Of a stretch of 64,000 nt of DNA, positions 1-64,000 are shown one piece after another. Under the pieces are notes generated by a model, which worked only from the letters and a program-made list of their open reading frames with translations, did not search any database and was not told where the DNA came from. A program made the translations under genes and the position numbers. Origin of the DNA: an uncultured Lachnospiraceae bacterium (GTDB lineage Bacteria; Bacillota; Clostridia; Lachnospirales; Lachnospiraceae); the NCBI GenBank assembly GCA_947164605.1, contig CAMUXE010000005.1:62001-126000 (forward strand), written 5' to 3'. Numbering within the stretch: the stretch's first letter is position 1; the number at the start of each line of letters is the position of its first letter.

Positions 1-1641
1 CATACAAACCTGTCTGCCTGAAATTGAACCCGAATTAATCATATACTTGTACATCTTCTTTTTGAAATTTTTATCAGTCTTTAAAGCGTCAAATATATAG
101 CTTTTTAGTTCTTCATAGGCTTCATCAAGGCTTGAGTACTGATTGTCAGTTATTGATGACATATCAATCCAATTCTTGACAATAGCGTATCTCAAAAAGG
201 CTTCCAAGCTGGTAGAATCGCCATCTGTCCAGTCCTTATAGGTTGAATCATTGCTGTCAACCTTTGAAGAATCAATAATCTTTTCAGCCTTTAACAAATC
301 CTTATAGATATACCAGATATAAACCTTATCCTCATCATCGAGTGAGCCGTAAGCTGTTGGAGATGAGCCAAGTTCAGATTCTAGCATAGACATAACATTG
401 TCATACTTATTGTTGAACTGATTAAAGACTTCCTTAGCTGTATTGGAGTCCATAGATTCAAGTTTGCCTATATCGACAAGATTGTTATCTATAAGGCCAA
501 AATACACCTCATCAATCAAGATATAGATATTATCTATATCGCCGTTGGCGAGATAAGTAATCTTTGTTGAACCACTTGATAAGTGATCCAGAATAATCTT
601 TCTCAAATTATTCTCGATAATATTATATATATCTTTTTGCAAATCCAAATCAATTGTCAGATAGACATCCTGACCTGCTTTTGAATCCGTCTGGTCTACA
701 ACCTCTGTGATTCGGCCAACCGTATCAACATATACTGTCTTAGATCCCTTTTCTCCCGCAAGAACTGACTCCATAGATTTCTCTATACCAGCCTTTCCGA
801 CGATATCATTGTTCTCATAAGTAGGATTGTCTTGTTTTAAGGTCTCAAGCTCAGATGATGAGACAGTACCTGTATAGCCAAGAATCTGCGAAGTATAGAT
901 AGAATCTACATACTTTCTAACATACTGTTCTTCAACCGTCACGCCGACCAAATCGTAAGCGCCTTCAAGAATGGCGGCCACTGTCTCGTCAGAGACCTCA
1001 TTGGCTATAGTGAATTCGATATATCTATTATAGGAATTCGCTGACATTAAGACTCTCAGATTAAGTATCTCAAGTATATGACTTGGCTTTAAGGAGGTGT
1101 CAACTCCATACCTGTTAACTAAGTAATCTACGCTATCTTTAGCACTGGCATTTTTCTCCTCCTCAGTGAGTTCAGAGATACTAGTCTTTCCATAAATATC
1201 TCTCAAAAACCTGAGCAGGGAGCTGCCGCTGACATTGTATTCGTATTTATCATTTTCATATACGATTTGAAATTCATTGCTGAACTTATCATTTTTGCTT
1301 TCAATGATATTCAAAGTTGTCTCAATTGCGCCGTTAACCTTCTCATTCTTGACAGCATTGTTTGCGTACTTACCTGAATCGCTGATTTTTACAGCATGGG
1401 CAAGCTCGTTGTAGGCTAGAAGTTTTCCATTTTTATCAAAAATTCTTCCTCTTGTCGCCGCAACAGACTGAGTCATTTCAATCGAATCAGTAAGGCTTTG
1501 TACATAAGAACTTCCATTCATGATTTGAAGTGAGAAAATTCTATTGATCAAGACTATAAAAAGAAGGACAAAGGCCAAAACTAGAGGCACTAACCTAGAT
1601 TTTAAAAAATTAAGAATCAGATCCAGGAGATCTTGTAACAT
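1..1641 (-). CDS. mrdA: Penicillin-binding protein 2 (elongation-type transpeptidase), 3' end outside window
   Basis: Class B penicillin-binding protein that would crosslink lateral-wall peptidoglycan together with RodA and MreBCD. The first 547 codons are visible; the active-site part lies beyond the left edge. Seen: one membrane segment at about residues 18-37, then the class B dimerisation region starting ATRGRIFDKNGKLLAYN (about 62-78), then GYTGTVSSSELE and the usual DLDLQKDIYNI helix. After that comes a long helical, acidic stretch before the catalytic domain, a type of insertion I remember from Lachnospiraceae PBP2 proteins. The ATG at 1639-1641 has GAGGAG eight bases upstream and overlaps the end of mreD by 32 bases, so the two are probably translationally coupled. 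Family assignment rests on the N-terminal half and the mre context. Confidence 0.88.
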   Translation of the reverse strand, partial: MLQDLLDLILNFLKSRLVPLVLAFVLLFIVLINRIFSLQIMNGSSYVQSLTDSIEMTQSVAATRGRIFDKNGKLLAYNELAHAVKISDSGKYANNAVKNEKVNGAIETTLNIIESKNDKFSNEFQIVYENDKYEYNVSGSSLLRFLRDIYGKTSISELTEEEKNASAKDSVDYLVNRYGVDTSLKPSHILEILNLRVLMSANSYNRYIEFTIANEVSDETVAAILEGAYDLVGVTVEEQYVRKYVDSIYTSQILGYTGTVSSSELETLKQDNPTYENNDIVGKAGIEKSMESVLAGEKGSKTVYVDTVGRITEVVDQTDSKAGQDVYLTIDLDLQKDIYNIIENNLRKIILDHLSSGSTKITYLANGDIDNIYILIDEVYFGLIDNNLVDIGKLESMDSNTAKEVFNQFNNKYDNVMSMLESELGSSPTAYGSLDDEDKVYIWYIYKDLLKAEKIIDSSKVDSNDSTYKDWTDGDSTSLEAFLRYAIVKNWIDMSSITDNQYSSLDEAYEELKSYIFDALKTDKNFKKKMYKYMINSGSISGRQVCM

Positions 1642-2161
1642 ATGATTCACTCCTCTTTTCATGCCTTTCTTTCTTCTCAAACTTTTTATTTAAGAATCTA
1701 AAAGGCCAGAATAAAATTATCACACAGGAAGCTGTGTATATACATTCTGGAGCTATAAAGCGCTCAAAGAAGTATAAAAAGTCCAGCCTGTTGTGCAACA
1801 TAAAATTCCCCACATATGAAAAAGTTTCATAGAGCAAGTCAGTGATAAAAGTTATGATTAAAGGAATAAAAAAATTATTCTGTTCAAAGAGCTCATAAAA
1901 TATTCCACTCAGATAACCTGCCAAAGAAAATACCAAAGAAGAAAATCCTAAGAGCGATGATGCCTGTATATCGTAGAGTAAACCTGCGATAAAACCGACA
2001 TATATACCTTCATTCTTACCATTGAGATAGCCAAAAACTATAGGCAGTATAAGGAGTAAATTTGGCTTAATCCCTCCTATCTCCATCTTACTTCCAAGTG
2101 TAATTTGAATGATATATATAAGAAACACTGTCAAAAATTCACATATCTTTCTTTTCATCAT
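1610..2161 (-). CDS. mreD: Rod shape-determining protein MreD
   Basis: Small polytopic membrane protein of the elongasome. About 183 residues, nearly all hydrophobic, with around five to six predicted membrane segments; the stretch GGIKPNLLLILPIVFGYLNG matches the usual MreD second helix region (P-N-L-L). Its ATG at 2161 shares a base with the mreC stop (TGATG), and its 3' end overlaps the PBP2 start. Position directly between mreC and PBP2 supports the call, since MreD sequences diverge strongly. The C-terminus is a charged tail (KKFEKKERHEKRSES). A second ATG at 2158 is equally possible. Confidence 0.9.
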   Translation of the reverse strand: MMKRKICEFLTVFLIYIIQITLGSKMEIGGIKPNLLLILPIVFGYLNGKNEGIYVGFIAGLLYDIQASSLLGFSSLVFSLAGYLSGIFYELFEQNNFFIPLIITFITDLLYETFSYVGNFMLHNRLDFLYFFERFIAPECIYTASCVIILFWPFRFLNKKFEKKERHEKRSESYVTRSPGSDS

Positions 2162-3009
2162 CAATCCCCAGATTTTTTCTTGTCAGTTATTATTAATACT
2201 TCCTGTAAATGTGCAAAATCAACGACAGGAACAATATAGCCTGACTGAGTCAGATTATTAGAATCCATCTTAACGTCCTTTGCATATCCAATAAGAATAC
2301 CAGGAAGGTACTTATCACTAATATTGGAAGTGACAATCTTGTCACCATCCTTGACCTCAACCGAAGAATTAAAGCCTGAGCACTTGATAATTCCCTTATC
2401 CATAAGCTTTATGTCTCCGGAAATTATACATTTGTCGCCCGAATCTATAAGCTGGCCAGAAACATAAGAGCCGTCCTCTATAACGCTTCTCACAACGCAA
2501 TAATTGGAGCCAACCTCGGTCACAAGGCCTACTAAGCCCTGACCTGCTACAACATTCATATTCTTCTCGATGCCATCATTGCTGCCCTTATTCACGGTAA
2601 ATGTTGTGAACCAGTTATCAGAATTGGTGCCAATAATCCTTGCAGCTGTCTTTTTGTAGCTGTCATACATGCCATCCAACTGGTATAAATCTCTCAATCT
2701 TGAGAGTTCATAAGTATCCTGCTTTAATCTGTTGTTCTCTTCAGTCAGGTCATCTAACCGGCTCTTGAGATTTTCATTCTCTTCTCTAAGCTTTTTGTTA
2801 TCTTCAAAAGAAACATACTTATCGTTTGTGATAAGTCCCAAGTAATTAATACCTTTCTGAATCGGCACAACAACAGTTGATACTACCGCTTTTAAAGGTG
2901 TAGCAAGCCTATCCGTAAATAAGCTTGCTATCATCAAAAGAATACAGAATATAATTACTGTTATTAACTTGTATTTTGAAGTAAAGAAAGCTGCAATCTT
3001 TTCTCTCAT
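2161..3009 (-). CDS. mreC: Rod shape-determining protein MreC
   Basis: Bitopic scaffold that links cytoplasmic MreB to the periplasmic-side PBP2. 282 residues: membrane anchor at about 14-31 (KLITVIIFCILLMIASLF), a coiled coil of about 68-105 rich in E/L/R/N (KKLREENENLKSRLDDLTEE), then the double beta-barrel domain with VVAGQGLVGLVTEVGSNYC and the C-terminal PGILIGYAKDVK segment typical of MreC. Start ATG at 3009 has AAGGG seven bases upstream. Lies 21 bases after mreB and overlaps mreD by one base, consistent with one transcript. Confidence 0.96.
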   Translation of the reverse strand: MREKIAAFFTSKYKLITVIIFCILLMIASLFTDRLATPLKAVVSTVVVPIQKGINYLGLITNDKYVSFEDNKKLREENENLKSRLDDLTEENNRLKQDTYELSRLRDLYQLDGMYDSYKKTAARIIGTNSDNWFTTFTVNKGSNDGIEKNMNVVAGQGLVGLVTEVGSNYCVVRSVIEDGSYVSGQLIDSGDKCIISGDIKLMDKGIIKCSGFNSSVEVKDGDKIVTSNISDKYLPGILIGYAKDVKMDSNNLTQSGYIVPVVDFAHLQEVLIITDKKKSGD

Positions 3010-3030
3010 GATTTACCCTTTTTAAATCAA

Positions 3031-4050
3031 TTAATCGTAGTTTTTATCCTCTGGTACATAAGCGATCTTTTCAAACTCAGGCTTATTCATAACATTGATA
3101 AGGCCTCTAACTACGCTCTCAGAAGGATTCTCTACAACATTGACATTAAGGTTTGTCTCCTGCTTAATAAAGCCTTCAATATTGCTTATGTTAGAAGTAC
3201 CACCTGATACATAGATACCATCTTTGATGATATCAGCAGCTAATTCTGGTGGTGTGCGCTCTAAAATCATCTTTACAGCATCCATAATCTGGTGAAGAGG
3301 ATCTGTTATAGCTGAAAAGATAACATCTGATGAAATCTGTACACTAACTGGAAGTCCTGACAATACATTTCTGCCAAAGCCTGGTGCAAACTTTTCATCA
3401 GACTTAACAGCACTTCCAAGATCTTTCTTAAGACCTTCAGCTGTCTTATTTCCAATGATCAAATTGTACTCTTTTCTAACTGTCGAGATAATATTCTCGT
3501 CAAGTCTGTCTCCACCTATCTTGATAGACTTGCTGATAACAATACCACCGAGAGAAAGAACTGAAATTTCAGTTGTCTGAGCACCGATATTAACTACCAT
3601 GATACCCTTTGACTTAGTAACATCAAGTCCAGCGCCAATAGCGTCTGCTACAGGCTTATCAACTATATAGATATTTTTAGCCTTAATCTTTGAATCAGCT
3701 ACAAGCTCATAGAAAGCTCTCTTCTCAACTTCAGTGATATCAGTTGGAACAGCTATGTAGAAATCTGTGTTTCCACCTGCCTTCTTATCTTCATTGATCT
3801 TGTTAAAGAAACTGAGCAAGAGTGTCTGCATGTTTTCAATGTCTGCAATCACACCAAACTTAACTGGGTATGTAACCTCAATATTCTCAGGTGCCTTCTC
3901 GTACATCTCATAAGCCTCATCACCAAATGCAAGAAGCTCTGTCTTGTTTGCAATAGCTATAATATTCTTTTCGTTAAGTATGGTACCTTTTTCCTTATTA
4001 CACATTTTGAAATTGCTGGTGCCTATATCCACGCCATAAATATTGCTCAT
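3031..4050 (-). CDS. mreB: MreB-family actin-like rod-shape protein, divergent type
   Basis: Actin-fold filament protein expected to organise the elongation machinery under the membrane. About 339 residues from the ATG at 4050, chosen because GGAGAG precedes it; an upstream in-frame ATG lacks such a site. Phosphate-1 motif GVDIGTSN sits at residues 6-13; the adenosine region is GIYVSGGTSNISNIEGFI. The phosphate-2 motif reads NIGAQTTE at 154-161, where canonical MreB has DIGGGTTE, so the usual acidic residue is Asn. The sequence as a whole is a variant form that I recall from other Lachnospiraceae mre operons rather than the canonical MreB/Mbl. Followed 21 bases later by mreC. Confidence 0.9.
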   Translation of the reverse strand: MSNIYGVDIGTSNFKMCNKEKGTILNEKNIIAIANKTELLAFGDEAYEMYEKAPENIEVTYPVKFGVIADIENMQTLLLSFFNKINEDKKAGGNTDFYIAVPTDITEVEKRAFYELVADSKIKAKNIYIVDKPVADAIGAGLDVTKSKGIMVVNIGAQTTEISVLSLGGIVISKSIKIGGDRLDENIISTVRKEYNLIIGNKTAEGLKKDLGSAVKSDEKFAPGFGRNVLSGLPVSVQISSDVIFSAITDPLHQIMDAVKMILERTPPELAADIIKDGIYVSGGTSNISNIEGFIKQETNLNVNVVENPSESVVRGLINVMNKPEFEKIAYVPEDKNYD

Positions 4051-4070
4051 AATCTCTCCAATCTTTTTAA

Positions 4071-4796
4071 TCAACTAAACTCACAATACTTGTCTTCTCT
4101 TAAGCTCACATAGGAATTGTCGCCTATAACCAAATGGTCTAAAAGCCTTATTCCTAACAATTTTCCTGCCTCCATTATTCTTTTAGTTACAAGCAAATCT
4201 TCCTTGCTAGGAGTTGGATCTCCGCTTGGATGATTATGTAAAAGAATTATGTAGACAGCCTTAAATCTTATCGCATCAAGAAATATTTCTCTGGGATTTA
4301 TCAGAGAAGAATTGACAGTTCCCAAAGAAATGACCTTATCAGCTAGAAGCTTACACTTAGTGTTAAGCATGGCCAATATCAATCTCTCATTCTCCTCATT
4401 TCTCAAATCCTGCATATAGTAATCTGCTATAGATGCCGGATTGGAAAAATCAACCTTTTGAGCAGCAGTCTGCTTGGCCATTCTTCTACTCAGTTCACAT
4501 ATACATTGAATCTGAATAGCCTTGACCTGCCCCACGCCCTTGATAGAGCTCAATTGCGGCAGAGTAAGGTTTGCAAGATTTACAAGGCCGGACTTATTTG
4601 AATCAAGCCTGCCAAGCTTCAAAATCTCCCTTGCCAAATCAGTAGCATTTTTCCCTAGAGTTCCTGTGCGAAGTATTACAGCTAAAAGTTCCTCATCCTT
4701 AAGGACTGCAGGTCCCAAGGCAAGGCATCTCTCATAAGGAAGGTCTTTATTGAGACCATCCTCCAATACTGCGGTTTCATTATTGATTTTTGACAT
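4071..4796 (-). CDS. radC: RadC family protein (JAMM/MPN+ domain)
   Basis: About 241 residues. The N-terminal part carries helix-hairpin-helix-like segments (LPQLSSIKGVGQVKAIQIQC), the C-terminal part the RadC/MPN+ metal-binding motif LLHNHPSGDPTPSKEDLL with the His-x-His and Asp expected for a JAMM metalloprotease fold. The true biochemical role of RadC is unsettled; the old DNA-repair label is weakly supported. Start ATG at 4796 chosen because AAAGGAA stands just upstream; longer in-frame starts fall in the leader hairpins. First gene after the promoter at 4867-4895 and 20 bases upstream of mreB, an arrangement common in Firmicutes. Confidence 0.93.
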   Translation of the reverse strand: MSKINNETAVLEDGLNKDLPYERCLALGPAVLKDEELLAVILRTGTLGKNATDLAREILKLGRLDSNKSGLVNLANLTLPQLSSIKGVGQVKAIQIQCICELSRRMAKQTAAQKVDFSNPASIADYYMQDLRNEENERLILAMLNTKCKLLADKVISLGTVNSSLINPREIFLDAIRFKAVYIILLHNHPSGDPTPSKEDLLVTKRIMEAGKLLGIRLLDHLVIGDNSYVSLREDKYCEFS

Positions 4797-4803
4797 AATT
4801 TCC

Positions 4804-4851
4804 TTTCCGAACAGACGGAAAGCCCTATAAAAAAATGCGCGCCTGCATTTT
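4804..4851 (-). promoter_or_regulatory. Two leader hairpins ahead of radC, one attenuator-like
   Basis: In the radC leader (minus strand) there is a 7-bp stem AAAATGC / GCATTTT (4832-4838 with 4845-4851, six-base loop) running into a seven-U tract, which looks like a weak intrinsic terminator, and then a 6-bp stem TTTCCG / CGGAAA (4804-4809 with 4816-4821) whose 3' arm abuts the radC ribosome site. Seen directly in the sequence; any regulatory role is inference. Confidence 0.45.
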
Positions 4852-4866
4852 CCCATAGGCTAAAGA

Positions 4867-4895
4867 ATTATAACATATCAAGCTTTAAATGTCAC
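4867..4895 (-). promoter_or_regulatory. Sigma-A promoter for radC-mreBCD-PBP2
   Basis: Minus strand: -35 GTGACA (4890-4895), 17-bp spacer, extended -10 TGTTATAAT (TATAAT at 4867-4872). The -35 lies inside the last codons of the upstream PLP-enzyme gene. Start of transcription would be near 4860. Confidence 0.75.
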
Positions 4896-6164
4896 TAATC
4901 CTTTTTTATACATTTCCTCAAGGCTCATCATAATACCATATTTTGCGTGGTACCATGTAAGACCTCCCTGGAAGTAAGCCGCATATGGCTCTCTCAATGG
5001 TCCATCACATGACAATTCAATAGATGAGCCCTGAACAAAGGCGCCAGCAGCCATTATTACCTGTGAATCATAACCCGGCATATCCCAAGGCTCCGGAGTC
5101 ACATATGAATCAACTGGAGCTGCTGCCTGTATTCCCTTACAGAAAGCAATAAGACCTTCAGCAGTGCCAAGTTCAACAGCCTGAATAATGTCATGTCTGT
5201 CTTCCTTAGAATCAGGTATGCACTTAAAACCTAAATTCTCATAGACTGCTGCAGCAAAAATAGCACCCTTTAAAGCTGATGACACAACTACTGGGGAGAG
5301 GAAAAGTCCCTGATAGAAGTCCTTGTTGGTGCCAAGAGTGGCTCCCACTTCCTTTCCAAGTCCAGGAGATGAAAGTCTGTAAGCTGCCTGCTCAACATAC
5401 TCTTTCTTACCTACAATGTAACCTCCGCAAGGAGCAAGTCCACCACCTGGATTCTTGATAAGAGATCCGACACAGAGGTCAGCCCCCACATCAGTTGGCT
5501 CAATTTCCTCGACAAACTCACCGTAACAGTTGTCAACCATGCAGATAAGATCTGGCTTGATAGACTTAATAAAGCTGATAAGTTCGCCTATCTGCTTTAC
5601 AGAAAAACTAGGTCTAGTAGCGTAACCTTTTGATCTCTGAATTGTGACAAGCTTAGTTCTCTCATTGATTGCGTTTTTGATACCCTCATAGTCAAAATCT
5701 TTGTTATTTAAAAGATCTACCTGAGCATAGGTAATTCCGTATTCTGCAAGACTTCCCTTTGATGGTCTGATTCCTATAATCTCATCCATTGTGTCATATG
5801 GCTTTCCTACAGGCGAGAGCAGCTCATCGCCAGGTCTCAAATTTGAAGAAAGAGCAATATTCAATGCATGAGTTCCGCATATAATCTGTGGTCTAACCAA
5901 AGCATCCTCAGTGTGGAAAATGTCAGCATAAACCTTTTCTAAGGTATCTCTGCCCTCATCGTTATAGCCATATCCACTAGTACCAGCCAAGTGCATCTCT
6001 GCAACCCTGTTCTTTCTCATAGCCGCAAGCACCTTTAGCTGATTGTGCTCAGCCATCTCATCAATCGCCTTAAATCTGTCACTGAGACTGTCAGCTATAG
6101 CTGAAGCATAAGCATATGTCTCAGTGCTAATTCCCATCTCTTTGTACATATTCTCAATTTCCAT
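4878..6164 (-). CDS. Methionine gamma-lyase family PLP protein (YnbB / aluminium-resistance family)
   Basis: Fold-type I pyridoxal-phosphate enzyme of the family often labelled aluminium resistance protein. About 428 residues. The PLP lysine is in VGSLIKNPGGGLAPCGGY; upstream are the cofactor-binding pieces QIICGTHALNIALSSNLRPGDELL and MVDNCYGEFVE. Substrate is not established for this family. Start: two adjacent ATGs (6167, 6164) follow AAAGGAA; the second has the better spacing. It overlaps the 3' end of miaA by about 11 bases. The same pairing with miaA or hflX genes is known in other Firmicutes. The promoter for the mre unit lies in its 3' end. Confidence 0.88.
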   Translation of the reverse strand: MEIENMYKEMGISTETYAYASAIADSLSDRFKAIDEMAEHNQLKVLAAMRKNRVAEMHLAGTSGYGYNDEGRDTLEKVYADIFHTEDALVRPQIICGTHALNIALSSNLRPGDELLSPVGKPYDTMDEIIGIRPSKGSLAEYGITYAQVDLLNNKDFDYEGIKNAINERTKLVTIQRSKGYATRPSFSVKQIGELISFIKSIKPDLICMVDNCYGEFVEEIEPTDVGADLCVGSLIKNPGGGLAPCGGYIVGKKEYVEQAAYRLSSPGLGKEVGATLGTNKDFYQGLFLSPVVVSSALKGAIFAAAVYENLGFKCIPDSKEDRHDIIQAVELGTAEGLIAFCKGIQAAAPVDSYVTPEPWDMPGYDSQVIMAAGAFVQGSSIELSCDGPLREPYAAYFQGGLTWYHAKYGIMMSLEEMYKKGLVTFKA

Positions 6165-7140
6165 CATATATTCCTTTCTTTTCCAGACATTCAATTATAT
6201 ATTTAAAGACTTTATCTCTGTCATTGTCAAATTGGTCAAGTTCAAGCCAAGTTACATCCCTCTCTCTTCTGAACCAGGTCAACTGCCTCTTAGCTAAGTG
6301 TCTAGAGTCCTGCTTGATCTGCTCATAGACCTCATCAAGGCTCATCTCGCCGTCCAAGTATGGAAAGAACTCCTTATAGCCTATAGCCTGCATAGCTGTG
6401 CTATCTCTTCTTGGATATTTTGCATAAACTCTCTCAAACTCTTCTGTCAGGCCATTTTTCCTCATGAGATTGACTCTTAAATTAATTCTCTTATAGAGCT
6501 CCTCTCTTGGCATATCAAGCACAAAATAAGAATAATTAAAAGGTGATTGATGCTGGCTCTGCTCCTCATTGTGTTCAGATATAAGCTTACCAGTAGTCTC
6601 ATAATACTCTATAGCCCTGATAACCCTCTTTAGATTATTAGGGTGAATGCTTTGAGCCGCCTTCTGATCTATAAGTTTTAACTTCTCATGTAAGGCTTCA
6701 TTGCCATATTCACTGGCATATTTCATAAGTTCGCTTCTCAGCTTATCATTAGCCGGTGAATCATCATCTAAGTCTATACAGTAAAGGATAGCTTGGATAT
6801 AAAAGCCCGTACCACCAACAATCATTGGAATGTGGCCACGGCTATATATCTGGTCTATAGTCTCAAATACCTTTTCCTTAAAATCAGCCACATTTAGGTC
6901 CTGATCGGGTTCTAAATAATCTATAAGGTGGTGTCTTACCCCCTGCATTTCATGGGGCAAAATTTTTGCGGTTCCCACATCCATCATCTTATAAACCTGC
7001 ATAGAATCGGCGCTGATTATCTCAGCGCCAATCTCTTTTGCTAATTTAAGTGATAAATCTGTCTTGCCGACGGCTGTTGGTCCCGTAAGGATTACCAAAG
7101 GCTTATCCTTATACTTTTCAAACACACTAAGTTCAGCCAT
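6154..7140 (-). CDS. miaA: tRNA dimethylallyltransferase MiaA
   Basis: Transfers a dimethylallyl group from DMAPP to N6 of A37 in tRNAs that read UNN codons. 328 residues, normal length. P-loop GPTAVGKT at 20-27, then ADSMQVYKMMDVGTAK, the DYLEPDQDLNVADF segment and the C-terminal tRNA-binding LTWFRRERDVTWLELD. Its product is the substrate for MiaB, encoded nearby at 12007-13479. Begins 20 bases after mutL. Confidence 0.97.
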   Translation of the reverse strand: MAELSVFEKYKDKPLVILTGPTAVGKTDLSLKLAKEIGAEIISADSMQVYKMMDVGTAKILPHEMQGVRHHLIDYLEPDQDLNVADFKEKVFETIDQIYSRGHIPMIVGGTGFYIQAILYCIDLDDDSPANDKLRSELMKYASEYGNEALHEKLKLIDQKAAQSIHPNNLKRVIRAIEYYETTGKLISEHNEEQSQHQSPFNYSYFVLDMPREELYKRINLRVNLMRKNGLTEEFERVYAKYPRRDSTAMQAIGYKEFFPYLDGEMSLDEVYEQIKQDSRHLAKRQLTWFRRERDVTWLELDQFDNDRDKVFKYIIECLEKKGIYDGN

Positions 7141-7160
7141 AATTTCTTCCTTTACTCAAA

Positions 7161-9314
7161 TTACACAATTCTCTTAAATTTCTTTTCAATCTCATATTTA
7201 GACATAACAATGAGAGTCGGTCTTCCATGAGGGCAATTATAAGGATTGTCAGCCTGCATCAATTCCTCGAGGAGATTTTTTACCTCCAATTCTGAAAGCT
7301 TGTTATTACCCTTGACTGCTGCCTTACAAGCCATAGATGCGACCTTCATAGTGAGAAGTTCAAGACTCGCCTTATTCTCACCAACTAGGTCTCCGATCAT
7401 GTCAATTAAGAGTTCCTTCAGGTCTATATCTGGCAGATTTGCAGGAAGCCCTACAACCTTATATGATCTTCCGCCAAATTCCTCTATCTCAAATCCTATC
7501 TTCTTGAATTCTTCCTCATATTCCTTATAGGCATTCTCCTCCTGCATAGTGAGATCTATGATTAGAGGAGGCATAAGCATTTGGGAATCCTTAGCATTGG
7601 ACTTAATTTTCTTCATGAGGCGCTCATACATAACCTTTTCATGAGCGGCATGCTGGTCACAAATATAGAGTTTGCCCATATATTCAAATATCCAATAAGT
7701 CTCAAAAGCCTGACCTATAATTTTAATCTTATCGACAGATTCAGCCTTCAAAAGAGGATTATCAAAAAGCTCAGCCTGCTTGGCCTTGCTCATACTATCT
7801 GCCTTATAGATTTCCTCCTTAGCCAGAGCCAAGTCCTCTGAAGCCTTCTTTTCAAAAGGCTCAGGCAATCTCTTCTTCAAGTTGGCAAAGGCATCAGAAT
7901 CAATCTTTGGAGCTTGAGTCTTAAAATTAGCCTGTCCCTGCTGATTTTCTGCCTTCTTGTCTGATATGTCCTGCTGGCTGTCTATCTTCTTGTCTGATAT
8001 GTCCTGCTGGCTGGCAGCCGACTTAGAACCATAAACTGAATTCTCATTTATAGAAGAAGCAGAAGGCTTGATAGAACTGTAATCAGTAGTCAGTCTTTTC
8101 TCAAAATTGCTTTTATGGCTGAGAATAGGCTCTTCTTCTGATTTAGTACCTGATTTTTCGACTGATCTATCGACTGATTTTTCGTCTGATTTTTCTTCAA
8201 ACTTTCCTTCAGGTTTTCTGTCTGATTTTTCTTCAAGTCTTTCTCTGACATAGTCTTCAGTTTTGGCTTTTTCGACCTGCCTGGAAGTCTGTTCTTTTTC
8301 AGGCTCCAAATCAACCTCAACAGCCATCTCCTGATTTTCGAGCACATCTCTCAGAGCTGAATAGACAAAATCATAAACCTGGTTCTGAGTTGTAAATCTA
8401 AGCTCCATCTTAGTTGGATGTACATTTACATCTATGAGACTAGGATCAACTTCAAATGACAGAGCTGTAAAAGGAAAGTTTCTTGGCATGTGGAAGCCTT
8501 TGTAGGCATCCTCAATTGCCTTAGTAATCATAAAGTTCTTTATGTATCTTTTGTTGATATAATAGTTTTCAAATATCCTTGAACCTCTGACTACAACTGG
8601 TCTTGCTATATAGCCCTCCATAGAGATGCCCTCAATGCTGGCATTAACCCTAAGTAGATTCTTTTCAATATCTTTTCCGTAGACATTGTAGATAATATCT
8701 CTAAAGTTAGAATTGCCTGAAGTATGAAGCTTATTCTTGCCATCTACGATAAAGCGGAAAGAAATTTCCGGATGAGAGAGGGCCAGATGTTGCATCAGGG
8801 TGTCAACATATCCAGCCTCAGTTGCAGCAGATTTTAGGAACTTTCTTCTCACAGGTGTGTTGTAGAAAAGATTTTTGACAATAATACTTGTTCCATCAGG
8901 AGCGCCCACCTCGTCAAATGCTTCCTCTACGCCACCGTTGCTGGCATATCTGTAAGCCACAAGCGAGTCCTTAGTCTTTGTGATAAGTTCAAGCGAAGAT
9001 ACTGAGACTATGCTCGACAGGGCCTCTCCTCTAAATCCCAAACTGTTAACACACATGAGATCCTCAACAGTCTTAATTTTGCTGGTAGCATGTCTTAGAA
9101 AAGCCTTTCTAATGTCAGCTTCTTCAATTCCAGTGCCGTTATCAGCAACCCTAATAAAGGTGATACCACCATTTTTAATCTCGACAGTTATAGCCGTAGC
9201 CTTGGCATCAATAGCATTTTCCACCAATTCCTTGACCACTGATGATGGTCTTTCAACAACCTCACCGGCAGCTATCTTATTGATTGTATCATCGTCAAGT
9301 ACCTGAATTGCCAT
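7161..9314 (-). CDS. mutL: DNA mismatch repair protein MutL (endonuclease type)
   Basis: Mismatch repair ATPase and nicking endonuclease that acts after MutS. 717 residues, long for the family because of an expanded linker. N-terminal GHKL ATPase: ELVENAIDA (30-38), ADNGTGI (57-63), GFRGEA (93-98). The linker from about 345 to 510 is polar and repetitive (EEKSDRKPEGKFEEKSDEK; twice SQQDISDKK). The C-terminal domain has the metal motif DQHAAHEKVMYERL and CPHGRPTLI, both marks of the nicking-type MutL found in organisms without MutH. Start ATG at 9314. Placed 25 bases after mutS, so mutS-mutL-miaA are likely cotranscribed. Confidence 0.97.
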   Translation of the reverse strand: MAIQVLDDDTINKIAAGEVVERPSSVVKELVENAIDAKATAITVEIKNGGITFIRVADNGTGIEEADIRKAFLRHATSKIKTVEDLMCVNSLGFRGEALSSIVSVSSLELITKTKDSLVAYRYASNGGVEEAFDEVGAPDGTSIIVKNLFYNTPVRRKFLKSAATEAGYVDTLMQHLALSHPEISFRFIVDGKNKLHTSGNSNFRDIIYNVYGKDIEKNLLRVNASIEGISMEGYIARPVVVRGSRIFENYYINKRYIKNFMITKAIEDAYKGFHMPRNFPFTALSFEVDPSLIDVNVHPTKMELRFTTQNQVYDFVYSALRDVLENQEMAVEVDLEPEKEQTSRQVEKAKTEDYVRERLEEKSDRKPEGKFEEKSDEKSVDRSVEKSGTKSEEEPILSHKSNFEKRLTTDYSSIKPSASSINENSVYGSKSAASQQDISDKKIDSQQDISDKKAENQQGQANFKTQAPKIDSDAFANLKKRLPEPFEKKASEDLALAKEEIYKADSMSKAKQAELFDNPLLKAESVDKIKIIGQAFETYWIFEYMGKLYICDQHAAHEKVMYERLMKKIKSNAKDSQMLMPPLIIDLTMQEENAYKEYEEEFKKIGFEIEEFGGRSYKVVGLPANLPDIDLKELLIDMIGDLVGENKASLELLTMKVASMACKAAVKGNNKLSELEVKNLLEELMQADNPYNCPHGRPTLIVMSKYEIEKKFKRIV
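7953..8013. repeat. Perfect 28-bp direct repeat within mutL, 33-bp period
   Basis: The same 28 bases occur at 7953-7980 and 7986-8013, five bases apart. The 33-bp period is eleven codons, so gain or loss of a unit would keep the mutL frame. Encodes the doubled SQQDISDKK of the linker. Seen directly. Confidence 0.95.
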
Positions 9315-9339
9315 AATTTACCTTTCTGTAAAAGCTAAA

Positions 9340-11994
9340 TTACCACCTGTTTTTAGCCCTGCCCTGTAACTTATAGAGCATATTCATAGCCTCAATAGGG
9401 GTCATATTGCTTATATCAATATTCTTTAAATCATTGATTATATCATTATCATTGACAGTATCAAACAAAGACATTTGTCCCAAGTCAACCTCATCTACCT
9501 TTTTATAGGCATCTGCCATCTTGTCAGACTTTTTGGAATACTGGGCAATGTCCTTAGCCTTTTGAGATATATCATTGTCGCTCAATTCTGCAACAATCTC
9601 ACTAGCTCTGTCAAGAACGCCCGAAGGCACTCCGGCCAGCCTTGCAACCTGAATACCGTAGGACTTATCAGCACCTCCGGCAACAATCTTTCGCAAGAAT
9701 ACAATGTCCTCGCCCTTCTCCTTGACCGCTATACAGTAGTTGTTGACTCCGTCAACCATACCTTCAAGTTCAGTCAATTCGTGGTAATGGGTCGCAAAAA
9801 GAGTCTTGGCTCCAAGAGCCTTCTTATCAGCAATATGCTCAACCACAGCCCAGGCAATAGATAATCCGTCATAAGTGCTTGTTCCTCGTCCAATCTCGTC
9901 AAGGATAAGCAGACTGTTAGCTGTAGCATTTCTAAGTATATTGGCCACTTCTGTCATCTCGACCATGAAAGTAGACTGTCCACTCGCAAGATCATCTGAT
10001 GCGCCAACTCGGGTAAATATTCTATCTACCAGACCTATATTGGCCGATTTAGCTGGAACGAAAGAACCGATTTGTGCCATAAGAACTATAAGAGCAACCT
10101 GTCTCATATAGGTTGACTTACCAGCCATGTTAGGACCAGTGATAATCGAAACTCTCTTTTTATTATTGTCAAGATAAGTGTCATTGGCAATAAACATGCC
10201 ATTGTTCATCATCTTCTCGACAACCGGATGTCTTCCCTCTTTAATGTCAATTATTCCATCCTGATTAATCTTTGGTCTCACATAATCATTGCTCATGGCA
10301 ACAAGTGAGAGCGAGGCAAATACATCAATCATAGCCACTGCATTGGCCGTCTTTTGAATTCTTTCAACCTCTAGGCAGATTCTATCTCTGACCTCACATA
10401 CAAGGTCATATTCCAAGCTATTGAGCTTATCTTCTGCGCCTAGAATAACTTCCTCAAGGTGCTTTAGCTCATCAGTTGTATATCGCTCAGAATTAGTCAA
10501 AGTCTGTTTTCTAGTCCATTCTGCTGGGACTAAGTTCTTAAAAGAATTGGTAACTTCAAGGTAATAACCAAAAACCTTATTAAACTTAACCTTGAGATTT
10601 TTGATTCCGGTATTTTCTCTCTCCCTCTCCTCAACCTGGGCAAGCCAATTCTTACCCTCAGTTTTGGCCTCTCTGAGCTCATCAGCCTCTTTAGAATAAC
10701 CAGCTTTAATCATTCCGCCTTCACGCATCATGATTGGTGGCTCCTCAACTATGGCTTGATCTATAAGCTTATAAATATCCTGCAAATCGTCAAGGCTTAA
10801 AGCCAATTCCTGCATAAGGTCAGAATCACACTTTTCAACAAGGTGCTTTATGTGAGGCAACATTGAGAGTGAGTTTTTAAAGGCAATCAAATCTCTAGGA
10901 TTGGCCGTTTTGCAGCTTATCCTTGTCATAAGTCTCTCAAGATCATATATAGGATTGAGGTACTCTCTCAGTTCATCCCTGTCAACCTGCTTCTTAGTAA
11001 GCTCTTCAATAACATCCTGTCTTCTGACAATCTCTTCCTTAGAAACCAATGGCTGTTCAACTATGTTTCTAAGCAGTCTTGCTCCCATAGCAGTTTTGGT
11101 CTTGTCAAGAACCCAAACAAGAGACCCCCTCTTTTGCTTCTCTCTCATAGTCTCAACAATTTCAAGATTTCTTCTTGAAGATGAATCTATAAGCATATAT
11201 TTGCCGTTGGTATATGGGCTAAGCTGATTTATGTGAGATATATCACTCTTCTGAGTCTGTGTGAGATATATGAGAAGGGCTCCTGCTGCAATGCTTCCTA
11301 TAGGAAAATCATTGAGGCCCAAGCCATCCAGATTTGAGACCTTAAACTGTTCCTTGAGTTTGGCCACAGTCGCATCCTCATCAAAATACCTATTTTCAAG
11401 AGTTGAGACATATATGCCAAGCTTTTGAGCCAAAAAGCTCAAATCAGCAGTAGACATATTAAAATAATCATTGACAATAATCTCTGATGGACAAAACTTA
11501 TTAATCTCATCAACCAGGGCTGAATCACTCTCAAGCTGAGTCAAGAAGAAGGCTCCAGTCGAGAAGTCACATATAGCAAAGCCGAAACAATCCCCATTGT
11601 AGAAAATGCTGGCAAGATAGTTATTCTTGTCTTCGCTCAAGGCCTGAGCATTGAGGTTTGTTCCCGGTGTGACCACCTTTATAACCTCTCTTTTCACTAT
11701 GCCCTTGGCCTGCTTTGGATCCTCCATCTGCTCACAGATAGCCACCTTGTGGCCATTTGCCACAAGACTGTTTATATAAGTCTCAGCAGCATGAAAAGGA
11801 ACGCCGCACATAGGTGCACGTTCCTCCATACCGCAATCTTTTCCTGTTAATGTAATCTCTAATTCCTTTGACACAAGCAAGGCATCATCAAAAAACATCT
11901 CATAGAAATCGCCAAGTCTGTAGAAAAGAATACAGTCCTTATACTCTTCCTTAGTCTTTAGATAATGCTGCATCATAGGTGAATACTCAGCCAT
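9340..11994 (-). CDS. mutS: DNA mismatch repair protein MutS
   Basis: Mismatch-recognition ATPase. 884 residues, standard for MutS1. The mismatch-binding start is LGDFYEMFFDDA (Phe-x-Glu motif, residues about 26-37); ATPase Walker A GPNMAGKSTYMRQ at about 620, then STFMVEMTEVANIL, Walker B LLILDEIGRGTSTYDGLSIA and ATHYHELTEL. The C-terminus ends with a short helical tail typical of the tetramerisation region. Followed by mutL after 25 bases; preceded by miaB with a 12-base gap. Confidence 0.98.
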   Translation of the reverse strand: MAEYSPMMQHYLKTKEEYKDCILFYRLGDFYEMFFDDALLVSKELEITLTGKDCGMEERAPMCGVPFHAAETYINSLVANGHKVAICEQMEDPKQAKGIVKREVIKVVTPGTNLNAQALSEDKNNYLASIFYNGDCFGFAICDFSTGAFFLTQLESDSALVDEINKFCPSEIIVNDYFNMSTADLSFLAQKLGIYVSTLENRYFDEDATVAKLKEQFKVSNLDGLGLNDFPIGSIAAGALLIYLTQTQKSDISHINQLSPYTNGKYMLIDSSSRRNLEIVETMREKQKRGSLVWVLDKTKTAMGARLLRNIVEQPLVSKEEIVRRQDVIEELTKKQVDRDELREYLNPIYDLERLMTRISCKTANPRDLIAFKNSLSMLPHIKHLVEKCDSDLMQELALSLDDLQDIYKLIDQAIVEEPPIMMREGGMIKAGYSKEADELREAKTEGKNWLAQVEERERENTGIKNLKVKFNKVFGYYLEVTNSFKNLVPAEWTRKQTLTNSERYTTDELKHLEEVILGAEDKLNSLEYDLVCEVRDRICLEVERIQKTANAVAMIDVFASLSLVAMSNDYVRPKINQDGIIDIKEGRHPVVEKMMNNGMFIANDTYLDNNKKRVSIITGPNMAGKSTYMRQVALIVLMAQIGSFVPAKSANIGLVDRIFTRVGASDDLASGQSTFMVEMTEVANILRNATANSLLILDEIGRGTSTYDGLSIAWAVVEHIADKKALGAKTLFATHYHELTELEGMVDGVNNYCIAVKEKGEDIVFLRKIVAGGADKSYGIQVARLAGVPSGVLDRASEIVAELSDNDISQKAKDIAQYSKKSDKMADAYKKVDEVDLGQMSLFDTVNDNDIINDLKNIDISNMTPIEAMNMLYKLQGRAKNRW

Positions 11995-12006
11995 TGCTAT
12001 AACCCC

Positions 12007-13479
12007 TTAATTAATCATCTCTCCCAAATAATAGAATCCCTTGCACTCAGTGAGCTTAACCTGGACAATCTGGCCTATAAGTTCCTCTTTGCCCTTAAAG
12101 TGAACAAGCATATTGGACTTGAGTCTGCCAGTCACAAGACCTTCCTCGTGGTCATCAAGGCCCTCAACTAAAACATCCATAACCTGGCCTTCAAATCTGG
12201 CACTGACAGAATGTGAAACCTCAGCAACAGTCGCAAGAAGTCTGTCAAAACGGTTTTTGACAGTAGCCTCATCAATCTGATTCTCCATCTTTGCCGCAGG
12301 AGTGCCGGTTCTCTTAGAATATATAAAGGTGTAAGCACTGTCATATTTAGCCTGTCTTACAACATCAAGTGTATCTTCAAAATCTTCCTCAGTCTCACCT
12401 GGGAAGCCAACAATAATATCTGTTGTGATTGAAACATCAGGAATCTTCTCCCTAATCTTGTCAACCAGGGCCAAATACTGTTCCTTAGTGTAGTGTCTAT
12501 TCATAGCCTTAAGAATTCTTGAACTTCCTGACTGAAGTGGAAGATGAAGGTGATGACAAACCTTATCTGATGCCGCAATAGTCTCAATAAGCTCATCCGA
12601 GAAATCCTTTGGGTGAGGTGTCATAAAGCGAATTCTATCAAGTCCCTCAATCTTTTCAAGTTCCTTTAAAAGATCGGCAAATGTAACTCTCTCTGTCACA
12701 TCCTGACTTCCCTTAGCTTCCTCAGTCTCCTCAAGCTTCTTGCCATAGGAGTTAACATTCTGTCCCAAGTACATAATTTCCCTGACGCCGTCGGCAACCA
12801 GTCTCTCAGACTCTCTGATAATGTCAATTGGTGGTCTTGACATCTCTCTGCCTCTGACATATGGAACTATACAGTATGAGCAGAAGTTGTCGCAGCCATA
12901 CATAATATTGACACCTGACTTAAACTTATACTTTCTGTCTGTTGGAAGCTGCTCTAAGACATAGTCAGTCCCCTTCCAGATATCTATTATCTGGCTTCCA
13001 GTGTTAAGTCTTGTGTGAATAAGCTCAGCTAACTTAAATATATTAAAAGTTCCAAATACAATATCTACAAAGCGATAAGACTTTCTAATCTTCTCAACTA
13101 CTTCTGGCTCCTGCATCATGCATCCACAAAGGATTATAAGCATATCAGGATTCTTTTCCTTGAACTTGTGAAGCTGGCCCAATCTGCCGTAAACTCTTAA
13201 GTTAGCATTTTCCCTGACTGTACATGTATTATATATAACTATATCAGCATCCTCAGTCTCAACTGGCTTATAGCCTATCTCCTCGAGTATGCCCAAAAGC
13301 TTTTCAGAATCTCTCGCATTCATCTGACATCCAAATGTATTAACACATGCTGTCAGTGGTCTGCCAAGTTCCTTTTCTTTATCCAAGAGATACTCTCTAC
13401 ATTTTTCTATATAAGCTCTCTGGATATCAGCCTCATTCGCTCTATCTACCTGCATATTTTCCTGCATTTCTTTACTCAT
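12007..13479 (-). CDS. miaB: tRNA-2-methylthio-N6-dimethylallyladenosine synthase MiaB
   Basis: Radical-SAM methylthiotransferase that adds the 2-methylthio group to i6A37 made by MiaA. 490 residues. N-terminal UPF0004 domain with cluster cysteines in NTFGCQMN, NTCTVREN and LCGCMMQ; radical-SAM motif CDNFCSYC; GFPGETEEDFEDT; C-terminal TRAM domain from about 425. Its ATG follows the proA stop with no gap (TAA-ATG), and the ribosome site AGGTGAG is inside the last proA codons, so translation is probably coupled. Confidence 0.97.
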   Translation of the reverse strand: MSKEMQENMQVDRANEADIQRAYIEKCREYLLDKEKELGRPLTACVNTFGCQMNARDSEKLLGILEEIGYKPVETEDADIVIYNTCTVRENANLRVYGRLGQLHKFKEKNPDMLIILCGCMMQEPEVVEKIRKSYRFVDIVFGTFNIFKLAELIHTRLNTGSQIIDIWKGTDYVLEQLPTDRKYKFKSGVNIMYGCDNFCSYCIVPYVRGREMSRPPIDIIRESERLVADGVREIMYLGQNVNSYGKKLEETEEAKGSQDVTERVTFADLLKELEKIEGLDRIRFMTPHPKDFSDELIETIAASDKVCHHLHLPLQSGSSRILKAMNRHYTKEQYLALVDKIREKIPDVSITTDIIVGFPGETEEDFEDTLDVVRQAKYDSAYTFIYSKRTGTPAAKMENQIDEATVKNRFDRLLATVAEVSHSVSARFEGQVMDVLVEGLDDHEEGLVTGRLKSNMLVHFKGKEELIGQIVQVKLTECKGFYYLGEMIN

Positions 13480-14727
13480 TTATTTTCTCACCTGCCCACT
13501 TCCAAGTATCACATACTTACCTGTTGTTAATGCGTCAAGGCCCATTGGTCCTCTAGCATGAATCTTCTGTGTGCTTATGCCAATCTCAGCTCCAAAGCCG
13601 AATTCAAATCCGTCTGTAAATCTAGTTGATGCATTTACATAAACTGCTGCTGCATCAATCTCCTCAGTAAACTTCATGGAATTCTTATAGTCTTCTGTTA
13701 TTATAGCTTCAGAATGTCCTGTATTGTACTTATTGATATGAGTAATAGCTTGATCAATATTGTCACTGCACTTGAGTGAGATAATATAGTCAAGATACTC
13801 CTTGCCCCAATCCTCATCACTGGCAGGAACTATTCTCTTATCACAGGCAAGAGCGAATTCATCGCCTCTCACCTCAACATTTTTAGTCTCAAGTCTATCT
13901 ACAAGTCTAGGTATAAATTCCTTTGCAATAGACTTATCTACAACCAAGGATTCACAAGCATTGCAAACACCTATTCTCTGAGTCTTGGCATTAAAGATAA
14001 TATCAAGGGCCATATCAAAATCTGCGCTGGCGTCGACATAGATATGACAATTTCCTGTACCAGTCTCGATTACAGGGACAGTAGAGTTCATAACAACTCT
14101 CTGAATAAGGCCATGTCCACCTCTTGGTATAAGCAAGTCAACATATTCATTCATGTGCATAAGCTCATCGACATACTTTCTGTCTGTGTCAGAAATAAGA
14201 GAGATTGAATTCTCATCGAAATCATGCTCTTTTATAGTATCTCTGATTATCTGACACAACTTGAGATTGGACTCGATAGAATCACTTCCACCTCTGAGAA
14301 TAACCGCATTGCCAGACTTAAATGTGAGTCCGAAAGCATCAACTGTAACGTTTGGTCTAGATTCATAGATAATTCCAATAACTCCTATTGGAACCTTTTT
14401 GTAGCCAATCATAAGTCCATTAGGGCGCTTTTTCATCTGTGTCAGACCGCCAACTGGGTCTTCAAGATCAGCAAGCTGGCGCAAGCCAGTAGCACATCCC
14501 TCAATTCTTGCATCTGTGAGGGTAAGTCTGTCAAGCATGGCAGCTGACATTCCATTCTTTTTAGCCCTATCTAAATCCTTAGCATTAGCCTCTTTGATAG
14601 CAGCTGCATTTGTCTCAAGAGCATCTGCCACTGCAAGTAAAATCTCATTTTTCTTTTCTACTCCCAAAGAAGCAAGCTGTCTTGATGCTACTTTAGCCTT
14701 CTGTCCAATTATCTTTAAATCTTCCAT
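13480..14727 (-). CDS. proA: Gamma-glutamyl phosphate reductase ProA
   Basis: NADPH-dependent reduction of glutamyl-5-phosphate to glutamate semialdehyde, second step of proline synthesis. 415 residues, standard. Catalytic cysteine in [15 protein letters not shown]; cofactor loop [26 protein letters not shown]-terminal [19 protein letters not shown]. Separated from proB by the hypothetical and fthC genes, unlike the usual adjacent proBA. Start ATG at 14727 preceded by GAGG. Confidence 0.97.
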
Positions 14728-14756
14728 AATCTTACCTCATTTCCAAAAATATATCT

Positions 14757-14813
14757 TAAGCTTCTCAAGTAATAATTATATTAATTACTAACGCTTATAC
14801 ATAAGCTTCTCAA
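14757..14813. repeat. 12-bp direct repeat and GCTTAT inverted repeat upstream of proA
   Basis: On the minus strand TTGAGAAGCTTA occurs exactly twice (14802-14813, covering the fthC stop, and 14757-14768), 45 bases apart. Between them is GCTTAT-GT-ATAAGC (14793-14806) and a TATAAT-like box with a poor -35. Could be an operator region for proA; no T-box features seen. Confidence 0.5.
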
Positions 14814-15382
14814 AGACCTAAAATTCTATCTTCTGTGACTATAAAATCAGGTCTTATATCAAAATCCTCATGCTTTAATTCATCATAAATCTGTCCTTCA
14901 AAGGCTATGGCAAGTTTTTTTAAATCTTCGTGTCTCTTTAAAAACCTGTCATAATAGCCTCCTCCATAGCCAACTCTGTTTAAAGTCTCATCAAAGGCTA
15001 TGCCTGGCATAATCATTAGGCAGTCAGCATCCGTCTTTACTGTCTTTTCATAATCAAGCAGGCTATCATAAATAGGCTCATCAATTCCGAATTTGCTCTT
15101 TATGTACTTGCTGGTCTTATCTATCCTGACAAAGAACATATCTTTACCTTGAACTATAGGAAGGTAAACTTCCTTATTGTCTCTAATGCAGACTTCAATC
15201 AATCTCTTTGTATCGACCTCTCTGTTAAAGCTTGAATAGGCCAAAACCTGTCTGCTTGACTTGTAAACTTCAGTCTCAGTTAAGGTCTCAAGTATAGCCT
15301 GACTCTTATAGCTTATATCATCAGGGCTAAGTTTCGACTTAAAATCAGCTGTTAGTTTTCTGGCATCCTGCTTACTAATCAT
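14810..15382 (-). CDS. fthC: 5-formyltetrahydrofolate cyclo-ligase
   Basis: Recycles 5-formyl-THF to 5,10-methenyl-THF with ATP. 190 residues, normal size. Motifs: early Lys region MISKQDARKL, then MIMPGIAFDETLNRVGYGGG followed by YYDRFL, the family's glycine-rich ATP/folate site. The ATG directly follows the stop of the preceding hypothetical gene (TAA-ATG), so the two are tightly coupled. Confidence 0.95.
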   Translation of the reverse strand: MISKQDARKLTADFKSKLSPDDISYKSQAILETLTETEVYKSSRQVLAYSSFNREVDTKRLIEVCIRDNKEVYLPIVQGKDMFFVRIDKTSKYIKSKFGIDEPIYDSLLDYEKTVKTDADCLMIMPGIAFDETLNRVGYGGGYYDRFLKRHEDLKKLAIAFEGQIYDELKHEDFDIRPDFIVTEDRILGL

Positions 15383-16486
15383 TTATATAAATATAAGGAG
15401 ATCTTCTCCTCTCATAATACAGCTTCTAAGCCTGCCTCTGTGCTTATATATAAGCTGTTTCTGAGGAAATTTAAATACCTGAATTGAATTGTTAGACTTT
15501 GAAAATAGGGCTTTATTCTTAGCCTTGACAACCAAGGTGTCAGAGTTAAAATAACCTATCTTTTGGCTTTTCTTAAACCTGCTCTCTTCCTTCATGGTAT
15601 CCATATTGATAATTATGGTCTCCTCATTATCCTCCTTGTAAAAATACGGCACTCCATCACAGAGTATCAGATTGCTTATATCAGCATAGCCATCCGATAA
15701 GGAACACTGTCTGACCTTTGTGACCTTATTTTTCACATCATAGATAATTATATCCTGAGTGTCAGTTGCATGATTAATCTTATCAGCTGCTATAAAGCTC
15801 TCTGTGACCTTCATAGTCGGCATATCAATGCCTGGGTCTGCCTCAGTTATAAGATTTATGTAAAAAACATCCAGGCCCAAATTCATATCAGACACGAACT
15901 GATTGTTATGCATGATGCCAATATTTTTTGAACCTATCTTAATGGCACATTTGCCCTTGCTGATAGGATACATATCTGTGATACCTTCATCCTTAAGCAA
16001 GGCTGTCTCAATTCTTTTTCTCTTAGATTCTCTAAGATCAATCAGCCAAGGTGTATATTCTGTCTTATCCTCAAGGCTTCTCTTTTCCTGTATAAGGCAG
16101 TAGTCCTTGGTTAGGCCAAAGCAGGCAAATTTCACCTTGTCCATATCATCATCAGTCTTAGTAGAGGCTGTATAGATACATTTGCCCAGTCTTGACTCTA
16201 TGTCAAATGCATAAAAATCAACATAGACCTCGCCTGCTACATCATGAGATGAGGCAAATATAATATAATCCCTGTCGTTTAAGGCATAGTCAATCTTTGA
16301 TATATCCTGCTTGCTAACCTCAGGCATAACCTCAAACTTAACATTTGTGTCAGGGTCGTATATGTATATTTTTAAATTTGGATAGTCATTATCAAGAGTG
16401 TTCATGCCAACTATCTGCTCTATATACCTGTCATTGACCGGCAGGAAAATCCCCTCATGAAGATCCTTTATCAGTCTAATATTCAT
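15383..16486 (-). CDS. Hypothetical protein in the proline operon, beta-rich
   Basis: About 367 residues, not recognised. No signal peptide or membrane segment. Short alternating hydrophobic strands recur (for example YIIFASSHDVAGEVYVDFYAF, CLIQEKR, CAIKIGSKNIGIM), the kind of spacing seen in beta-propellers, but no clear repeat consensus could be read. Start ATG at 16486 has AGGG just upstream and follows the proB stop by five bases; a longer start at 16513 would overlap proB. Stop touches the fthC start. Conserved insertion between proB and fthC-proA would hint at a link with those genes; that is inference. Confidence 0.75.
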   Translation of the reverse strand: MNIRLIKDLHEGIFLPVNDRYIEQIVGMNTLDNDYPNLKIYIYDPDTNVKFEVMPEVSKQDISKIDYALNDRDYIIFASSHDVAGEVYVDFYAFDIESRLGKCIYTASTKTDDDMDKVKFACFGLTKDYCLIQEKRSLEDKTEYTPWLIDLRESKRKRIETALLKDEGITDMYPISKGKCAIKIGSKNIGIMHNNQFVSDMNLGLDVFYINLITEADPGIDMPTMKVTESFIAADKINHATDTQDIIIYDVKNKVTKVRQCSLSDGYADISNLILCDGVPYFYKEDNEETIIINMDTMKEESRFKKSQKIGYFNSDTLVVKAKNKALFSKSNNSIQVFKFPQKQLIYKHRGRLRSCIMRGEDLLIFI

Positions 16487-16491
16487 ATTCC

Positions 16492-17376
16492 CTACAATTC
16501 TACAAATTTGCACATGTCTACACTTGGCTTTTTATGGCTCTTAAAGAGTGTACCGACATTCTCTCCGTTAATTATTCTGATTATATTGGTGACATCATCA
16601 CCGTTTGTTATGCATGTATCTGCGCCAATCATACCTGCCATTCTAGCGGCATCAATCTTTGATGACATACCGCCTGTGCCAAAACCTGACTGAGCAGTGT
16701 CTTTTCCCATGCTGGCGTATTCTTCGCTGATTTCGTCAACATATGGTACAAAACTTGCATCCTTATTCTTCTTCGGATCATCAGTATAGAGTCCATCAAT
16801 ATCTGTGAGAAGTATTAGAAGATCGGCGTCTATAAGCGATGCAACAATTGCTGACAATCTATCATTATCGCCAAAAGTCTGCAGCTGTTCAATCTCATAA
16901 GTTGAAACTGAGTCATTTTCATTGACAACCGGAATAGCTCCTATTGAGATAATCTGCTTGAGAGTGTTCATAGCGTTGTCTCTTGAAACATCATTGGTTA
17001 CATTATTCTTTGTTAGAAGAACCTGAGCTGCTATTGTATTGTACTCTGAAAAGATTTTCTGATAAACCATCATGAGCTTAGCCTGACCTATAGCCGCACA
17101 TGCCTGCTTTAAGTCCCTCTCATTCGGTCTTGTCTCAAGTCCTATAGTGTTTCTTCCAACAGCGATAGCACCCGACGATACAAGCACAATCTCCTTGCCA
17201 CTGTTTTTCAAGTCAACAATAAGTCTCACAAGTTTTTCAATCTTTAAGAGGTTCATCTTACCTGTGCTCTCATGCATGAGTGATGATGAACCAATCTTTA
17301 TTACAATTCTTTTTTTATCTTTAAGAGTAGCTCTCTCTTTAAAATTCAAGTCTCTAATACTGCTTTCCAATGTCAT
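16492..17376 (-). CDS. proB: Glutamate 5-kinase ProB without PUA domain
   Basis: ATP-dependent phosphorylation of glutamate, first step of proline synthesis. 294 residues: only the amino-acid kinase domain. Motifs IVIKIGSSSLM (24-34), IVLVSSGAIAVGRN, VVNENDSVST, FGDNDRLSAIVAS and GTGGMSSKIDAARMA. The C-terminal PUA domain of many bacterial ProB proteins is absent, which is a known shorter form. Start at 17376 with AAGGAG six bases upstream. Confidence 0.96.
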   Translation of the reverse strand: MTLESSIRDLNFKERATLKDKKRIVIKIGSSSLMHESTGKMNLLKIEKLVRLIVDLKNSGKEIVLVSSGAIAVGRNTIGLETRPNERDLKQACAAIGQAKLMMVYQKIFSEYNTIAAQVLLTKNNVTNDVSRDNAMNTLKQIISIGAIPVVNENDSVSTYEIEQLQTFGDNDRLSAIVASLIDADLLILLTDIDGLYTDDPKKNKDASFVPYVDEISEEYASMGKDTAQSGFGTGGMSSKIDAARMAGMIGADTCITNGDDVTNIIRIINGENVGTLFKSHKKPSVDMCKFVEL

Positions 17377-17446
17377 TTTTTCTCCTTTAGGCTTAAGTCC
17401 TTAATATATTAAAAGAAAGACATAATAGGTCTATATTACACCCTAT

Positions 17447-19108
17447 CTATTCTTTTGTCATCTTTGAAAGTATGGCTTCAGCAACTCTAATGCCATCAAT
17501 TGCAGCAGATGTGATTCCACCTGCATAACCAGCTCCCTCACCACACGGGAAGAAACCCTTTATGGAAGCCTCATAGCTGTCCTTATCCCTGAGAATTCTG
17601 ACAGGACTTGATGTCCTAGATTCAAGGCCAGACAAAATCGCCTCATCAGTGTTATATCCTTTAATCTTCCTACCAAAACCCTCAATTGCCTCTTTTAAGG
17701 ATTGGGCCATAAAGTCAGGCATTATCTTATTAAGATCAGCAAAATTGCTTTGGCCCTTGGTCATAGGTTTTACCTGACCATAAGAAGTGCTGACTTTGCC
17801 TTCTTTAAAGTCTCCAAATAACTGATTAGGGATTTTTCCTTCTCCTGCCTCAAAGGCAGCCTCCTCAAGTTTTCTTTGGAAGCGAACTCCGTCAAGAACC
17901 CCATGGCCAAAATCATCAGGTCCTACAGTTACGATAAGAGCTGAATTGGCATTGATTGAAGCTCTGTCAGAATAAGACATACCATTGACCGCCAATCTGC
18001 CAGGCTCTGATGAAGAATTCACAACATAGCCGCCAGGGCACATACAGAAAGAGTAAACTCCTCTGCCTTCATTGGTCTGATAGGTAAGCTTGTAGTCAGC
18101 TGCTTCCAGCTTAGCCCCCTCAAATCTACTTCTGTCCTCAAGTCCATACTCATTGTAATCTATGAGAGACTGCTTATGCTCTATTCTCACTCCACATGCA
18201 AAAGGCTTGGCCTCCATAAGAAAATTCTCCCTCTCAAGCATTTCAAGAGTATCTCTTGACGAGTGTCCTATAGCAAAGACTACATTGCTAGCTTCCCTAT
18301 CTGTGAGCTGACCAGTCTGCCTGTCTCTTGTTAAGATGCCCTTAACCTGACCAGACTCCACAAGGATCTTTTCAACCTTAGTGGCGAAGTGAATCTGTCC
18401 GCCAAGCTCTAAGATTTCTTCTCTTATACCTTTGACTACCTTTTTTAGGACATCAGTACCCACATGAGGTTTGTTTACATATAGAATCTTCTCATCAGCA
18501 CCAAACTTTACAAAATTTCTCAATACATAAGCAATTCTTCCCGTTGGGTCCTTGATTGAAGTATTGAGCTTTCCATCGGAAAATGTACCGGCACCGCCCT
18601 CGCCAAACTGGACATTGCTCTCAGCATCAAGCTCTCCTGTCTGCCAAAAGTGTTCAACTTTTTTATCTCTTATATCTACACTGTCACCCCTCTCAAAAAC
18701 GATAGGAGCCATACCTGCTCTGGCAAGCATAAGGGCTGCAAACATACCAGCTGGGCCAAAGCCAACCACAACAGGTCTGTCAGCTTCCTTAAGGGATACA
18801 TTCTTATTTTTAAGGCCAGCACTAGGAAATTCAAATATGATATTCTCATGCAGACTTGCATTTTTTATCTTAGATAAATTGAACTTTTCAAGGTCTATCT
18901 TCTTTCCCCTTTTTATGATTTCAAGGACATCAAGGGTATAAACATAATAAAGTAAGGGCTTTTTTCTGGCATCAATAGATCTTCTCACTATACTAAAACT
19001 CAGCTTGTCATCCATAGAGAGCTTTAGTTGTCTCTTTAATTCACCTTCAAGCCCCCTATTATCACCAATTTTTATCTTAATCTGATTGAGTCTAATCACC
19101 TTACTCAT
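17447..19108 (-). CDS. FAD-dependent oxidoreductase (COG2509-type)
   Basis: Uncharacterised FAD-dependent dehydrogenase family. About 553 residues from ATG 19108 (GTGAGG upstream). N-terminal 80-residue domain with the family's IRLNQIKIKIGDN...LEGELKRQLKL pattern, then Rossmann FAD site VVVGFGPAGMFAALMLARAG (about 95-115), FGEGGAGTFSDGKL, VFAIGHSSRDTLEML and C-terminal GEGAGYAGGITSAAIDGIR. Substrate unknown. Directly downstream of the BaiN-like flavoprotein gene (19-base gap), so the two flavoproteins are probably coexpressed. Confidence 0.9.
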   Translation of the reverse strand: MSKVIRLNQIKIKIGDNRGLEGELKRQLKLSMDDKLSFSIVRRSIDARKKPLLYYVYTLDVLEIIKRGKKIDLEKFNLSKIKNASLHENIIFEFPSAGLKNKNVSLKEADRPVVVGFGPAGMFAALMLARAGMAPIVFERGDSVDIRDKKVEHFWQTGELDAESNVQFGEGGAGTFSDGKLNTSIKDPTGRIAYVLRNFVKFGADEKILYVNKPHVGTDVLKKVVKGIREEILELGGQIHFATKVEKILVESGQVKGILTRDRQTGQLTDREASNVVFAIGHSSRDTLEMLERENFLMEAKPFACGVRIEHKQSLIDYNEYGLEDRSRFEGAKLEAADYKLTYQTNEGRGVYSFCMCPGGYVVNSSSEPGRLAVNGMSYSDRASINANSALIVTVGPDDFGHGVLDGVRFQRKLEEAAFEAGEGKIPNQLFGDFKEGKVSTSYGQVKPMTKGQSNFADLNKIMPDFMAQSLKEAIEGFGRKIKGYNTDEAILSGLESRTSSPVRILRDKDSYEASIKGFFPCGEGAGYAGGITSAAIDGIRVAEAILSKMTKE

Positions 19109-19127
19109 CTTAAACCTCACTTTTGAC

Positions 19128-20399
19128 CTAAGCCATCGATTCAACAGCCTTGTGTGCAGATGCAAAAGCCCATGAGAGATTATAGCCCCCACAGATACCA
19201 TCCACATCACAAAGCTCACCTATTGCGTATATATTCTTATATTTTTTCAATTCCAGATTTGGCTTTAATTCATCTATTCTAATTCCGCCCTGACAAACCT
19301 GAGCCCCTTCATAGCCCTTATAAGTACTCAAGACAAAGCGATCGGACTTGATAGTTTTGACTATATCTAATATAGCCTGGTCAGAAAGCTCTTCTAAGCT
19401 AGAATCAGGATTTACCTTAGCTTTTTTAAGAATACCCATAGCTACCTTTTCGTTAAAAAGTCCTATCAAGGCCATTAGGCAGCTTTTGCTCTTAAATTTG
19501 CCGACAAATCCTCTGATTATCCCAAGGACTTCCTCTCTGTCATAATCAGGCATAAAATCTACATCCAAGATAACTGGCTTTCCCTGATAAATGGCCTCGA
19601 CAGCTCTGTGGCTCAACTGAAATACCGGAATTCCTGAAAGGCCATCATCGTTGAATTGGAGCTCTCCTGTGTCAGATGCTAAGAACTTGCCATCTATTAT
19701 CAAACTGACCTTGGCATAAACTCTGATTTTTTCAAAATATTGAATTGTGGGATCCTCACTGCCAAGTCCCACTAGAGCAGGAAGTACTTTTTTGATTCCA
19801 AGACCCATTTTTTGGCAAATATCCAAAAAAGAACCATCAGATCCTGTTGATTCCATGGCTTTCAGTCCAGTTGCAAGAACTATATTCCTTGTTCTAAACT
19901 TGCCTTCATTAGTGAGGACTAGATATTCATCACCTGTCTTCTTAATGTCATGCAGCTTGGTATTGGCTGCAATATGGCAAGACAATCTGTCAAGTTCCAT
20001 CATCATAGATAAAACTACCGATTTTGCTGAATCTGAGCTGGGATAGACATAAGAATCTCTGTCTTTAGGATATATGCCAAGACTCTTAAAGAATTCAACT
20101 ATAGCATTGGCATCAAAGTCACTTATGACCCCATCTACAAAATCCAAATCATCACAGTAATAAGCAGTCTTATCAAGCTTGTAATTTGTAAAATTACACC
20201 TTCCATTGCCTGTTGCAAGGACCTTACTTAAGATTCTTGATGTGTGCTCAATTATGAGGACACTCATATTCTTTCTTAAGGCCATAATGGCAGCAGCCAC
20301 TCCCGCAGCTCCACCGCCTACAACAATCAAGTCATATTGAGATTTTAAAGCTGTCGAGCTTATCTGATTAGGCTTTTCAACCTTCTTTTTTACTTTCAT
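19128..20399 (-). CDS. HI0933/BaiN-like flavoprotein, first of two
   Basis: NAD(P)/FAD-dependent oxidoreductase of the HI0933 family, 423 residues. FAD site LIVVGGGAAGVAAAIMALRK at about 25-44, then the family's LATGNGRCNFTN and C-terminal GELCDVDGICGGYNLSWAFA (redox/FAD contact). BaiN, a bile-acid dehydroxylation enzyme from clostridia, belongs to this family, but family membership alone does not set the substrate. A paralogue is encoded at 61340-62608. Start ATG 20399; 11 bases after ybeY. Confidence 0.88.
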   Translation of the reverse strand: MKVKKKVEKPNQISSTALKSQYDLIVVGGGAAGVAAAIMALRKNMSVLIIEHTSRILSKVLATGNGRCNFTNYKLDKTAYYCDDLDFVDGVISDFDANAIVEFFKSLGIYPKDRDSYVYPSSDSAKSVVLSMMMELDRLSCHIAANTKLHDIKKTGDEYLVLTNEGKFRTRNIVLATGLKAMESTGSDGSFLDICQKMGLGIKKVLPALVGLGSEDPTIQYFEKIRVYAKVSLIIDGKFLASDTGELQFNDDGLSGIPVFQLSHRAVEAIYQGKPVILDVDFMPDYDREEVLGIIRGFVGKFKSKSCLMALIGLFNEKVAMGILKKAKVNPDSSLEELSDQAILDIVKTIKSDRFVLSTYKGYEGAQVCQGGIRIDELKPNLELKKYKNIYAIGELCDVDGICGGYNLSWAFASAHKAVESMA

Positions 20400-20410
20400 A
20401 GCAACTCCAA

Positions 20411-20941
20411 TCAGTCAATATAATCCCTTGTATAACCGATTCTTTCAAGAATTTCATTCTGTTTACTTGTCATAATCTCAGCTTCGCTCTCAATCATATG
20501 GTCAAATCCTGCCAAGTGGAGCATACTGTGGGCTACCAAAAAGGCTAATTCCCTTGTTTTTGAATGTCCATATGCCTCAGCCTGCTCTATCACCTTTTCA
20601 AGGCTTATAACAATGTCACCCAACAAGAGCTCTCCGCTGTCAGGATCAAAGTAATCCTGCTCATTCTCTGTGAGCTCTTCTTCCATATCAGCAAAGTTGC
20701 CTGCCTCATTGAAATTAATCATAGGAAAAGATAGAACATCGGTTGCTCTGTCAATATCTCTTTGTTCCTTGTTGATTTCATGTATCTGCTCATTGTCAAC
20801 CAAGCAGACCTCAACTTTAGCCTCATAAGGGCATGAAAGATAATCAAGGGCCTCCACGATAACCTTTCTGATAATCATGTCATAATCAATATCAAGTCTT
20901 GTCTCAGACTCATTTTCAATATTTATAGTCAATTTACTCAC
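20411..20941 (-). CDS. ybeY: Endoribonuclease YbeY (16S rRNA maturation)
   Basis: Metal-dependent RNase acting on the 3' end of 16S rRNA and in ribosome quality control. 176 residues. Zn-binding signature in LVAHSMLHLAGFDHM (HxxxHxxxxxH form) and the RDIDRATDVLSFPM segment typical of the family. Lies 27 bases after phoH; phoH-ybeY is a conserved bacterial pair. Confidence 0.96.
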   Translation of the reverse strand: MSKLTINIENESETRLDIDYDMIIRKVIVEALDYLSCPYEAKVEVCLVDNEQIHEINKEQRDIDRATDVLSFPMINFNEAGNFADMEEELTENEQDYFDPDSGELLLGDIVISLEKVIEQAEAYGHSKTRELAFLVAHSMLHLAGFDHMIESEAEIMTSKQNEILERIGYTRDYID

Positions 20942-20968
20942 CTCTCGCTTCTAGGCCTTGGCATAGGT

Positions 20969-22108
20969 TTATCTAGACCTTTTGTCAGCTTTTCTTGGGG
21001 CTTTGCCCTCATTTCTTCTGTCAGCTTTACTGTCATATCTTCTGTCGGCATTGCTATCACTTTTTCTGTCAGCTCTGCTGTCCTTTTTTCTGTCAGTTCT
21101 GCCCTCATTTCTTCTGTCAGTTCTTCTGTTCTCAAACTGATCAGAATGCTTTTTTTCATACTCCTCATAAGCTTTGACAATCTTTTGTACTAAAGGATGT
21201 CTAACTACATCAAGACTTGTGAGTTCAGCAATTCCTATATCATCAATGCCTCTTAACACTTTGAGTGCAACATCAAGTCCAGAAACTGTGCCAAGAGGCA
21301 AATCTTTCTGAGAGAGATCACCTGTAACTATCACTTTTGAGCCAAAACCAATTCTTGTCAAAAACATCTTCATCTGAGCTGGTGTTGTATTCTGTGCCTC
21401 ATCAAGTATTATGTAAGCATTGTCAAGGGTTCTACCTCTCATATAGGCAAGAGGAGCCACTTCAATCAAGCCTTTTTCCATATTGGTCTGAAAACTCTCA
21501 GCTCCCATAATCTGGTAGAGAGCATCATAAAGAGGTCTCAAATAGGGATCAATCTTGCTCTGTAAATCTCCAGGCAAAAAGCCAAGCTTTTCACCTGCCT
21601 CTATAGCAGGTCTTGTGAGGATAATTCTGCTAACCTCATCTTTCTTAAAGGCTGTGATTGCCATAGCCATTGCAAGATAAGTTTTACCAGTTCCAGCAGG
21701 TCCAAGACCCAATACAATCATATTTTCCCTAATTAGGTCTATATAATTCTTCTGACCCAATGTCTTAGGCTTTATAGGCTTGCCATTAACTGTGCGACAA
21801 ATATAATCATTATCCACCTCAACTATACTGTCCTCTTTATCTTCAAAGCTCAGTGACAGGGCGTAATCAACGTTCTGCTCACTGATTTCGTTGCCTCTCT
21901 TTGCGAGTTCAAGAAGATTTGATAGTACACCGATAGCCTTGTCGACAGCATTCTCACTGCCACTCACACTGACTTCATCTCCCCTGTTATTAACACTCAC
22001 ATCAAGAGTTCTCTCTATTTTTTTCAAATAAGCATCAAAGCCACCAAAAACAGATACACTGTATTCTGCGGCAATGTCAATTTTCTTTTCTGCCACGAAA
22101 GCCTCCAT
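20969..22108 (-). CDS. phoH: PhoH family ATPase with Arg/Asp-rich tail
   Basis: PhoH-like P-loop NTPase, presumed RNA-linked. About 379 residues. N-terminal KH-like region, then VLGLGPAGTGKTYLAMAMA (Walker A), RPAIEAGEKLGFLPGDL, DEAQNTTPAQMKMFLTRIGF (Walker B region) and SDVVRHPLVQKIV-like end. The last about 55 residues are a repeat of Arg, Asp, Lys, Ala (RADRKSDSNADRRYDSKADR), not part of the conserved domain. Start is uncertain: in-frame codons further upstream lie inside the rpsU terminator and are rejected; ATG 22108 is used, but a GTG at 22096 has GGAGG five bases before it. ybeY follows. Confidence 0.9.
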   Translation of the reverse strand: MEAFVAEKKIDIAAEYSVSVFGGFDAYLKKIERTLDVSVNNRGDEVSVSGSENAVDKAIGVLSNLLELAKRGNEISEQNVDYALSLSFEDKEDSIVEVDNDYICRTVNGKPIKPKTLGQKNYIDLIRENMIVLGLGPAGTGKTYLAMAMAITAFKKDEVSRIILTRPAIEAGEKLGFLPGDLQSKIDPYLRPLYDALYQIMGAESFQTNMEKGLIEVAPLAYMRGRTLDNAYIILDEAQNTTPAQMKMFLTRIGFGSKVIVTGDLSQKDLPLGTVSGLDVALKVLRGIDDIGIAELTSLDVVRHPLVQKIVKAYEEYEKKHSDQFENRRTDRRNEGRTDRKKDSRADRKSDSNADRRYDSKADRRNEGKAPRKADKRSR

Positions 22109-22130
22109 AAATATTTCCATATAATCCAAA

Positions 22131-22162
22131 AGAGGTGAACCCTTTGTACGGGGTTCACCTCT
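22131..22162 (-). terminator. Intrinsic terminator after rpsU
   Basis: Perfect 12-bp stem AGAGGTGAACCC / GGGTTCACCTCT (22131-22142 with 22151-22162), eight-base loop, then a short U-run on the minus strand (TCTTTTGG). It sits 12 bases after the rpsU stop and before phoH, so phoH must be read through or have its own start. Confidence 0.85.
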
Positions 22163-22174
22163 CATTAACTTTAA

Positions 22175-22351
22175 TTAGTTGAACTTACGTTTTCTAGCAG
22201 CTTCAGACTTTTTCTTACGTCTTACGCTTGGCTTCTCGTAATGTTCTCTTTTACGAATTTCCTGCTGAATGCCTGCCTTAGCACAGTTTCTCTTGAATCT
22301 GCGTAATGCACTGTCTAAAGATTCGTTCTCTTTAACGATGACATTTGACAT
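22175..22351 (-). CDS. rpsU: 30S ribosomal protein S21
   Basis: Small basic ribosomal protein of the 30S subunit platform, 58 residues from ATG 22351 ([20 protein letters not shown]), the standard start, with AGGA seven bases upstream. The C-terminus is the usual Lys/Arg-rich [20 protein letters not shown]. Own promoter at 22428-22455, own terminator at 22131-22162, so it can be expressed separately within this long array. Confidence 0.97.
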
Positions 22352-22427
22352 ATCTGTTCCTGACCACCCTTCTGTTGCTAATTGTGCGAAGCTATTCAAC
22401 TCATGATTACTCAACTGCACGTTGAAT

Positions 22428-22455
22428 ATTATATCACAAAAACTGCTTTCGTCAA
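22428..22455 (-). promoter_or_regulatory. Strong sigma-A promoter for rpsU
   Basis: Minus strand -35 TTGACG (22450-22455), 16-bp spacer, extended -10 TGATATAAT (TATAAT at 22428-22433). Leader of about 70 nt before the rpsU start. Confidence 0.85.
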
Positions 22456-22481
22456 CCTATTTTTAGCATTTATTTTTATTT

Positions 22482-25142
22482 TCAGCTAAGCATTGCCTCA
22501 AGCTCGCCTGCTGCCTTAGCTATAAGCTCATCAATTCCTGCTGGATTCTTACCACCAGCCTGAGCCATATTTGGACGACCGCCACCGCCGCCACCAACGA
22601 TTGGTGCGAGAGCCTTGATAAGCTTACCAGCATTTGCTCCCTTGGCAATAGCTTCATCTGATGCCATGGCAATAATATTAACCTTACCATCAAGATCAGA
22701 CACAAGAAGAACTACCCCATTAGTAAGTTTAGCCTTACACTGATCACCTAAGTCTCTCAATGCATTCATATCAACGCCTGAAACCTTAGCTGCAAGGAAA
22801 GAAAGTCCTGCAACATCAGTAACCTGATCCATAACATCGCCCAAAGCATTAGCTGCCTGCTTGCTCTTAAGAGACTCATTCTCACTTCTTACAGCCTTAA
22901 GCTCTTCCTGAAGTTTTTCGATATGGTCCTTAATATTAGCTGGAGTAGCCTTGAGTAAATCAGCAGCCTCGTTGAGTGTCTTTTCTAAATCATCATAATA
23001 AGCGCGTACATTGTCAGAAGTAATTGCCTCAATTCTTCTAACTCCTGCTGCAACGCCTGACTCAGAAAGAATCTTGAATGAAGCAATCTGGCTTGTGTTG
23101 TTAACATGAGTACCACCACAGAGCTCAACTGAATAGTCACCCATATTTACAACTCTAACGCTATCGCCGTACTTCTCACCGAAAAGAGCCATAGCTCCAG
23201 TCTTCTTAGCCTCATCTAAGGTCATAACCTTAGTAACTACCTCAAGTCCCTCTGCGATCTTAGCATTTACCATGTTCTCAACTTCTTTGAGCTCTTCCTT
23301 AGTCATAGCCTGGAAGTGGCTGAAGTCGAATCTAATCTTAGAAGCATCCTGATATGAACCAGCCTGCTCAACATGAGTTCCAAGAACATCTCTCAAAGCC
23401 TTCTGCATAAGGTGAGTAGCTGAGTGATTCTTGCATGTTGCCAATCTTGTATTCTTATCAACTAAAAGATCTGCCTTATCTGAAACCTTGATCATACCTT
23501 CAAGTACATAACCAACATGAGCTATCTTGTTTCCAGACACATGGAGAGTCTCTACAACCTTAAAGCTGCCATCTGATGTCTTAATAAGACCTGCATCTCC
23601 TACCTGTCCACCCATAGTGCCATAGAAAGGAGTCTTGTCAGTGATAACTGCTCCGTATGCTCCATCTGTGAGGGCATCTACAATTGCAGCATCCTCGTCG
23701 TCATCATCCTTAGCAAGCTTAGCTAAAGCGATAACCTGACCCTGATCCTCAGTCTTGTCATATCCTGTAAACTCAGAAACTAAAGCTGTATCAATCTGCT
23801 CATAGACAGTAGCCTCAGCTCCCATATAGTTTGTTGTCTTTCTTGCAGCACGAGCCTTCTCTCTCTGCTCCTTCATAGCTGCATTAAAGCCATCTTCCTC
23901 TACTGTGATAGCCTTCTCCTCAAGAATCTCCTTAGTGAGATCAAGAGGAAATCCATATGTATCATAGAGCTTGAATGCATCACTGCCGTCAAGAACCTTC
24001 TTGCCCTCTGACTCAAGCTTAGCTACAAGCTGGTCAAGAATCTCAAGTCCCTGATTTATAGTTTTCTCAAAGTTGTGCTCTTCCTGCTCTATAACCTTGA
24101 TAATGAAGTCCTTCTTCTCTTCAAGTTCTGGATAGCCGTCCTTACTTCCCTCAATAACCTTGAGAGCAAGTCTCTTTAAGAAAGCGCCTTCAATTCCAAG
24201 GAGCTTACCGTGTCTGCATGCTCTACGGATGATTCTTCTTAAAACATAGCCTCTTCCCTCATTTGAAGGTAAGATTCCATCAGAAATCATAAATGTTGCT
24301 GAACGAATATGGTCTGTGATAACACGGATAGAAACATCATCCTTGTCATTGACCTCATACTGCTTAGAAGAAATAGCACAAACTTCATTTCTCAAAGCCT
24401 GGAGTGTATCTACATCAAAGATTGAATCTACATCCTGAACTGCAACTGCAAGTCTCTCAAGTCCCATACCAGTATCGATATTTTTCTGAACAAGGTCTGT
24501 ATAGTTGCCCTTGCCATCATTGTTGAACTGTGAAAATACGACATTCCAAACTTCCATGAAACGGTCGCCTTCGCCGCCCATAACATCCTCTGGGCCATTG
24601 CCATACTTTTCGCCACGGTCATAGTAAATCTCAGTACAAGGACCACATGGACCAGAGCCGTGCTCCCAGAAGTTATCTTCCTTGCCGAACTTGTAGATTC
24701 TATCCTCAGCAATTCCCATCTTATTGTGCCAGATGTCAAATGCTTCCTGGTCATCAACATATACTGAAGGGTAAAGTCTGTTCTCATCAAGGCCTACTAC
24801 CTTTGTGAGGAACTCCCAAGCCCATGGAATAGCCTCTTCTTTAAAATAATCGCCAAAAGAGAAGTTTCCTAACATTTCAAAGAAAGTACCATGTCTGGCA
24901 GTCTTTCCTACGTTCTCAATATCACCTGTTCTGATACATTTCTGACAAGTTGTAACTCTTGTTCTTGGTGGTATCTCCTGACCTGTAAAGTAAGGCTTTA
25001 ATGGTGCCATACCTGAATTGATGATAAGCAAACTGTTATCATTGTGTGGTACAAGTGAGAAACTGTTAAGTTTAAGATGTCCCTTGCTCTCGAAGAACTC
25101 AAGATATAATTTTCTGAGTTCGTTAACTCCTCTGTACTGCAA
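22482..25142 (-). CDS. alaS: Alanine--tRNA ligase, TTG start
   Basis: Charges tRNA-Ala and edits mischarged Ser/Gly. 886 residues, usual length. Catalytic core begins ELRKLYLEFFESKGH, class II motif RTGDIENVGKTARHGTFFEM; editing domain HSATHLMQKALRDVLGTHV and CGGTHVNNTSQI provide the His/His/Cys/His zinc site; C-terminal VGGGGGGRPNMAQAGG is the C-Ala glycine motif. Start codon is TTG at 25142: AGGAGG lies nine bases upstream and there is no in-frame ATG nearby. No T-box leader is visible in the 50-base gap to the preceding gene. Confidence 0.97.
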   Translation of the reverse strand: MQYRGVNELRKLYLEFFESKGHLKLNSFSLVPHNDNSLLIINSGMAPLKPYFTGQEIPPRTRVTTCQKCIRTGDIENVGKTARHGTFFEMLGNFSFGDYFKEEAIPWAWEFLTKVVGLDENRLYPSVYVDDQEAFDIWHNKMGIAEDRIYKFGKEDNFWEHGSGPCGPCTEIYYDRGEKYGNGPEDVMGGEGDRFMEVWNVVFSQFNNDGKGNYTDLVQKNIDTGMGLERLAVAVQDVDSIFDVDTLQALRNEVCAISSKQYEVNDKDDVSIRVITDHIRSATFMISDGILPSNEGRGYVLRRIIRRACRHGKLLGIEGAFLKRLALKVIEGSKDGYPELEEKKDFIIKVIEQEEHNFEKTINQGLEILDQLVAKLESEGKKVLDGSDAFKLYDTYGFPLDLTKEILEEKAITVEEDGFNAAMKEQREKARAARKTTNYMGAEATVYEQIDTALVSEFTGYDKTEDQGQVIALAKLAKDDDDEDAAIVDALTDGAYGAVITDKTPFYGTMGGQVGDAGLIKTSDGSFKVVETLHVSGNKIAHVGYVLEGMIKVSDKADLLVDKNTRLATCKNHSATHLMQKALRDVLGTHVEQAGSYQDASKIRFDFSHFQAMTKEELKEVENMVNAKIAEGLEVVTKVMTLDEAKKTGAMALFGEKYGDSVRVVNMGDYSVELCGGTHVNNTSQIASFKILSESGVAAGVRRIEAITSDNVRAYYDDLEKTLNEAADLLKATPANIKDHIEKLQEELKAVRSENESLKSKQAANALGDVMDQVTDVAGLSFLAAKVSGVDMNALRDLGDQCKAKLTNGVVLLVSDLDGKVNIIAMASDEAIAKGANAGKLIKALAPIVGGGGGGRPNMAQAGGKNPAGIDELIAKAAGELEAMLS

Positions 25143-25192
25143 TTTAAATTTCCTCCTAGTTTTCCTTTATTAAGTTTTTTACTTAATCAAAA

Positions 25193-26896
25193 TTATTTAC
25201 GCCATGCTCCCATCTGAGTAAAGAACTCAGCTTCAGACTCAGCATCTCTGATAATCTTCTTATCATAGCCCATCATCTTTAAGAGTTTTATAGCATTTCG
25301 AGTTGTTGCAGGGCCTTCCTGCATTTTATAGTCAAATCTAACCTCATCCTGGCTGACTTCTTCCATGAAGTGATAATTATCATACTCCCTTGCAAGCATT
25401 GAAGTCAATTCAATATCATGAGTAGCCGCAAAAACTAATACATTCTTGTCTTTGAGATTTTTAAGAATCTGCGATGAAGCAGCTATTCTCTCAACTGTGT
25501 TAGTTCCCTTCAAGACTTCATCAATCATTGCAAGAACAGGTTCTTCCTTTGATTGATCATCTATGGCATCAAGTATTCTCTTCAAAGCCTTGATTTCCAC
25601 CATATAGAACGAATCCTGACTTGAAAGGCTGTCTCTCAGTGCCATTGAAGAATAAATCCTGAAAAATGGCGCTTTATAGGCTGAACTTAGAGATGTATAT
25701 ATAGTTTGGGCCAACAAAGCATTGACCGCGACAGATTTCAAAAATGTAGACTTACCTGAAGCATTAGATCCAGTCAGAAGTACATTTCTTTCACTGGCAA
25801 GTGAGTTAGAAACTGGATTCTTGATAAGAGGATGGTATAAATCCTTAACCATCAAGTTCTTATCCCTAGTAAATCTAGGTTCACTCCAATATGGGATAGC
25901 TCTTCTGAATGATGCCACGCATATGGAAGCCTCTATCAGACCCAAGGTCTCAAAAAGATCAAATACTTCACTCTCCATGCCGTCAAGATAGTTTAAACAT
26001 GAGTTAAATCTCATCAAATCAACATGGGTGAGCATTCTCAAGTAATCCATAATCATCTCAACAAATGAGCCATTAACATTGGTGCTTGTGAGCAGCCAGC
26101 TGTTTTTAACCAATTTAGAGAAATCATGGCTTATAGTGTCAAGCTTGTCATTGTTGTGTCCAAGAGCCTCGATATTAAGTTTTACAACCTGGTCTGCAGC
26201 CTTGACCATCTTTACCAACTGGGTAAAACATATAAAATATGGCTCAACTTTGGCCTTATATCTGTAATAGCTGATTATTGAAAAACTGACTGACGCAATA
26301 ATCATCAAGATTCCAATAACAGGATTCACGGCAAATGCTACGACAAAAGATAGCAACATGGCCAGCAGGGCAATTACATGAATTGTGTTTTTTTCTGCCT
26401 CAAGCTGCATAAGGCTTGAGATATAGTCCGAAACAGAAATCTTTTTTGTAATTCCTAATTTGACAAATATCTTCTGAACCTTAATTCTGCAATCCTCGTT
26501 TTGATCAAAAAACTTAGCTAGTTTATCAAAATAAAGAGCCTTGCCAAGGTCGTTTTCAGGCATTCTCAATCTCTTATAGAGATATTCCTGACCAGCAGAA
26601 GACTTACAATTATTGATGAGGGCATAGAATCTGTCCATATCAAGGTCATTCCAAGTGATATCATCGATGTAGAAAGGCATCTTGCCAGTCGAGGCATCAA
26701 TCATCTCTTTTCTCATATTGAAATATCTTGCTATGGTCTGCATTTCATCATCTGAAATTTTTCTTTTTGATGGCTTTCCATAAGAGGCTAAAAGCCTTTT
26801 TTTGAGATTGATTTTTTCCTTAATCAGACTCTGAATTGATGCCACAATAATCAAAGCAAGAAGAATGCCAATTATGATTAGCACTTTAAAGTTCAT
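25193..26896 (-). CDS. Membrane-associated MutS-family ATPase
   Basis: About 567 residues. Has the MutS core and ATPase domains but no mismatch-recognition domain. Membrane segment at about residues 4-24 ([20 protein letters not shown]) and a hydrophobic pair at about 172-213. ATPase: [19 protein letters not shown] (Walker A, about 375), [32 protein letters not shown] (Walker B) and [13 protein letters not shown]. This is a family widespread in Firmicutes with unknown function, not MutS1 (at 9340-11994) or MutS2 (no Smr domain). ATG 26896 follows GGAGG by five bases and overlaps deoD by 11 bases. Confidence 0.88.
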
Positions 26897-27614
26897 CACT
26901 TCCTCCTAAATCACATGCAGTTTCTAGAGCAATCTCCATCATCTGCCTAAAGCCGACCTGTCTTTCCTCAGCAGAAAGGCCTTGTCCGCTCACTAGATGA
27001 TCAGAGATAGTGAACATTGCCAGAGCCTCTTTGCCTAATCTGGCAGCGTTCATGTAAAGGGCGGCAGCTTCCATCTCAACTGCTAATACCCCCATTTTTG
27101 CCCATCTGAGATTATAATCAGGGTCATCTGTATAAAAGATGTCAGAAGATAAAACATTTCCCACCTTATATCTCACGCCAAGCTTATCAGCCTTAGATAC
27201 AGCACATGATAAAAGCTTATAATCAGCTATTGGAGCAAAACTTCCGCCAAGATTATACTGTTTTTCCCAATTCGAATCTGTGGATGCTCCTTGAGCAAAA
27301 ACAATATCTTTGAGCTGTAAATTTTTATCAATAGCTCCGGCTGAGCCAATTCTAATAATCTTATTTACATCATACTCTTTAAAAAGCTCATAAGAATATA
27401 TGCCTATTGAAGGCATTCCCATTCCACTGCCCATAACTGATATTTTCTTATCTTTATAAAGGCCGGTAAAGCCCAACATATTCCTAACACCGTTAAACTG
27501 TACAGTGTCAGTCAGATATTCATCAGCTATATATTTAGCTCTGAGTGGATCTCCAGGTAAGAGAACTATATCAGCTATATCTCCTCTGAGTGCCTCATTA
27601 TGTGGTGTAGCCAT
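26886..27614 (-). CDS. deoD: Purine-nucleoside phosphorylase DeoD-type
   Basis: Phosphorolysis of purine (deoxy)nucleosides to free base and (deoxy)ribose-1-phosphate. About 242 residues from ATG 27614 (AAGGAG six bases upstream), close to the hexameric DeoD length. Motifs: phosphate-binding [38 protein letters not shown], and active-site [14 protein letters not shown] with SDHLVSG (catalytic Asp). Overlaps the MutS-like gene, suggesting coupling. Confidence 0.95.
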
Positions 27615-27697
27615 CTGCTTCTCCTTATATCTTTGCATTATCAATCATAATTCTTAGGACGATCAGAATTTCAAAATAAATCCTGACATGTTTTAAT

Positions 27698-27727
27698 ATT
27701 GTATCATAAACATTATCTTAAATTCAA
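27698..27727 (-). promoter_or_regulatory. Candidate promoter for deoD
   Basis: Minus strand TTGAAT (27722-27727), 18-bp spacer, TACAAT with an upstream TG (27698-27703). Confidence 0.55.
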
Positions 27728-27741
27728 TTAATAAAGCCCGC

Positions 27742-27972
27742 TTATTCGTCAAAACTTGCCAAGACATAGAAGCCTCTGTCTGTCTCGCCAACTTCCTTGA
27801 CAATCCCCTTCCTGCTCTTTAATCTCTGATCAGTTGGATAGTTGCCAGACATGGCCACTGCTGGCTCTATGGTATAATAAAAACTGCTGGGCAATTTACC
27901 CTCTGTAATTTCTACCTCATCACCGACCTTGACTAAATTAGGACGACTCATAGTAAATTCCATATCTCTCAT
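27742..27972 (-). CDS. Small hypothetical protein downstream of recG
   Basis: 76 residues from ATG 27972 (AGAGG six bases upstream). Not recognised. Pattern VKVGDEVEITEG ... RKGIVKEVGETDRGFYVLASFD has alternating strands and turns like a small SH3/KOW-type barrel; that is a guess. No Cys, no membrane segment. Begins 29 bases after the recG stop, so likely in the same transcript. Confidence 0.7.
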   Translation of the reverse strand: MRDMEFTMSRPNLVKVGDEVEITEGKLPSSFYYTIEPAVAMSGNYPTDQRLKSRKGIVKEVGETDRGFYVLASFDE

Positions 27973-28001
27973 AATAAGCCTCTTTCTTTCAATCATATTT
28001 C

Positions 28002-30065
28002 TTAGAGATTAATATTTTTCAAAGCATCTAAGGTGTACTTATCAACCTTATCCTTAAGGTAAGAATTTTCCTCGCCCTCAAGCAAAGGATCTTTCTCTAA
28101 GAGGAGTCCCGCCATATCAGAAGCTTTTTTCAGCATTCCGGCATCCGTGTAAATATCTGCAAGGCCAAAATCCAAATCCCCGCTCTGTCTTATGCCAAAG
28201 AAATCTCCAGGTCCTCTCAGTTTTAAGTCCTCCTCAGCAATCTTAAAGCCATCGTTAGTCTTAGTTAAGATATCTAATCTCTCCCTCTTTTGACCCTTGC
28301 TGACATCAGAAACAAATATACAGAAGGACTGGGCATTTCCTCTGCCCACTCTGCCTCTCAACTGGTGGAGCTGGGCCAAACCGAACCTGTTAGCATTCTC
28401 TATCATCATGACACTGGCATTAGGCACATTGACCCCGACCTCAATAACTGTCGTAGATACCAGGACATCTATCTGCCCCTGGGCAAACCTTTCCATGATA
28501 TCGTTCTTCTCGCTAGCTTTCATCTTTCCGTGCAGATATTCAATTCTGATATCAGACGGCATCTTCTCCTTAAGTTCCTTGCTGTATGTGATTACATCAC
28601 AAGCCTTTATCTCCTCATTTTCCTCAACCATAGGACATATCACATAGGCCTGGTGTCCACTTCTTACCTGCTTTTCTATAAAGCGATAAGAATTAGGTCT
28701 CATTGAGGGGTCAATAATTGCATTTTTTATCGGCAATCTCTCAGCTGGCAGTTCGTCTATAATAGATATGTCCAAATCGCCATATACTATGATAGCCAAG
28801 GTTCTTGGGATAGGAGTTGCACTCATTACCAATATATGAGGATCCTCGCCCTTTTCAGAAAGGCTCTTTCTTTGATTCACGCCAAATCTATGCTGTTCAT
28901 CTGTGATAACCAAGGCTAAATTCTTATACTTTACAGCTTCCTGAATCAAGGCATGAGTGCCAATAATCAGCTTAGTCTCGCCGCTCTCAATATCAGCATA
29001 GGCCTCCCTCTTCTGTTTTGCTGTCATAGATCCGACAAGGAGCTGAATTTTAGTATCAATAGCAGCCATTTCCAAATACTTGGTAAAGGACTGGTAATGT
29101 TGCTTTGCAAGTACTTCCGTTGGCACCATGATAGCTCCCTGGTAGCCATTTAAAACTGTGTCCATAAGTGCAAGTACAGCAATCATAGTCTTTCCCGAGC
29201 CAACATCTCCCTGGACTAGGCGGGACATAAGATTGGGACCATACATATTGGACCTGACCTCCTGCCAGGCAGAAAGCTGTGCCTTCGTGAGTTTGAATGG
29301 CAACTTTTTCAAGAATTCATCTGTTCTTTTATCCGGCTTTACCACAAGCTTATTAGGTCTGCGCTCATTAGTCAGCTTCATAAGCCTCATTGAGAGTACA
29401 AAAATAAAGAATTCCTCAAAACTGAGGCGTTCCCTCGCCTTGATATAATCATCCTTATTTCTAGGAAAGTGTATATTGCTTATAGCAAAATTATGTTCAG
29501 CAAGCTGCAAGCTCTGCCTTATCCAATCCGGCAAATATTCCTTTTCAAGATTAGTCTCCTTGATTTCCAGGGCCTGTTTCATCGCCTTTATAACTGCATT
29601 GTTTGACAGGCCATGGGTCAATCTATAGATAGGCTGCATGCATCCCATCTTCTCCTGGTACTCAGCAGGTGTGAAGATACTAGCCTGCTCCATATTCAGA
29701 CTCGAGCCCTTTCTCACAACTCTGCCCCTGAATATATACTTTGAACCCATTTTCAATTTAGATCTTAAGTATGGCATATTGTACCAGCTAAGCTTGATTC
29801 CATTTCCAACCTGGTCTCTCACCGTGATGGTAATAATAGATAATTTACCCTTATTAAAAAAAGATGGGCTTGAGGCTATCATGCCAAAAATTGCATAGAC
29901 TGGCCTTGGGCTGTCAAGTTCACACTCACTAATAAGAGCAGGCTTTTCATATACATCGTAATCTCTTGGATAAAAATTCAAAAGATCTTCTACCGAGTAT
30001 ATGTCTAGCCTGCTGAATAAGTCCTGAGTCTTGACTCCAATGCCTTTTAGAGATTTCAATTCCAT
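28002..30065 (-). CDS. recG: ATP-dependent DNA helicase RecG
   Basis: Branch-migrating helicase that rescues stalled forks and processes recombination intermediates. About 687 residues. N-terminal wedge/OB domain, then LVQGDVGSGKTMIAVLALM (Walker A), ITDEQHRFGVNQR (motif II DEQH), MSATPIPRTLAIIVYGDLD, ATTVIEVGVNVPNAS-like motif V (STTVIEVGVNVPNAS) and LRGRVGRG. ATG 30065 chosen because AGGTGA stands six bases upstream; a GTG nine bases earlier lies inside that site. yqeY precedes it by 24 bases. Confidence 0.97.
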   Translation of the reverse strand: MELKSLKGIGVKTQDLFSRLDIYSVEDLLNFYPRDYDVYEKPALISECELDSPRPVYAIFGMIASSPSFFNKGKLSIITITVRDQVGNGIKLSWYNMPYLRSKLKMGSKYIFRGRVVRKGSSLNMEQASIFTPAEYQEKMGCMQPIYRLTHGLSNNAVIKAMKQALEIKETNLEKEYLPDWIRQSLQLAEHNFAISNIHFPRNKDDYIKARERLSFEEFFIFVLSMRLMKLTNERRPNKLVVKPDKRTDEFLKKLPFKLTKAQLSAWQEVRSNMYGPNLMSRLVQGDVGSGKTMIAVLALMDTVLNGYQGAIMVPTEVLAKQHYQSFTKYLEMAAIDTKIQLLVGSMTAKQKREAYADIESGETKLIIGTHALIQEAVKYKNLALVITDEQHRFGVNQRKSLSEKGEDPHILVMSATPIPRTLAIIVYGDLDISIIDELPAERLPIKNAIIDPSMRPNSYRFIEKQVRSGHQAYVICPMVEENEEIKACDVITYSKELKEKMPSDIRIEYLHGKMKASEKNDIMERFAQGQIDVLVSTTVIEVGVNVPNASVMMIENANRFGLAQLHQLRGRVGRGNAQSFCIFVSDVSKGQKRERLDILTKTNDGFKIAEEDLKLRGPGDFFGIRQSGDLDFGLADIYTDAGMLKKASDMAGLLLEKDPLLEGEENSYLKDKVDKYTLDALKNINL

Positions 30066-30089
30066 CAAAGTCACCTGATTATATATAAT

Positions 30090-30536
30090 TTATGCAAAGA
30101 AAGTAGCGAGTACTTCATTTACAAGCTTTCCATCAGCTTTTCCCTTAACCTTAGGCATAAGAGTCTTCATAATCTTACCCTTTTCCTTAACAGTAGGATT
30201 CTCAAGTTCAAGCTCAGCTAAAACTTCCTTGACTACTTCTTTGATTTCATCCTCGCTCATAAGCTTTGGTGCATAGTCTGAAAGAATGCTAATCTCAAGC
30301 TTTGCATCCTCAATAGCGTCAACTCTGTCAGCTGGTGTGAGTGAGATTGTCTCATTGAGCTGCTTAATCATCTTTAAAACAACATTTCCTGCAGTAGCAT
30401 CATCAAGCTCTACTCTGTTGTTAATTTCATAATTCTTAAGTTCCTGAAGAAGTCCAGACAATACCTCTTTTTTCTTCTTATCCTTTGCCTTCATGGCTGC
30501 AACCATATCGCCTCTGACTGTGTCGATCATACTCAT
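30090..30536 (-). CDS. yqeY: GatB/YqeY domain protein
   Basis: 148 residues, the usual length of stand-alone YqeY. Helical protein related to the tail domain of GatB, thought to bind tRNA or aid amidotransferase function. Typical segments: MVAAMKAKDKKKKEVLSGLLQ, DDATAGNVVLKMIKQL, LSDYAPKLMSEDEI and the C-terminal GKADGKLVNEVLATFF. Start at 30536 with GGAGG nine bases upstream. Confidence 0.93.
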   Translation of the reverse strand: MSMIDTVRGDMVAAMKAKDKKKKEVLSGLLQELKNYEINNRVELDDATAGNVVLKMIKQLNETISLTPADRVDAIEDAKLEISILSDYAPKLMSEDEIKEVVKEVLAELELENPTVKEKGKIMKTLMPKVKGKADGKLVNEVLATFFA

Positions 30537-30576
30537 TTTCTAAATCCTCCATTAATCTAATCTATACACTATATAA

Positions 30577-30607
30577 GGCACCGACAGGATCATCTCCCTT
30601 CGGTGCC
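30577..30607 (-). terminator. Hairpin between fakA-like gene and yqeY
   Basis: Stem GGCACCGA / TCGGTGCC (30577-30584 with 30600-30607) with further AGG/CCT pairing inside. Followed on the minus strand by TTATATAG, a weak U-tract, so it may be a terminator of the upstream gene or a yqeY leader structure. Confidence 0.55.
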
Positions 30608-30631
30608 AAATAGTCAAATATAATAATCCAA

Positions 30632-32359
30632 TTATTCTACTGATACAAGGTAGTAGTAGATAGGCTGTCCGCCGTACTGAAGATCGATATCAAGACTATC
30701 AAACTTCTGACTTAAAGCCTCGACTTCCCTATTGGCATCTTCCTCTGTGACATCAGATCCATAGTAAACAGTTACAAGTTCTGCATCCTCATTGTCTGAG
30801 AGCATACCTTCAACCATCTCCTCTAATACCTGACTCATATCCTTACCTACACTGATAAGTCCCTTATCGCCAAGACCCATAAAGTCGTCCTTCTTAATTT
30901 CCTTGCCATCAATTGATGTATCTCTAACTGCATATGTAAGCTGGCCAGTCAATACATTATCGAGAGCCTCATTCATGTCAGCCTCATTTTCCTCTGGGCT
31001 CTTTGCATCTTCCCAACCAAGCATAGCTGAGATACCCTGTGGTAAGGTCTTAGAAGGTATAACTACAACCTTTTTATCCTCAACAAGCTCAACTGACTGA
31101 TTTGCAGCAAGAATGATATTCTTATTGTTTGGAAGTACATATATAACATCTGCATTGATTTTCTCAATAGCATCTAAAATGTCTTCCGTACTTGGGTTCA
31201 TTGTCTGACCACCCTCGATAACCTGATCTACGCCAAGTCCTCTAAATATATCAGCAAGTCCCTGTCCTGAAGCAACTGATACAAAACCATACTGCTTATG
31301 CTCCATCATTGAATCGCTGGCCTTGTTGCTGTCATTATATGTCTTCTCTTTTTCAACTGCTCCGCTTGCCTTTGCAGCCTGAAGTTCAGCCTGAGATACC
31401 ACAACCTCACGGTGTTCCTCTCTCATGTTGTCAACCTTCATTCTAGTGAGCTGACCATATTCAAGAGCCTTCTCGAAAGCCTGACCTGGGTGGTTTGTAT
31501 GTACATGTACCTTAACAATATCATCCAAAGATACACAAACTATAGAATCACCGATTGACTGAAGGAATTCTTTGAACTTTTCCTCAGTTTCCTCGTTGAA
31601 TTCCTTTTCAAGCATGATTATAAACTCTGTACAGTAACCAAACTTAATATCAACATTTTCAATTGCAGCGCCCTTACCTGCAGCTACCTTGCTCTCAGGA
31701 GCTTCCTGATTGCCATCATCCTCAATTGAGAAATCTGTAACCTTGCCTGTAAGTGCATCGTAAAGTCCTCTAAGAACTACGCAAAGTCCCTGTCCACCTG
31801 AATCAACTACTCCTGCCTCTTTAAGAACTGGAAGAAGTTCTGGTGTCTGTGAGAGAACATACTCTGCATGCTCAATAATCTGCTTTAATGCAGTCTCAAA
31901 GTCTATATCATCTGATGCAATTTCAACTGCTTTATCAGAAACGCTCTTCGCAACAGTAAGAATTGTACCTTCCTTAGGTTTGATAACAGCCTTATAAGCA
32001 GTCTCAGTAGCTCTAACAGTAGCATTTGCAAGATCTTTAACAGTTAAAACCTTAAGACCAGACATCTCCTTAGTGAATCCTCTGAGTAACTGAGAAAGGA
32101 TAACACCTGAGTTACCTCTAGCTCCTCTCAATGATCCTGTTGCAATTGCTTTTGAGAGAGTCTCCATATTTGGATTTGCAATCTCTGCTACAGCCTTAGC
32201 TGCTGACATAATAGTCATTGTCATGTTTGAACCTGTATCACCATCTGGTACAGGGAATACATTTAGATCATTAATCCAATCTCTGTTAGCTCTTAAATTC
32301 TTAGCAGCTGCAAGAAACATTTTCTGCGCAAGGCTAGCATCTATCTTAGTTGTTGACAC
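30632..32359 (-). CDS. DAK2-domain protein, FakA/YloV family, GTG start
   Basis: Homologue of fatty acid kinase subunit FakA, which phosphorylates fatty acids delivered by FakB proteins. About 575 residues: DAK2 (dihydroxyacetone kinase L) domain with DLNVFPVPDGDTGSNMTMT (Mg-ATP Asp residues) and SLRGARGNSGVILSQLL, then the DegV-like C-terminal domain from about 370. Start is a GTG at 32357-32359 with GGAGG nine bases upstream; longer in-frame starts fall into the upstream gap without a ribosome site. Pairs with the Asp23-like gene 54 bases upstream, the conserved yloU-yloV arrangement. No fakB seen in this window. Confidence 0.92.
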   Translation of the reverse strand: MSTTKIDASLAQKMFLAAAKNLRANRDWINDLNVFPVPDGDTGSNMTMTIMSAAKAVAEIANPNMETLSKAIATGSLRGARGNSGVILSQLLRGFTKEMSGLKVLTVKDLANATVRATETAYKAVIKPKEGTILTVAKSVSDKAVEIASDDIDFETALKQIIEHAEYVLSQTPELLPVLKEAGVVDSGGQGLCVVLRGLYDALTGKVTDFSIEDDGNQEAPESKVAAGKGAAIENVDIKFGYCTEFIIMLEKEFNEETEEKFKEFLQSIGDSIVCVSLDDIVKVHVHTNHPGQAFEKALEYGQLTRMKVDNMREEHREVVVSQAELQAAKASGAVEKEKTYNDSNKASDSMMEHKQYGFVSVASGQGLADIFRGLGVDQVIEGGQTMNPSTEDILDAIEKINADVIYVLPNNKNIILAANQSVELVEDKKVVVIPSKTLPQGISAMLGWEDAKSPEENEADMNEALDNVLTGQLTYAVRDTSIDGKEIKKDDFMGLGDKGLISVGKDMSQVLEEMVEGMLSDNEDAELVTVYYGSDVTEEDANREVEALSQKFDSLDIDLQYGGQPIYYYLVSVE

Positions 32360-32413
32360 AATTATAGTCCTCCATTTCACTGACAAAAATCCGTCAGTCA
32401 ATATCTTTTAGCA

Positions 32414-32773
32414 TCAGTCTATTACTCTGACACCCTCAACATAAATATTTATCTTCTTAATTTCAAGTCCAGTGAATTCCTGAACCTTATATCTAACACT
32501 CTCTATCAAGTTGTCAGCTACTGTGTGAATGCTGACGCCATAAGACACGATTACGTGAAAATCAATTGAAATCTTATTCTGCTCATCAATAGATACATGT
32601 ATTCCTCTTGTCAAGCTGTCGCCTTTAAGAATCTTAACAAGACCATCTTTCATGCTAACTGCTGCCATACCAACGATACCAAAACACTCAATGGCAGTTG
32701 AACCAGCATATCTAGCTATTACTTCGGAATCAATAGTTATAGTACCAAGTTCGCTATCTAAATAACCTTTCAT
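32414..32773 (-). CDS. Asp23/Gls24 family protein (YloU-like)
   Basis: 119 residues, the usual size for this small envelope-stress family. LGTITIDSEVIARYAGSTAIECFGIVGM is the family's opening; VIVSYGVSIHTVADNLIESVRYKV and GLEIKKINIYVEGVRV the end. Cytoplasmic, membrane-associated in other Firmicutes. Start ATG 32773 with GGGAGG upstream. Promoter candidate at 32854-32882. Confidence 0.94.
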   Translation of the reverse strand: MKGYLDSELGTITIDSEVIARYAGSTAIECFGIVGMAAVSMKDGLVKILKGDSLTRGIHVSIDEQNKISIDFHVIVSYGVSIHTVADNLIESVRYKVQEFTGLEIKKINIYVEGVRVID

Positions 32774-32853
32774 GTACTGTCCCTCCCTTGAATTAATTAA
32801 TTAACCGTATTACTGCGTGTGAGAAAACAGACTTTTAGTTAATTATATATGTG

Positions 32854-32882
32854 ATTATATATGCTTTGCTTGAAAAAAGCAA
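32854..32882 (-). promoter_or_regulatory. Promoter for asp23-like/fakA-like unit
   Basis: Minus strand TTGCTT (32877-32882), 17-bp spacer, TATAAT (32854-32859). A second TATAAT lies 12 bases downstream (32842-32847). The -35 is part of a 6-bp hairpin TTGCTT / AAGCAA. Confidence 0.65.
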
Positions 32883-32895
32883 TAAGAAGAGAAAT

Positions 32896-32915
32896 GGCGG
32901 GCATCACTGCCCGCC
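32896..32915 (-). terminator. Terminator after rpmB
   Basis: Perfect GC-rich 8-bp stem GGCGGGCA / TGCCCGCC with a four-base loop, followed on the minus strand by ATTTCTCTTCTT. About 27 bases past the rpmB stop. Confidence 0.85.
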
Positions 32916-32942
32916 TAATATAAACAAAGTATAAGACTCTGA

Positions 32943-33128
32943 TTATGCACGCTCAACTGAACCTGAACGTAAGCATGAAGTACATACGTACATCTTCTTG
33001 TTCTGTCCGCCAACCTTAACTCTTACAGACTTAACATTAGAATTCCACTTTCTGTTGCTTCTTCTATGAGAATGGCTTACAGCGATACCGAAATGAGCTC
33101 CCTTACTGCAGATTGCACATTTAGCCAT
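32943..33128 (-). CDS. rpmB: 50S ribosomal protein L28
   Basis: 61 residues, standard. Opening MAKCAICSKGAHFGIAVSHS, then HRRSNRKWNSNVKSVRV, ending with a CxxC-like CTSCLRSG; the N-terminal CxxC and this pair would make the zinc-binding C+ form. ATG 33128 has AGGAGG seven bases upstream. Own promoter and terminator; on the opposite side of the promoter from asp23-like, as in many Firmicutes except for orientation. Confidence 0.97.
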   Translation of the reverse strand: MAKCAICSKGAHFGIAVSHSHRRSNRKWNSNVKSVRVKVGGQNKKMYVCTSCLRSGSVERA

Positions 33129-33168
33129 GATCACACCTCCTTAAAGTTTAATGCCACAAACATGAGAG

Positions 33169-33197
33169 ATTATACCAATACCAAAAACAAAAATCAA
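33169..33197 (-). promoter_or_regulatory. Promoter for rpmB
   Basis: Minus strand TTGATT (33192-33197), 17-bp spacer, extended -10 TGGTATAAT (TATAAT at 33169-33174). Confidence 0.8.
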
Positions 33198-33225
33198 TCT
33201 TTTTTTAAAGATTTTTTGATTTTTT
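33190..33225 (-). terminator. AT-rich terminator after gerW
   Basis: Stem AATCTTT / AAAGATT (33196-33202 with 33207-33213) extended by AAAATC / GATTTT around a bulge, then a U-rich run on the minus strand. It overlaps the -35 of the rpmB promoter. Confidence 0.5.
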
Positions 33226-33232
33226 TCTTTCA

Positions 33233-33631
33233 TCACTCATTATTTGAAATATCATTGATTGCGCTATCTACATCCTCGTCAACCACAAGGTCACTATCAT
33301 TTTTAGATGTAAATTTATCGATGAGATCTGGAACCATATCCATTATCTTAGTCATAGTATCCTGATTCTTGATATTCACAAGCTTTGTAACTCCGTTATG
33401 TATTACAAGAACTGCGCTTGGTGACATTTTTCCTGTCATAGCTCCTGCTGCGTTGTTGCTCTTTTCCTTGGAAAAGGCGCCAGCTCCCACTCCGAATGAA
33501 ACATCCATAAGTGGAATGATAACTGTATCATTAACCTTTACTGGATCTCCCACAACAGTCTTTGATGAGATAAATGAATCCATACCCTTAAAAAGTGTGG
33601 AAACTGTGTTGTTAAACTCATTATTTGCCAT
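33233..33631 (-). CDS. gerW: GerW/YtfJ family spore protein
   Basis: 132 residues. Matches the YtfJ/GerW family: KTVVGDPVKVNDTVIIPLMDV, SFGVGAGAF, MSPSAVLVIHNGVTKLVNIK, MVPDLIDKFTS. In Bacillus the protein is needed for normal spore germination; the exact role is unknown. The acidic C-terminal tail is variable. Start ATG 33631 with AGGAG upstream. The DUF2953 gene precedes it, the same ytfI-ytfJ pairing as in Bacillus, which supports a spore-forming ancestry. Confidence 0.93.
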   Translation of the reverse strand: MANNEFNNTVSTLFKGMDSFISSKTVVGDPVKVNDTVIIPLMDVSFGVGAGAFSKEKSNNAAGAMTGKMSPSAVLVIHNGVTKLVNIKNQDTMTKIMDMVPDLIDKFTSKNDSDLVVDEDVDSAINDISNNE

Positions 33632-33660
33632 AATACTCCTATCCGCCTATTAGCTAATTT

Positions 33661-33726
33661 TTTAATCAATCTAATCTAATCTAATCAATCTTGTCTGATC
33701 AATCTAATTTAATCAATCTAATCTAA
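33661..33726. repeat. Short AATCTAAT-type tandem repeats at the DUF2953 gene end
   Basis: TTTAATCAATCTAATCTAA occurs exactly at 33661-33679 and 33708-33726; the second copy includes the DUF2953 stop codon. Degenerate pentamer copies fill the space between. Looks like replication slippage rather than a regulatory element. Confidence 0.8.
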
Positions 33727-34818
33727 AAAATATTTTTTAACATATGGATTTTTATAAGCTCTTATTCCAAGTATCAAGAAACTTATAAGAGAAAAATGCC
33801 CCTTCATATCAAGATCCATCTCAAGAATCTGATTTTCAAAATCAGGAATCATTTTCATATCAATACCTACTATACCATAAATAGCCGCAAGATACACAGC
33901 TATATTTCCGGTCATGCTTATATCTCCAGTTCCGTAAATGCCCTCAATCTTGCATTTTCTCGGTTTCAAAATACGCAAAAGCTTCTTGAAGCAATCATAG
34001 AGAAAAGCTATAAGTTCCCTCAAATCTGGATCGCTAGCTTTTTTATATAAGCTCTCAGACTTTTCTTTAAAGAAGACAAGCTTGTCCTTGGCCTTTTTGG
34101 CCTGATCTTTAAATTCTTTTATCTTATCCAGAAGCTTATAATACAGGCTTACCAGCTTAAAACCAAGTTTTTTAAAGAAGGAGTTCTCATTCTTATCATT
34201 CTTATTTTCTTCTTGATTCTCCTGCTTATCTCCTTGCTCCGCACTCTCCTGATTGTCAGCTTGCTCTTTATCATCTGAAGCATAATTTCTCTCGGCCTCA
34301 ATTTGATTTACTGTCTCAATCTGAATCTCAGCCTCAGTTTGATTCTCTATCTCATCTTGACTCTCAGCCTCATCTTGACTCTCAGCCTCAGTTTGGCTCT
34401 CTGTCTTATTTTCAGGTTTTAAGTCTTGCTCTGCGTCATCTTTGTTAAATATGTTCTTTTCCTTTTTATGCTGACCTTTATTTTTTTCTGAGCTCTTCTT
34501 GCCCTTAGTTTTCTTCAAATTCTTATCAGATTTTCCATGCCTGTCAGATTCTGAATCCTCATCATCTCCATTTAGATCAAAAACCTTAAAAAATAGAATT
34601 TTTGCGTGAGCTCCAAGGCCTTCCTTGTCAGATATATAGGCCTTTGCAGAAAAAATCGAGCAAAGAAAGCTCAATTTTGCCCTAGCCTCATATCTTCCCT
34701 CATGCACATAGCCAGTCAAGCGATAATGAATTGGTGCAAAGAGGACAAGTCCTATCAGCAAAAGAAGAAGTCCAAGAATGGCGGCTATAACAATAGCGAT
34801 AATTTTTAAAACAATCAC
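33718..34818 (-). CDS. DUF2953 domain protein with acidic low-complexity insert
   Basis: 366 residues. N-terminal membrane segment (about 3-27, IAIVIAAILGLLLLLIGLVLF), then FAPIHYRLTGYVHEGRYEARAKLSFL, the DUF2953 opening. Residues about 115-215 are a polar insert of Glu/Gln/Asn/Thr/Ala repeats (NQTEAEIQIETVNQIEAE). A helical linker follows and the C-terminal part GTGDISMTGNIAVYLAAIYG ... FLILGIRAYKNPYVKKYF is the DUF2953 end. YtfI of Bacillus is the counterpart. Its ATG overlaps the stop of the preceding gene (ATGA). Confidence 0.88.
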   Translation of the reverse strand: MIVLKIIAIVIAAILGLLLLLIGLVLFAPIHYRLTGYVHEGRYEARAKLSFLCSIFSAKAYISDKEGLGAHAKILFFKVFDLNGDDEDSESDRHGKSDKNLKKTKGKKSSEKNKGQHKKEKNIFNKDDAEQDLKPENKTESQTEAESQDEAESQDEIENQTEAEIQIETVNQIEAERNYASDDKEQADNQESAEQGDKQENQEENKNDKNENSFFKKLGFKLVSLYYKLLDKIKEFKDQAKKAKDKLVFFKEKSESLYKKASDPDLRELIAFLYDCFKKLLRILKPRKCKIEGIYGTGDISMTGNIAVYLAAIYGIVGIDMKMIPDFENQILEMDLDMKGHFSLISFLILGIRAYKNPYVKKYFLD

Positions 34819-35174
34819 TGAGCCACCTCCCTATCTTTGCCAAAATCAAGGTAGGCTGGGATGTCAAAAGCCTGGGTCTTACTATAGACCTCATCAACTA
34901 TAGTTCTGACCAGTTCAAAGGCTTCATCCCTTCCCTTAGCAATTCCAACCACATAGAGAGGATAAGACTTAAGATAATGCCTCATGCCTTTCTGTCTCAG
35001 ATAAGACATCGGACTAATATCGAGCAAGGTCTTATCATTGTTAGGAAGCGTTATAAGATAGAGATTATCCGCTTTTCCCTTGCTCAAAAATCGAAGATGG
35101 AAGCGGGTTTTAATCCTTGAAGCCTCAGGACCCTTATATAGTTTTTTATACCATCTTAGTATCCCATGATTCAT
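34815..35174 (-). CDS. Hypothetical protein coupled to DUF2953
   Basis: 119 residues, basic, not recognised; no signal, no membrane segment. Reads like a compact alpha/beta protein (RFHLRFLSKGKADNLYLITL, YPLYVVGIAKGRDEAFELVRTIVDEVYSK). The stop overlaps the DUF2953 start by four bases, so the two are translationally coupled and probably act together. Upstream region carries a 22-bp imperfect direct repeat. Confidence 0.75.
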   Translation of the reverse strand: MNHGILRWYKKLYKGPEASRIKTRFHLRFLSKGKADNLYLITLPNNDKTLLDISPMSYLRQKGMRHYLKSYPLYVVGIAKGRDEAFELVRTIVDEVYSKTQAFDIPAYLDFGKDREVAQ

Positions 35175-35202
35175 CTCAAATATCCCTAATAAACACTTTA
35201 TT

Positions 35203-35253
35203 TTTAATATTGCAAAGTAATCACTATGTTCTTTAAAGTTCCAAAGTAATCGC
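35203..35253. repeat. Two 22-bp imperfect direct repeats upstream of the 34815-35174 gene
   Basis: TTTAATATTGCAAAGTAATC at 35203-35222 (continuing AC) and TTTAAAGTTCCAAAGTAATC at 35232-35251 (continuing GC), centres 29 bases apart, with CAAAGTAATC identical. Position between two genes read leftwards suggests tandem protein-binding sites or a slippage relic. Confidence 0.65.
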
Positions 35254-35286
35254 TTTATTCCTTAATGTAAAATGTAATTAAAATTC

Positions 35287-36663
35287 CTACTGCTGATCCA
35301 TAATAGACTTTAACAAGTCTACAACTGCCGCTTTTTCAGCCTCATCACTGCACTGAATAAGCGAAAAATTAATATAGTTTTGAATATCATCAACCTTGTT
35401 AAAGAAAATAGGCAACTGGGCAAAAACAGCCGACATAATGGCCCTTCTCTCATACTGATTCTTTGATTCAAACATAGTTTTAAAGTCATCAATCAAATCC
35501 TGACATGCCTTTTCAACATAAGCATTGTCCGAGATTTCATTGCGCTTTGGATCTGTATTTAATGTGGCAAATGTCGAATCTGTCTGAAGTAATGAAACCT
35601 TATAAAGGGTCTCAAAAGCTGAAATCAGGTCTGTAAGTCCCTTTTCTTCAGCTAAAGCCTTTGCATCATCAAGAGCATAGGATCCTGACTCAATAGAAAC
35701 ATTGATTCTCTCCTGACTTCCCTCCAATAAGACAAACTTATCAAGAAGAGACTCATCGATTTCTTCTCTGCTCAAAGCAGATTTCAAAGTAGCTTCAATA
35801 ATCTCCTTAGAAATTTCAGACTCGGCATCATCAACCTGAGCAAGAAGAGCAATTGTGTAGAGATCATTGATAAGCATAGTTAGAAGAACATAGTCATCAG
35901 AGAGCTCTATCAGTCTGTCAGACACAGTTTTTGATTCAGCACTAAGACCCGCAAACTCTTCCTCTCCAATCTTGTCATAGTCTACAGCAGACAATTTTTC
36001 AAGCAAGCTTACACATTCAGGAATCAATGTCTCATAGCCTTCAGGTTTCTTAATGCTAGCAGAACTTCTGATAGAGTCAGACATGTCATCTATAGTTCCA
36101 ATATTTGCTCCGCGATAGAGAGTATATGCATCTCTCAGGTACTCGTAGAACTTATTTCTAGAGAGTCTCATTGGCAACTGGCCAACAACCTCTGAAATCT
36201 TGCTTCTAATAACTGTATTATCCTTATCAGAAAGGATATAGTGCATAAGATCATTTGTGAAATAATTCTGATAATAGTTCTCTACATCAGAATAGTCTTT
36301 AAATCTGTACTCCACCCTGTTAAATACATACTCATATACTGACAGATTCTCAACATACTGAACTATAACCAACATATTGCTGGTTATCTGATTTCTCAGA
36401 TTCTCAATCGCTGACAGGTCAACTGACTGCTTCTTGATTATATTATCCAGGATCTTGTTAAAGCTTTCATAGGAGTTTATAAAAATTGAAGACTTATCGT
36501 CGCTATCCTTGACCATATCAACCAGTGAGTAGTAATTCATAGACAATTTTAAGAAAGCAAGTGACTTATAATTTTCTGCCAGTCTTCTATAATACTCAGG
36601 CAGATTCTTATCTAAATCCTTTTTCTTTCCAATCTGTGACGCAACATAAGTAAGTTCTTTCAT
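35287..36663 (-). CDS. Hypothetical helical protein
   Basis: About 458 residues, acidic, predicted almost wholly alpha-helical (long runs with heptad-like Leu/Ile spacing, for example SAIENLRNQITSNMLVIVQY and KIGEEEFAGLSAESKTVSD). No signal, membrane segment, Cys pair or nucleotide-binding motif. Not recognised. Start ATG 36663 has GGAGG five bases upstream. It follows the terminator at 36740-36773 and so should have its own promoter, which I could not identify. Confidence 0.75.
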   Translation of the reverse strand: MKELTYVASQIGKKKDLDKNLPEYYRRLAENYKSLAFLKLSMNYYSLVDMVKDSDDKSSIFINSYESFNKILDNIIKKQSVDLSAIENLRNQITSNMLVIVQYVENLSVYEYVFNRVEYRFKDYSDVENYYQNYFTNDLMHYILSDKDNTVIRSKISEVVGQLPMRLSRNKFYEYLRDAYTLYRGANIGTIDDMSDSIRSSASIKKPEGYETLIPECVSLLEKLSAVDYDKIGEEEFAGLSAESKTVSDRLIELSDDYVLLTMLINDLYTIALLAQVDDAESEISKEIIEATLKSALSREEIDESLLDKFVLLEGSQERINVSIESGSYALDDAKALAEEKGLTDLISAFETLYKVSLLQTDSTFATLNTDPKRNEISDNAYVEKACQDLIDDFKTMFESKNQYERRAIMSAVFAQLPIFFNKVDDIQNYINFSLIQCSDEAEKAAVVDLLKSIMDQQ

Positions 36664-36739
36664 CATAACCTCCATGCATGTAATCCTTAGCACAAGCCTT
36701 TTATAACATGCAAAATATTCATTCTCTAATAATACAAAA

Positions 36740-36773
36740 GTCCACCATCAAAAGCAAGTTTTTGATGGTGGAC
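36740..36773 (-). terminator. Strong terminator after the leucine-rich-repeat gene
   Basis: Perfect 14-bp stem GTCCACCATCAAAA / TTTTGATGGTGGAC (36740-36753 with 36760-36773), six-base loop, followed on the minus strand by TTTTGTATTATT. Confidence 0.88.
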
Positions 36774-36801
36774 ATCTTAATATTCAACTTAAGAAATTAA
36801 A

Positions 36802-37116
36802 TTATAGATTGTAACAACCCTGAAAAGCAGTCGACGCAACACTGACATTAGGTCCGTAGTCTATGGTCTTAAGATTGATACAGTCAATAAAGGCTTCTTC
36901 ATCAATCTTATTCAATGACTTTGGGCAAACTACTTCTACCAAATTAACGCAGCTTTCAAAAGCATTCGGTCCTATTTCCTTAACTCCTTCTGGAAGCACA
37001 ATTTTTACAATATCATTTCGATTTGCAAAGACCTCATCTGAGATATAAGAAAAATCGCTCATATCTATTTCTTTAACTGTTCTGTTATAAAGATAAACTC
37101 TAATTCTTCTACGCAT
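36802..37116 (-). CDS. Short BspA-type leucine-rich-repeat protein
   Basis: About 104 residues. Contains LRR_5-like units of about 23 residues: IVKIVLPEGVKEIGPNAFESC and LVEVVCPKSLNKIDEEAFIDC, then LKTIDYGPNVSVASTAFQGC. Such repeats are common on large surface proteins, but this one is tiny, lacks a signal peptide and has no anchor, so it is probably cytoplasmic. ATG 37116 has GAGGAG seven bases upstream. Begins 16 bases after the transglycosylase stop and is ended by the terminator at 36740-36773. Confidence 0.85.
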   Translation of the reverse strand: MRRRIRVYLYNRTVKEIDMSDFSYISDEVFANRNDIVKIVLPEGVKEIGPNAFESCVNLVEVVCPKSLNKIDEEAFIDCINLKTIDYGPNVSVASTAFQGCYNL

Positions 37117-37132
37117 AATACTACTCCTCACA

Positions 37133-37999
37133 TTATATCTGTATAATTCTTTCTGCTGTTAATTCAGATGCCCTTCTTGCCATCTCGTACGCTACGCTCG
37201 CTGGGCTATCCAAGTGATTGGAGTCTTCTTTCTCGCTAGTCTCGTCTACATGCTGATCTAAAAGATCAAGAATGGTGTCCATAAAATACATGTAGTTGTC
37301 AAAACTAAGTAAGGGACTTTCTTCCTCTGCATTCAACTTATACTGTTTAAGGACATCCTGTGGAGAATCCGCAAAAGAATGAACATATTCTTTTTTTGTT
37401 ACTCTTCCATTTCCACTGCCCTCAAAACTCAGGTCTGGAACCGACACATTAGCCGCTGATAAATCTGTAGCTTTTGCGTCAGCAATTGTTTTTGAATCAC
37501 TTTCAAGTGCTCCACCTAAGATGTCATTGATACGGCTTATATAGGCCAAGGTCTCCGAATATGGAGGCACTCCGCCGTATTTTTCCACCGCTCCGGCTCC
37601 TGCATTATAACCTGCCAGGGCCAATGTCACATCCCCATTGTAGTCATCTAGCAACCAGGAAAGCATCTGAGCTCCCCCTGCTATTGACTGAGCTGGATCA
37701 AAAGGATCGGTAACACCATAGGATTCTGCAGTCTGTGGCATAAGTTGCATAATCCCCTGTGCACCAGCACTTGAAACAGCATTTGTATCAAAGCCAGATT
37801 CAGCTTCTGCAACAGCTTTTAAAAGGTTAACATCAACGCCATACTGGCTTGCAGCCTCATTGAAGATATCCTCCAAAGAATAGGCCGATAATTCTTTATC
37901 TAAAACCTTACTAAAAGTCTCTGAGTCAGAATTCTGACTAGAATTTTGAACCAAATATTGATTTCCATCCAAAATCTTAATTGGGCTTACAATATTCAT
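37133..37999 (-). CDS. Lytic transglycosylase (SLT domain) without signal peptide
   Basis: Peptidoglycan-cleaving domain of the Slt/goose-lysozyme type. About 288 residues. SLT domain at about 43-155: AVAEAESGFDTNAVSSAGAQ with catalytic Glu 67, GIMQLMPQTAESYGV, LALAGYNAGAGAVEKYGG and ETLAYISRI. The N-terminus (MNIVSPIKILDGNQYLVQNS) has no hydrophobic core, so Sec export is unlikely; similar proteins in motile clostridia are suspected to use the flagellar export route. ATG 37999 has GGAGGG upstream. The C-terminal 120 residues are not recognised. Confidence 0.9.
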   Translation of the reverse strand: MNIVSPIKILDGNQYLVQNSSQNSDSETFSKVLDKELSAYSLEDIFNEAASQYGVDVNLLKAVAEAESGFDTNAVSSAGAQGIMQLMPQTAESYGVTDPFDPAQSIAGGAQMLSWLLDDYNGDVTLALAGYNAGAGAVEKYGGVPPYSETLAYISRINDILGGALESDSKTIADAKATDLSAANVSVPDLSFEGSGNGRVTKKEYVHSFADSPQDVLKQYKLNAEEESPLLSFDNYMYFMDTILDLLDQHVDETSEKEDSNHLDSPASVAYEMARRASELTAERIIQI

Positions 38000-38031
38000 T
38001 GTTATCCCTCCAAGGGTCAATATTTATATTA

Positions 38032-38060
38032 ATTATAGCTTTTTGGCCTCACTTAAGCAA
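38032..38060 (-). promoter_or_regulatory. Promoter for the transglycosylase-LRR unit
   Basis: Minus strand TTGCTT (38055-38060), 17-bp spacer, TATAAT (38032-38037). About 30 bases of leader before the transglycosylase start. Confidence 0.75.
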
Positions 38061-38116
38061 CTGTGTATTTGTAAATAAATTTTTAACACTTTTTTAACAT
38101 TTTTAAATCTTACTTT

Positions 38117-39613
38117 CTATTTTTCAAAGTATGCATCCAGTACAGCTTTCGCAACCTGCTGAGAGCCCGGCACTCCTGTATAGCCGCCCTCTAAGACAAC
38201 ACAAATGCTTATTTCAGGATCTTCGTAAGGTGCAAATCCAACAAACCAAGAATGAACCAGGTCACTTGAATCATCAAATTGTGCTGTACCTGTCTTGCCG
38301 GCCACATCATATGAGGCATATGTAAAGGCATATCCTGTTCCCTGAGTGACAACAGCTCTGGCGTACTCAGCTATTTTTTCAGCCTCTTCACTTGTGCAAA
38401 GTCTAGAGTATTCTGAAGGCGAGGTTTTGCTTATAACTGAACCAGAGCGACTTTGAATCTGAGTTACAAGATAAGGTCTCATCATTACGCCCTTATTGGC
38501 AATTGCTGAAATAAGCATTAGATTATGAATAGGACTTATCATGGTATTGCCTTGGCCAATTCCTGTCTCCATAGCTTCACTGATGCTCGAATCTTCATCG
38601 AGAGTAAAGCTAGATACTCCTGCATCCATATTAATCTCTATCTTTTTATTAAAGAGGGCTGTCTGGCAGAGTTTTTTAAACTTTTCCCTGTCAAGGCCTG
38701 CCCCTAAGGTCGCATATGCTGAGTTGCAGGAATTTGCGAATGCATCCAACAAGCTTTCCTTGCCATGTACTTCATTGTTATAGCAAGGTATGGTAGTTCC
38801 CATTGGCAAACTGGCCTTTCCCTGACATATATAGCTAAATGAGTCATAATCAGGATTTTCGCGCATATACTCAAGTGTGGTTAGAATCTTAAAAGTCGAA
38901 CCAGGAGAGTAAAGTCCCTGTGTTGCTCGATTAATAAGAACTGAATCCTTTGATTCATAACTAGTCCATGTATCATACATCACACTAGCCTGATTAGGAT
39001 CATAATCAGGCTTTGAAACCATACAATATATCTGGCCAGTCTTAGGGTTCATTGCTATCACAGCCCCCTTATTTGTTCCAAGAGCATTATATGCAGCCTT
39101 TTGCAAACTTGGTCTTAGGCTGGTCACAACATCTCTGCCCTGAGGTTTAGAAGCACTCAAATCATAAGAAATCTCATCCAAAAGATTGCCCGATGTGCTG
39201 ATAAGGGAGTAGTCTGCAATTCTCTCAACACCTGTCTTTAGATACTTTGAACCAACGACATGGCAATAAAGGCTAGCATAAGGGTATTCTCTTACATCCG
39301 CTCCATTATCGTCGCTCACTGTCTGAGCCAAAACCTGGCCGTCTGCTGAGAGAATTCTTCCTCTTTCAACCTTAGCTTCCATCAAATCGATAAGTTTATT
39401 GTAAGGATTGTTAACAATATTACCTGCCTTAAATAAAGAAAAATTGACAATATAGACGCACATAAAAAAAAATAAAGCTATAAACATGAATGATATGAGA
39501 TTTGTCTCTCTATTCCTGCTTGCCTTGTTTTTCTTGGCGCCTATATCAAAATCTTCCATTTCATCTTGCAGGTTTCGACTTGTGTTCAGTTTTAATTTTT
39601 TTCTTTTCAACAT
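38117..39613 (-). CDS. pbpA: Class B penicillin-binding protein (PbpA/FtsI-type transpeptidase)
   Basis: D,D-transpeptidase partner of the FtsW/RodA-like polymerase encoded just upstream. 498 residues from ATG 39613. Membrane anchor at about 40-60, then ERGRILSADGQVLAQT; SxxK motif STFK at 239-242, SxN in NSCNSAY, KTG in AGKTGTAQFD. Small size without PASTA domains resembles actinobacterial PbpA. Start is uncertain: an alternative ATG at 39559 follows the upstream stop by one base (TGA-A-ATG), while the ATG used here has GAGGC upstream and overlaps by 53 bases. Last gene of the DUF815-ruvAB unit. Confidence 0.92.
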   Translation of the reverse strand: MLKRKKLKLNTSRNLQDEMEDFDIGAKKNKASRNRETNLISFMFIALFFFMCVYIVNFSLFKAGNIVNNPYNKLIDLMEAKVERGRILSADGQVLAQTVSDDNGADVREYPYASLYCHVVGSKYLKTGVERIADYSLISTSGNLLDEISYDLSASKPQGRDVVTSLRPSLQKAAYNALGTNKGAVIAMNPKTGQIYCMVSKPDYDPNQASVMYDTWTSYESKDSVLINRATQGLYSPGSTFKILTTLEYMRENPDYDSFSYICQGKASLPMGTTIPCYNNEVHGKESLLDAFANSCNSAYATLGAGLDREKFKKLCQTALFNKKIEINMDAGVSSFTLDEDSSISEAMETGIGQGNTMISPIHNLMLISAIANKGVMMRPYLVTQIQSRSGSVISKTSPSEYSRLCTSEEAEKIAEYARAVVTQGTGYAFTYASYDVAGKTGTAQFDDSSDLVHSWFVGFAPYEDPEISICVVLEGGYTGVPGSQQVAKAVLDAYFEK

Positions 39614-40922
39614 CGCTAACTGCCTCTTCGTGTCTCATATTGTACATTCCATTGACCAAAGCTACTATACAGATTGAGCTTAGAAGAGAACTTCCACCGT
39701 ATGACACAAAAGGAAGTGTCACTCCAGTCATTGGAATCATTTTCATTGCGCCACCTATGGTCAGAAAAACTTGAAAGCCATAACTAGATCCAAGTCCCAC
39801 AGCCACAAGTCTGTAGAACAAGGTCCTGCATCTTGACGCAATATTCATAATTAGAATTAAATTATTTAGACATATCAAAATCAAAGCAAGGACAAATATT
39901 ACGCCAAATTCCTCAGCTAAACAAGAAAACATAAAATCCTTATATGCAACTGGAATTGCAGTTGGCATGCCCTGATTAAGGCCCATACCAAACCAGGAAC
40001 CCATTCCCACAGCAAAGAGAGATTGGCATATTTGATATCCTATACCGTCTATTCTAGACCAGGGATCCAAAAAAATCTCAACTCTCTGTCTCACATGACT
40101 AAAGATTTTATAAGCCAGGACTGAAGCCAAGCTTCCTGCCCCAAGGCTAGCAAAAACATAGGTCAACTTGTGAGTAGCGCAGAAAATCATCATTACATAG
40201 ATAACAAAGAGAATAAGGGCTGTTCCTAAGTCTTTTGATACTACAAGAATCAGGACATGGGCAATTGCAAGGATTGTAACCTTTGCAACCTGCCTGAAAC
40301 TTGTATCTTTATTAAACATAGATGCTATAAAAAGGCAGAATAGTATCTTTACAAATTCGCCAGGCTGAACCGAAACCGGTCCCAATTCAAGAACCAGATT
40401 TGCTCCAAATACTCTTGACGAAAAGAGAACCAGTATCAAAAGGAGCAGTCCTAAAGCAGCATAAATCAGGCCAAAATTTCTAAAACTCTTAACCTTTTTG
40501 AAAATCCATGGAATCAAAAATGTCGCCCCTGTTCCAAGCATAGCAATAAAAAACTGTTTGAGAGCAGCATCATAGTCAATTCTTGCAATCATAATAAAGC
40601 CGACAGCCATGAGAAAGCACATATTGTGAGTCAAGAGTCTTGAGGCCTTAGGATAAAAAAGCTTGTAAAAAAGAATTGTGGCAAGAAAATAAAAGAGCTC
40701 GCTCACATAGAGAATAGCATACCTGCTATCAAGGTCATTGCAGAGCCAAAGTATAAAAAAGCCAAGGAAGTGGACCCCTATAAGCATTGTAATCTGAACC
40801 GCATGCAGATGCTTTCTTTTGGCTTCATCACTTATAACAGCTGCTCTATACGAAGCTGCAGTATAGAAGGCAATCATAAATATAAATATATATTTTGATA
40901 TCTCAAAAAATATGGATTGCAT
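39561..40922 (-). CDS. FtsW/RodA/SpoVE-family glycan polymerase
   Basis: SEDS membrane glycosyltransferase that polymerises lipid II. About 453 residues with ten or more membrane helices. Family marks: VQPGEFVKILFCLFIASMF, VVSKDLGTALILFVIYVMMI (conserved D-L-G-T), GSWFGMGLNQGMPTAIPVAY followed by DFMFSCLAEEFG, and TGVTLPFVSYGGSS near the end. Whether it serves division, elongation or sporulation cannot be told from sequence alone. ATG 40922 has AGGAG seven bases upstream and overlaps the U32 stop; coupled to pbpA. Confidence 0.93.
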   Translation of the reverse strand: MQSIFFEISKYIFIFMIAFYTAASYRAAVISDEAKRKHLHAVQITMLIGVHFLGFFILWLCNDLDSRYAILYVSELFYFLATILFYKLFYPKASRLLTHNMCFLMAVGFIMIARIDYDAALKQFFIAMLGTGATFLIPWIFKKVKSFRNFGLIYAALGLLLLILVLFSSRVFGANLVLELGPVSVQPGEFVKILFCLFIASMFNKDTSFRQVAKVTILAIAHVLILVVSKDLGTALILFVIYVMMIFCATHKLTYVFASLGAGSLASVLAYKIFSHVRQRVEIFLDPWSRIDGIGYQICQSLFAVGMGSWFGMGLNQGMPTAIPVAYKDFMFSCLAEEFGVIFVLALILICLNNLILIMNIASRCRTLFYRLVAVGLGSSYGFQVFLTIGGAMKMIPMTGVTLPFVSYGGSSLLSSICIVALVNGMYNMRHEEAVSDVEKKKIKTEHKSKPAR

Positions 40923-43375
40923 CATTCAACTCCTAATCTATAATGTCCCTCATATGCAGATTTTTCAGCGTAAAGCTGATCTCTTAGACAAGTATATGGA
41001 ATTTTTTCCAAAAGCTCATCATTGTCCCTGATATCAACAGGCTCCTTGCCAAACATAAGTGTGTAACAGAGTGGACACTCAGAAAGTATTCTATATGAGT
41101 CCCCTCTCTTGTTGGTCATATCAAGCCTATTACAAGACTTATCACAATGGCCATATGTCTTTCTTACACACTGCTCACTGATCATAAGTGGCACATATGC
41201 ATGAGCCACAATTTCACAATTCAAAGGCTTTTTATAGCTAGCAAGTTCATTAGCTGTCCACTCATATGGAAGAGTTTGAGAGACAAGCCTAAATCCAGCC
41301 TTATGGACTATATCCCTGATTTCAAGCATTGCAAGTGAGTTTGTTGAGTATAGACCAGTGTCAGTTATAATTTCTTTATAAGAAAACTTATTCTTGCTTA
41401 AAAGCCCTATCTGTTCAAGATTTCTGACAAGCAAAGTCTCAAATCCAAGCTGGCTACCAGTCTCAAGCAGCTTTAATAAAAAGCTCTCATCCTTTGTCCT
41501 TGACACATAAGGTAGAGCAAGGACTGGAACTAGGCCTTTTTTCTTAAAGTCTTCAATGATCTCTAGCATATTAGACTTATTGTTATAGAAATCATAAGAC
41601 TCAAAATTTGTCTTTAGGGCCTTGCCCTTATTTTCAGCGAGCAGGAACTTATAATCCAGATAGATTCTATCATATAGTTCAGCCTTACCCTCTTTTATGA
41701 ATGACTCAAGCTCAGAAGCCTGGTCTATAAAGGCTGACTTTAAAGCCTTACTCATATCTGCCTCATCAGGTCTAAGCTCAGCTTTTTCTATAAGCTCAGC
41801 AGGGCTCAGAGCTTGGCCTAAAATTTCTCTTCTTCCTAGGTCTATCACAGCATCTGCAGTCTTCTCAATAACCTGTCTTCTCAATTCATTGAGAGCTGAT
41901 GCTGGAATAAAGGCATTAGTGTCCAAGTCAAACTCAATATGAGCTATCTCAAAGTCTGTATCACTTGTTTTAGACAACTTCTCCCTGAGCTTTTCTTTGT
42001 CAAGAAGGCTGGACTTTGCCTCTTCAATTATATTAGCTTCAAGGCTGGCCAACTTTTGGCCATAATTTCCATCAATAAAATCATAGGAGGCAAGCTCCAT
42101 ATTAAGTCCAATCTTCGCTTTTAAAGTAAAGGCAATCTTTCTTCTATGCTCTTTATTAGTCTTAAGGTAAGTCTCTTCTACATGGTCCACAAATTCAGTA
42201 TTCTTGATACGAGAAAGAATAGCACCTGGCTTTAACCAATATTTTTTTGGAAGATTTACGCCAAAGCTCTCTCCTTTTTTATAGGCCTTAGCACTTGTGA
42301 AAGAGTGCTCTTTATCTATCTCAAATACATCATGAGCATGAATTTCAGTCAGGGTCTTAAATGTGACATAGCCATCCTTGTTGGAATCAATCCTGATTGC
42401 TGGTGTTCCCTGGTTGTCAGGTCTTTGAGTGCTCATCATCTGAGGGCCCTTATCAAAGATATAATAGCCCTTTGTGAAACCTCCCCTGTTGAAAAGGTCA
42501 GAAAGAATTATTTTATCACTCTCAGCCACCCTATAGTCCGCCTTATCCTGACTAAGAGCCTTATCTAAGTACTTTCTGTAAATTTCAGTCAAACCTGCGC
42601 CATAGGCTACGCCCTTCATACGGCCTTCTATCTTTAAGGAGTTAACTCCTGCTTCAATAATTTGAGGCAGAATTTCAATTGTGCTCATATCCTTAGGACT
42701 CAGAGCATAAGGGCCATTGGCCTCCCTGCCATTTCCTTTTGCTCTTAATTCAGAATTATAAAATTCATGATTATAGGCCAGTCTACAAGCCTGGGCGCAT
42801 CTACCTCTGTTTCCACTCCTCTGTCCAATCATGCTGGAGAGTAAACATTGGCCCGAATAACAATAGCAGAGCGCTCCATGAACAAAGCACTCTGTATCAA
42901 CATCAACGCTATCATTAATTTTTTTGATTTCAGCTAGTGACATCTCCCTTGCAAGAACGACTCTCTCTGCTCCCATATCCTTAAAGAGCTGAGCAGCATG
43001 GGCCCCTGTGACATAGGCCTGAGTGCTGGCATGGAGACCAAGCCCCTTAAAATTCTCTCTTATAAAGCGAAAAGCACCTAAATCCTGCACAAGGCAGGCA
43101 TCAAGTCCCTCTTTATAAGGAGCCTCAAGATAAGAATAAAGAGAATCAAGCTCTCTCTCCTTGACAAGAGTATTGACCGTCAAATATACCTTTGCCCCCC
43201 TGGTGTGGGCATAGTCAATAGCTTCAAGCAATTCTTCATTGTTAAAATTTCCAGCATAGGCTCTGGCTCCAAACTGGTTGCCACCCAAATATACTGCATC
43301 AGCCCCAGCATTGATGACAGCTTTTAAAACCTCTAAGTTGCCTGCTGGTGCTAAAAGTTCAACAAAATTACTCAT
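40922..43375 (-). CDS. U32 family peptidase with DUF3656
   Basis: 817 residues. Opening MSNFVELLAPAGNLEVLKAV and LGGNQFGARAYAGNF are standard for U32; the signature SLKIEGRMKGVAYGAGLTEI is present, with cluster-type Cys residues around CFVHGALCYCYSGQCLLSSM and GRCAQACRLAYNH. A DUF3656 module occupies about 370-500, and the end has SEQCVRKTYGHCDKSCNR. Related E. coli proteins (RlhA, UbiU/V) act in RNA hydroxylation or ubiquinone hydroxylation rather than proteolysis, so peptidase is a family name only. Overlaps zapA by eight bases. Confidence 0.93.
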   Translation of the reverse strand: MSNFVELLAPAGNLEVLKAVINAGADAVYLGGNQFGARAYAGNFNNEELLEAIDYAHTRGAKVYLTVNTLVKERELDSLYSYLEAPYKEGLDACLVQDLGAFRFIRENFKGLGLHASTQAYVTGAHAAQLFKDMGAERVVLAREMSLAEIKKINDSVDVDTECFVHGALCYCYSGQCLLSSMIGQRSGNRGRCAQACRLAYNHEFYNSELRAKGNGREANGPYALSPKDMSTIEILPQIIEAGVNSLKIEGRMKGVAYGAGLTEIYRKYLDKALSQDKADYRVAESDKIILSDLFNRGGFTKGYYIFDKGPQMMSTQRPDNQGTPAIRIDSNKDGYVTFKTLTEIHAHDVFEIDKEHSFTSAKAYKKGESFGVNLPKKYWLKPGAILSRIKNTEFVDHVEETYLKTNKEHRRKIAFTLKAKIGLNMELASYDFIDGNYGQKLASLEANIIEEAKSSLLDKEKLREKLSKTSDTDFEIAHIEFDLDTNAFIPASALNELRRQVIEKTADAVIDLGRREILGQALSPAELIEKAELRPDEADMSKALKSAFIDQASELESFIKEGKAELYDRIYLDYKFLLAENKGKALKTNFESYDFYNNKSNMLEIIEDFKKKGLVPVLALPYVSRTKDESFLLKLLETGSQLGFETLLVRNLEQIGLLSKNKFSYKEIITDTGLYSTNSLAMLEIRDIVHKAGFRLVSQTLPYEWTANELASYKKPLNCEIVAHAYVPLMISEQCVRKTYGHCDKSCNRLDMTNKRGDSYRILSECPLCYTLMFGKEPVDIRDNDELLEKIPYTCLRDQLYAEKSAYEGHYRLGVE

Positions 43376-43763
43376 TATTATTTTCCATTCTGATCAAAGA
43401 TTTTTTCAATCTGTTAATCTCTTTCTTTAGATCATCGATTTCCTTATCATCAGCATCTTTCTTAATCTTAGCTGCTATGATATCATGCTTCAAATCATAG
43501 ATTTCACTATCTTTTGCGCTTATTTGATCTAAGAGACTGTCAGAGAGATCCTTTGACTTAAAATAATCATCAGCAATATTCATCATAACTGCAATATCTC
43601 TGAATTCGTTGCTAGATCTCTTATAGAGGCCACTTCTGGCAGCTTCCTTGATTCTTGAATCAACATAATCTGCTACCTTCTTGATATAATCAGCACTTTC
43701 GAGACCATCAACCTTTATATCCATATTTCCAATCTTTACGCTAGTTGTATTATTTGATTCCAT
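43368..43763 (-). CDS. zapA: Cell division protein ZapA
   Basis: FtsZ-ring associated protein. 131 residues. N-terminal globular part VKIGNMDIKVDGLESADYIKKVADYVDSRI is the ZapA fold; DIAVMMNIADDYFKSKDL is the conserved helix start; the C-terminal half is a coiled coil (KKEINRLKKSLIRMENN). Follows ruvB by two bases. Confidence 0.93.
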   Translation of the reverse strand: MESNNTTSVKIGNMDIKVDGLESADYIKKVADYVDSRIKEAARSGLYKRSSNEFRDIAVMMNIADDYFKSKDLSDSLLDQISAKDSEIYDLKHDIIAAKIKKDADDKEIDDLKKEINRLKKSLIRMENNNE

Positions 43764-43765
43764 TC

Positions 43766-44770
43766 TTACTCCCCTTTCCTATATACAAGCCCTAGATTTT
43801 CATAAGCAAACTTAGTGGCAACTCTGCCTCTCGGCGTCCTGTTTATAAAACCATTTTGAATGAGATAAGGCTCGTATACATCCTCAAGGGTGCCTGAATC
43901 CTCACCAATTGATGCTGCAAGAGTTTCAATTCCCACAGGTCCTCCGTCAAATTTTTCAATAATAGTTTTAAGTATAAGTCTATCATTCCTGTCTAGACCA
44001 TATTTATCCACATCAAGAAGATTGAGAGCATAATCGGCAACCTCAGCGCTGATTCTGCCATCATACTTAACCTGAGCAAAATCCCTAACTCTCTTGAGCA
44101 AACGATTTGCAAGTCTTGGAGTTCCTCTTGAACGTCTTGCAAGCTCCAAGGCTCCCTTTTCGTCAATATCCACTCCAAGCACAGCAGCTGAGCGAATTAC
44201 AATTGACTTTAATTCATCAACACTGTAATACTCAAGGTGGGAAATTACGCCAAATCTATCCCTAAGTGGAGCTGACAAAAGTCCGGCTCTGGTAGTAGCA
44301 CCGACCAGGGTGAATTTTGGAAGTTCCAATCTGATAGACCTTGCTGAAGCCCCCTTGCCAATCATGATATCAATCCTAAAATCCTCCATGGCAGGATAGA
44401 GCACTTCTTCAACCTGACGATTAAGTCTGTGTATCTCATCGACGAAAAGCACATCCCCCTCACTCAGATTATTGAGAATAGAAGCCATATCACCCGGTCT
44501 CTCTATTGCTGGGCCTGATGTAATTTTTAAATTGCCCCCCATCTCGTTGGCCACAATGCCTGCAAGCGTTGTTTTTCCCAAACCAGGAGGACCATATAAA
44601 AGAACATGATCAAGAACATCGCTTCTGCTTTTTGCAGCTTCAATATATACTTTTAAATTCCTCTTAACCTTGGTCTGTCCTATATAATCCTCAAGGGCAA
44701 GAGGTCTTAGCGAATTATCCGCTATTTCATCTTCTTCTCTTATCTCAGTAGATATGATTCTTCTATCCAT
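43766..44770 (-). CDS. ruvB: Holliday junction helicase RuvB
   Basis: AAA+ motor of the RuvABC branch migration complex. 334 residues, normal. [20 protein letters not shown], Walker [21 protein letters not shown], Walker [21 protein letters not shown], sensor [18 protein letters not shown] and C-terminal winged helix [16 protein letters not shown]. 13 bases after ruvA. Confidence 0.98.
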
Positions 44771-44783
44771 AAACTCTTTCTCA

Positions 44784-45395
44784 CTATAATTTCTTTAAAG
44801 CATGTTTAATGATGGTTGACGAATCTGCATTTTCATCCAGACTCAGGTTCATAACTACCTTTACCACCTCAGACTTTGAATAGCCGAGTGCCACAAGGGC
44901 TTCAACAGCATCATTTCTCTCATTAAGACTATCGACATCAGAATTAGAATCAGCATCGCCGTCAAGTATAGACTCAACTGTATCTGTAAAGCTAATCTTA
45001 TTCTTAAGCTCAAGTATAATCTTTTCGGCAGTTCCCTTACCTATACCAGGTGCCTTGGCTATGGCCTTGGCATCATTGGCGGCAATGGCAAGTTTGATAT
45101 CATTTGGTCCTAAACTTGACAAAAGGGAGATACCAGCTTTAGGTCCCACTCCAGAGACCTTGGTCAGCATCTTATATAAGTCCAACTCCTGCTTGTCTAT
45201 AAAGCCATAGTACTCTGTACTCCCGTCTTTAGCGTTAACATGGGTTGAAATATAAACCTTTATCTCATCGCCTAATTCGACCTTAGAATTGATAACCGAA
45301 CTTGTAGCCAATATCTCATAGCCTATACCGCCTGCTTCTACAACAAGACTGGTCATATCCTTCTCAGTCAAAAGACCCCTAATATACTTAATCAT
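44784..45395 (-). CDS. ruvA: Holliday junction DNA-binding protein RuvA
   Basis: Tetrameric junction-binding partner of RuvB. 203 residues. OB-fold opening [28 protein letters not shown], helix-hairpin-helix motifs [20 protein letters not shown] and [17 protein letters not shown], RuvB-contact domain [15 protein letters not shown] at the end. Overlaps the upstream DUF815 gene by eight bases, so coupled to it. No ruvC in the window. Confidence 0.97.
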
Positions 45396-46701
45396 CCTCT
45401 TCCTCGCTCAAAAGGTGATTGATAAACTGCTGAGCAGTTCTGCCCGATACTCCGCCATGGTTCAATTCCCACTTGTTAGCTTCAAGTTTGAGCTTATCCT
45501 CACTTATATTGATATTGCTTCTCTTAGCCAACTCACTAACTATCTCAAAATAACCCTTCTGATTTGGTTTGCTGTAGCAAATCTGGCAGCCAAATCTGTT
45601 AACAAGGCTCATCTTCTCCTCGATTGTATCAGATCTATGAAGCTCAGCACTTGTCTCCATATCACTTCTGTCATTCCAAGTCTCCTTGATAAGGTGACGT
45701 CTGTTAGATGTAGCATAAATCAAGATATTCTCAGGCTTTGTCTCAACACCGCCCTCGATGACAGCCTTGAGGAATTTATACTCAATCTCAAACTCTTCAA
45801 AAGAGAGATCATCCATATAGATGATGAACTTGTAATTTCTATTCTTAATCTGAGCTATTACAGTAGAGAGGTCCTTAAACTGGTGCTTGTAAATCTCAAT
45901 CATTCTAAGTCCCTGGTCATAATACTGGTTTACAATAGCCTTGATGCTTGTTGACTTTCCAGTACCGCTATCTCCGTAGAGGAGGGCATTGTTAGCCTTC
46001 TTGCCAAGTACAAATGCCTCTGTGTTCTTAACAAGCTTCTCCTTCTGAATCTCATAGCCAACCAAGTCGTCGAGCATAACCTTGTCCATATTATTGATTG
46101 GAATAAACTTAACTGAGCCATCAGGCTTAGGAGCAATACGGAAGGCCTTGTTAAGTCCAAACATGCCAACACCGTACTGCTTATAAAAATCAGAAACAGC
46201 ATCAAAAAAGTCGTCATCAGTCTGAGCAGCAGCTAACTTTTGGCTGAGATTTCTAACCTTTTCGCTGACATTCTTGTTGTACATAAGCTCCTTTTTCACT
46301 ATTGACTTATAGTCTGTCACTAAAGTGAAGCAATTGATGCCAAGTTCAGACTCAATCTTTGAAAAGTCATAATGAAAGAGCTTTCTAAATATAGAAAAAT
46401 CGTTCTTTACAATTGTATTTACAGTTCCTTCACTTGCACCAACCTTCTCACATGTCAATGAAAATGGATTTTCCTGAGTGATAAGAATAAAAGTGAGGTA
46501 ATTCTGCCATAAATTCTCGTCAAATGCATAATCAGTAGCAACCACTAGAAGTCTCTTAATCTCCGTATAAATCTCCCTTGTGATTGTTGCATTGTCAGAT
46601 TCTTTTAAGTCATACCTTCTGAAAATATCAGACATTCTCATCAATATAGAGTTCTGATCCATATCTTGATACATTATAAGCTGTGCAATATCTTTATACA
46701 T
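45388..46701 (-). CDS. DUF815 AAA-type ATPase, first gene of the ruvAB unit
   Basis: 437 residues. Walker [21 protein letters not shown] at about 230-250, Walker [21 protein letters not shown], sensor-like [16 protein letters not shown], then [17 protein letters not shown], all marks of DUF815. Function unknown. The leading 200 residues are helical. ATG 46701 is unusual: the nearest good Shine-Dalgarno (AAGGAGG, 46734-46740) is 32 bases upstream and a hairpin lies between. Promoter with LexA-like box directly upstream. Confidence 0.92.
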
Positions 46702-46712
46702 AATTTCTATAC

Positions 46713-46740
46713 AAGCAATTTAATAATTGCCTTCCTCCTT
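46713..46740 (-). promoter_or_regulatory. Shine-Dalgarno separated from start by a hairpin
   Basis: Minus strand AAGGAGG (46740-46734), then stem GCAATT / AATTGC (46725-46730 with 46715-46720, four-base loop; two more weak pairs possible), then 11-13 bases to the DUF815 ATG. Folding would shorten the effective SD-to-start spacing from 32 to about 12. Confidence 0.5.
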
Positions 46741-46748
46741 TTCTCGCC

Positions 46749-46789
46749 ATTATAAACCATTTTACATAGGCAGTCAAAACATAAGTTCG
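46749..46789 (-). promoter_or_regulatory. Promoter of the DUF815-ruvAB operon with LexA-like operator
   Basis: Minus strand -35 TTGACT (46772-46777), 17-bp spacer, -10 TATAAT (46749-46754). CGAACTTATGTTTT (46776-46789) overlaps the -35 by two bases and fits GAAC-N4-GTTY, the core of Firmicute LexA boxes. SOS control of ruvAB is established in several bacteria, which makes the site credible. Confidence 0.75.
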
Positions 46790-46828
46790 TTTTTTAGGCT
46801 ATGTTTAACTAAAAAAGCATCAATTAGC

Positions 46829-46856
46829 TTGACACCTTCACTTGAAATGCTATAAT
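46829..46856 (+). promoter_or_regulatory. Consensus sigma-A promoter for the glycosyltransferase
   Basis: Plus strand -35 TTGACA (46829-46834), 16-bp spacer, extended -10 TGCTATAAT (TATAAT at 46851-46856). The transcript would start near 46863 with a small GGACT / AGTCC hairpin at its 5' end (46864-46879). Confidence 0.88.
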
Positions 46857-46927
46857 CATTCAAGGACTTTTTTGAGTCCGCTTTATTTTTGTTCACAATA
46901 AAATATAAGATAAATGGAGACAAAAAG

Positions 46928-48229
46928 ATGAATACGGTTGTAGCTATTAACACCGCGGTTTTTATTCTGTTGACTGTTCTGTACTTCTATCAATTCATAT
47001 ATGTCATCGTTGCCCTTGTTTGGGACAGGAAGCATGAAGCTATTCCTGATGACAAGAAGTATCAGCAGCATAGATTTGCCTTTATTATTGCAGCTCGTAA
47101 TGAGAGCTCAGTTATCGGCAATCTTGTAAAGAGTATTAAAGCGCAGAATTACCCTGCTGAATTGGTCGATGTTATAGTTGTTGCTGATAACTGCACTGAC
47201 AACACTGCAGAAATCGCAAGAACTAACGGTGCCATTGTCTATGAAAGATTTAATCAGGAACTTGTCGGAAAGGGCTATGCTCTTGACTATGTTTTCAATA
47301 AGATTAAAGAAGACGAAGGTTCTTACAGGGCATATGACGGTTATTTCATATTTGACGCAGATAATGTCTTAGATAGAAATTATGTGCTCGAGATGAACAA
47401 AACATTTTCCGAAGGTTACCCAATACTTACAAGCTACCGTAACTCAAAGAACTACGGTACAAACTGGATTACATCAGGTTACTCGCTCTGGTTTTGTAGA
47501 GAGGCTAAGTACTTGAATAATCCAAGAATGCTCCTCAATACATCATGCGCTGTATCAGGTACAGGCTTCCTTATTAATTCTAAGATTATCGAGAAATATA
47601 AGGGTTGGAAATGTAACCTCTTGACAGAGGATATACAGTTTTCAGTTGTAAATGTACTTGAAGGCGAAAAAATCGGATACTGTGGCAAGGCAATGTTCTA
47701 CGATGAGCAGCCAGAGACCTTCAAGCAGTCATGGAACCAGAGACTTAGATGGTCTAAGGGTTTCTACCAGGTAATGTACCACTATGGATTTAAACTTATA
47801 GCCAGAGGTTTAAAGAACAGAAAGCTCTTCTCTTCTTGCTATGATATGTTTATGACTATTGCACCTGCTACACTGCTTTCAATCGCTTGTGTAGTCCTCA
47901 ATATATTTATATTGGCCCTTGCAATATCTGATCCAGTTGCTCTTTCTATGATTTTACCAATCACCTTGCACTCAGTTATTTTTACTGCAGTGTCCTTCTA
48001 TGTACTGATGTTTGGTATGGGTGTCTTAACACTGATTACAGAGTGGAATAAAATCATTGCTAGCTCTTCTAGCAAGATTGCTTCGGCATTTACCTTCCCT
48101 CTATTTATGATTACCTATATTCCTATCTCACTTGTTGCCTTAGTTAAAAAGGTTGAGTGGAAGCCAATCAAGCACTCAGTTACAATGTCTATGGAAGAGA
48201 TTGAATCTAACAAAACAAACAATAATTAA
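46928..48229 (+). CDS. Membrane glycosyltransferase family 2
   Basis: About 433 residues from ATG 46928 (GGAGAC upstream). Membrane helix at about 8-31, cytosolic GT-A domain: FIIAARNESSVIGNLVKSI, VVADNCTDNT, FDADN (metal-binding D-A-D at 143-145), LLTEDIQF and QRLRWSKGFYQ (the QxxRW-type motif of processive enzymes), then several C-terminal helices from about 290. The layout resembles poly-N-acetylglucosamine or cellulose-type synthases but the product cannot be named. A single-gene unit with its own consensus promoter and terminator, flanked by genes of the other strand. Confidence 0.9.
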   Translation: MNTVVAINTAVFILLTVLYFYQFIYVIVALVWDRKHEAIPDDKKYQQHRFAFIIAARNESSVIGNLVKSIKAQNYPAELVDVIVVADNCTDNTAEIARTNGAIVYERFNQELVGKGYALDYVFNKIKEDEGSYRAYDGYFIFDADNVLDRNYVLEMNKTFSEGYPILTSYRNSKNYGTNWITSGYSLWFCREAKYLNNPRMLLNTSCAVSGTGFLINSKIIEKYKGWKCNLLTEDIQFSVVNVLEGEKIGYCGKAMFYDEQPETFKQSWNQRLRWSKGFYQVMYHYGFKLIARGLKNRKLFSSCYDMFMTIAPATLLSIACVVLNIFILALAISDPVALSMILPITLHSVIFTAVSFYVLMFGMGVLTLITEWNKIIASSSSKIASAFTFPLFMITYIPISLVALVKKVEWKPIKHSVTMSMEEIESNKTNNN

Positions 48230-48233
48230 AATA

Positions 48234-48269
48234 AAACAGACCAAAGCCATAAAGCGCTTTGGTCTGTTT
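48234..48269 (+). terminator. Bidirectional terminator between glycosyltransferase and Gx transporter
   Basis: Perfect 14-bp stem AAACAGACCAAAGC / GCTTTGGTCTGTTT (48234-48247 with 48256-48269), eight-base loop, T-rich on both outer sides, so it can serve the + gene and the convergent minus gene. Confidence 0.92.
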
Positions 48270-48289
48270 TTCTTTTATTATCTATTAAT

Positions 48290-48811
48290 TTACTGCCCAT
48301 CATTAGAATTCAAGCCTGACATCCTATCCACCACTATTGAAGACAAAAGGCCTGTAATTAAGCCACATACAAGACCTGCTATTATTAGAATTGGCAGATA
48401 ATATATAATGGCACTTGTTCCCATCACAAAGGCTGCAGCAAGAATCTGTCCAAGGTTATGCATGACAGCTCCTGCACAGGACACTCCCCTGATTGAGAAT
48501 GCCTTGCATCTTTTGAGAATTATCATAAGAAGCATGGCTAAAATTGCCCCTGACATCGAGAAAATAAAGGCCGTAATATTGCCAAAGAGTATACTTACAA
48601 GAATTACTCTGATAATATTCACTGCAATCATCTGTTTTTGGCCATATATATACAAAATTACTATAATGGCTATATTGGCAAATCCTAACTTTATTCCAGG
48701 TATTGGCAGGGGTATGGGAATCAAGAATTCCACATAACTTAAAATCATTGCCAAAGCTGTCATAAGTCCGCAAACCGCCAAGCTGTATGTCTTATTTTCA
48801 TCCCTTTTCAT
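48290..48811 (-). CDS. Gx transporter family membrane protein
   Basis: 173 residues, about five to six membrane helices. Family hallmarks: ALAMILSYVEFLIPIPLPIP, GIKLGFANIAIIVILYIYG, GAVMHNLGQILAAAFV. Formerly annotated as heptaprenyl diphosphate synthase component I; it belongs to the ECF-S-like Gx group, so substrate uptake is plausible but unproven. Next to NusG-domain-II and Rnf genes, a recurrent clostridial neighbourhood. Start ATG 48811 with AGAGG eight bases upstream. Confidence 0.9.
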   Translation of the reverse strand: MKRDENKTYSLAVCGLMTALAMILSYVEFLIPIPLPIPGIKLGFANIAIIVILYIYGQKQMIAVNIIRVILVSILFGNITAFIFSMSGAILAMLLMIILKRCKAFSIRGVSCAGAVMHNLGQILAAAFVMGTSAIIYYLPILIIAGLVCGLITGLLSSIVVDRMSGLNSNDGQ

Positions 48812-48862
48812 GAATTTAACCTCTTCTTCTGAGCTAAATTAATGTCTATTCCAAATTGAAAC

Positions 48863-49288
48863 TTATCTTGCATAATCATCAATTTCTTGCTCTTGAGTCT
48901 GATCTTCTACAATCTCAATTACAAGTCTGTGTGGCAGACATACTATGGTCTCATGTGTTTTTGAAATCTTGCCCTGATTCTTACAGAGTTTGTCTCTGCA
49001 ATCGGCGTCCTCAACATATATCTGACCATCTTTAACTACAAGCTTGTTATAGCCGCCCTGATAGCCTTCAAATACCAACTCTTGATCTTGATTCAAGTCT
49101 ATAGTTTTCACTATCTGACTATCAATCTTTACAAGTGCAGTGTGAGAGTTTTTCTTTAAAAATAAGCGAATGAAGAGAAAACTTGCCAGAGCTAAAAGAA
49201 GAATCAAAGCCATCAAAATAAGATCATTCTTAAATCTAGCTTTTGAATTTCCTTTTTCTATTCCAAGCCCATCCTTATTTTTTCCCAT
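48863..49288 (-). CDS. NusG domain II-containing membrane-anchored protein
   Basis: 141 residues. Membrane anchor at about 25-46 (LILMALILLLALASFLFIRL), then a domain of NusG-II type with VYVEDADCRDKLCKNQGKIS and IVCLPHRLVIEI; the three Cys residues are typical. Outside-facing accessory domain found with Rnf/ApbE-type redox clusters; function unknown. Separated from rnfB by the Rnf terminator and likely has its own promoter. Confidence 0.9.
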   Translation of the reverse strand: MGKNKDGLGIEKGNSKARFKNDLILMALILLLALASFLFIRLFLKKNSHTALVKIDSQIVKTIDLNQDQELVFEGYQGGYNKLVVKDGQIYVEDADCRDKLCKNQGKISKTHETIVCLPHRLVIEIVEDQTQEQEIDDYAR

Positions 49289-49327
49289 TTAAAGCCCCCT
49301 AAAAAGTCTTTATAAGTAACAATAAAT

Positions 49328-49357
49328 AATGTAGCACAGAAAATGAATTGATGGCAA
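49328..49357 (-). promoter_or_regulatory. Candidate promoter for the NusG-II/Gx genes
   Basis: Minus strand TTGCCA (49352-49357), 18-bp spacer, TACATT with upstream TG (49328-49333). Confidence 0.5.
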
Positions 49358-49413
49358 GCCATGCCGTCTATTTAAAAGAATTTTCCAATCAAAAATCAGA
49401 AAAATTCAGGCCT

Positions 49414-49450
49414 AAAAAAAGCGGTCCTAGCTCTTTTAGCCAGGACCACT
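49414..49450 (-). terminator. Rnf operon terminator
   Basis: 12-bp stem AGTGGTCCTGGC / GCTAGGACCGCT with two G-U pairs (49439-49450 with 49420-49431), seven-base loop, then a seven-U run on the minus strand. 24 bases past the rnfB stop. Confidence 0.93.
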
Positions 49451-49473
49451 CAAGATTCAATTATCTTTTAAAA

Positions 49474-50265
49474 TCAATCAAGATGAATAATCTTCTTAGG
49501 GCACTTCTCAGCGCACTTACCACAACCTACGCACTTGTCATAGTCGATGTGGGCAATATTATTCTCAACAGTGATTGCATCGTGTTCACACTGCTTAGTA
49601 CACATCATACAACCAATACAGCCAGCTGAACATGAAGCAATAACATCCTTACCCTTATCCTTAGAAGCACACTTAACCTTGTAAGTAGCATCGTAAGGGA
49701 TAAGCTCTATAAGATGTCTTGGACAAGCAGCTACGCACTTACCGCAAGCCTTACACTTCTCCTTGTCAACCTTTGCAATACCGTTAACGATATGTATAGC
49801 ATCGAAATCACAAGCCTTTACGCAAGATCCAAATCCCATACAACCGAATGTACAAGTCTTAGAACCACCATTTGGAACGAAAGGCATTACGCTACAATCC
49901 TTAACTCCTGAGTACTTATAGTTTTCTTTAGCTTTTTCACAATCGCCTGCACACTTGACAAAGGCTGTCTTTCTAGCCTCATCGCCTGCTTCAGTACCCA
50001 TAATTTCTGCTATCTTTGCAGCTACAGCAGCACCGCCAACTGGACACTGTCCAACAGCTGCCTCTCCTGCTGCAATAGCCTTAGCCAATGCATCACAACC
50101 AGCATATCCACAACCACCACAGTTATTGCCAGGGAGCTGCTCTCTAACCTTAATCTGCTTTTCATCAACTTCAACAGCAAACTTTTTTCCCATAACTCCA
50201 AGGAAAATACCGAGAATCAGTCCGGTAAGGCTGACTACCAATGTTGCTATAATAACACCGTTCAC
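49474..50265 (-). CDS. rnfB: Rnf electron transport complex subunit B
   Basis: Iron-sulfur subunit taking electrons from ferredoxin. 263 residues. N-terminal membrane helix (about 4-25), then the 4Fe-4S domain NNCGGCGYAGC with a later Cys (AVGQC), then several cysteine clusters: CTFGCMGFGSCVKAC, CKACGKCVAAC, CSAGCIGCMMCTKQC and CVGCGKCAEKC, matching the multi-cluster clostridial RnfB. Last gene of rnfCDGEAB. Confidence 0.97.
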   Translation of the reverse strand: MNGVIIATLVVSLTGLILGIFLGVMGKKFAVEVDEKQIKVREQLPGNNCGGCGYAGCDALAKAIAAGEAAVGQCPVGGAAVAAKIAEIMGTEAGDEARKTAFVKCAGDCEKAKENYKYSGVKDCSVMPFVPNGGSKTCTFGCMGFGSCVKACDFDAIHIVNGIAKVDKEKCKACGKCVAACPRHLIELIPYDATYKVKCASKDKGKDVIASCSAGCIGCMMCTKQCEHDAITVENNIAHIDYDKCVGCGKCAEKCPKKIIHLD

Positions 50266-50277
50266 CTTAATACCTCC

Positions 50278-50850
50278 TTAAAGTATACCTGAGAATCCGA
50301 AGAATGCGATAGACATAAGTCCAGCTGTAAGCAATACAATAGGCATTCCCTTAAAACTCTCTGGAACATCATTATCTTCATTTCTCTCACGGATACCAGC
50401 CATGATTACGATTGCAATGGCAAAACCGATAGCAGTACCCAAGCCGCAAACTACAGACTCGATAAAATTGTAGCTATTCTGAACATTGGTCAAAGCTACA
50501 CCGAGAACAGCACAGTTTGTTGTGATAAGTGGCAAGTAAACACCAAGAGCCTCATAGAGGTTGTGTGAGCACTTCTTTAATACCATCTCTACAAACTGAA
50601 CAAGAGATGCGATAACAAGGATGAATACGATTGTATTCAAGTAAACCAAATCAAGTGGTACAAGAATATAGTTGTAGATAAGGCTGCATATTGCTGAAGC
50701 AACTGTGATAACGCCGATAACAGCGCCACCCATACCTGCAGCTGTGTTAATCTTTTTTGAAACTCCAAGGAAAGGACAGAGTCCGAGGAACTGGCTAAGT
50801 ACAACATTGTTAACTAAGGCAGCACCTATAGCTATAAGTATTAAATTCAT
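50278..50850 (-). CDS. rnfA: Rnf complex subunit A
   Basis: Integral membrane subunit, 190 residues, six helices. Family marks: NNVVLSQFLGLCPFLGVSKK (with the membrane Cys that ligands the intramembrane iron-sulfur site), PLITTNCAVLGVALTN, GIRERNEDNDVPESFKGMPI. Start overlaps the rnfE stop by four bases. Confidence 0.97.
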   Translation of the reverse strand: MNLILIAIGAALVNNVVLSQFLGLCPFLGVSKKINTAAGMGGAVIGVITVASAICSLIYNYILVPLDLVYLNTIVFILVIASLVQFVEMVLKKCSHNLYEALGVYLPLITTNCAVLGVALTNVQNSYNFIESVVCGLGTAIGFAIAIVIMAGIRERNEDNDVPESFKGMPIVLLTAGLMSIAFFGFSGIL

Positions 50851-51542
50851 GCCTTAGCACCTCCTTCTTCTTCATCATTCTTTCTTGCTTCAACATCATC
50901 AGTATAATCAGGTACCTCTGCCTGCTTCATACCATTTGCCCTCTTGATACGGTTCATAACTGCAATGATGAAAGCAAGTACGAAGAAAGCACCAGGTGCA
51001 AGGATGAAAATACTAGCTGGAGTGAAACCAAAGTTAGTAAAATCAACAAGAGCAGAGCTTCCATTTGAAAAGATTGTTCCTCCACCGATAAGTTCACGGA
51101 TGAAACCTAAAAGTGTAAGTGAACATGTAAATCCAAGTCCCATACCAATTCCGTCAAATGTTGAGAGTAAAACTGTATTTTTTGATGCGTATGACTCTGC
51201 ACGTCCTAAGATAATACAGTTAACAACTATCAAAGGAATGTAGATACCAAGTGCCTCATAGAGACTTGGCACATAAGCCTGCAATACAAACTGAACTACT
51301 GTAACAAGTGAAGCTACTACAACGATGTAAGCTGGCATACGCACGCCATCTGGAATTATCTTTCTAAGCAATGAAATAAGCAAATTAGAAAGTACCAAAA
51401 CAACTGTTGTAGAAAGTCCCATTCCAATACCATTGATTGCAGTTGTTGTTACAGCAAGTGTTGCACACATACCGAGTGTGAGAACAAGGATTGGATTCTC
51501 TTTAACTATACCATTTACAAGTCTTTCAATATATTTATTCAA
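50847..51542 (-). CDS. rnfE: Rnf complex subunit E, TTG start
   Basis: Integral membrane subunit homologous to RnfA. About 231 residues: NPILVLTLGMCATLAVTT, PLIVVNCIILGRAESYASKN and FIRELIGGGTIF. The start is TTG at 51540-51542 (reads MNKYIERLVNGI), because GGAGG lies eight bases upstream; the upstream ATG at 51581 lacks such a site and would extend far into rnfG. Overlaps rnfG by eight bases. Confidence 0.95.
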   Translation of the reverse strand: MNKYIERLVNGIVKENPILVLTLGMCATLAVTTTAINGIGMGLSTTVVLVLSNLLISLLRKIIPDGVRMPAYIVVVASLVTVVQFVLQAYVPSLYEALGIYIPLIVVNCIILGRAESYASKNTVLLSTFDGIGMGLGFTCSLTLLGFIRELIGGGTIFSNGSSALVDFTNFGFTPASIFILAPGAFFVLAFIIAVMNRIKRANGMKQAEVPDYTDDVEARKNDEEEGGAKA

Positions 51543-52179
51543 TTGTAGCACCTCCCTCAGTTGTAACCTTATCTGAGACAAGCTTCTTAGCTGTAACTAC
51601 AGCAGCATTGATACCCTTTGTCATGGCCTTTGAAGTGATTGTTGAACCACCGATTGCATCAATCTTATCATCAGCACTAGTGCCAGTTCCATCTTTTACA
51701 AGATTAAACTTGTCAGTAGTCACGCCCTTAAATTGGTTAAGGAAGCTAGGGTCAGACTTAACTCTCATACCAAGACCAGCAGTCTCATTGATAGAGAGGA
51801 TTGATGTATCAACATATTTGCCATCTTTATCAAGTCCACATGTGAATGTAATCTTTCCACCGTAACCATCAGCTGCAGTTACAGTAATAACAAAACCTAC
51901 GATCTTGTTATTCTTTACACCTGCAACAATCTCAGTGATAGCATCCTTGCTAAAGTCTGTATCATCACTGGCCTGAATACTCTGGTTGGTGTATTTGTCA
52001 TCTTTTAAACTTTCAAACTTTTCAGCATCTGGAAGTACCTTCTGGTAAGCTTCCTGCTTTGTCTTTAATTCCTGTGCTGCGATTGGCTCCTTAGTCATGT
52101 CATAGACAATGCCAAGAATTACTCCGGAAACAAGAGTTATCGCAAAGAGGATTAAAGCATCTTTGATAATCTTTTTCAT
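51535..52179 (-). CDS. rnfG: Rnf complex subunit G (covalent FMN)
   Basis: 214 residues. N-terminal helix (DALILFAITLVSGVILGIVY), extracytoplasmic FMN-binding domain. The flavinylation motif reads GGSTITS, with the acceptor Thr, in DAIGGSTITSKAMTKG. FMN is normally attached by ApbE, which is not in the window. 20 bases after rnfD. Confidence 0.95.
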   Translation of the reverse strand: MKKIIKDALILFAITLVSGVILGIVYDMTKEPIAAQELKTKQEAYQKVLPDAEKFESLKDDKYTNQSIQASDDTDFSKDAITEIVAGVKNNKIVGFVITVTAADGYGGKITFTCGLDKDGKYVDTSILSINETAGLGMRVKSDPSFLNQFKGVTTDKFNLVKDGTGTSADDKIDAIGGSTITSKAMTKGINAAVVTAKKLVSDKVTTEGGATIE

Positions 52180-52199
52180 AAGTATCCTTCCTATCTGCC

Positions 52200-53159
52200 C
52201 TACTTAGCAGGTGCAGCCTTTACTTTCTTCTTGCCAAATGACTTTGGAACTGTATATTTCTCAATGAGTGGAACTAAGCAGTTAGAGAAGATAATTGCAT
52301 ATGAAACACCTTCTGCAGAGCCACCAAACATTCTAAAGATAAATGTGAGGAATCCTAAAAAGATACCAAACACAATCTTACCCATTGGTGTGATTGGACT
52401 TGTCACATAATCAGTTGCCATAAAGAAGGCACCGAGTAAGAGACCACCACCACATACTTCCTTCAACATATACTCTGCATCAAAGGCATGTCCAGGTGCA
52501 AAGAAGAAGATAAGAAGTGCAAATGAGATGATGTATGTTGCAGGAATCTTGATTGAGATAACCTTTCTAATCAAGAGATAGCAAGCACCAATAATAAGAC
52601 AAATTGCAGATGTCTCACCTATTACGCCGGAATGGCTACCGATGAAAAGTGTGAGAAGGCTAGTTGCCTCACCAGGCTCAGCGCCAGGCTTTAATACTGC
52701 AAGTGGTGTTGCACTTGAAACTCCATCATACATAAATGTTGTCATAGGACTTGTGAATGCAATAAGTAAGAAACATCTAGCTGCAAGAGCAGGATTCATA
52801 AAGTTCTGACCAAGTCCACCAAAGAGCTGCTTAACAATGATAATACCGAAAAGGCAGCCTAAAATCTCATAACCCACATTGAGTGTAGGAGGTACATTCA
52901 TTGCAATGAGAAGACCTGTAACAGCAGCACTCAAATCGCCTACAGTAACCTTCTTATGCATAAAATACTGGTAAATTGCCTCAGCAGCGACACAGGTAAC
53001 AATACCAATTACGATTCTCAACAAGGCATCAAGACCGAAATTGTAGATACCAAAAATAGCAGCTGGAGCAAGGGCTATCAACACATCTCTCATGATTGTC
53101 TGAGTAGTATCTTTACTTCTCACATGAGGATTAGCTGATACATTAAATAATTCGCTCAC
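52200..53159 (-). CDS. rnfD: Rnf complex subunit D (covalent FMN, membrane)
   Basis: 319 residues, about ten helices. NPHVRSKDTTQTIMRDVLIALAP is the standard opening; flavin-attachment region VSSATPLAVLK (SATP-L motif with acceptor Thr); GGLGQNFMNPALAARCFLL; MATDYVTSPITPMGK. Sits between rnfC and rnfG. Confidence 0.97.
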   Translation of the reverse strand: MSELFNVSANPHVRSKDTTQTIMRDVLIALAPAAIFGIYNFGLDALLRIVIGIVTCVAAEAIYQYFMHKKVTVGDLSAAVTGLLIAMNVPPTLNVGYEILGCLFGIIIVKQLFGGLGQNFMNPALAARCFLLIAFTSPMTTFMYDGVSSATPLAVLKPGAEPGEATSLLTLFIGSHSGVIGETSAICLIIGACYLLIRKVISIKIPATYIISFALLIFFFAPGHAFDAEYMLKEVCGGGLLLGAFFMATDYVTSPITPMGKIVFGIFLGFLTFIFRMFGGSAEGVSYAIIFSNCLVPLIEKYTVPKSFGKKKVKAAPAK

Positions 53160-53177
53160 TTTAAAGTCCGCCTTTCA

Positions 53178-54494
53178 TTATTTTTTTCTTCTATTGGCCA
53201 TGATAGTTCTTCTCATAGCCTTAATCTGCTGTGTGAGAGGTCTCTTAGCAGGACATACATATGAGCATGATCCACACTCTACGCACTCCATACCGTCAAA
53301 CTTTGTGAAACCTTCCTCATCCTTCTTACTAGCAAGTTTTGCAAGTTTTGCTGGAAGAAGATGGCTAGGACAACCTGCGCCACAACGTCCACAACGAATA
53401 CAAGCACTTGATTCAATCTTGGATACTATATCCTCCTTGAAAACAAGAAGAGATGAACTACCCTTTACTACAGGTACATCAAGGCTATACATAGCAAATC
53501 CCATCATAGGACCACCTGAGATAAACTTTTCAGGCTCACCATCAGGGCCACCAGCTGCCTCAAGCAACTGTCTGTAGTTCATTCCAAGGAATACATAAAA
53601 GTTACCAGGGTTTTTAACTCCGTCACCTGTAACTGTTACAATTCTCTTTGTAAGAGGCTTACCCTCAATTACAGCAAGATATATAGAGAAAATTGTATCT
53701 ACATTATGTACGATACAACCTGCATCAGCAGGAAGCATTGAAGAGTTGATACTTCTGCCAGTAGCAGCATAGATCAAAGATCTCTCACCGCCCTGTGGGT
53801 ATTTAGTCTTCATGACCTTAACTTCAATATTATCTTCGTTTTCTGTCTTTTCTCTGAGTAGCTTAATTGCTTCTGGCTTATTGTCCTCAATTGCAATAAT
53901 GCCCTTTGCATGATCAAATAAAGATAAGGCAATTTTAAGACCCATAACCACATTGTCAGACTCCTGTAAGAGTCTTCTGTAGTCAGATGTAATATATGGT
54001 TCACACTCACATCCATTGACAATTATGTAGTCAATCTCATCCGGATTCTTAGGTGTGAGCTTTACATTAGTTGGGAAACCTGCACCACCCATACCTACAA
54101 TACCTGCAGCTTTGATTCTGTCTCTGATTTCATCACGTGACAAATCCTCGAACTTCTTAGCTACATACTCAACTTCCTCGTACTTACCGTCATTCTCGAT
54201 TACAATTGAATTACACTTTCCGCCTGTAGCGAGTGTTCTAGGTTCAATAGCCTTAACGGTACCTGACACGGATGCATGAATGTTAGCGGATACAAAACCA
54301 CCAGCCTCAGCAATCAGCTGTCCAGCAAGTACATGATCACCTTTTGCAACTACAGGAACTGCAGGTGCGCCGATGTGCTGTGACAATGGATATACCATAT
54401 CACCTTCAGGCATAAGTTCTACGATTGGCTTGTCCATTGAAAGCTCTTTACCCTCGTATGGATGAACTCCGCCCTTGAATGTACATTTACTCAT
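53178..54494 (-). CDS. rnfC: Rnf complex subunit C
   Basis: Peripheral NADH/FMN-binding subunit with two 4Fe-4S clusters. 438 residues. KAAGIVGMGGAGFPTNVKL (Gly-rich NADH/FMN site), EPYITSDYRRLLQ, YPQGGERSLIYAATGR, cluster motifs CIRCGRCGAGCP and CVECGSCSYVCP. First gene of the rnfCDGEAB operon; with the complex it couples ferredoxin oxidation and NAD reduction to ion export. ATG 54494 overlaps a two-codon ORF (see findings). Confidence 0.97.
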   Translation of the reverse strand: MSKCTFKGGVHPYEGKELSMDKPIVELMPEGDMVYPLSQHIGAPAVPVVAKGDHVLAGQLIAEAGGFVSANIHASVSGTVKAIEPRTLATGGKCNSIVIENDGKYEEVEYVAKKFEDLSRDEIRDRIKAAGIVGMGGAGFPTNVKLTPKNPDEIDYIIVNGCECEPYITSDYRRLLQESDNVVMGLKIALSLFDHAKGIIAIEDNKPEAIKLLREKTENEDNIEVKVMKTKYPQGGERSLIYAATGRSINSSMLPADAGCIVHNVDTIFSIYLAVIEGKPLTKRIVTVTGDGVKNPGNFYVFLGMNYRQLLEAAGGPDGEPEKFISGGPMMGFAMYSLDVPVVKGSSSLLVFKEDIVSKIESSACIRCGRCGAGCPSHLLPAKLAKLASKKDEEGFTKFDGMECVECGSCSYVCPAKRPLTQQIKAMRRTIMANRRKK

Positions 54495-54640
54495 GACATA
54501 CTTCTCCTTATATTTTTTTCTATACAGATTTTATACCAAAACTAATCTAAAATCTACTTTTTTTTGCCTTTACTTTACTATATAATGGGAACTAGTTTGT
54601 TAAATGATTCACGGACAAACACTGGTTTTGGAGGTAATGT
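54495..54640. promoter_or_regulatory. Divergent intergenic region rnfC / YprB-like gene
   Basis: Plus strand TATAAT at 54581-54586 upstream of the nuclease gene, with only a T-run at the -35 position; minus strand TATAAA near 54528-54533 upstream of rnfC, also with a poor -35. The region must hold both promoters but neither is well defined. A 6-base GTTTGT / ACAAAC inverted repeat lies in the plus leader. Confidence 0.4.
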
Positions 54641-55825
54641 ATGATTGAAAAGTCAGAAATAATCGAATCTAGCGAGTATTTAATCGATGTAAGTGGCAAG
54701 ATATCTAGCATCTATAACAGCTACCTAGGCATAGAGTCTTGTTCTAAAGAAAATACAATCATGAATGAAGACCTATGTTTTTTTGATATAGAGACCAGCG
54801 GTTTATCAAGCGAAAAATCAAGAATATATCTTATCAGCTATCTTATTTTCAAGGACGGAGTCTGGACCCTCAGGCAGCTTTTAAGCCAATCCAGCCAAGA
54901 TGAGTCAAATCTGATCAAGGGCTTTTTCTCAGACATCGCAAAGAAGCGCCTTTTAGTCCACTACAACGGCGATTCCTTTGATATTCCCTTCATTGTAAAG
55001 AGAGCCCTTAAGAATCAAATCGATTCAAAAAGCTTCGAAGCCATGGAAAGCCTTGACTTATATAAAGTTGTCAAAAGACACAAGTCTCTTTTCAAAAGTG
55101 AGAATCTAAAGCTTGTCAATCTGGAAAAAATATTTGGCTACATGAGAGATGACACTATGAGCGGCAAGGAGCTGATAAAGGTCTATCACGATTTTGAGAA
55201 ACTTTCCAGCTTGCCCCTAAAGTCAATGGCCCTAGAGCACTCAAAAGAACTTCTCTTGCTTCACAACCACGATGACGTAGTGGCCCTACCCTACCTTGGT
55301 AACTTTGCCGCCTTTTTAAAGCTCAAGGGCTATATAAATTCCTATTTTGAAGGCCCTGCAAAATCCATAGACATAAGCCAAAATAAGGACTTTTTAGCTA
55401 TCAACTTAAAAATAGATTACGACTTACCTTTTCCTCTCACCCTTGAAGATACTAAAAGGGGCCTGTCTTTAGTCCTCGATGACAAGCTAATCAGCCTCTC
55501 AATCCGAATCTTTAAGGCTGAGTATAAGCATTTCTTTGAGGATTATAAGAATTATTACTATCTGCCAGAGGAGGATTATGCCATATATAAGTCCCTCGGC
55601 GAATATGTAGACAAGAGCCGCAGGCAGCGGGCAAAAAAAGAAAATTGCTATATAAAAAAAGCCGGAAGATTCCTGCCTGCAAGCAGCAGCACAAATCTCC
55701 CAACTTTTAGAGAAAACTATAAATCATTTGACTGTATTGAACTAGACTCTGTCTTAGCCCATGAGGAAGTCTTAAAAGACTACCTTAAAAGCCAGATTAA
55801 GGACCTTATAGACAAACTCCTCTAG
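54641..55825 (+). CDS. YprB-like ribonuclease H-fold exonuclease
   Basis: 394 residues. DEDD-type 3'-5' exonuclease fold: ExoI LCFFDIETSGLSSEKSRIYL (Asp 49, Glu 51), ExoII LVHYNGDSFDIPFI, ExoIII LLHNHDDVVALPYL. Related to Bacillus YprB; substrate unknown. The C-terminal half is unrecognised and includes a tail of basic segments. Start ATG 54641 has GGAGG six bases upstream. One of three plus-strand genes; ends in a palindromic region shared with convergent cheR. Confidence 0.85.
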   Translation: MIEKSEIIESSEYLIDVSGKISSIYNSYLGIESCSKENTIMNEDLCFFDIETSGLSSEKSRIYLISYLIFKDGVWTLRQLLSQSSQDESNLIKGFFSDIAKKRLLVHYNGDSFDIPFIVKRALKNQIDSKSFEAMESLDLYKVVKRHKSLFKSENLKLVNLEKIFGYMRDDTMSGKELIKVYHDFEKLSSLPLKSMALEHSKELLLLHNHDDVVALPYLGNFAAFLKLKGYINSYFEGPAKSIDISQNKDFLAINLKIDYDLPFPLTLEDTKRGLSLVLDDKLISLSIRIFKAEYKHFFEDYKNYYYLPEEDYAIYKSLGEYVDKSRRQRAKKENCYIKKAGRFLPASSSTNLPTFRENYKSFDCIELDSVLAHEEVLKDYLKSQIKDLIDKLL

Positions 55826-55900
55826 GCTTATTAGGCCTAATAAGCCTTATAAGGCTTACTGACCCTACAAGCTTTATTGCAAGCCTTATTGCAAGCCTTA
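55825..55900. terminator. Nested palindromes between convergent nuclease and cheR genes
   Basis: Perfect 22-bp palindrome at 55825-55846 (half GGCTTATTAGG) overlapping a perfect 16-bp palindrome AAGCCTTATAAGGCTT at 55842-55857, followed by repeats of TTATTGCAAGCC. The stems could terminate both genes and would compete for the same bases. No long U-run. Confidence 0.6.
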
Positions 55901-55902
55901 CT

Positions 55903-56676
55903 TTAAACCTTTTTATAAAAGAAGAGGTCATCAAAGGTATAGCCCATTTCTTTATAATTCATAATCTGTTCAGTATTGCCGACAAAAAGAAAGGCGTCTT
56001 TTTTGAGGGAATCATTGAATTTCTTGTAAATAACCGCCTTTGCCTCCTCAGTGAAATAAATCATAACATTGCGGCAGACTATAAGATCACAGGAATCTGG
56101 ATACCTGTCTTTGAGCAAATCAGCCTGTTTAAACTCAACACATTTCTTTACCTTGTCAGATATGGCATAAGTCCTGTCATCAATCTTTTCAAAATACTTG
56201 TCCTTGTACTCTTTAGGCAGGCCCTTGAGAGAGTTCTCCATATAGAGGCCAGCCTTAGCCTTAGACAAGACAGTATTGTCGATGTCTGTAGCAATAATCT
56301 TAATATTGGCATCTGGAACGTGGTTCATCATAACCATAGCCAGAGTATATGGCTCATCTCCTGTAGAACAAGCAGCACTCCATATCTTTAAGTTCTTGCC
56401 AAACCTGTCTATAAGTTCAGGAATTATCTTCTTATCAAGCGTATCCCACAAACTAGGATTTCTGTAGAACTCAGACACATTTATCGTGATAAAGTTGATA
56501 AATTCATTGAGCAAGTCCTTATCATCCTTCAAAGCCTTGCTGTATGGCTCAAAATCCTGATAGCCATGTCTGGCCATCAGGGATTCAATGCGCCTTTTCA
56601 TCTGTCTTTCCTTGTACTGATTTAAATCTATGGTTGTAAGTTTAAGAATAAACTGTTTAAAATACTCGTAATCCAT
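55903..56676 (-). CDS. cheR: CheR-type protein-glutamate methyltransferase
   Basis: SAM-dependent methylation of chemoreceptors. 257 residues: helical N-terminal domain (IDLNQYKERQMKRRIESLMA), then catalytic domain with WSAACSTGDEPYTLAMVMM, KIIATDIDNTVLSKAKAG, DLIVCRNVMIYF and FLFVGNTEQI. Full length. No chemotaxis or flagellar genes next to it. Start ATG 56676 preceded by AGGTGAGG. Confidence 0.95.
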   Translation of the reverse strand: MDYEYFKQFILKLTTIDLNQYKERQMKRRIESLMARHGYQDFEPYSKALKDDKDLLNEFINFITINVSEFYRNPSLWDTLDKKIIPELIDRFGKNLKIWSAACSTGDEPYTLAMVMMNHVPDANIKIIATDIDNTVLSKAKAGLYMENSLKGLPKEYKDKYFEKIDDRTYAISDKVKKCVEFKQADLLKDRYPDSCDLIVCRNVMIYFTEEAKAVIYKKFNDSLKKDAFLFVGNTEQIMNYKEMGYTFDDLFFYKKV

Positions 56677-56791
56677 CTAAACACCTCACCTATTTATTAT
56701 TGTCTATTTTATCACAAAGCAAGCTTAAAGGCATAGTCTTTAAGGCATTTTTCTGTTACAATTATAGCAAATATTTCAAAGGAGTTTTGAC

Positions 56792-57550
56792 ATGGATGAA
56801 GATAAAATTATTGTCAGAAAGCTTATAGACCTTGCAAACAAGGCCTATAAATGCAATATTGTCACCTATTCTTCTTTTTTAAGCTTAAGCCAAATCTCCC
56901 TTTTTATGGCTCAAAAAAAGGATTTTGATTTTGTTGAATACAATCTTTACGGCGGAAGTCCCCAGTCTGAGAGAAAAATAATTGCCTTTAGGCCCTTTAA
57001 TTCAGACTATCTAGAATATGAATACCCAATAGATATAATCAAAATAAGTCCTCTATCTCTCAAATACAGCGAAGTACTCAATCATCGAGACTATCTTGGC
57101 GCCATAATGAATTTAGGCATAGAAAGACAGACTATTGGAGATATCTATTGCCAGGAAAATGAGGCCTATGTGTGTGCTCTGTCAAAAATTTCTTCTTATC
57201 TTTTAGATAATCTTGACCAAATAAAACACACCCATATAAAGATGGAAATGCTTGAGCCAAACCAAGACAATTTCATTTCCTCTAAAACCGAGGAAATCGA
57301 GCTAATATCAGCAAGCCAGCGCGTCGATGCCATTGTTTCTGCTATCACAAAACTATCGAGGACTAAATCTATTGAACTCTTTAACCAAAAGAAAATATAT
57401 GTCAATGACTCATCTTATGAGAATTACAGTCATCCCCTCAAAGAGGGAGATATACTGGTTATTCGAGGTTTTGGCAAGTATATATATCAAGGTTCAAGTG
57501 CCCAGACAAGAAAAGGAAAAGCCTATATTAGGCTTATTCACTATATCTGA
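56792..57550 (+). CDS. ylmH: YlmH family S4-domain RNA-binding protein
   Basis: 252 residues. N-terminal YlmH domain (VEYNLYGGSPQSERKIIAFR, NHRDYLGAIMNLGIERQTIG with IYCQENEAYV) and C-terminal S4 domain RVDAIVSAITKLSRTKSIELF with VNDSSYENYSHPLKEGDILVIR. In Bacillus relatives lie in the division cluster and bind the ribosome; here it stands alone. ATG 56792 with AAAGGAG upstream. Its last 17 bases overlap the convergent lrgA. Confidence 0.93.
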   Translation: MDEDKIIVRKLIDLANKAYKCNIVTYSSFLSLSQISLFMAQKKDFDFVEYNLYGGSPQSERKIIAFRPFNSDYLEYEYPIDIIKISPLSLKYSEVLNHRDYLGAIMNLGIERQTIGDIYCQENEAYVCALSKISSYLLDNLDQIKHTHIKMEMLEPNQDNFISSKTEEIELISASQRVDAIVSAITKLSRTKSIELFNQKKIYVNDSSYENYSHPLKEGDILVIRGFGKYIYQGSSAQTRKGKAYIRLIHYI

Positions 57551-57872
57551 TAAATACATGACCAGTAACTATCATTACTGTGATTGATGTGATTACTGTA
57601 ATGATGCAAACCGGAATTAGCATGCTCTTTAAGACCCCCCATCCATTAACAAGGCCTACACCGGCTGGTATAAACATAATTGGCATAATTTCAATCATAT
57701 ATTTGCCAACTTCTTTAACCTGATTAAGCTTAATAAAACCAGTCATAAGTGCAATAAACATAATAATCATGCCGTAAATACTAGATGGAATTGGCAGTGG
57801 AAGCAAGTATTTGAGCAATTCGCCAATCATAGAAACAAGTAAGATAATAAGTAATTGTTTAATGTATTTCAT
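57534..57872 (-). CDS. lrgA: CidA/LrgA family holin-like protein, no LrgB partner
   Basis: 112 residues, four membrane helices. Family marks: IGELLKYLLPLPIPSSIYGM, FIPAGVGLVNGW and VTGHVFIR. Usually encoded with LrgB/CidB immediately downstream; here the next gene on that side is the convergent ylmH, so no partner follows. Start ATG 57872 with GAGAGG upstream. Confidence 0.92.
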   Translation of the reverse strand: MKYIKQLLIILLVSMIGELLKYLLPLPIPSSIYGMIIMFIALMTGFIKLNQVKEVGKYMIEIMPIMFIPAGVGLVNGWGVLKSMLIPVCIITVITSITVMIVTGHVFIRYSE

Positions 57873-57982
57873 ATTTTCCTCTCATTACATTTAGATAATT
57901 TAAGCGCCATTCCTTGTTTTACTACTTTTATAAAATATTTCAATTATGATTTTATAAAAAATCTAATAAGACTAAAAATAAA

Positions 57983-58004
57983 GGCTCCAGCCTTAGCTGG
58001 AGCC
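57983..58004 (-). terminator. Terminator after the SprA-like gene
   Basis: Perfect 9-bp stem GGCTCCAGC / GCTGGAGCC with a four-base loop, then TTTATTTTTAG on the minus strand. Confidence 0.85.
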
Positions 58005-58052
58005 AAAATCTCTAAACTATTTAAAATAATACCAAATCAAAAAATAAGCTTA

Positions 58053-58547
58053 TTAAACTGAGTAATTGACATTGTTTCCCTTCATAGCATCGGCCTCGTA
58101 TGCCTTCTGAGCCTTGCTGTAGGCATCATCTTTACTGTAGGCAATAGTAGATTTTGTGAGACCTCCGGCGACAAAGGATCTTCCGCACTCTGGACATATG
58201 GATGTCTTGAGAGAAACACTTGATCTGACTACCCTGCCACCTTTCTCTTCAGCCTCTTTGTAAGCATTGCTCACATGTTCATTCTCATGAGCCTTTACCT
58301 TTGCTGCTGAAGCTTCAGGGGATATGTGGGCTGCTGATTTAAATGAGACATTCTCATCTGAGCCATCCTGATACTTCCTGCTCGCACATGTAGCGCATTC
58401 TACAGCTCCTGTTCTCTTGAGTTCCCTAAGCTGGCCTGCAGGTATATCTGCAGTATCATTAGACCTAGCTGCCTGAATCATTTCATTCCTAGTCATAGGA
58501 GCTGAAATATTATATTGACTTATTCCATTAGATATACTTCCTATCAT
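58053..58547 (-). CDS. Small SprA-related protein with HENEH and two CxxC motifs
   Basis: 164 residues. CATC (51-54), YQDGSDENVSFKSAAHISPEAS, then AHENEHVSNAYKEA with HENEH at 87-91, and CPEC (118-121). This is the conserved block of the SprA-related family, whose larger members carry long extensions, here cut down to the core. The His-Glu-x-x-His-like arrangement suggests a metal site and possibly a metallopeptidase-like function; this is inference. No signal peptide. Promoter-proximal inverted repeat at 58618-58633; terminator at 57983-58004. Confidence 0.8.
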   Translation of the reverse strand: MIGSISNGISQYNISAPMTRNEMIQAARSNDTADIPAGQLRELKRTGAVECATCASRKYQDGSDENVSFKSAAHISPEASAAKVKAHENEHVSNAYKEAEEKGGRVVRSSVSLKTSICPECGRSFVAGGLTKSTIAYSKDDAYSKAQKAYEADAMKGNNVNYSV

Positions 58548-58617
58548 AATATGGCTCCTTTTCTAGCTTTTACAGCTTCTTTAAATAATTCTTTTAAAGC
58601 CCTACTTATATTTACAT

Positions 58618-58633
58618 ATTAGCACATGCTAAT
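58618..58633. promoter_or_regulatory. Operator-like inverted repeat upstream of the SprA-like gene
   Basis: ATTAGCA-CA-TGCTAAT, perfect 7-bp arms. On the minus strand a TTGCAA -35-like box ends beside it, so a bound protein would cover the promoter spacer. Seen in sequence; binding is inference. Confidence 0.5.
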
Positions 58634-58660
58634 TGCAAAATAAAGTCTCATATAAATAAA

Positions 58661-58706
58661 AAGCCCTGTCTTAGTTTTAAGATAAAATAAAACTAAGACA
58701 GAGCTT
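58661..58706 (-). terminator. Terminator after rpsA
   Basis: 19-bp stem with one G-U pair: arms AAGCCCTGTCTTAGTTTTA and TAAAACTAAGACAGAGCTT (58661-58679, 58688-58706), eight-base loop, TTTATTTATA following on the minus strand. 34 bases past the rpsA stop. Confidence 0.9.
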
Positions 58707-58739
58707 AAAATTCAATTTAACATATGATTAAATTAAGGA

Positions 58740-59810
58740 TTAGTTCTCCTCAGCATAATCATCATTGTCAAGAGCCTTGATGCTAAGGCTGATCTTCTTG
58801 TCAGCTTCGTTCAAATCAACAACCTTTGCTGTGATTTCCTCACCTACTGAAAGAACATCTGATGGCTTATCAACGTGATCACGAGAGATCTGTGATACGT
58901 GAAGAAGAGCATCAATGCCATCCTCAAGCTGAATGAAAGCACCGAAATCTGTCATACGAGCTACCTTACCAGTAACTACTGTACCTACAGCATACTTCTC
59001 AATAGCAGCATTCCATGGGTTCTGGTCTGGATACTTAACTGAAAGAGCGATCTTCTCACCATTGATTTCCTTGATGAAGCACTTTACAGAATCTCCAACC
59101 TTGTATAACTTCTTAGGGCTCTCTGTTCTTCCCCATGACATCTCAGAGATGTGAAGAAGACCATCAACACCACCGAGATCGATGAAAGCACCGAAATCAG
59201 TAACGTTCTTAACTGTTCCTTCGATTGTATCACCTTCGTTGATCTTTGAAAGAAGCTCTTCTCTAGCCTTTGCCTTGTCAGCAACGATAAGCTGCTTTCT
59301 ATCACCAATGATTCTTCTCTTCTTTGGATTGTACTCTGTGATGAGGAATGTGATTTCCTTATCCTTGTACTCGTTAAGATCCTTAACGAACATATCTGAA
59401 AGAAGACTAGCTGGGATGAAGACTCTTGTCTCATCAACCATAACTCCAAGTCCACCCTTCATGATCTGTGTAACTGTTGCTGTGATAGGAGTCTTATTCT
59501 CGAAAGCCTCCTCAAGCTTCTTGTTACCCTGCTCAGCGATAAGTCCTCTTCTAGAAAGGATAACCTGACCATCACCGTCGTTAACCTTACGAACCTTAGC
59601 TTCCATCTCGTCACCAACGTTAACAACGCTAGTAAGATCTACTGAAGGATCTGATGAATACTCGTTTCTAGTGATGATACCATCTGCCTTATAGCCAATG
59701 TTAAGAATGATCTGATCAGGCTTAACATCTATAACTGTACCAGTAACTACCTCTCCTGTATGAATTTGCTTAATTGATTCCTCTAACATCTGTGCAAAAG
59801 TCTCTGACAT
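58740..59810 (-). CDS. rpsA: 30S ribosomal protein S1 (four S1 domains)
   Basis: RNA-binding S1 family protein. 356 residues with four S1 repeats at about 18-90, 105-170, 187-257 and 273-345: VVTGTVIDVKPDQIILNIGY, EGTVKNVTDFGAFIDLGGVD and VTGKVARMTDFGAFIQLEDG. Firmicute S1 proteins of this length are associated with translation or mRNA binding rather than the full six-domain E. coli S1. ATG 59810 has GGAGG nine bases upstream. Overlaps ispH by 41 bases in another frame; in many clostridia the two are fused. Confidence 0.95.
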   Translation of the reverse strand: MSETFAQMLEESIKQIHTGEVVTGTVIDVKPDQIILNIGYKADGIITRNEYSSDPSVDLTSVVNVGDEMEAKVRKVNDGDGQVILSRRGLIAEQGNKKLEEAFENKTPITATVTQIMKGGLGVMVDETRVFIPASLLSDMFVKDLNEYKDKEITFLITEYNPKKRRIIGDRKQLIVADKAKAREELLSKINEGDTIEGTVKNVTDFGAFIDLGGVDGLLHISEMSWGRTESPKKLYKVGDSVKCFIKEINGEKIALSVKYPDQNPWNAAIEKYAVGTVVTGKVARMTDFGAFIQLEDGIDALLHVSQISRDHVDKPSDVLSVGEEITAKVVDLNEADKKISLSIKALDNDDYAEEN

Positions 59811-60645
59811 TAGTGTAAACCTCCTCGATAATTTTGTTTGGGGTCGATGCCCCGGCTGTAATACCTATGCACTCTGCAGTTCCCAAACTTTTCAAGTCAA
59901 GGTCACTTACCGTCTGAATTAGAAAAGTGTTCTCGCACTCATTCTTACAGATCTCATACAGTTTTCTAGTGTTCGAACTGCTGCGGCCACCAATAACAAT
60001 CATGGCATCAGCGTCCCTGGCGATTTCTCTTGCTTCTGTCTGTCTTTCCTCAGTTGCATTACAAATTGTATTACGAATGATACTATTGTAACCTTTTTTG
60101 TCAATAATTTCAACTAAAACTTGAAATTTATTTAAGTTAAAAGTAGTCTGAGACACGATAACAAGAGGCTTATTAGGGTCCAAGTTCAGTGTTTGTGCCT
60201 GTTCAGGGCTATTGATAACATAGGCTTTGCCTGAAACCCAGCCCACAATGCCTTCTACTTCGGGATGTTTCTCGTCACCTATTATGACTATCTGCTTGCC
60301 GGCCTTGCTCTCTTCCTCGACAATTCTATGAATCTTCAGGACAAATGGGCAGGTTGCATCCACTATGTCAACCCCCCTCTTCTCAAGCTCTTCATATACA
60401 TTCCTGGAAACGCCATGAGATCTAATTATAACTGTAGATGCCTCGTCAAGTCTTTGGTCATCTGCACCATCCACAACATAGACCTTTCTGGCTTCTAAAT
60501 CCTTCACAACCTCCTCGTTGTGAATAATTGGTCCATATGTATAGACAGAGTCCTTGCTGCTCTCCTCATAAACCCTGTCAACCGCCTTTTTAACTCCAAA
60601 GCAAAATCCTGCAGATTTGGCAAGGATAATTTTCTTTTCAGCCAT
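59770..60645 (-). CDS. ispH: 4-hydroxy-3-methylbut-2-enyl diphosphate reductase
   Basis: Last step of the MEP isoprenoid pathway, 4Fe-4S enzyme making IPP and DMAPP. 291 residues. The three cluster cysteines are in SAGFCFGVKKAV (about residue 15), DATCPFVLKIH and RNTICNATEERQ. RPR-like IIRSHGVSRNVYEEL and GGRSSSNTRKLYEICKN are also conserved. Product DMAPP also feeds MiaA. Overlaps rpsA, follows cmk by three bases. Confidence 0.97.
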   Translation of the reverse strand: MAEKKIILAKSAGFCFGVKKAVDRVYEESSKDSVYTYGPIIHNEEVVKDLEARKVYVVDGADDQRLDEASTVIIRSHGVSRNVYEELEKRGVDIVDATCPFVLKIHRIVEEESKAGKQIVIIGDEKHPEVEGIVGWVSGKAYVINSPEQAQTLNLDPNKPLVIVSQTTFNLNKFQVLVEIIDKKGYNSIIRNTICNATEERQTEAREIARDADAMIVIGGRSSSNTRKLYEICKNECENTFLIQTVSDLDLKSLGTAECIGITAGASTPNKIIEEVYTNVRDFCTDVRGIN

Positions 60646-60648
60646 AAA

Positions 60649-61317
60649 TTAATTCTTCTTCTCCTCAATAAGCTTGATAATTGCTCCAACTACGGCATCG
60701 ATATCCATGTCAGAAGTGTCAAGCAAAACTGCATCGTCAGCCTGTTTAAGTGGAGATATTTCTCTGTGCATATCTGCATAATCTCTGTCAGCTATATCCT
60801 TCTTGATAAGATCCAAATCGCAATCCTGACCCTTTTCCTTAAGCTCGTCAAATCTTCTCTTAGCTCTTGTGTCCACACTTGCTGTCAGATAGATTTTCAA
60901 GAATGCATCAGGTAAAACAACAGTGCCTATATCTCTGCCATCCATAATCACATCACAAGACTTGGCAATTTTTCTCTGGAGTTCAACTAACTTGCTGCGA
61001 ACAGCCCCATACTTTGATGTCTTTGATGCCATCTTACCAGTCTGCTCTAATCTCAACTTATCTGTCACGTCAGCTGAGTTCAAAAAAACATGCTGAAGGC
61101 CATCTATATGCTTGAGCTCAATATCAACCTCATCTACATGTTCATTAATCTCATTTTCATCATCTGGGTTTACACCCTTTTCGTCAAAGTATACTGCCAT
61201 AGCCCTATACATGGCGCCTGTATCAATATAAGTATAGCCAAGCTGCTTAGATACAATTTTAGCTATTGTGCTCTTTCCTGCTCCAGCAGGTCCATCGATT
61301 GCTATTGAATAACTCAT
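60649..61317 (-). CDS. cmk: Cytidylate kinase
   Basis: Phosphorylates CMP and dCMP. 222 residues. P-loop IDGPAGAGKSTIAKIVSKQL, YIDTGAMYRAM, MDGRDIGTVVLPDAFLKIYL and ASVDTRAKRRFDELKEKGQ. Part of the BaiN-like-cmk-ispH-rpsA run; cmk-ispH-rpsA is a standing clostridial cluster. Start ATG 61317. Confidence 0.97.
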   Translation of the reverse strand: MSYSIAIDGPAGAGKSTIAKIVSKQLGYTYIDTGAMYRAMAVYFDEKGVNPDDENEINEHVDEVDIELKHIDGLQHVFLNSADVTDKLRLEQTGKMASKTSKYGAVRSKLVELQRKIAKSCDVIMDGRDIGTVVLPDAFLKIYLTASVDTRAKRRFDELKEKGQDCDLDLIKKDIADRDYADMHREISPLKQADDAVLLDTSDMDIDAVVGAIIKLIEEKKN

Positions 61318-61339
61318 TTTAATCCTCCATTGCTATGTC

Positions 61340-62608
61340 TTATTCCAAATAACTTCCAGCTGCATAGCCAGTTGACCATGCCACCTGAAGGTTAAATCCA
61401 CCTGTAAACGCATCAATATCAAGCATCTCACCGGCAAAGTACAAGCCCTTTATCTTCTTGGCTCTCATTGTCTTAGGATCTATTTCCTTGACGCTGATAC
61501 CACCCTGAGTGATAATTGCCTCCCTAAAATCATGAAGCTTTACACAGGTATACTGCATATCCTTGATAAGGCTCACCAACCTAAGTCTCTCCTCATGGGT
61601 TATCAAATTTACCTTCTTGTCTGGTGCAATACCAGAAAGTTTGATAACTATAGGAATCATTTTCCTTGGAAGAAGAGAATCAATCGAATTTCTGAAATCC
61701 TTATTCATCTCATCCTTAAAATCACGCAGTATTCTCTGATCCAACTGATCATAAGAAAGTGAAGGCTTCATATCCAGGTGAAGTATAAGTTCCTTCTCCT
61801 CTAGTTTCTTACCAATCTTGCTTGAGCATGACAAGATAAGGGGACCACTCATGCCATCGGCGGTATATACAAGCTCACCGAATCCAGAGTAGAGTTCCTT
61901 TTTGCCATCCTTGACGCTGACTCCAACATTCTTAAGGCTAAGTCCCTCTAGTTCACGGATATAATCCTCCTTAAAGCTTATAGGAACCAGAGCTGGTCTT
62001 GTTGCAGTCACCTTAAGGCCGAGTTTTTCAGCTATTTGAAGTCCCAGTCCATCTGAGCCAGTAACTTGGTATGACTTGCCACCGCAGGCAAAAATTACAA
62101 CGTCTGCCTCTAGTCTTTTTTCTTTCTTGCTTGAATCAAGCACCTTGATTGCCACAAGCCTTGCCTGAACTTTTTTATCTTCCTCGCAAGAATAGCTCTC
62201 AGTCTCAACTCCTGTAACCAGCGTATTGTACTCAAGCTTTACCCCGCGGTCTCTCATCATCTTATCAAGAGTTCTGATAACATCAGAAGAATGGTCAGAG
62301 ACAGGGAAAACTCTGTTTCCCCTCTCAACCTTAATTTCAAGTCCTTCATCCTCAAACATTTTCATAAGATCGTGGTTATTGAATGCAGAGAAGGCACTCA
62401 TCATAAACTTGGGATTACTGACAATATTGGCCAGAAGCTGATCTGAATCACAGGCATTAGTCAAGTTGCATCTGCCTTTTCCTGTTATATAAATCTTCTT
62501 ACCAGATTTCTCATTTCTCTCAAGGACTGTAACATTATGTCCCATTTCAGCCGCTCTGATAGCAGCCATCATTCCGGCTGCACCGGCACCAACTACATAA
62601 ACTTTCAT
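61340..62608 (-). CDS. HI0933/BaiN-like flavoprotein, second copy
   Basis: 422 residues. FAD site VYVVGAGAAGMMAAIRAAEM at the N-terminus, ITGKGRCNLTNACDSD, and C-terminal GEMLDIDAFTGGFNLQVAWS. Same family as 19128-20399 but clearly divergent. This copy, next to cmk, is in the location usual for clostridia and is probably the ancestral one. Substrate unknown. Confidence 0.88.
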   Translation of the reverse strand: MKVYVVGAGAAGMMAAIRAAEMGHNVTVLERNEKSGKKIYITGKGRCNLTNACDSDQLLANIVSNPKFMMSAFSAFNNHDLMKMFEDEGLEIKVERGNRVFPVSDHSSDVIRTLDKMMRDRGVKLEYNTLVTGVETESYSCEEDKKVQARLVAIKVLDSSKKEKRLEADVVIFACGGKSYQVTGSDGLGLQIAEKLGLKVTATRPALVPISFKEDYIRELEGLSLKNVGVSVKDGKKELYSGFGELVYTADGMSGPLILSCSSKIGKKLEEKELILHLDMKPSLSYDQLDQRILRDFKDEMNKDFRNSIDSLLPRKMIPIVIKLSGIAPDKKVNLITHEERLRLVSLIKDMQYTCVKLHDFREAIITQGGISVKEIDPKTMRAKKIKGLYFAGEMLDIDAFTGGFNLQVAWSTGYAAGSYLE

Positions 62609-62644
62609 ATAAATTCTTTAGTATTCTTTTCTTAAATCTGATAC

Positions 62645-63262
62645 TTACTCGTTATCGATAAAGAGTTCCCTGAAGTAAGGAAGTTCCTCAGCCCAAGCAG
62701 TAAACTCTCTCCACTCATCAAGCTTGTGATTCTTTCTTGAATAGTACATATTAGCCAAGTTCTCATAGTTAAATGTGCATGTTCTCATCTGATTATAAGA
62801 CTCTGGAAGCAACTGTATAAGATCGTACCAATACTTTTTATCCTTAGTCTCAACAAACTTGAGTCTAATCTGCTCAAGATTCTCAATTACGTACTCCATA
62901 ACCTTCTTAGCCTCATCAGTCATGTGATCTGTGCTAAAATCAGACATTTCAAAAGGCTTTGAGTGAATTTTGTGCATAGTACTTGTTGAATTTGCCACTG
63001 TGCCAACCTTATAGGTATCATACTCCTTCCACCAATAAATAGGTGCAGTGATATCTACAGACACAAAAATCATTCTGACAAATTTTCTGTGATCATGACC
63101 AGCTTTAGTAAGTCTCTTAGCTAGATCAAGGTCGTTTGGACCAAAGTGGAACTGGTCATCCTCATAGTATGAGTCCATTCTTGCCCAACTGTTAAGAGGA
63201 TTTCTAGCTCCTCTCATAGCATTTTCAAAATTCATAACGCTCAAACGTTCAAATTTAATCAT
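62645..63262 (-). CDS. ThyX-fold protein with altered active-site signature
   Basis: About 205 residues from ATG 63262 (GGAG six bases upstream). Reads along its whole length like flavin-dependent thymidylate synthase ThyX: LAKRLTKAGHDHRKFVRMIF followed by VSVDITAPIYWWKEY matches the ThyX strand before the signature, and LLPESYNQMRTCTFNYENLA then RKNHKLDEWREF matches its C-terminal R/H region. Where ThyX has RHRxxSxNExSxRY, this protein has DTYKVGTVANSTSTMHK (82-98). The two Arg and the His of RHR are replaced. Thymidylate synthase activity is therefore doubtful. Assignment is from remembered family patterns; a profile search would settle it. Confidence 0.7.
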   Translation of the reverse strand: MIKFERLSVMNFENAMRGARNPLNSWARMDSYYEDDQFHFGPNDLDLAKRLTKAGHDHRKFVRMIFVSVDITAPIYWWKEYDTYKVGTVANSTSTMHKIHSKPFEMSDFSTDHMTDEAKKVMEYVIENLEQIRLKFVETKDKKYWYDLIQLLPESYNQMRTCTFNYENLANMYYSRKNHKLDEWREFTAWAEELPYFRELFIDNE

Positions 63263-63282
63263 ATTAATCTCCATTAAAAATA

Positions 63283-64000
63283 TTACAGGCTGAGTCTCTT
63301 TTCATGGCTTGATCTTGAGAAAATCATAAACATTGGGAATATCTCAAGTCTACCAGTCAACATTGTCAAAGAAAGTAAAAGCTGAACCCAGTCATCATAT
63401 ACAGAAAAATTAGACATAGGTCCAATAGCTGAAAATCCTGGTCCAATGTTATTAAAGCAGGAAAGAACTGCTGTCAAATTGGTAGTAAAGTCCTGATTAT
63501 TCAATGAAATCAGAAGAGTCACAATACATATAATCAGGAAATATGTACACACATACACTCTTGTAGCTATCAAGGTCTCTTTCTCAACCTTCTTGCCGTC
63601 AAGTCTAACTATAGAGATATGTCTAGGATCCATAATATGCTTAAGTTCTGTAAAAAAGCTCTTTACAACCATAACCACACGGCAGACCTTCATACCACCA
63701 CCAGTTGAGCCTGAGCAGGCGCCAACTATCATAAGAAGTATCAGGACATGTTTGGAGTATTCAGGCCACTGGTTAAAATCTACAGTTGCAAATCCAGTTG
63801 TGGTGATAATACTCGCAACTTGGAAGAAAGAATACCTAAAAGCCTGACCAGCACTTGGAAGGGTATGCATAATATTGGCCATGATAGTGATTGTCGAGAA
63901 GGCTATAAAACCAAAATACCACCATACTTCTTCAATTCTGAATGCATCCTTGACCTTCTTAATCAGAATAAGGAAATAGACATTAAAATTAACTCCGAAA
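63283..64000 (-). CDS. trkH: TrkH/KtrB-type potassium uptake protein, 5' part outside window
   Basis: Channel subunit of a Trk/Ktr K+ uptake system. The frame is open to the right edge (reads GVNFNVYFLILI before the first internal Met), so the 5' part lies outside. Seen: FFQVASIITTTGFATVDFNQ (selectivity-filter region), GACSGSTGGGMKVCRV, AVLSCFNNIGPGFSAIGPMS and the end MLTGRLEIFPMFMIFSRS. The cytosolic TrkA partner is not in the window. The ThyX-like gene begins 20 bases after its stop. Confidence 0.95.
   Translation of the reverse strand, partial: FGVNFNVYFLILIKKVKDAFRIEEVWWYFGFIAFSTITIMANIMHTLPSAGQAFRYSFFQVASIITTTGFATVDFNQWPEYSKHVLILLMIVGACSGSTGGGMKVCRVVMVVKSFFTELKHIMDPRHISIVRLDGKKVEKETLIATRVYVCTYFLIICIVTLLISLNNQDFTTNLTAVLSCFNNIGPGFSAIGPMSNFSVYDDWVQLLLSLTMLTGRLEIFPMFMIFSRSSHEKRLSL

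Follow-up and report, generated by a model that had tools for sequence, protein, structure and literature searches.

Thymidylate synthesis in microbes is taken to be covered by two enzymes, ThyA and ThyX, which occur in about 65% and about 35% of microbial genomes, respectively (PMC9931769). Near the end of the 64,000-nucleotide stretch analyzed here (the window), an uncultured Lachnospiraceae bacterium carries a gene whose product had been predicted, from the DNA letters, to possess the fold of ThyX over its whole chain but to have lost the ThyX signature RHRxxSxNExSxRY. The original prediction took this as a hint of a new substrate or of a regulatory role, perhaps tied to the neighboring trkH and BaiN-like genes. 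The question raised by this locus is which task a ThyX-like protein with a rewired motif performs in its host.

The gene and its surroundings

Retranslation of the minus strand from 63262 to 62645 yielded an open reading frame of 205 amino acids, and the coordinates and residues quoted in the original prediction proved to be correct. The translation shows DTYKVGTVANSTSTMHK at residues 82-98 and also contains the C-terminal arrangement R176-x-x-H179-x-x-x-E183-W184 described for this protein. The gene (62645..63262, minus strand) encodes the 205-residue ThyX-fold protein that belongs to phrog_6721 and is proposed below to be a thymidylate synthase. A likely ribosome binding site, GGAGATTA, was read in the sequence at 63265..63272 (minus strand) upstream of the ATG at 63262, its GGAG lying just 5' of this codon. 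Another in-frame ATG at 63274, which overlaps with the ribosome binding site, is a less likely start.

The gene is flanked on one side by trkH (63283-63999), which is truncated by the window edge, and on the other by a HI0933/BaiN-like gene (61340-62608) situated 36 bases downstream. Beyond the latter, cmk, ispH and an S1-like rpsA were identified by their translations. The region comprising 60649-62608 and onwards, with the HI0933/BaiN-like, cmk, ispH and S1-like genes, is probably an ordinary clostridial cluster for which a functional link need not be assumed. The neighborhood differs among carriers, for which reason a regulatory role in conjunction with trkH and the BaiN-like gene was discarded: the genes adjoining the ThyX-fold gene in the window are not common to most other carriers, and among 116 neighboring genes inspected there, HI0933_like was matched only four times.

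Fold and relationship to ThyX

Profile searches with the window protein revealed no match to PF02511, even at E ≤ 10, nor to any other Pfam family. Sequence searches of the PDB gave no match with the protein and no significant match with the profile of its family. Among 131 aligned relatives, ten matched PF02511 at E ≤ 1 (best value 6.7e-5), and Thy1 was the Pfam family matched by more of these relatives than any other. TIGR02170 was matched by one relative (E 0.058), the window protein being below its curated cut-off. An hhalign comparison between the family profile and that of 47 ThyX sequences, with a low diversity (Neff 2.4), did not reach significance, and hmmsearch with a ThyX profile gave a best E value of 0.01. 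Judged by these searches, the similarity to ThyX is at the detection limit.

The structural comparison gave a clear result. A monomer modeled by AlphaFold2 on the basis of the 131 aligned sequences reached a mean pLDDT of 94.6 and a pTM of 0.88. At E ≤ 0.001, Foldseek retrieved 147 chains of the PDB; all of the 50 listed were ThyX, with E values down to 7e-8. In VIA-align searches of the PDB, the best match was the Helicobacter pylori ThyX 3n3y (Z 14.7 over 186 residues, rmsd 2.9, 18% identity). The top 47 entries, with Z values from 14.7 to 12.2, were all ThyX or PolB, followed by an unrelated entry at Z 4.2, and no entry other than ThyX or PolB reached Z 5, although further relatives may exist. 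The protein of Fusobacterium phage Fnu1, which stands for the most divergent branch, also yielded a ThyX-like model, at lower confidence (pLDDT 76, Z 12.6). In the predicted structure, the ThyX fold was confirmed over the whole chain, as had been suggested. A missing PF02511 match or a fold unlike ThyX had been named as arguments against this assignment; the profile match was indeed absent for the window protein, but the fold, which is the decisive half, is ThyX-like. Because the direct sequence evidence is weak, homology to ThyX is based on the fold together with the weak Pfam matches of some members.

The protein shares its whole-chain fold with ThyX (PF02511, TIGR02170, EC 2.1.1.148), even though only 17-18% of the residues are identical in structural alignments. 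The same fold is present in PolB, the UMP/dUMP methylase of Streptomyces cacaoi (4p5a and 4p5b; Z 14.0 for 4p5b), to which the identity in structural alignment is 13%. PolB is an enzyme of an antibiotic pathway. By contrast, ThyA (PF00303, EC 2.1.1.45) has an unrelated fold, and PF00303 was not matched by the window protein. Since it failed two of the tests that currently define ThyX, the curated profile and the signature, the protein was placed outside ThyX proper, in a new branch of the superfamily. NCBIfam and Pfam contain no named family for it. In PHROGs v4 it matched phrog_6721, a group of unknown function, with an E value of 7.8e-67 (residues 1-202 against 7-216 of 218). The same group takes four distant phage relatives, whereas a bacterial ThyX was assigned to other PHROGs, e.g., phrog_85. 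In annotated phage records, the relatives are called hypothetical protein. Searches of open-access papers turned up neither a report on the present family nor one on a third thymidylate synthase.

Signature residues

The loss of RHRxxSxNExSxRY was evident from the translation. In place of this motif, the window protein contains YKVGTVANSTSTMH, and the codons of residues 84-98 (YKVGTVANSTSTMHK), which make up the conserved signature found here instead, extend from 62969 to 63013 on the minus strand (counted from the ATG at 63262). All 131 aligned relatives share Y84, S92, S94, T95, M96 and H97, and T83 and K85 are near-invariant. The variant motif is therefore conserved in the homologues and constitutes a strict signature particular to the family, roughly [TR]Y[KH]x(6)SxSxMH. 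While ThyX proteins of the same bacterial family possess HEIVRHRIASYSQESTRYCNY, the window protein's family shows WWKEYDTYKVGTVANSTSTMHKI; the corresponding segment of G313 and of the most distant phages resembles RYHxxDxxSSQSxMH. A chance resemblance or a decaying gene was rejected, since the alignment of 131 sequences comprises 35 invariant columns. Within the otherwise invariant signature, residue 93 (codon 62982-62984), just before S94, is variable, being mostly Thr in chromosomal and Cys in phage copies.

The RHR of ThyX binds FAD (PMC6514825). In the window protein's family, both FAD-gripping elements of ThyX are replaced, the RHRxxSxNExSxRY motif by [TR]Y[KH]...SxSxMH and the HESxxEH region by (S/H)DHRKFxR. 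Other residues may have been retained. In the ThyX protein of Thermotoga maritima, S88, R90 and Y91 are important for activity, and R174 activates dUMP (PMC8316439). If a one-residue insertion is assumed, S94 would correspond to S88, M96 to R90 and H97 to Y91. At the C-terminus, residues 176-184 (RKNHKLDEW) are encoded at 62711..62737 on the minus strand, again computed from the start at 63262, and R176, H179, K180, L181, E183 and W184 are invariant. R176 is the putative equivalent of R174, because the register of this region is fixed by LP....T.N....R.

Distribution of the gene in relation to thyA, thyX and thymidine kinase

The host genome is 99.97% complete and contains DHFR. Profile searches of this genome revealed no match to PF02511 (ThyX), PF00303 (ThyA) or the PF00265 thymidine kinase, so the canonical thyA or thyX gene that had been considered elsewhere in the genome was not found. 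In a sample of 150 genomes of the same bacterial family, one per genus, ThyA was present in 106 and ThyX in 24, and 21 carry an orthologue of the window protein with an identity of at least about 60%. Neither ThyA nor ThyX was found in 20 of the 21 carriers, compared to nine of the 129 non-carriers, 120 of which possess at least one of them. The resulting Fisher p value of 5e-17, like the comparisons below, treats the genera as independent and thus overstates the significance of the exclusion: as the chromosomal copies form one clade that spread, the number of independent events is lower than the counts suggest. After removal of genomes less than 90% complete, the relation of genomes with and without ThyA/ThyX was 1 to 19 among the carriers and 106 to 3 among the non-carriers (p 1e-18).

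Fifty further carriers were inspected, including Lachnospira multipara, Butyribacter, Lacrimispora, Anaeromassilibacillus, Tyzzerella and two Spirochaetota. ThyA was detected in one and ThyX in two of them, while 47 have neither; at the rate of the family, ThyA would be expected in 71% and not in 1/50. Thymidine kinase was found in 15 of the 50 genomes, and in 33 all three enzymes, ThyA, ThyX and the PF00265 thymidine kinase, were missing. Thymidine kinases belonging to families other than PF00265 may have escaped this count. Exceptions to the mutual exclusion are the three further carriers with ThyA or ThyX and the genome G244.

Three genomes at least 90% complete (G313, G325 and G340) seemingly lack ThyA, ThyX and an intact orthologue. 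G313 (97% complete) has neither ThyA nor ThyX and contains two near-identical, divergent phage-type copies (L187, L193); this branch may also function as a host thymidylate synthase. In G325 (99% complete), likewise devoid of ThyA and ThyX, a thymidine kinase is present alongside a fragment of the window protein's family. In G340 (94% complete), neither ThyA nor ThyX nor an intact member of the family was found. The two Spirochaetota MAGs (L151, L158), which lack ThyA and ThyX, carry chromosomal copies with 70% identity, and either horizontal transfer from Clostridia or contamination of the MAGs would account for them.

Linkage to folA

In 12 of the 21 carriers, folA is located within 1.6 kb of the orthologue, while about 0.002 such cases per genome would be expected by chance. 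Of 110 loci, 26 have folA downstream of the gene in the same orientation. Among the 116 neighboring genes of other carriers mentioned above, DHFR_1 was the commonest family (13 genes), and thymidylate kinase occurred three times. In genomes carrying thyA, e.g., G311 and G343, this gene is likewise situated beside folA, and the usual place of thyA is often taken by the orthologue. In G244, thyA, folA, the ThyX-fold gene and a second folA are arranged side by side (L178, G244:C1:2001254-2003925), which looks like a transition state of thyA replacement in an assembly that is 8% contaminated. Within the same bacterial family, adjacency to folA was more frequent for the ThyX-fold gene (12/19) than for ThyX (2/13, counted by eye; p 0.012). 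On the other hand, the linkage may simply have been inherited from the place of thyA.

Proposed function and mechanism

The need of the host genome, the exclusion of ThyA and ThyX, the linkage to folA and the nucleotide-metabolism setting of the gene on phages indicate, with a probability that we put at about 87%, that the window protein is the host's putative thymidylate synthase. It would belong to a divergent branch of the ThyX superfamily, of phage origin, whose members make dTMP from dUMP and have taken the place of thyA or thyX in some Clostridia and a few Spirochaetota, filling the same metabolic gap as the two known enzymes. What held of the original interpretation is the retained fold with a rewired but conserved motif. 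A new substrate or a regulatory role found no support: the exclusion of ThyA/ThyX, the linkage to folA and the missing thymidine kinase of the host together point to the old dTMP job performed by a changed active site.

Among the alternatives, an enzyme of the same fold yielding another product is improbable. It might hydroxymethylate or otherwise modify dUMP or another nucleotide, first for modified phage DNA, while the bacteria obtain dTMP from elsewhere. The rewired signature and the presence of most relatives on phages would suit such an activity, and PolB, which acts on both UMP and dUMP (4p5a/4p5b), shows that the ThyX fold is adaptable to another nucleotide. However, this explanation accounts neither for the near mutual exclusion with ThyA and ThyX and the place beside folA nor for the 33 of 50 carriers devoid of ThyA, ThyX and thymidine kinase. 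It is likewise hard to regard the carriers as scavengers of thymidine or dTMP that have lost thyA and are merely marked by the protein, which would then regulate folate or pyrimidine metabolism or act in it as an accessory factor. A fold alone proves no function, and thymidine kinase does occur in 15 of the 50 further carriers, but the PF00265 enzyme was found neither in the host genome nor in 33 of these 50, the 35 invariant polar and catalytic-type residues fit an enzyme, and the gene occupies the thyA slot and is widespread on phages.

As a thymidylate synthase, the protein would probably form a ThyX-like homotetramer with active sites at the subunit interfaces. Going by the alignment, dUMP would be held and activated by the retained residues R176 (R174 in T. 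maritima) and S94 (S88), and the invariant H97 might stand in place of the ThyX acid Y91. With a one-carbon unit presumably supplied by methylene-tetrahydrofolate, the reaction would most likely be a reductive methylation of dUMP in a ThyX-type active site. As to the reductant, it is somewhat more probable that the enzyme keeps flavin. Because the FAD-binding residues are altered and the gene is paired with folA, a reaction as in ThyA, in which tetrahydrofolate gives the hydride and dihydrofolate is released, was also considered and is tentatively put second; flavin nevertheless stays ahead, since the linkage to folA may be a legacy of the thyA place. Some other chemistry takes up the small remainder. 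In its boldest form, which we consider doubtful, the proposal would mean a third kind of thymidylate synthase: a ThyX fold without flavin chemistry, with methylene-tetrahydrofolate as both carbon donor and reductant, invented by phages and adopted by bacteria for an essential step of DNA synthesis. Release of dihydrofolate would in that case explain the pairing with folA.

If the window protein indeed synthesizes thymidylate, a third group of enzymes would fill the dTMP gap in many gut Lachnospiraceae, Oscillospirales relatives and some Spirochaetota, and auxotrophy predictions and metabolic models would have to be corrected. Phrog_6721 would gain a function, and the locus would be a clear case of an essential host gene beside folA that was replaced by a phage enzyme. 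The response of carrier species to antifolates and fluoropyrimidines would then depend on the new enzyme.

Phage relatives and origin

In a tree of 166 sequences, 81 chromosomal copies formed one clade (SH-aLRT 99) amid viral sequences. The tree is a quick one with many weak inner branches, and the clade also holds one very long phage branch that is probably misplaced. Lachnospiraceae, Oscillospirales-type families and Spirochaetota are intermixed in it. A clade of mixed hosts among viral sequences fits one or a few captures from phages and a subsequent passage from one bacterium to another. The phage-type copies L189 and L190, which also come from bacterial genomes, stand apart from this clade. 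Such prophage-type copies and the abundance of the family in phages might suggest a phage gene without host function, kept in prophage remnants, but this has hardly any likelihood, as the chromosomal copies are a highly conserved clade of their own, located beside folA or in housekeeping surroundings.

On viral contigs, the neighbors of the gene include MazG, dATP/dGTP diphosphohydrolase, NrdD and dUTPase. In Desulfovibrio phage ProddE, a copy of the family is located near an NTP pyrophosphohydrolase and nrdD. The copy of Enterocloster phage PMBT24 has a deoxynucleoside monophosphate kinase in its vicinity. Large phages of C. difficile with genomes of about 130 kb (phiCDIF1296T, L363:3878-4543, and its relatives L366-L384) harbor a divergent family member whose signature reads RYHHNDYVSSQSKMH and which is situated beside replication genes.
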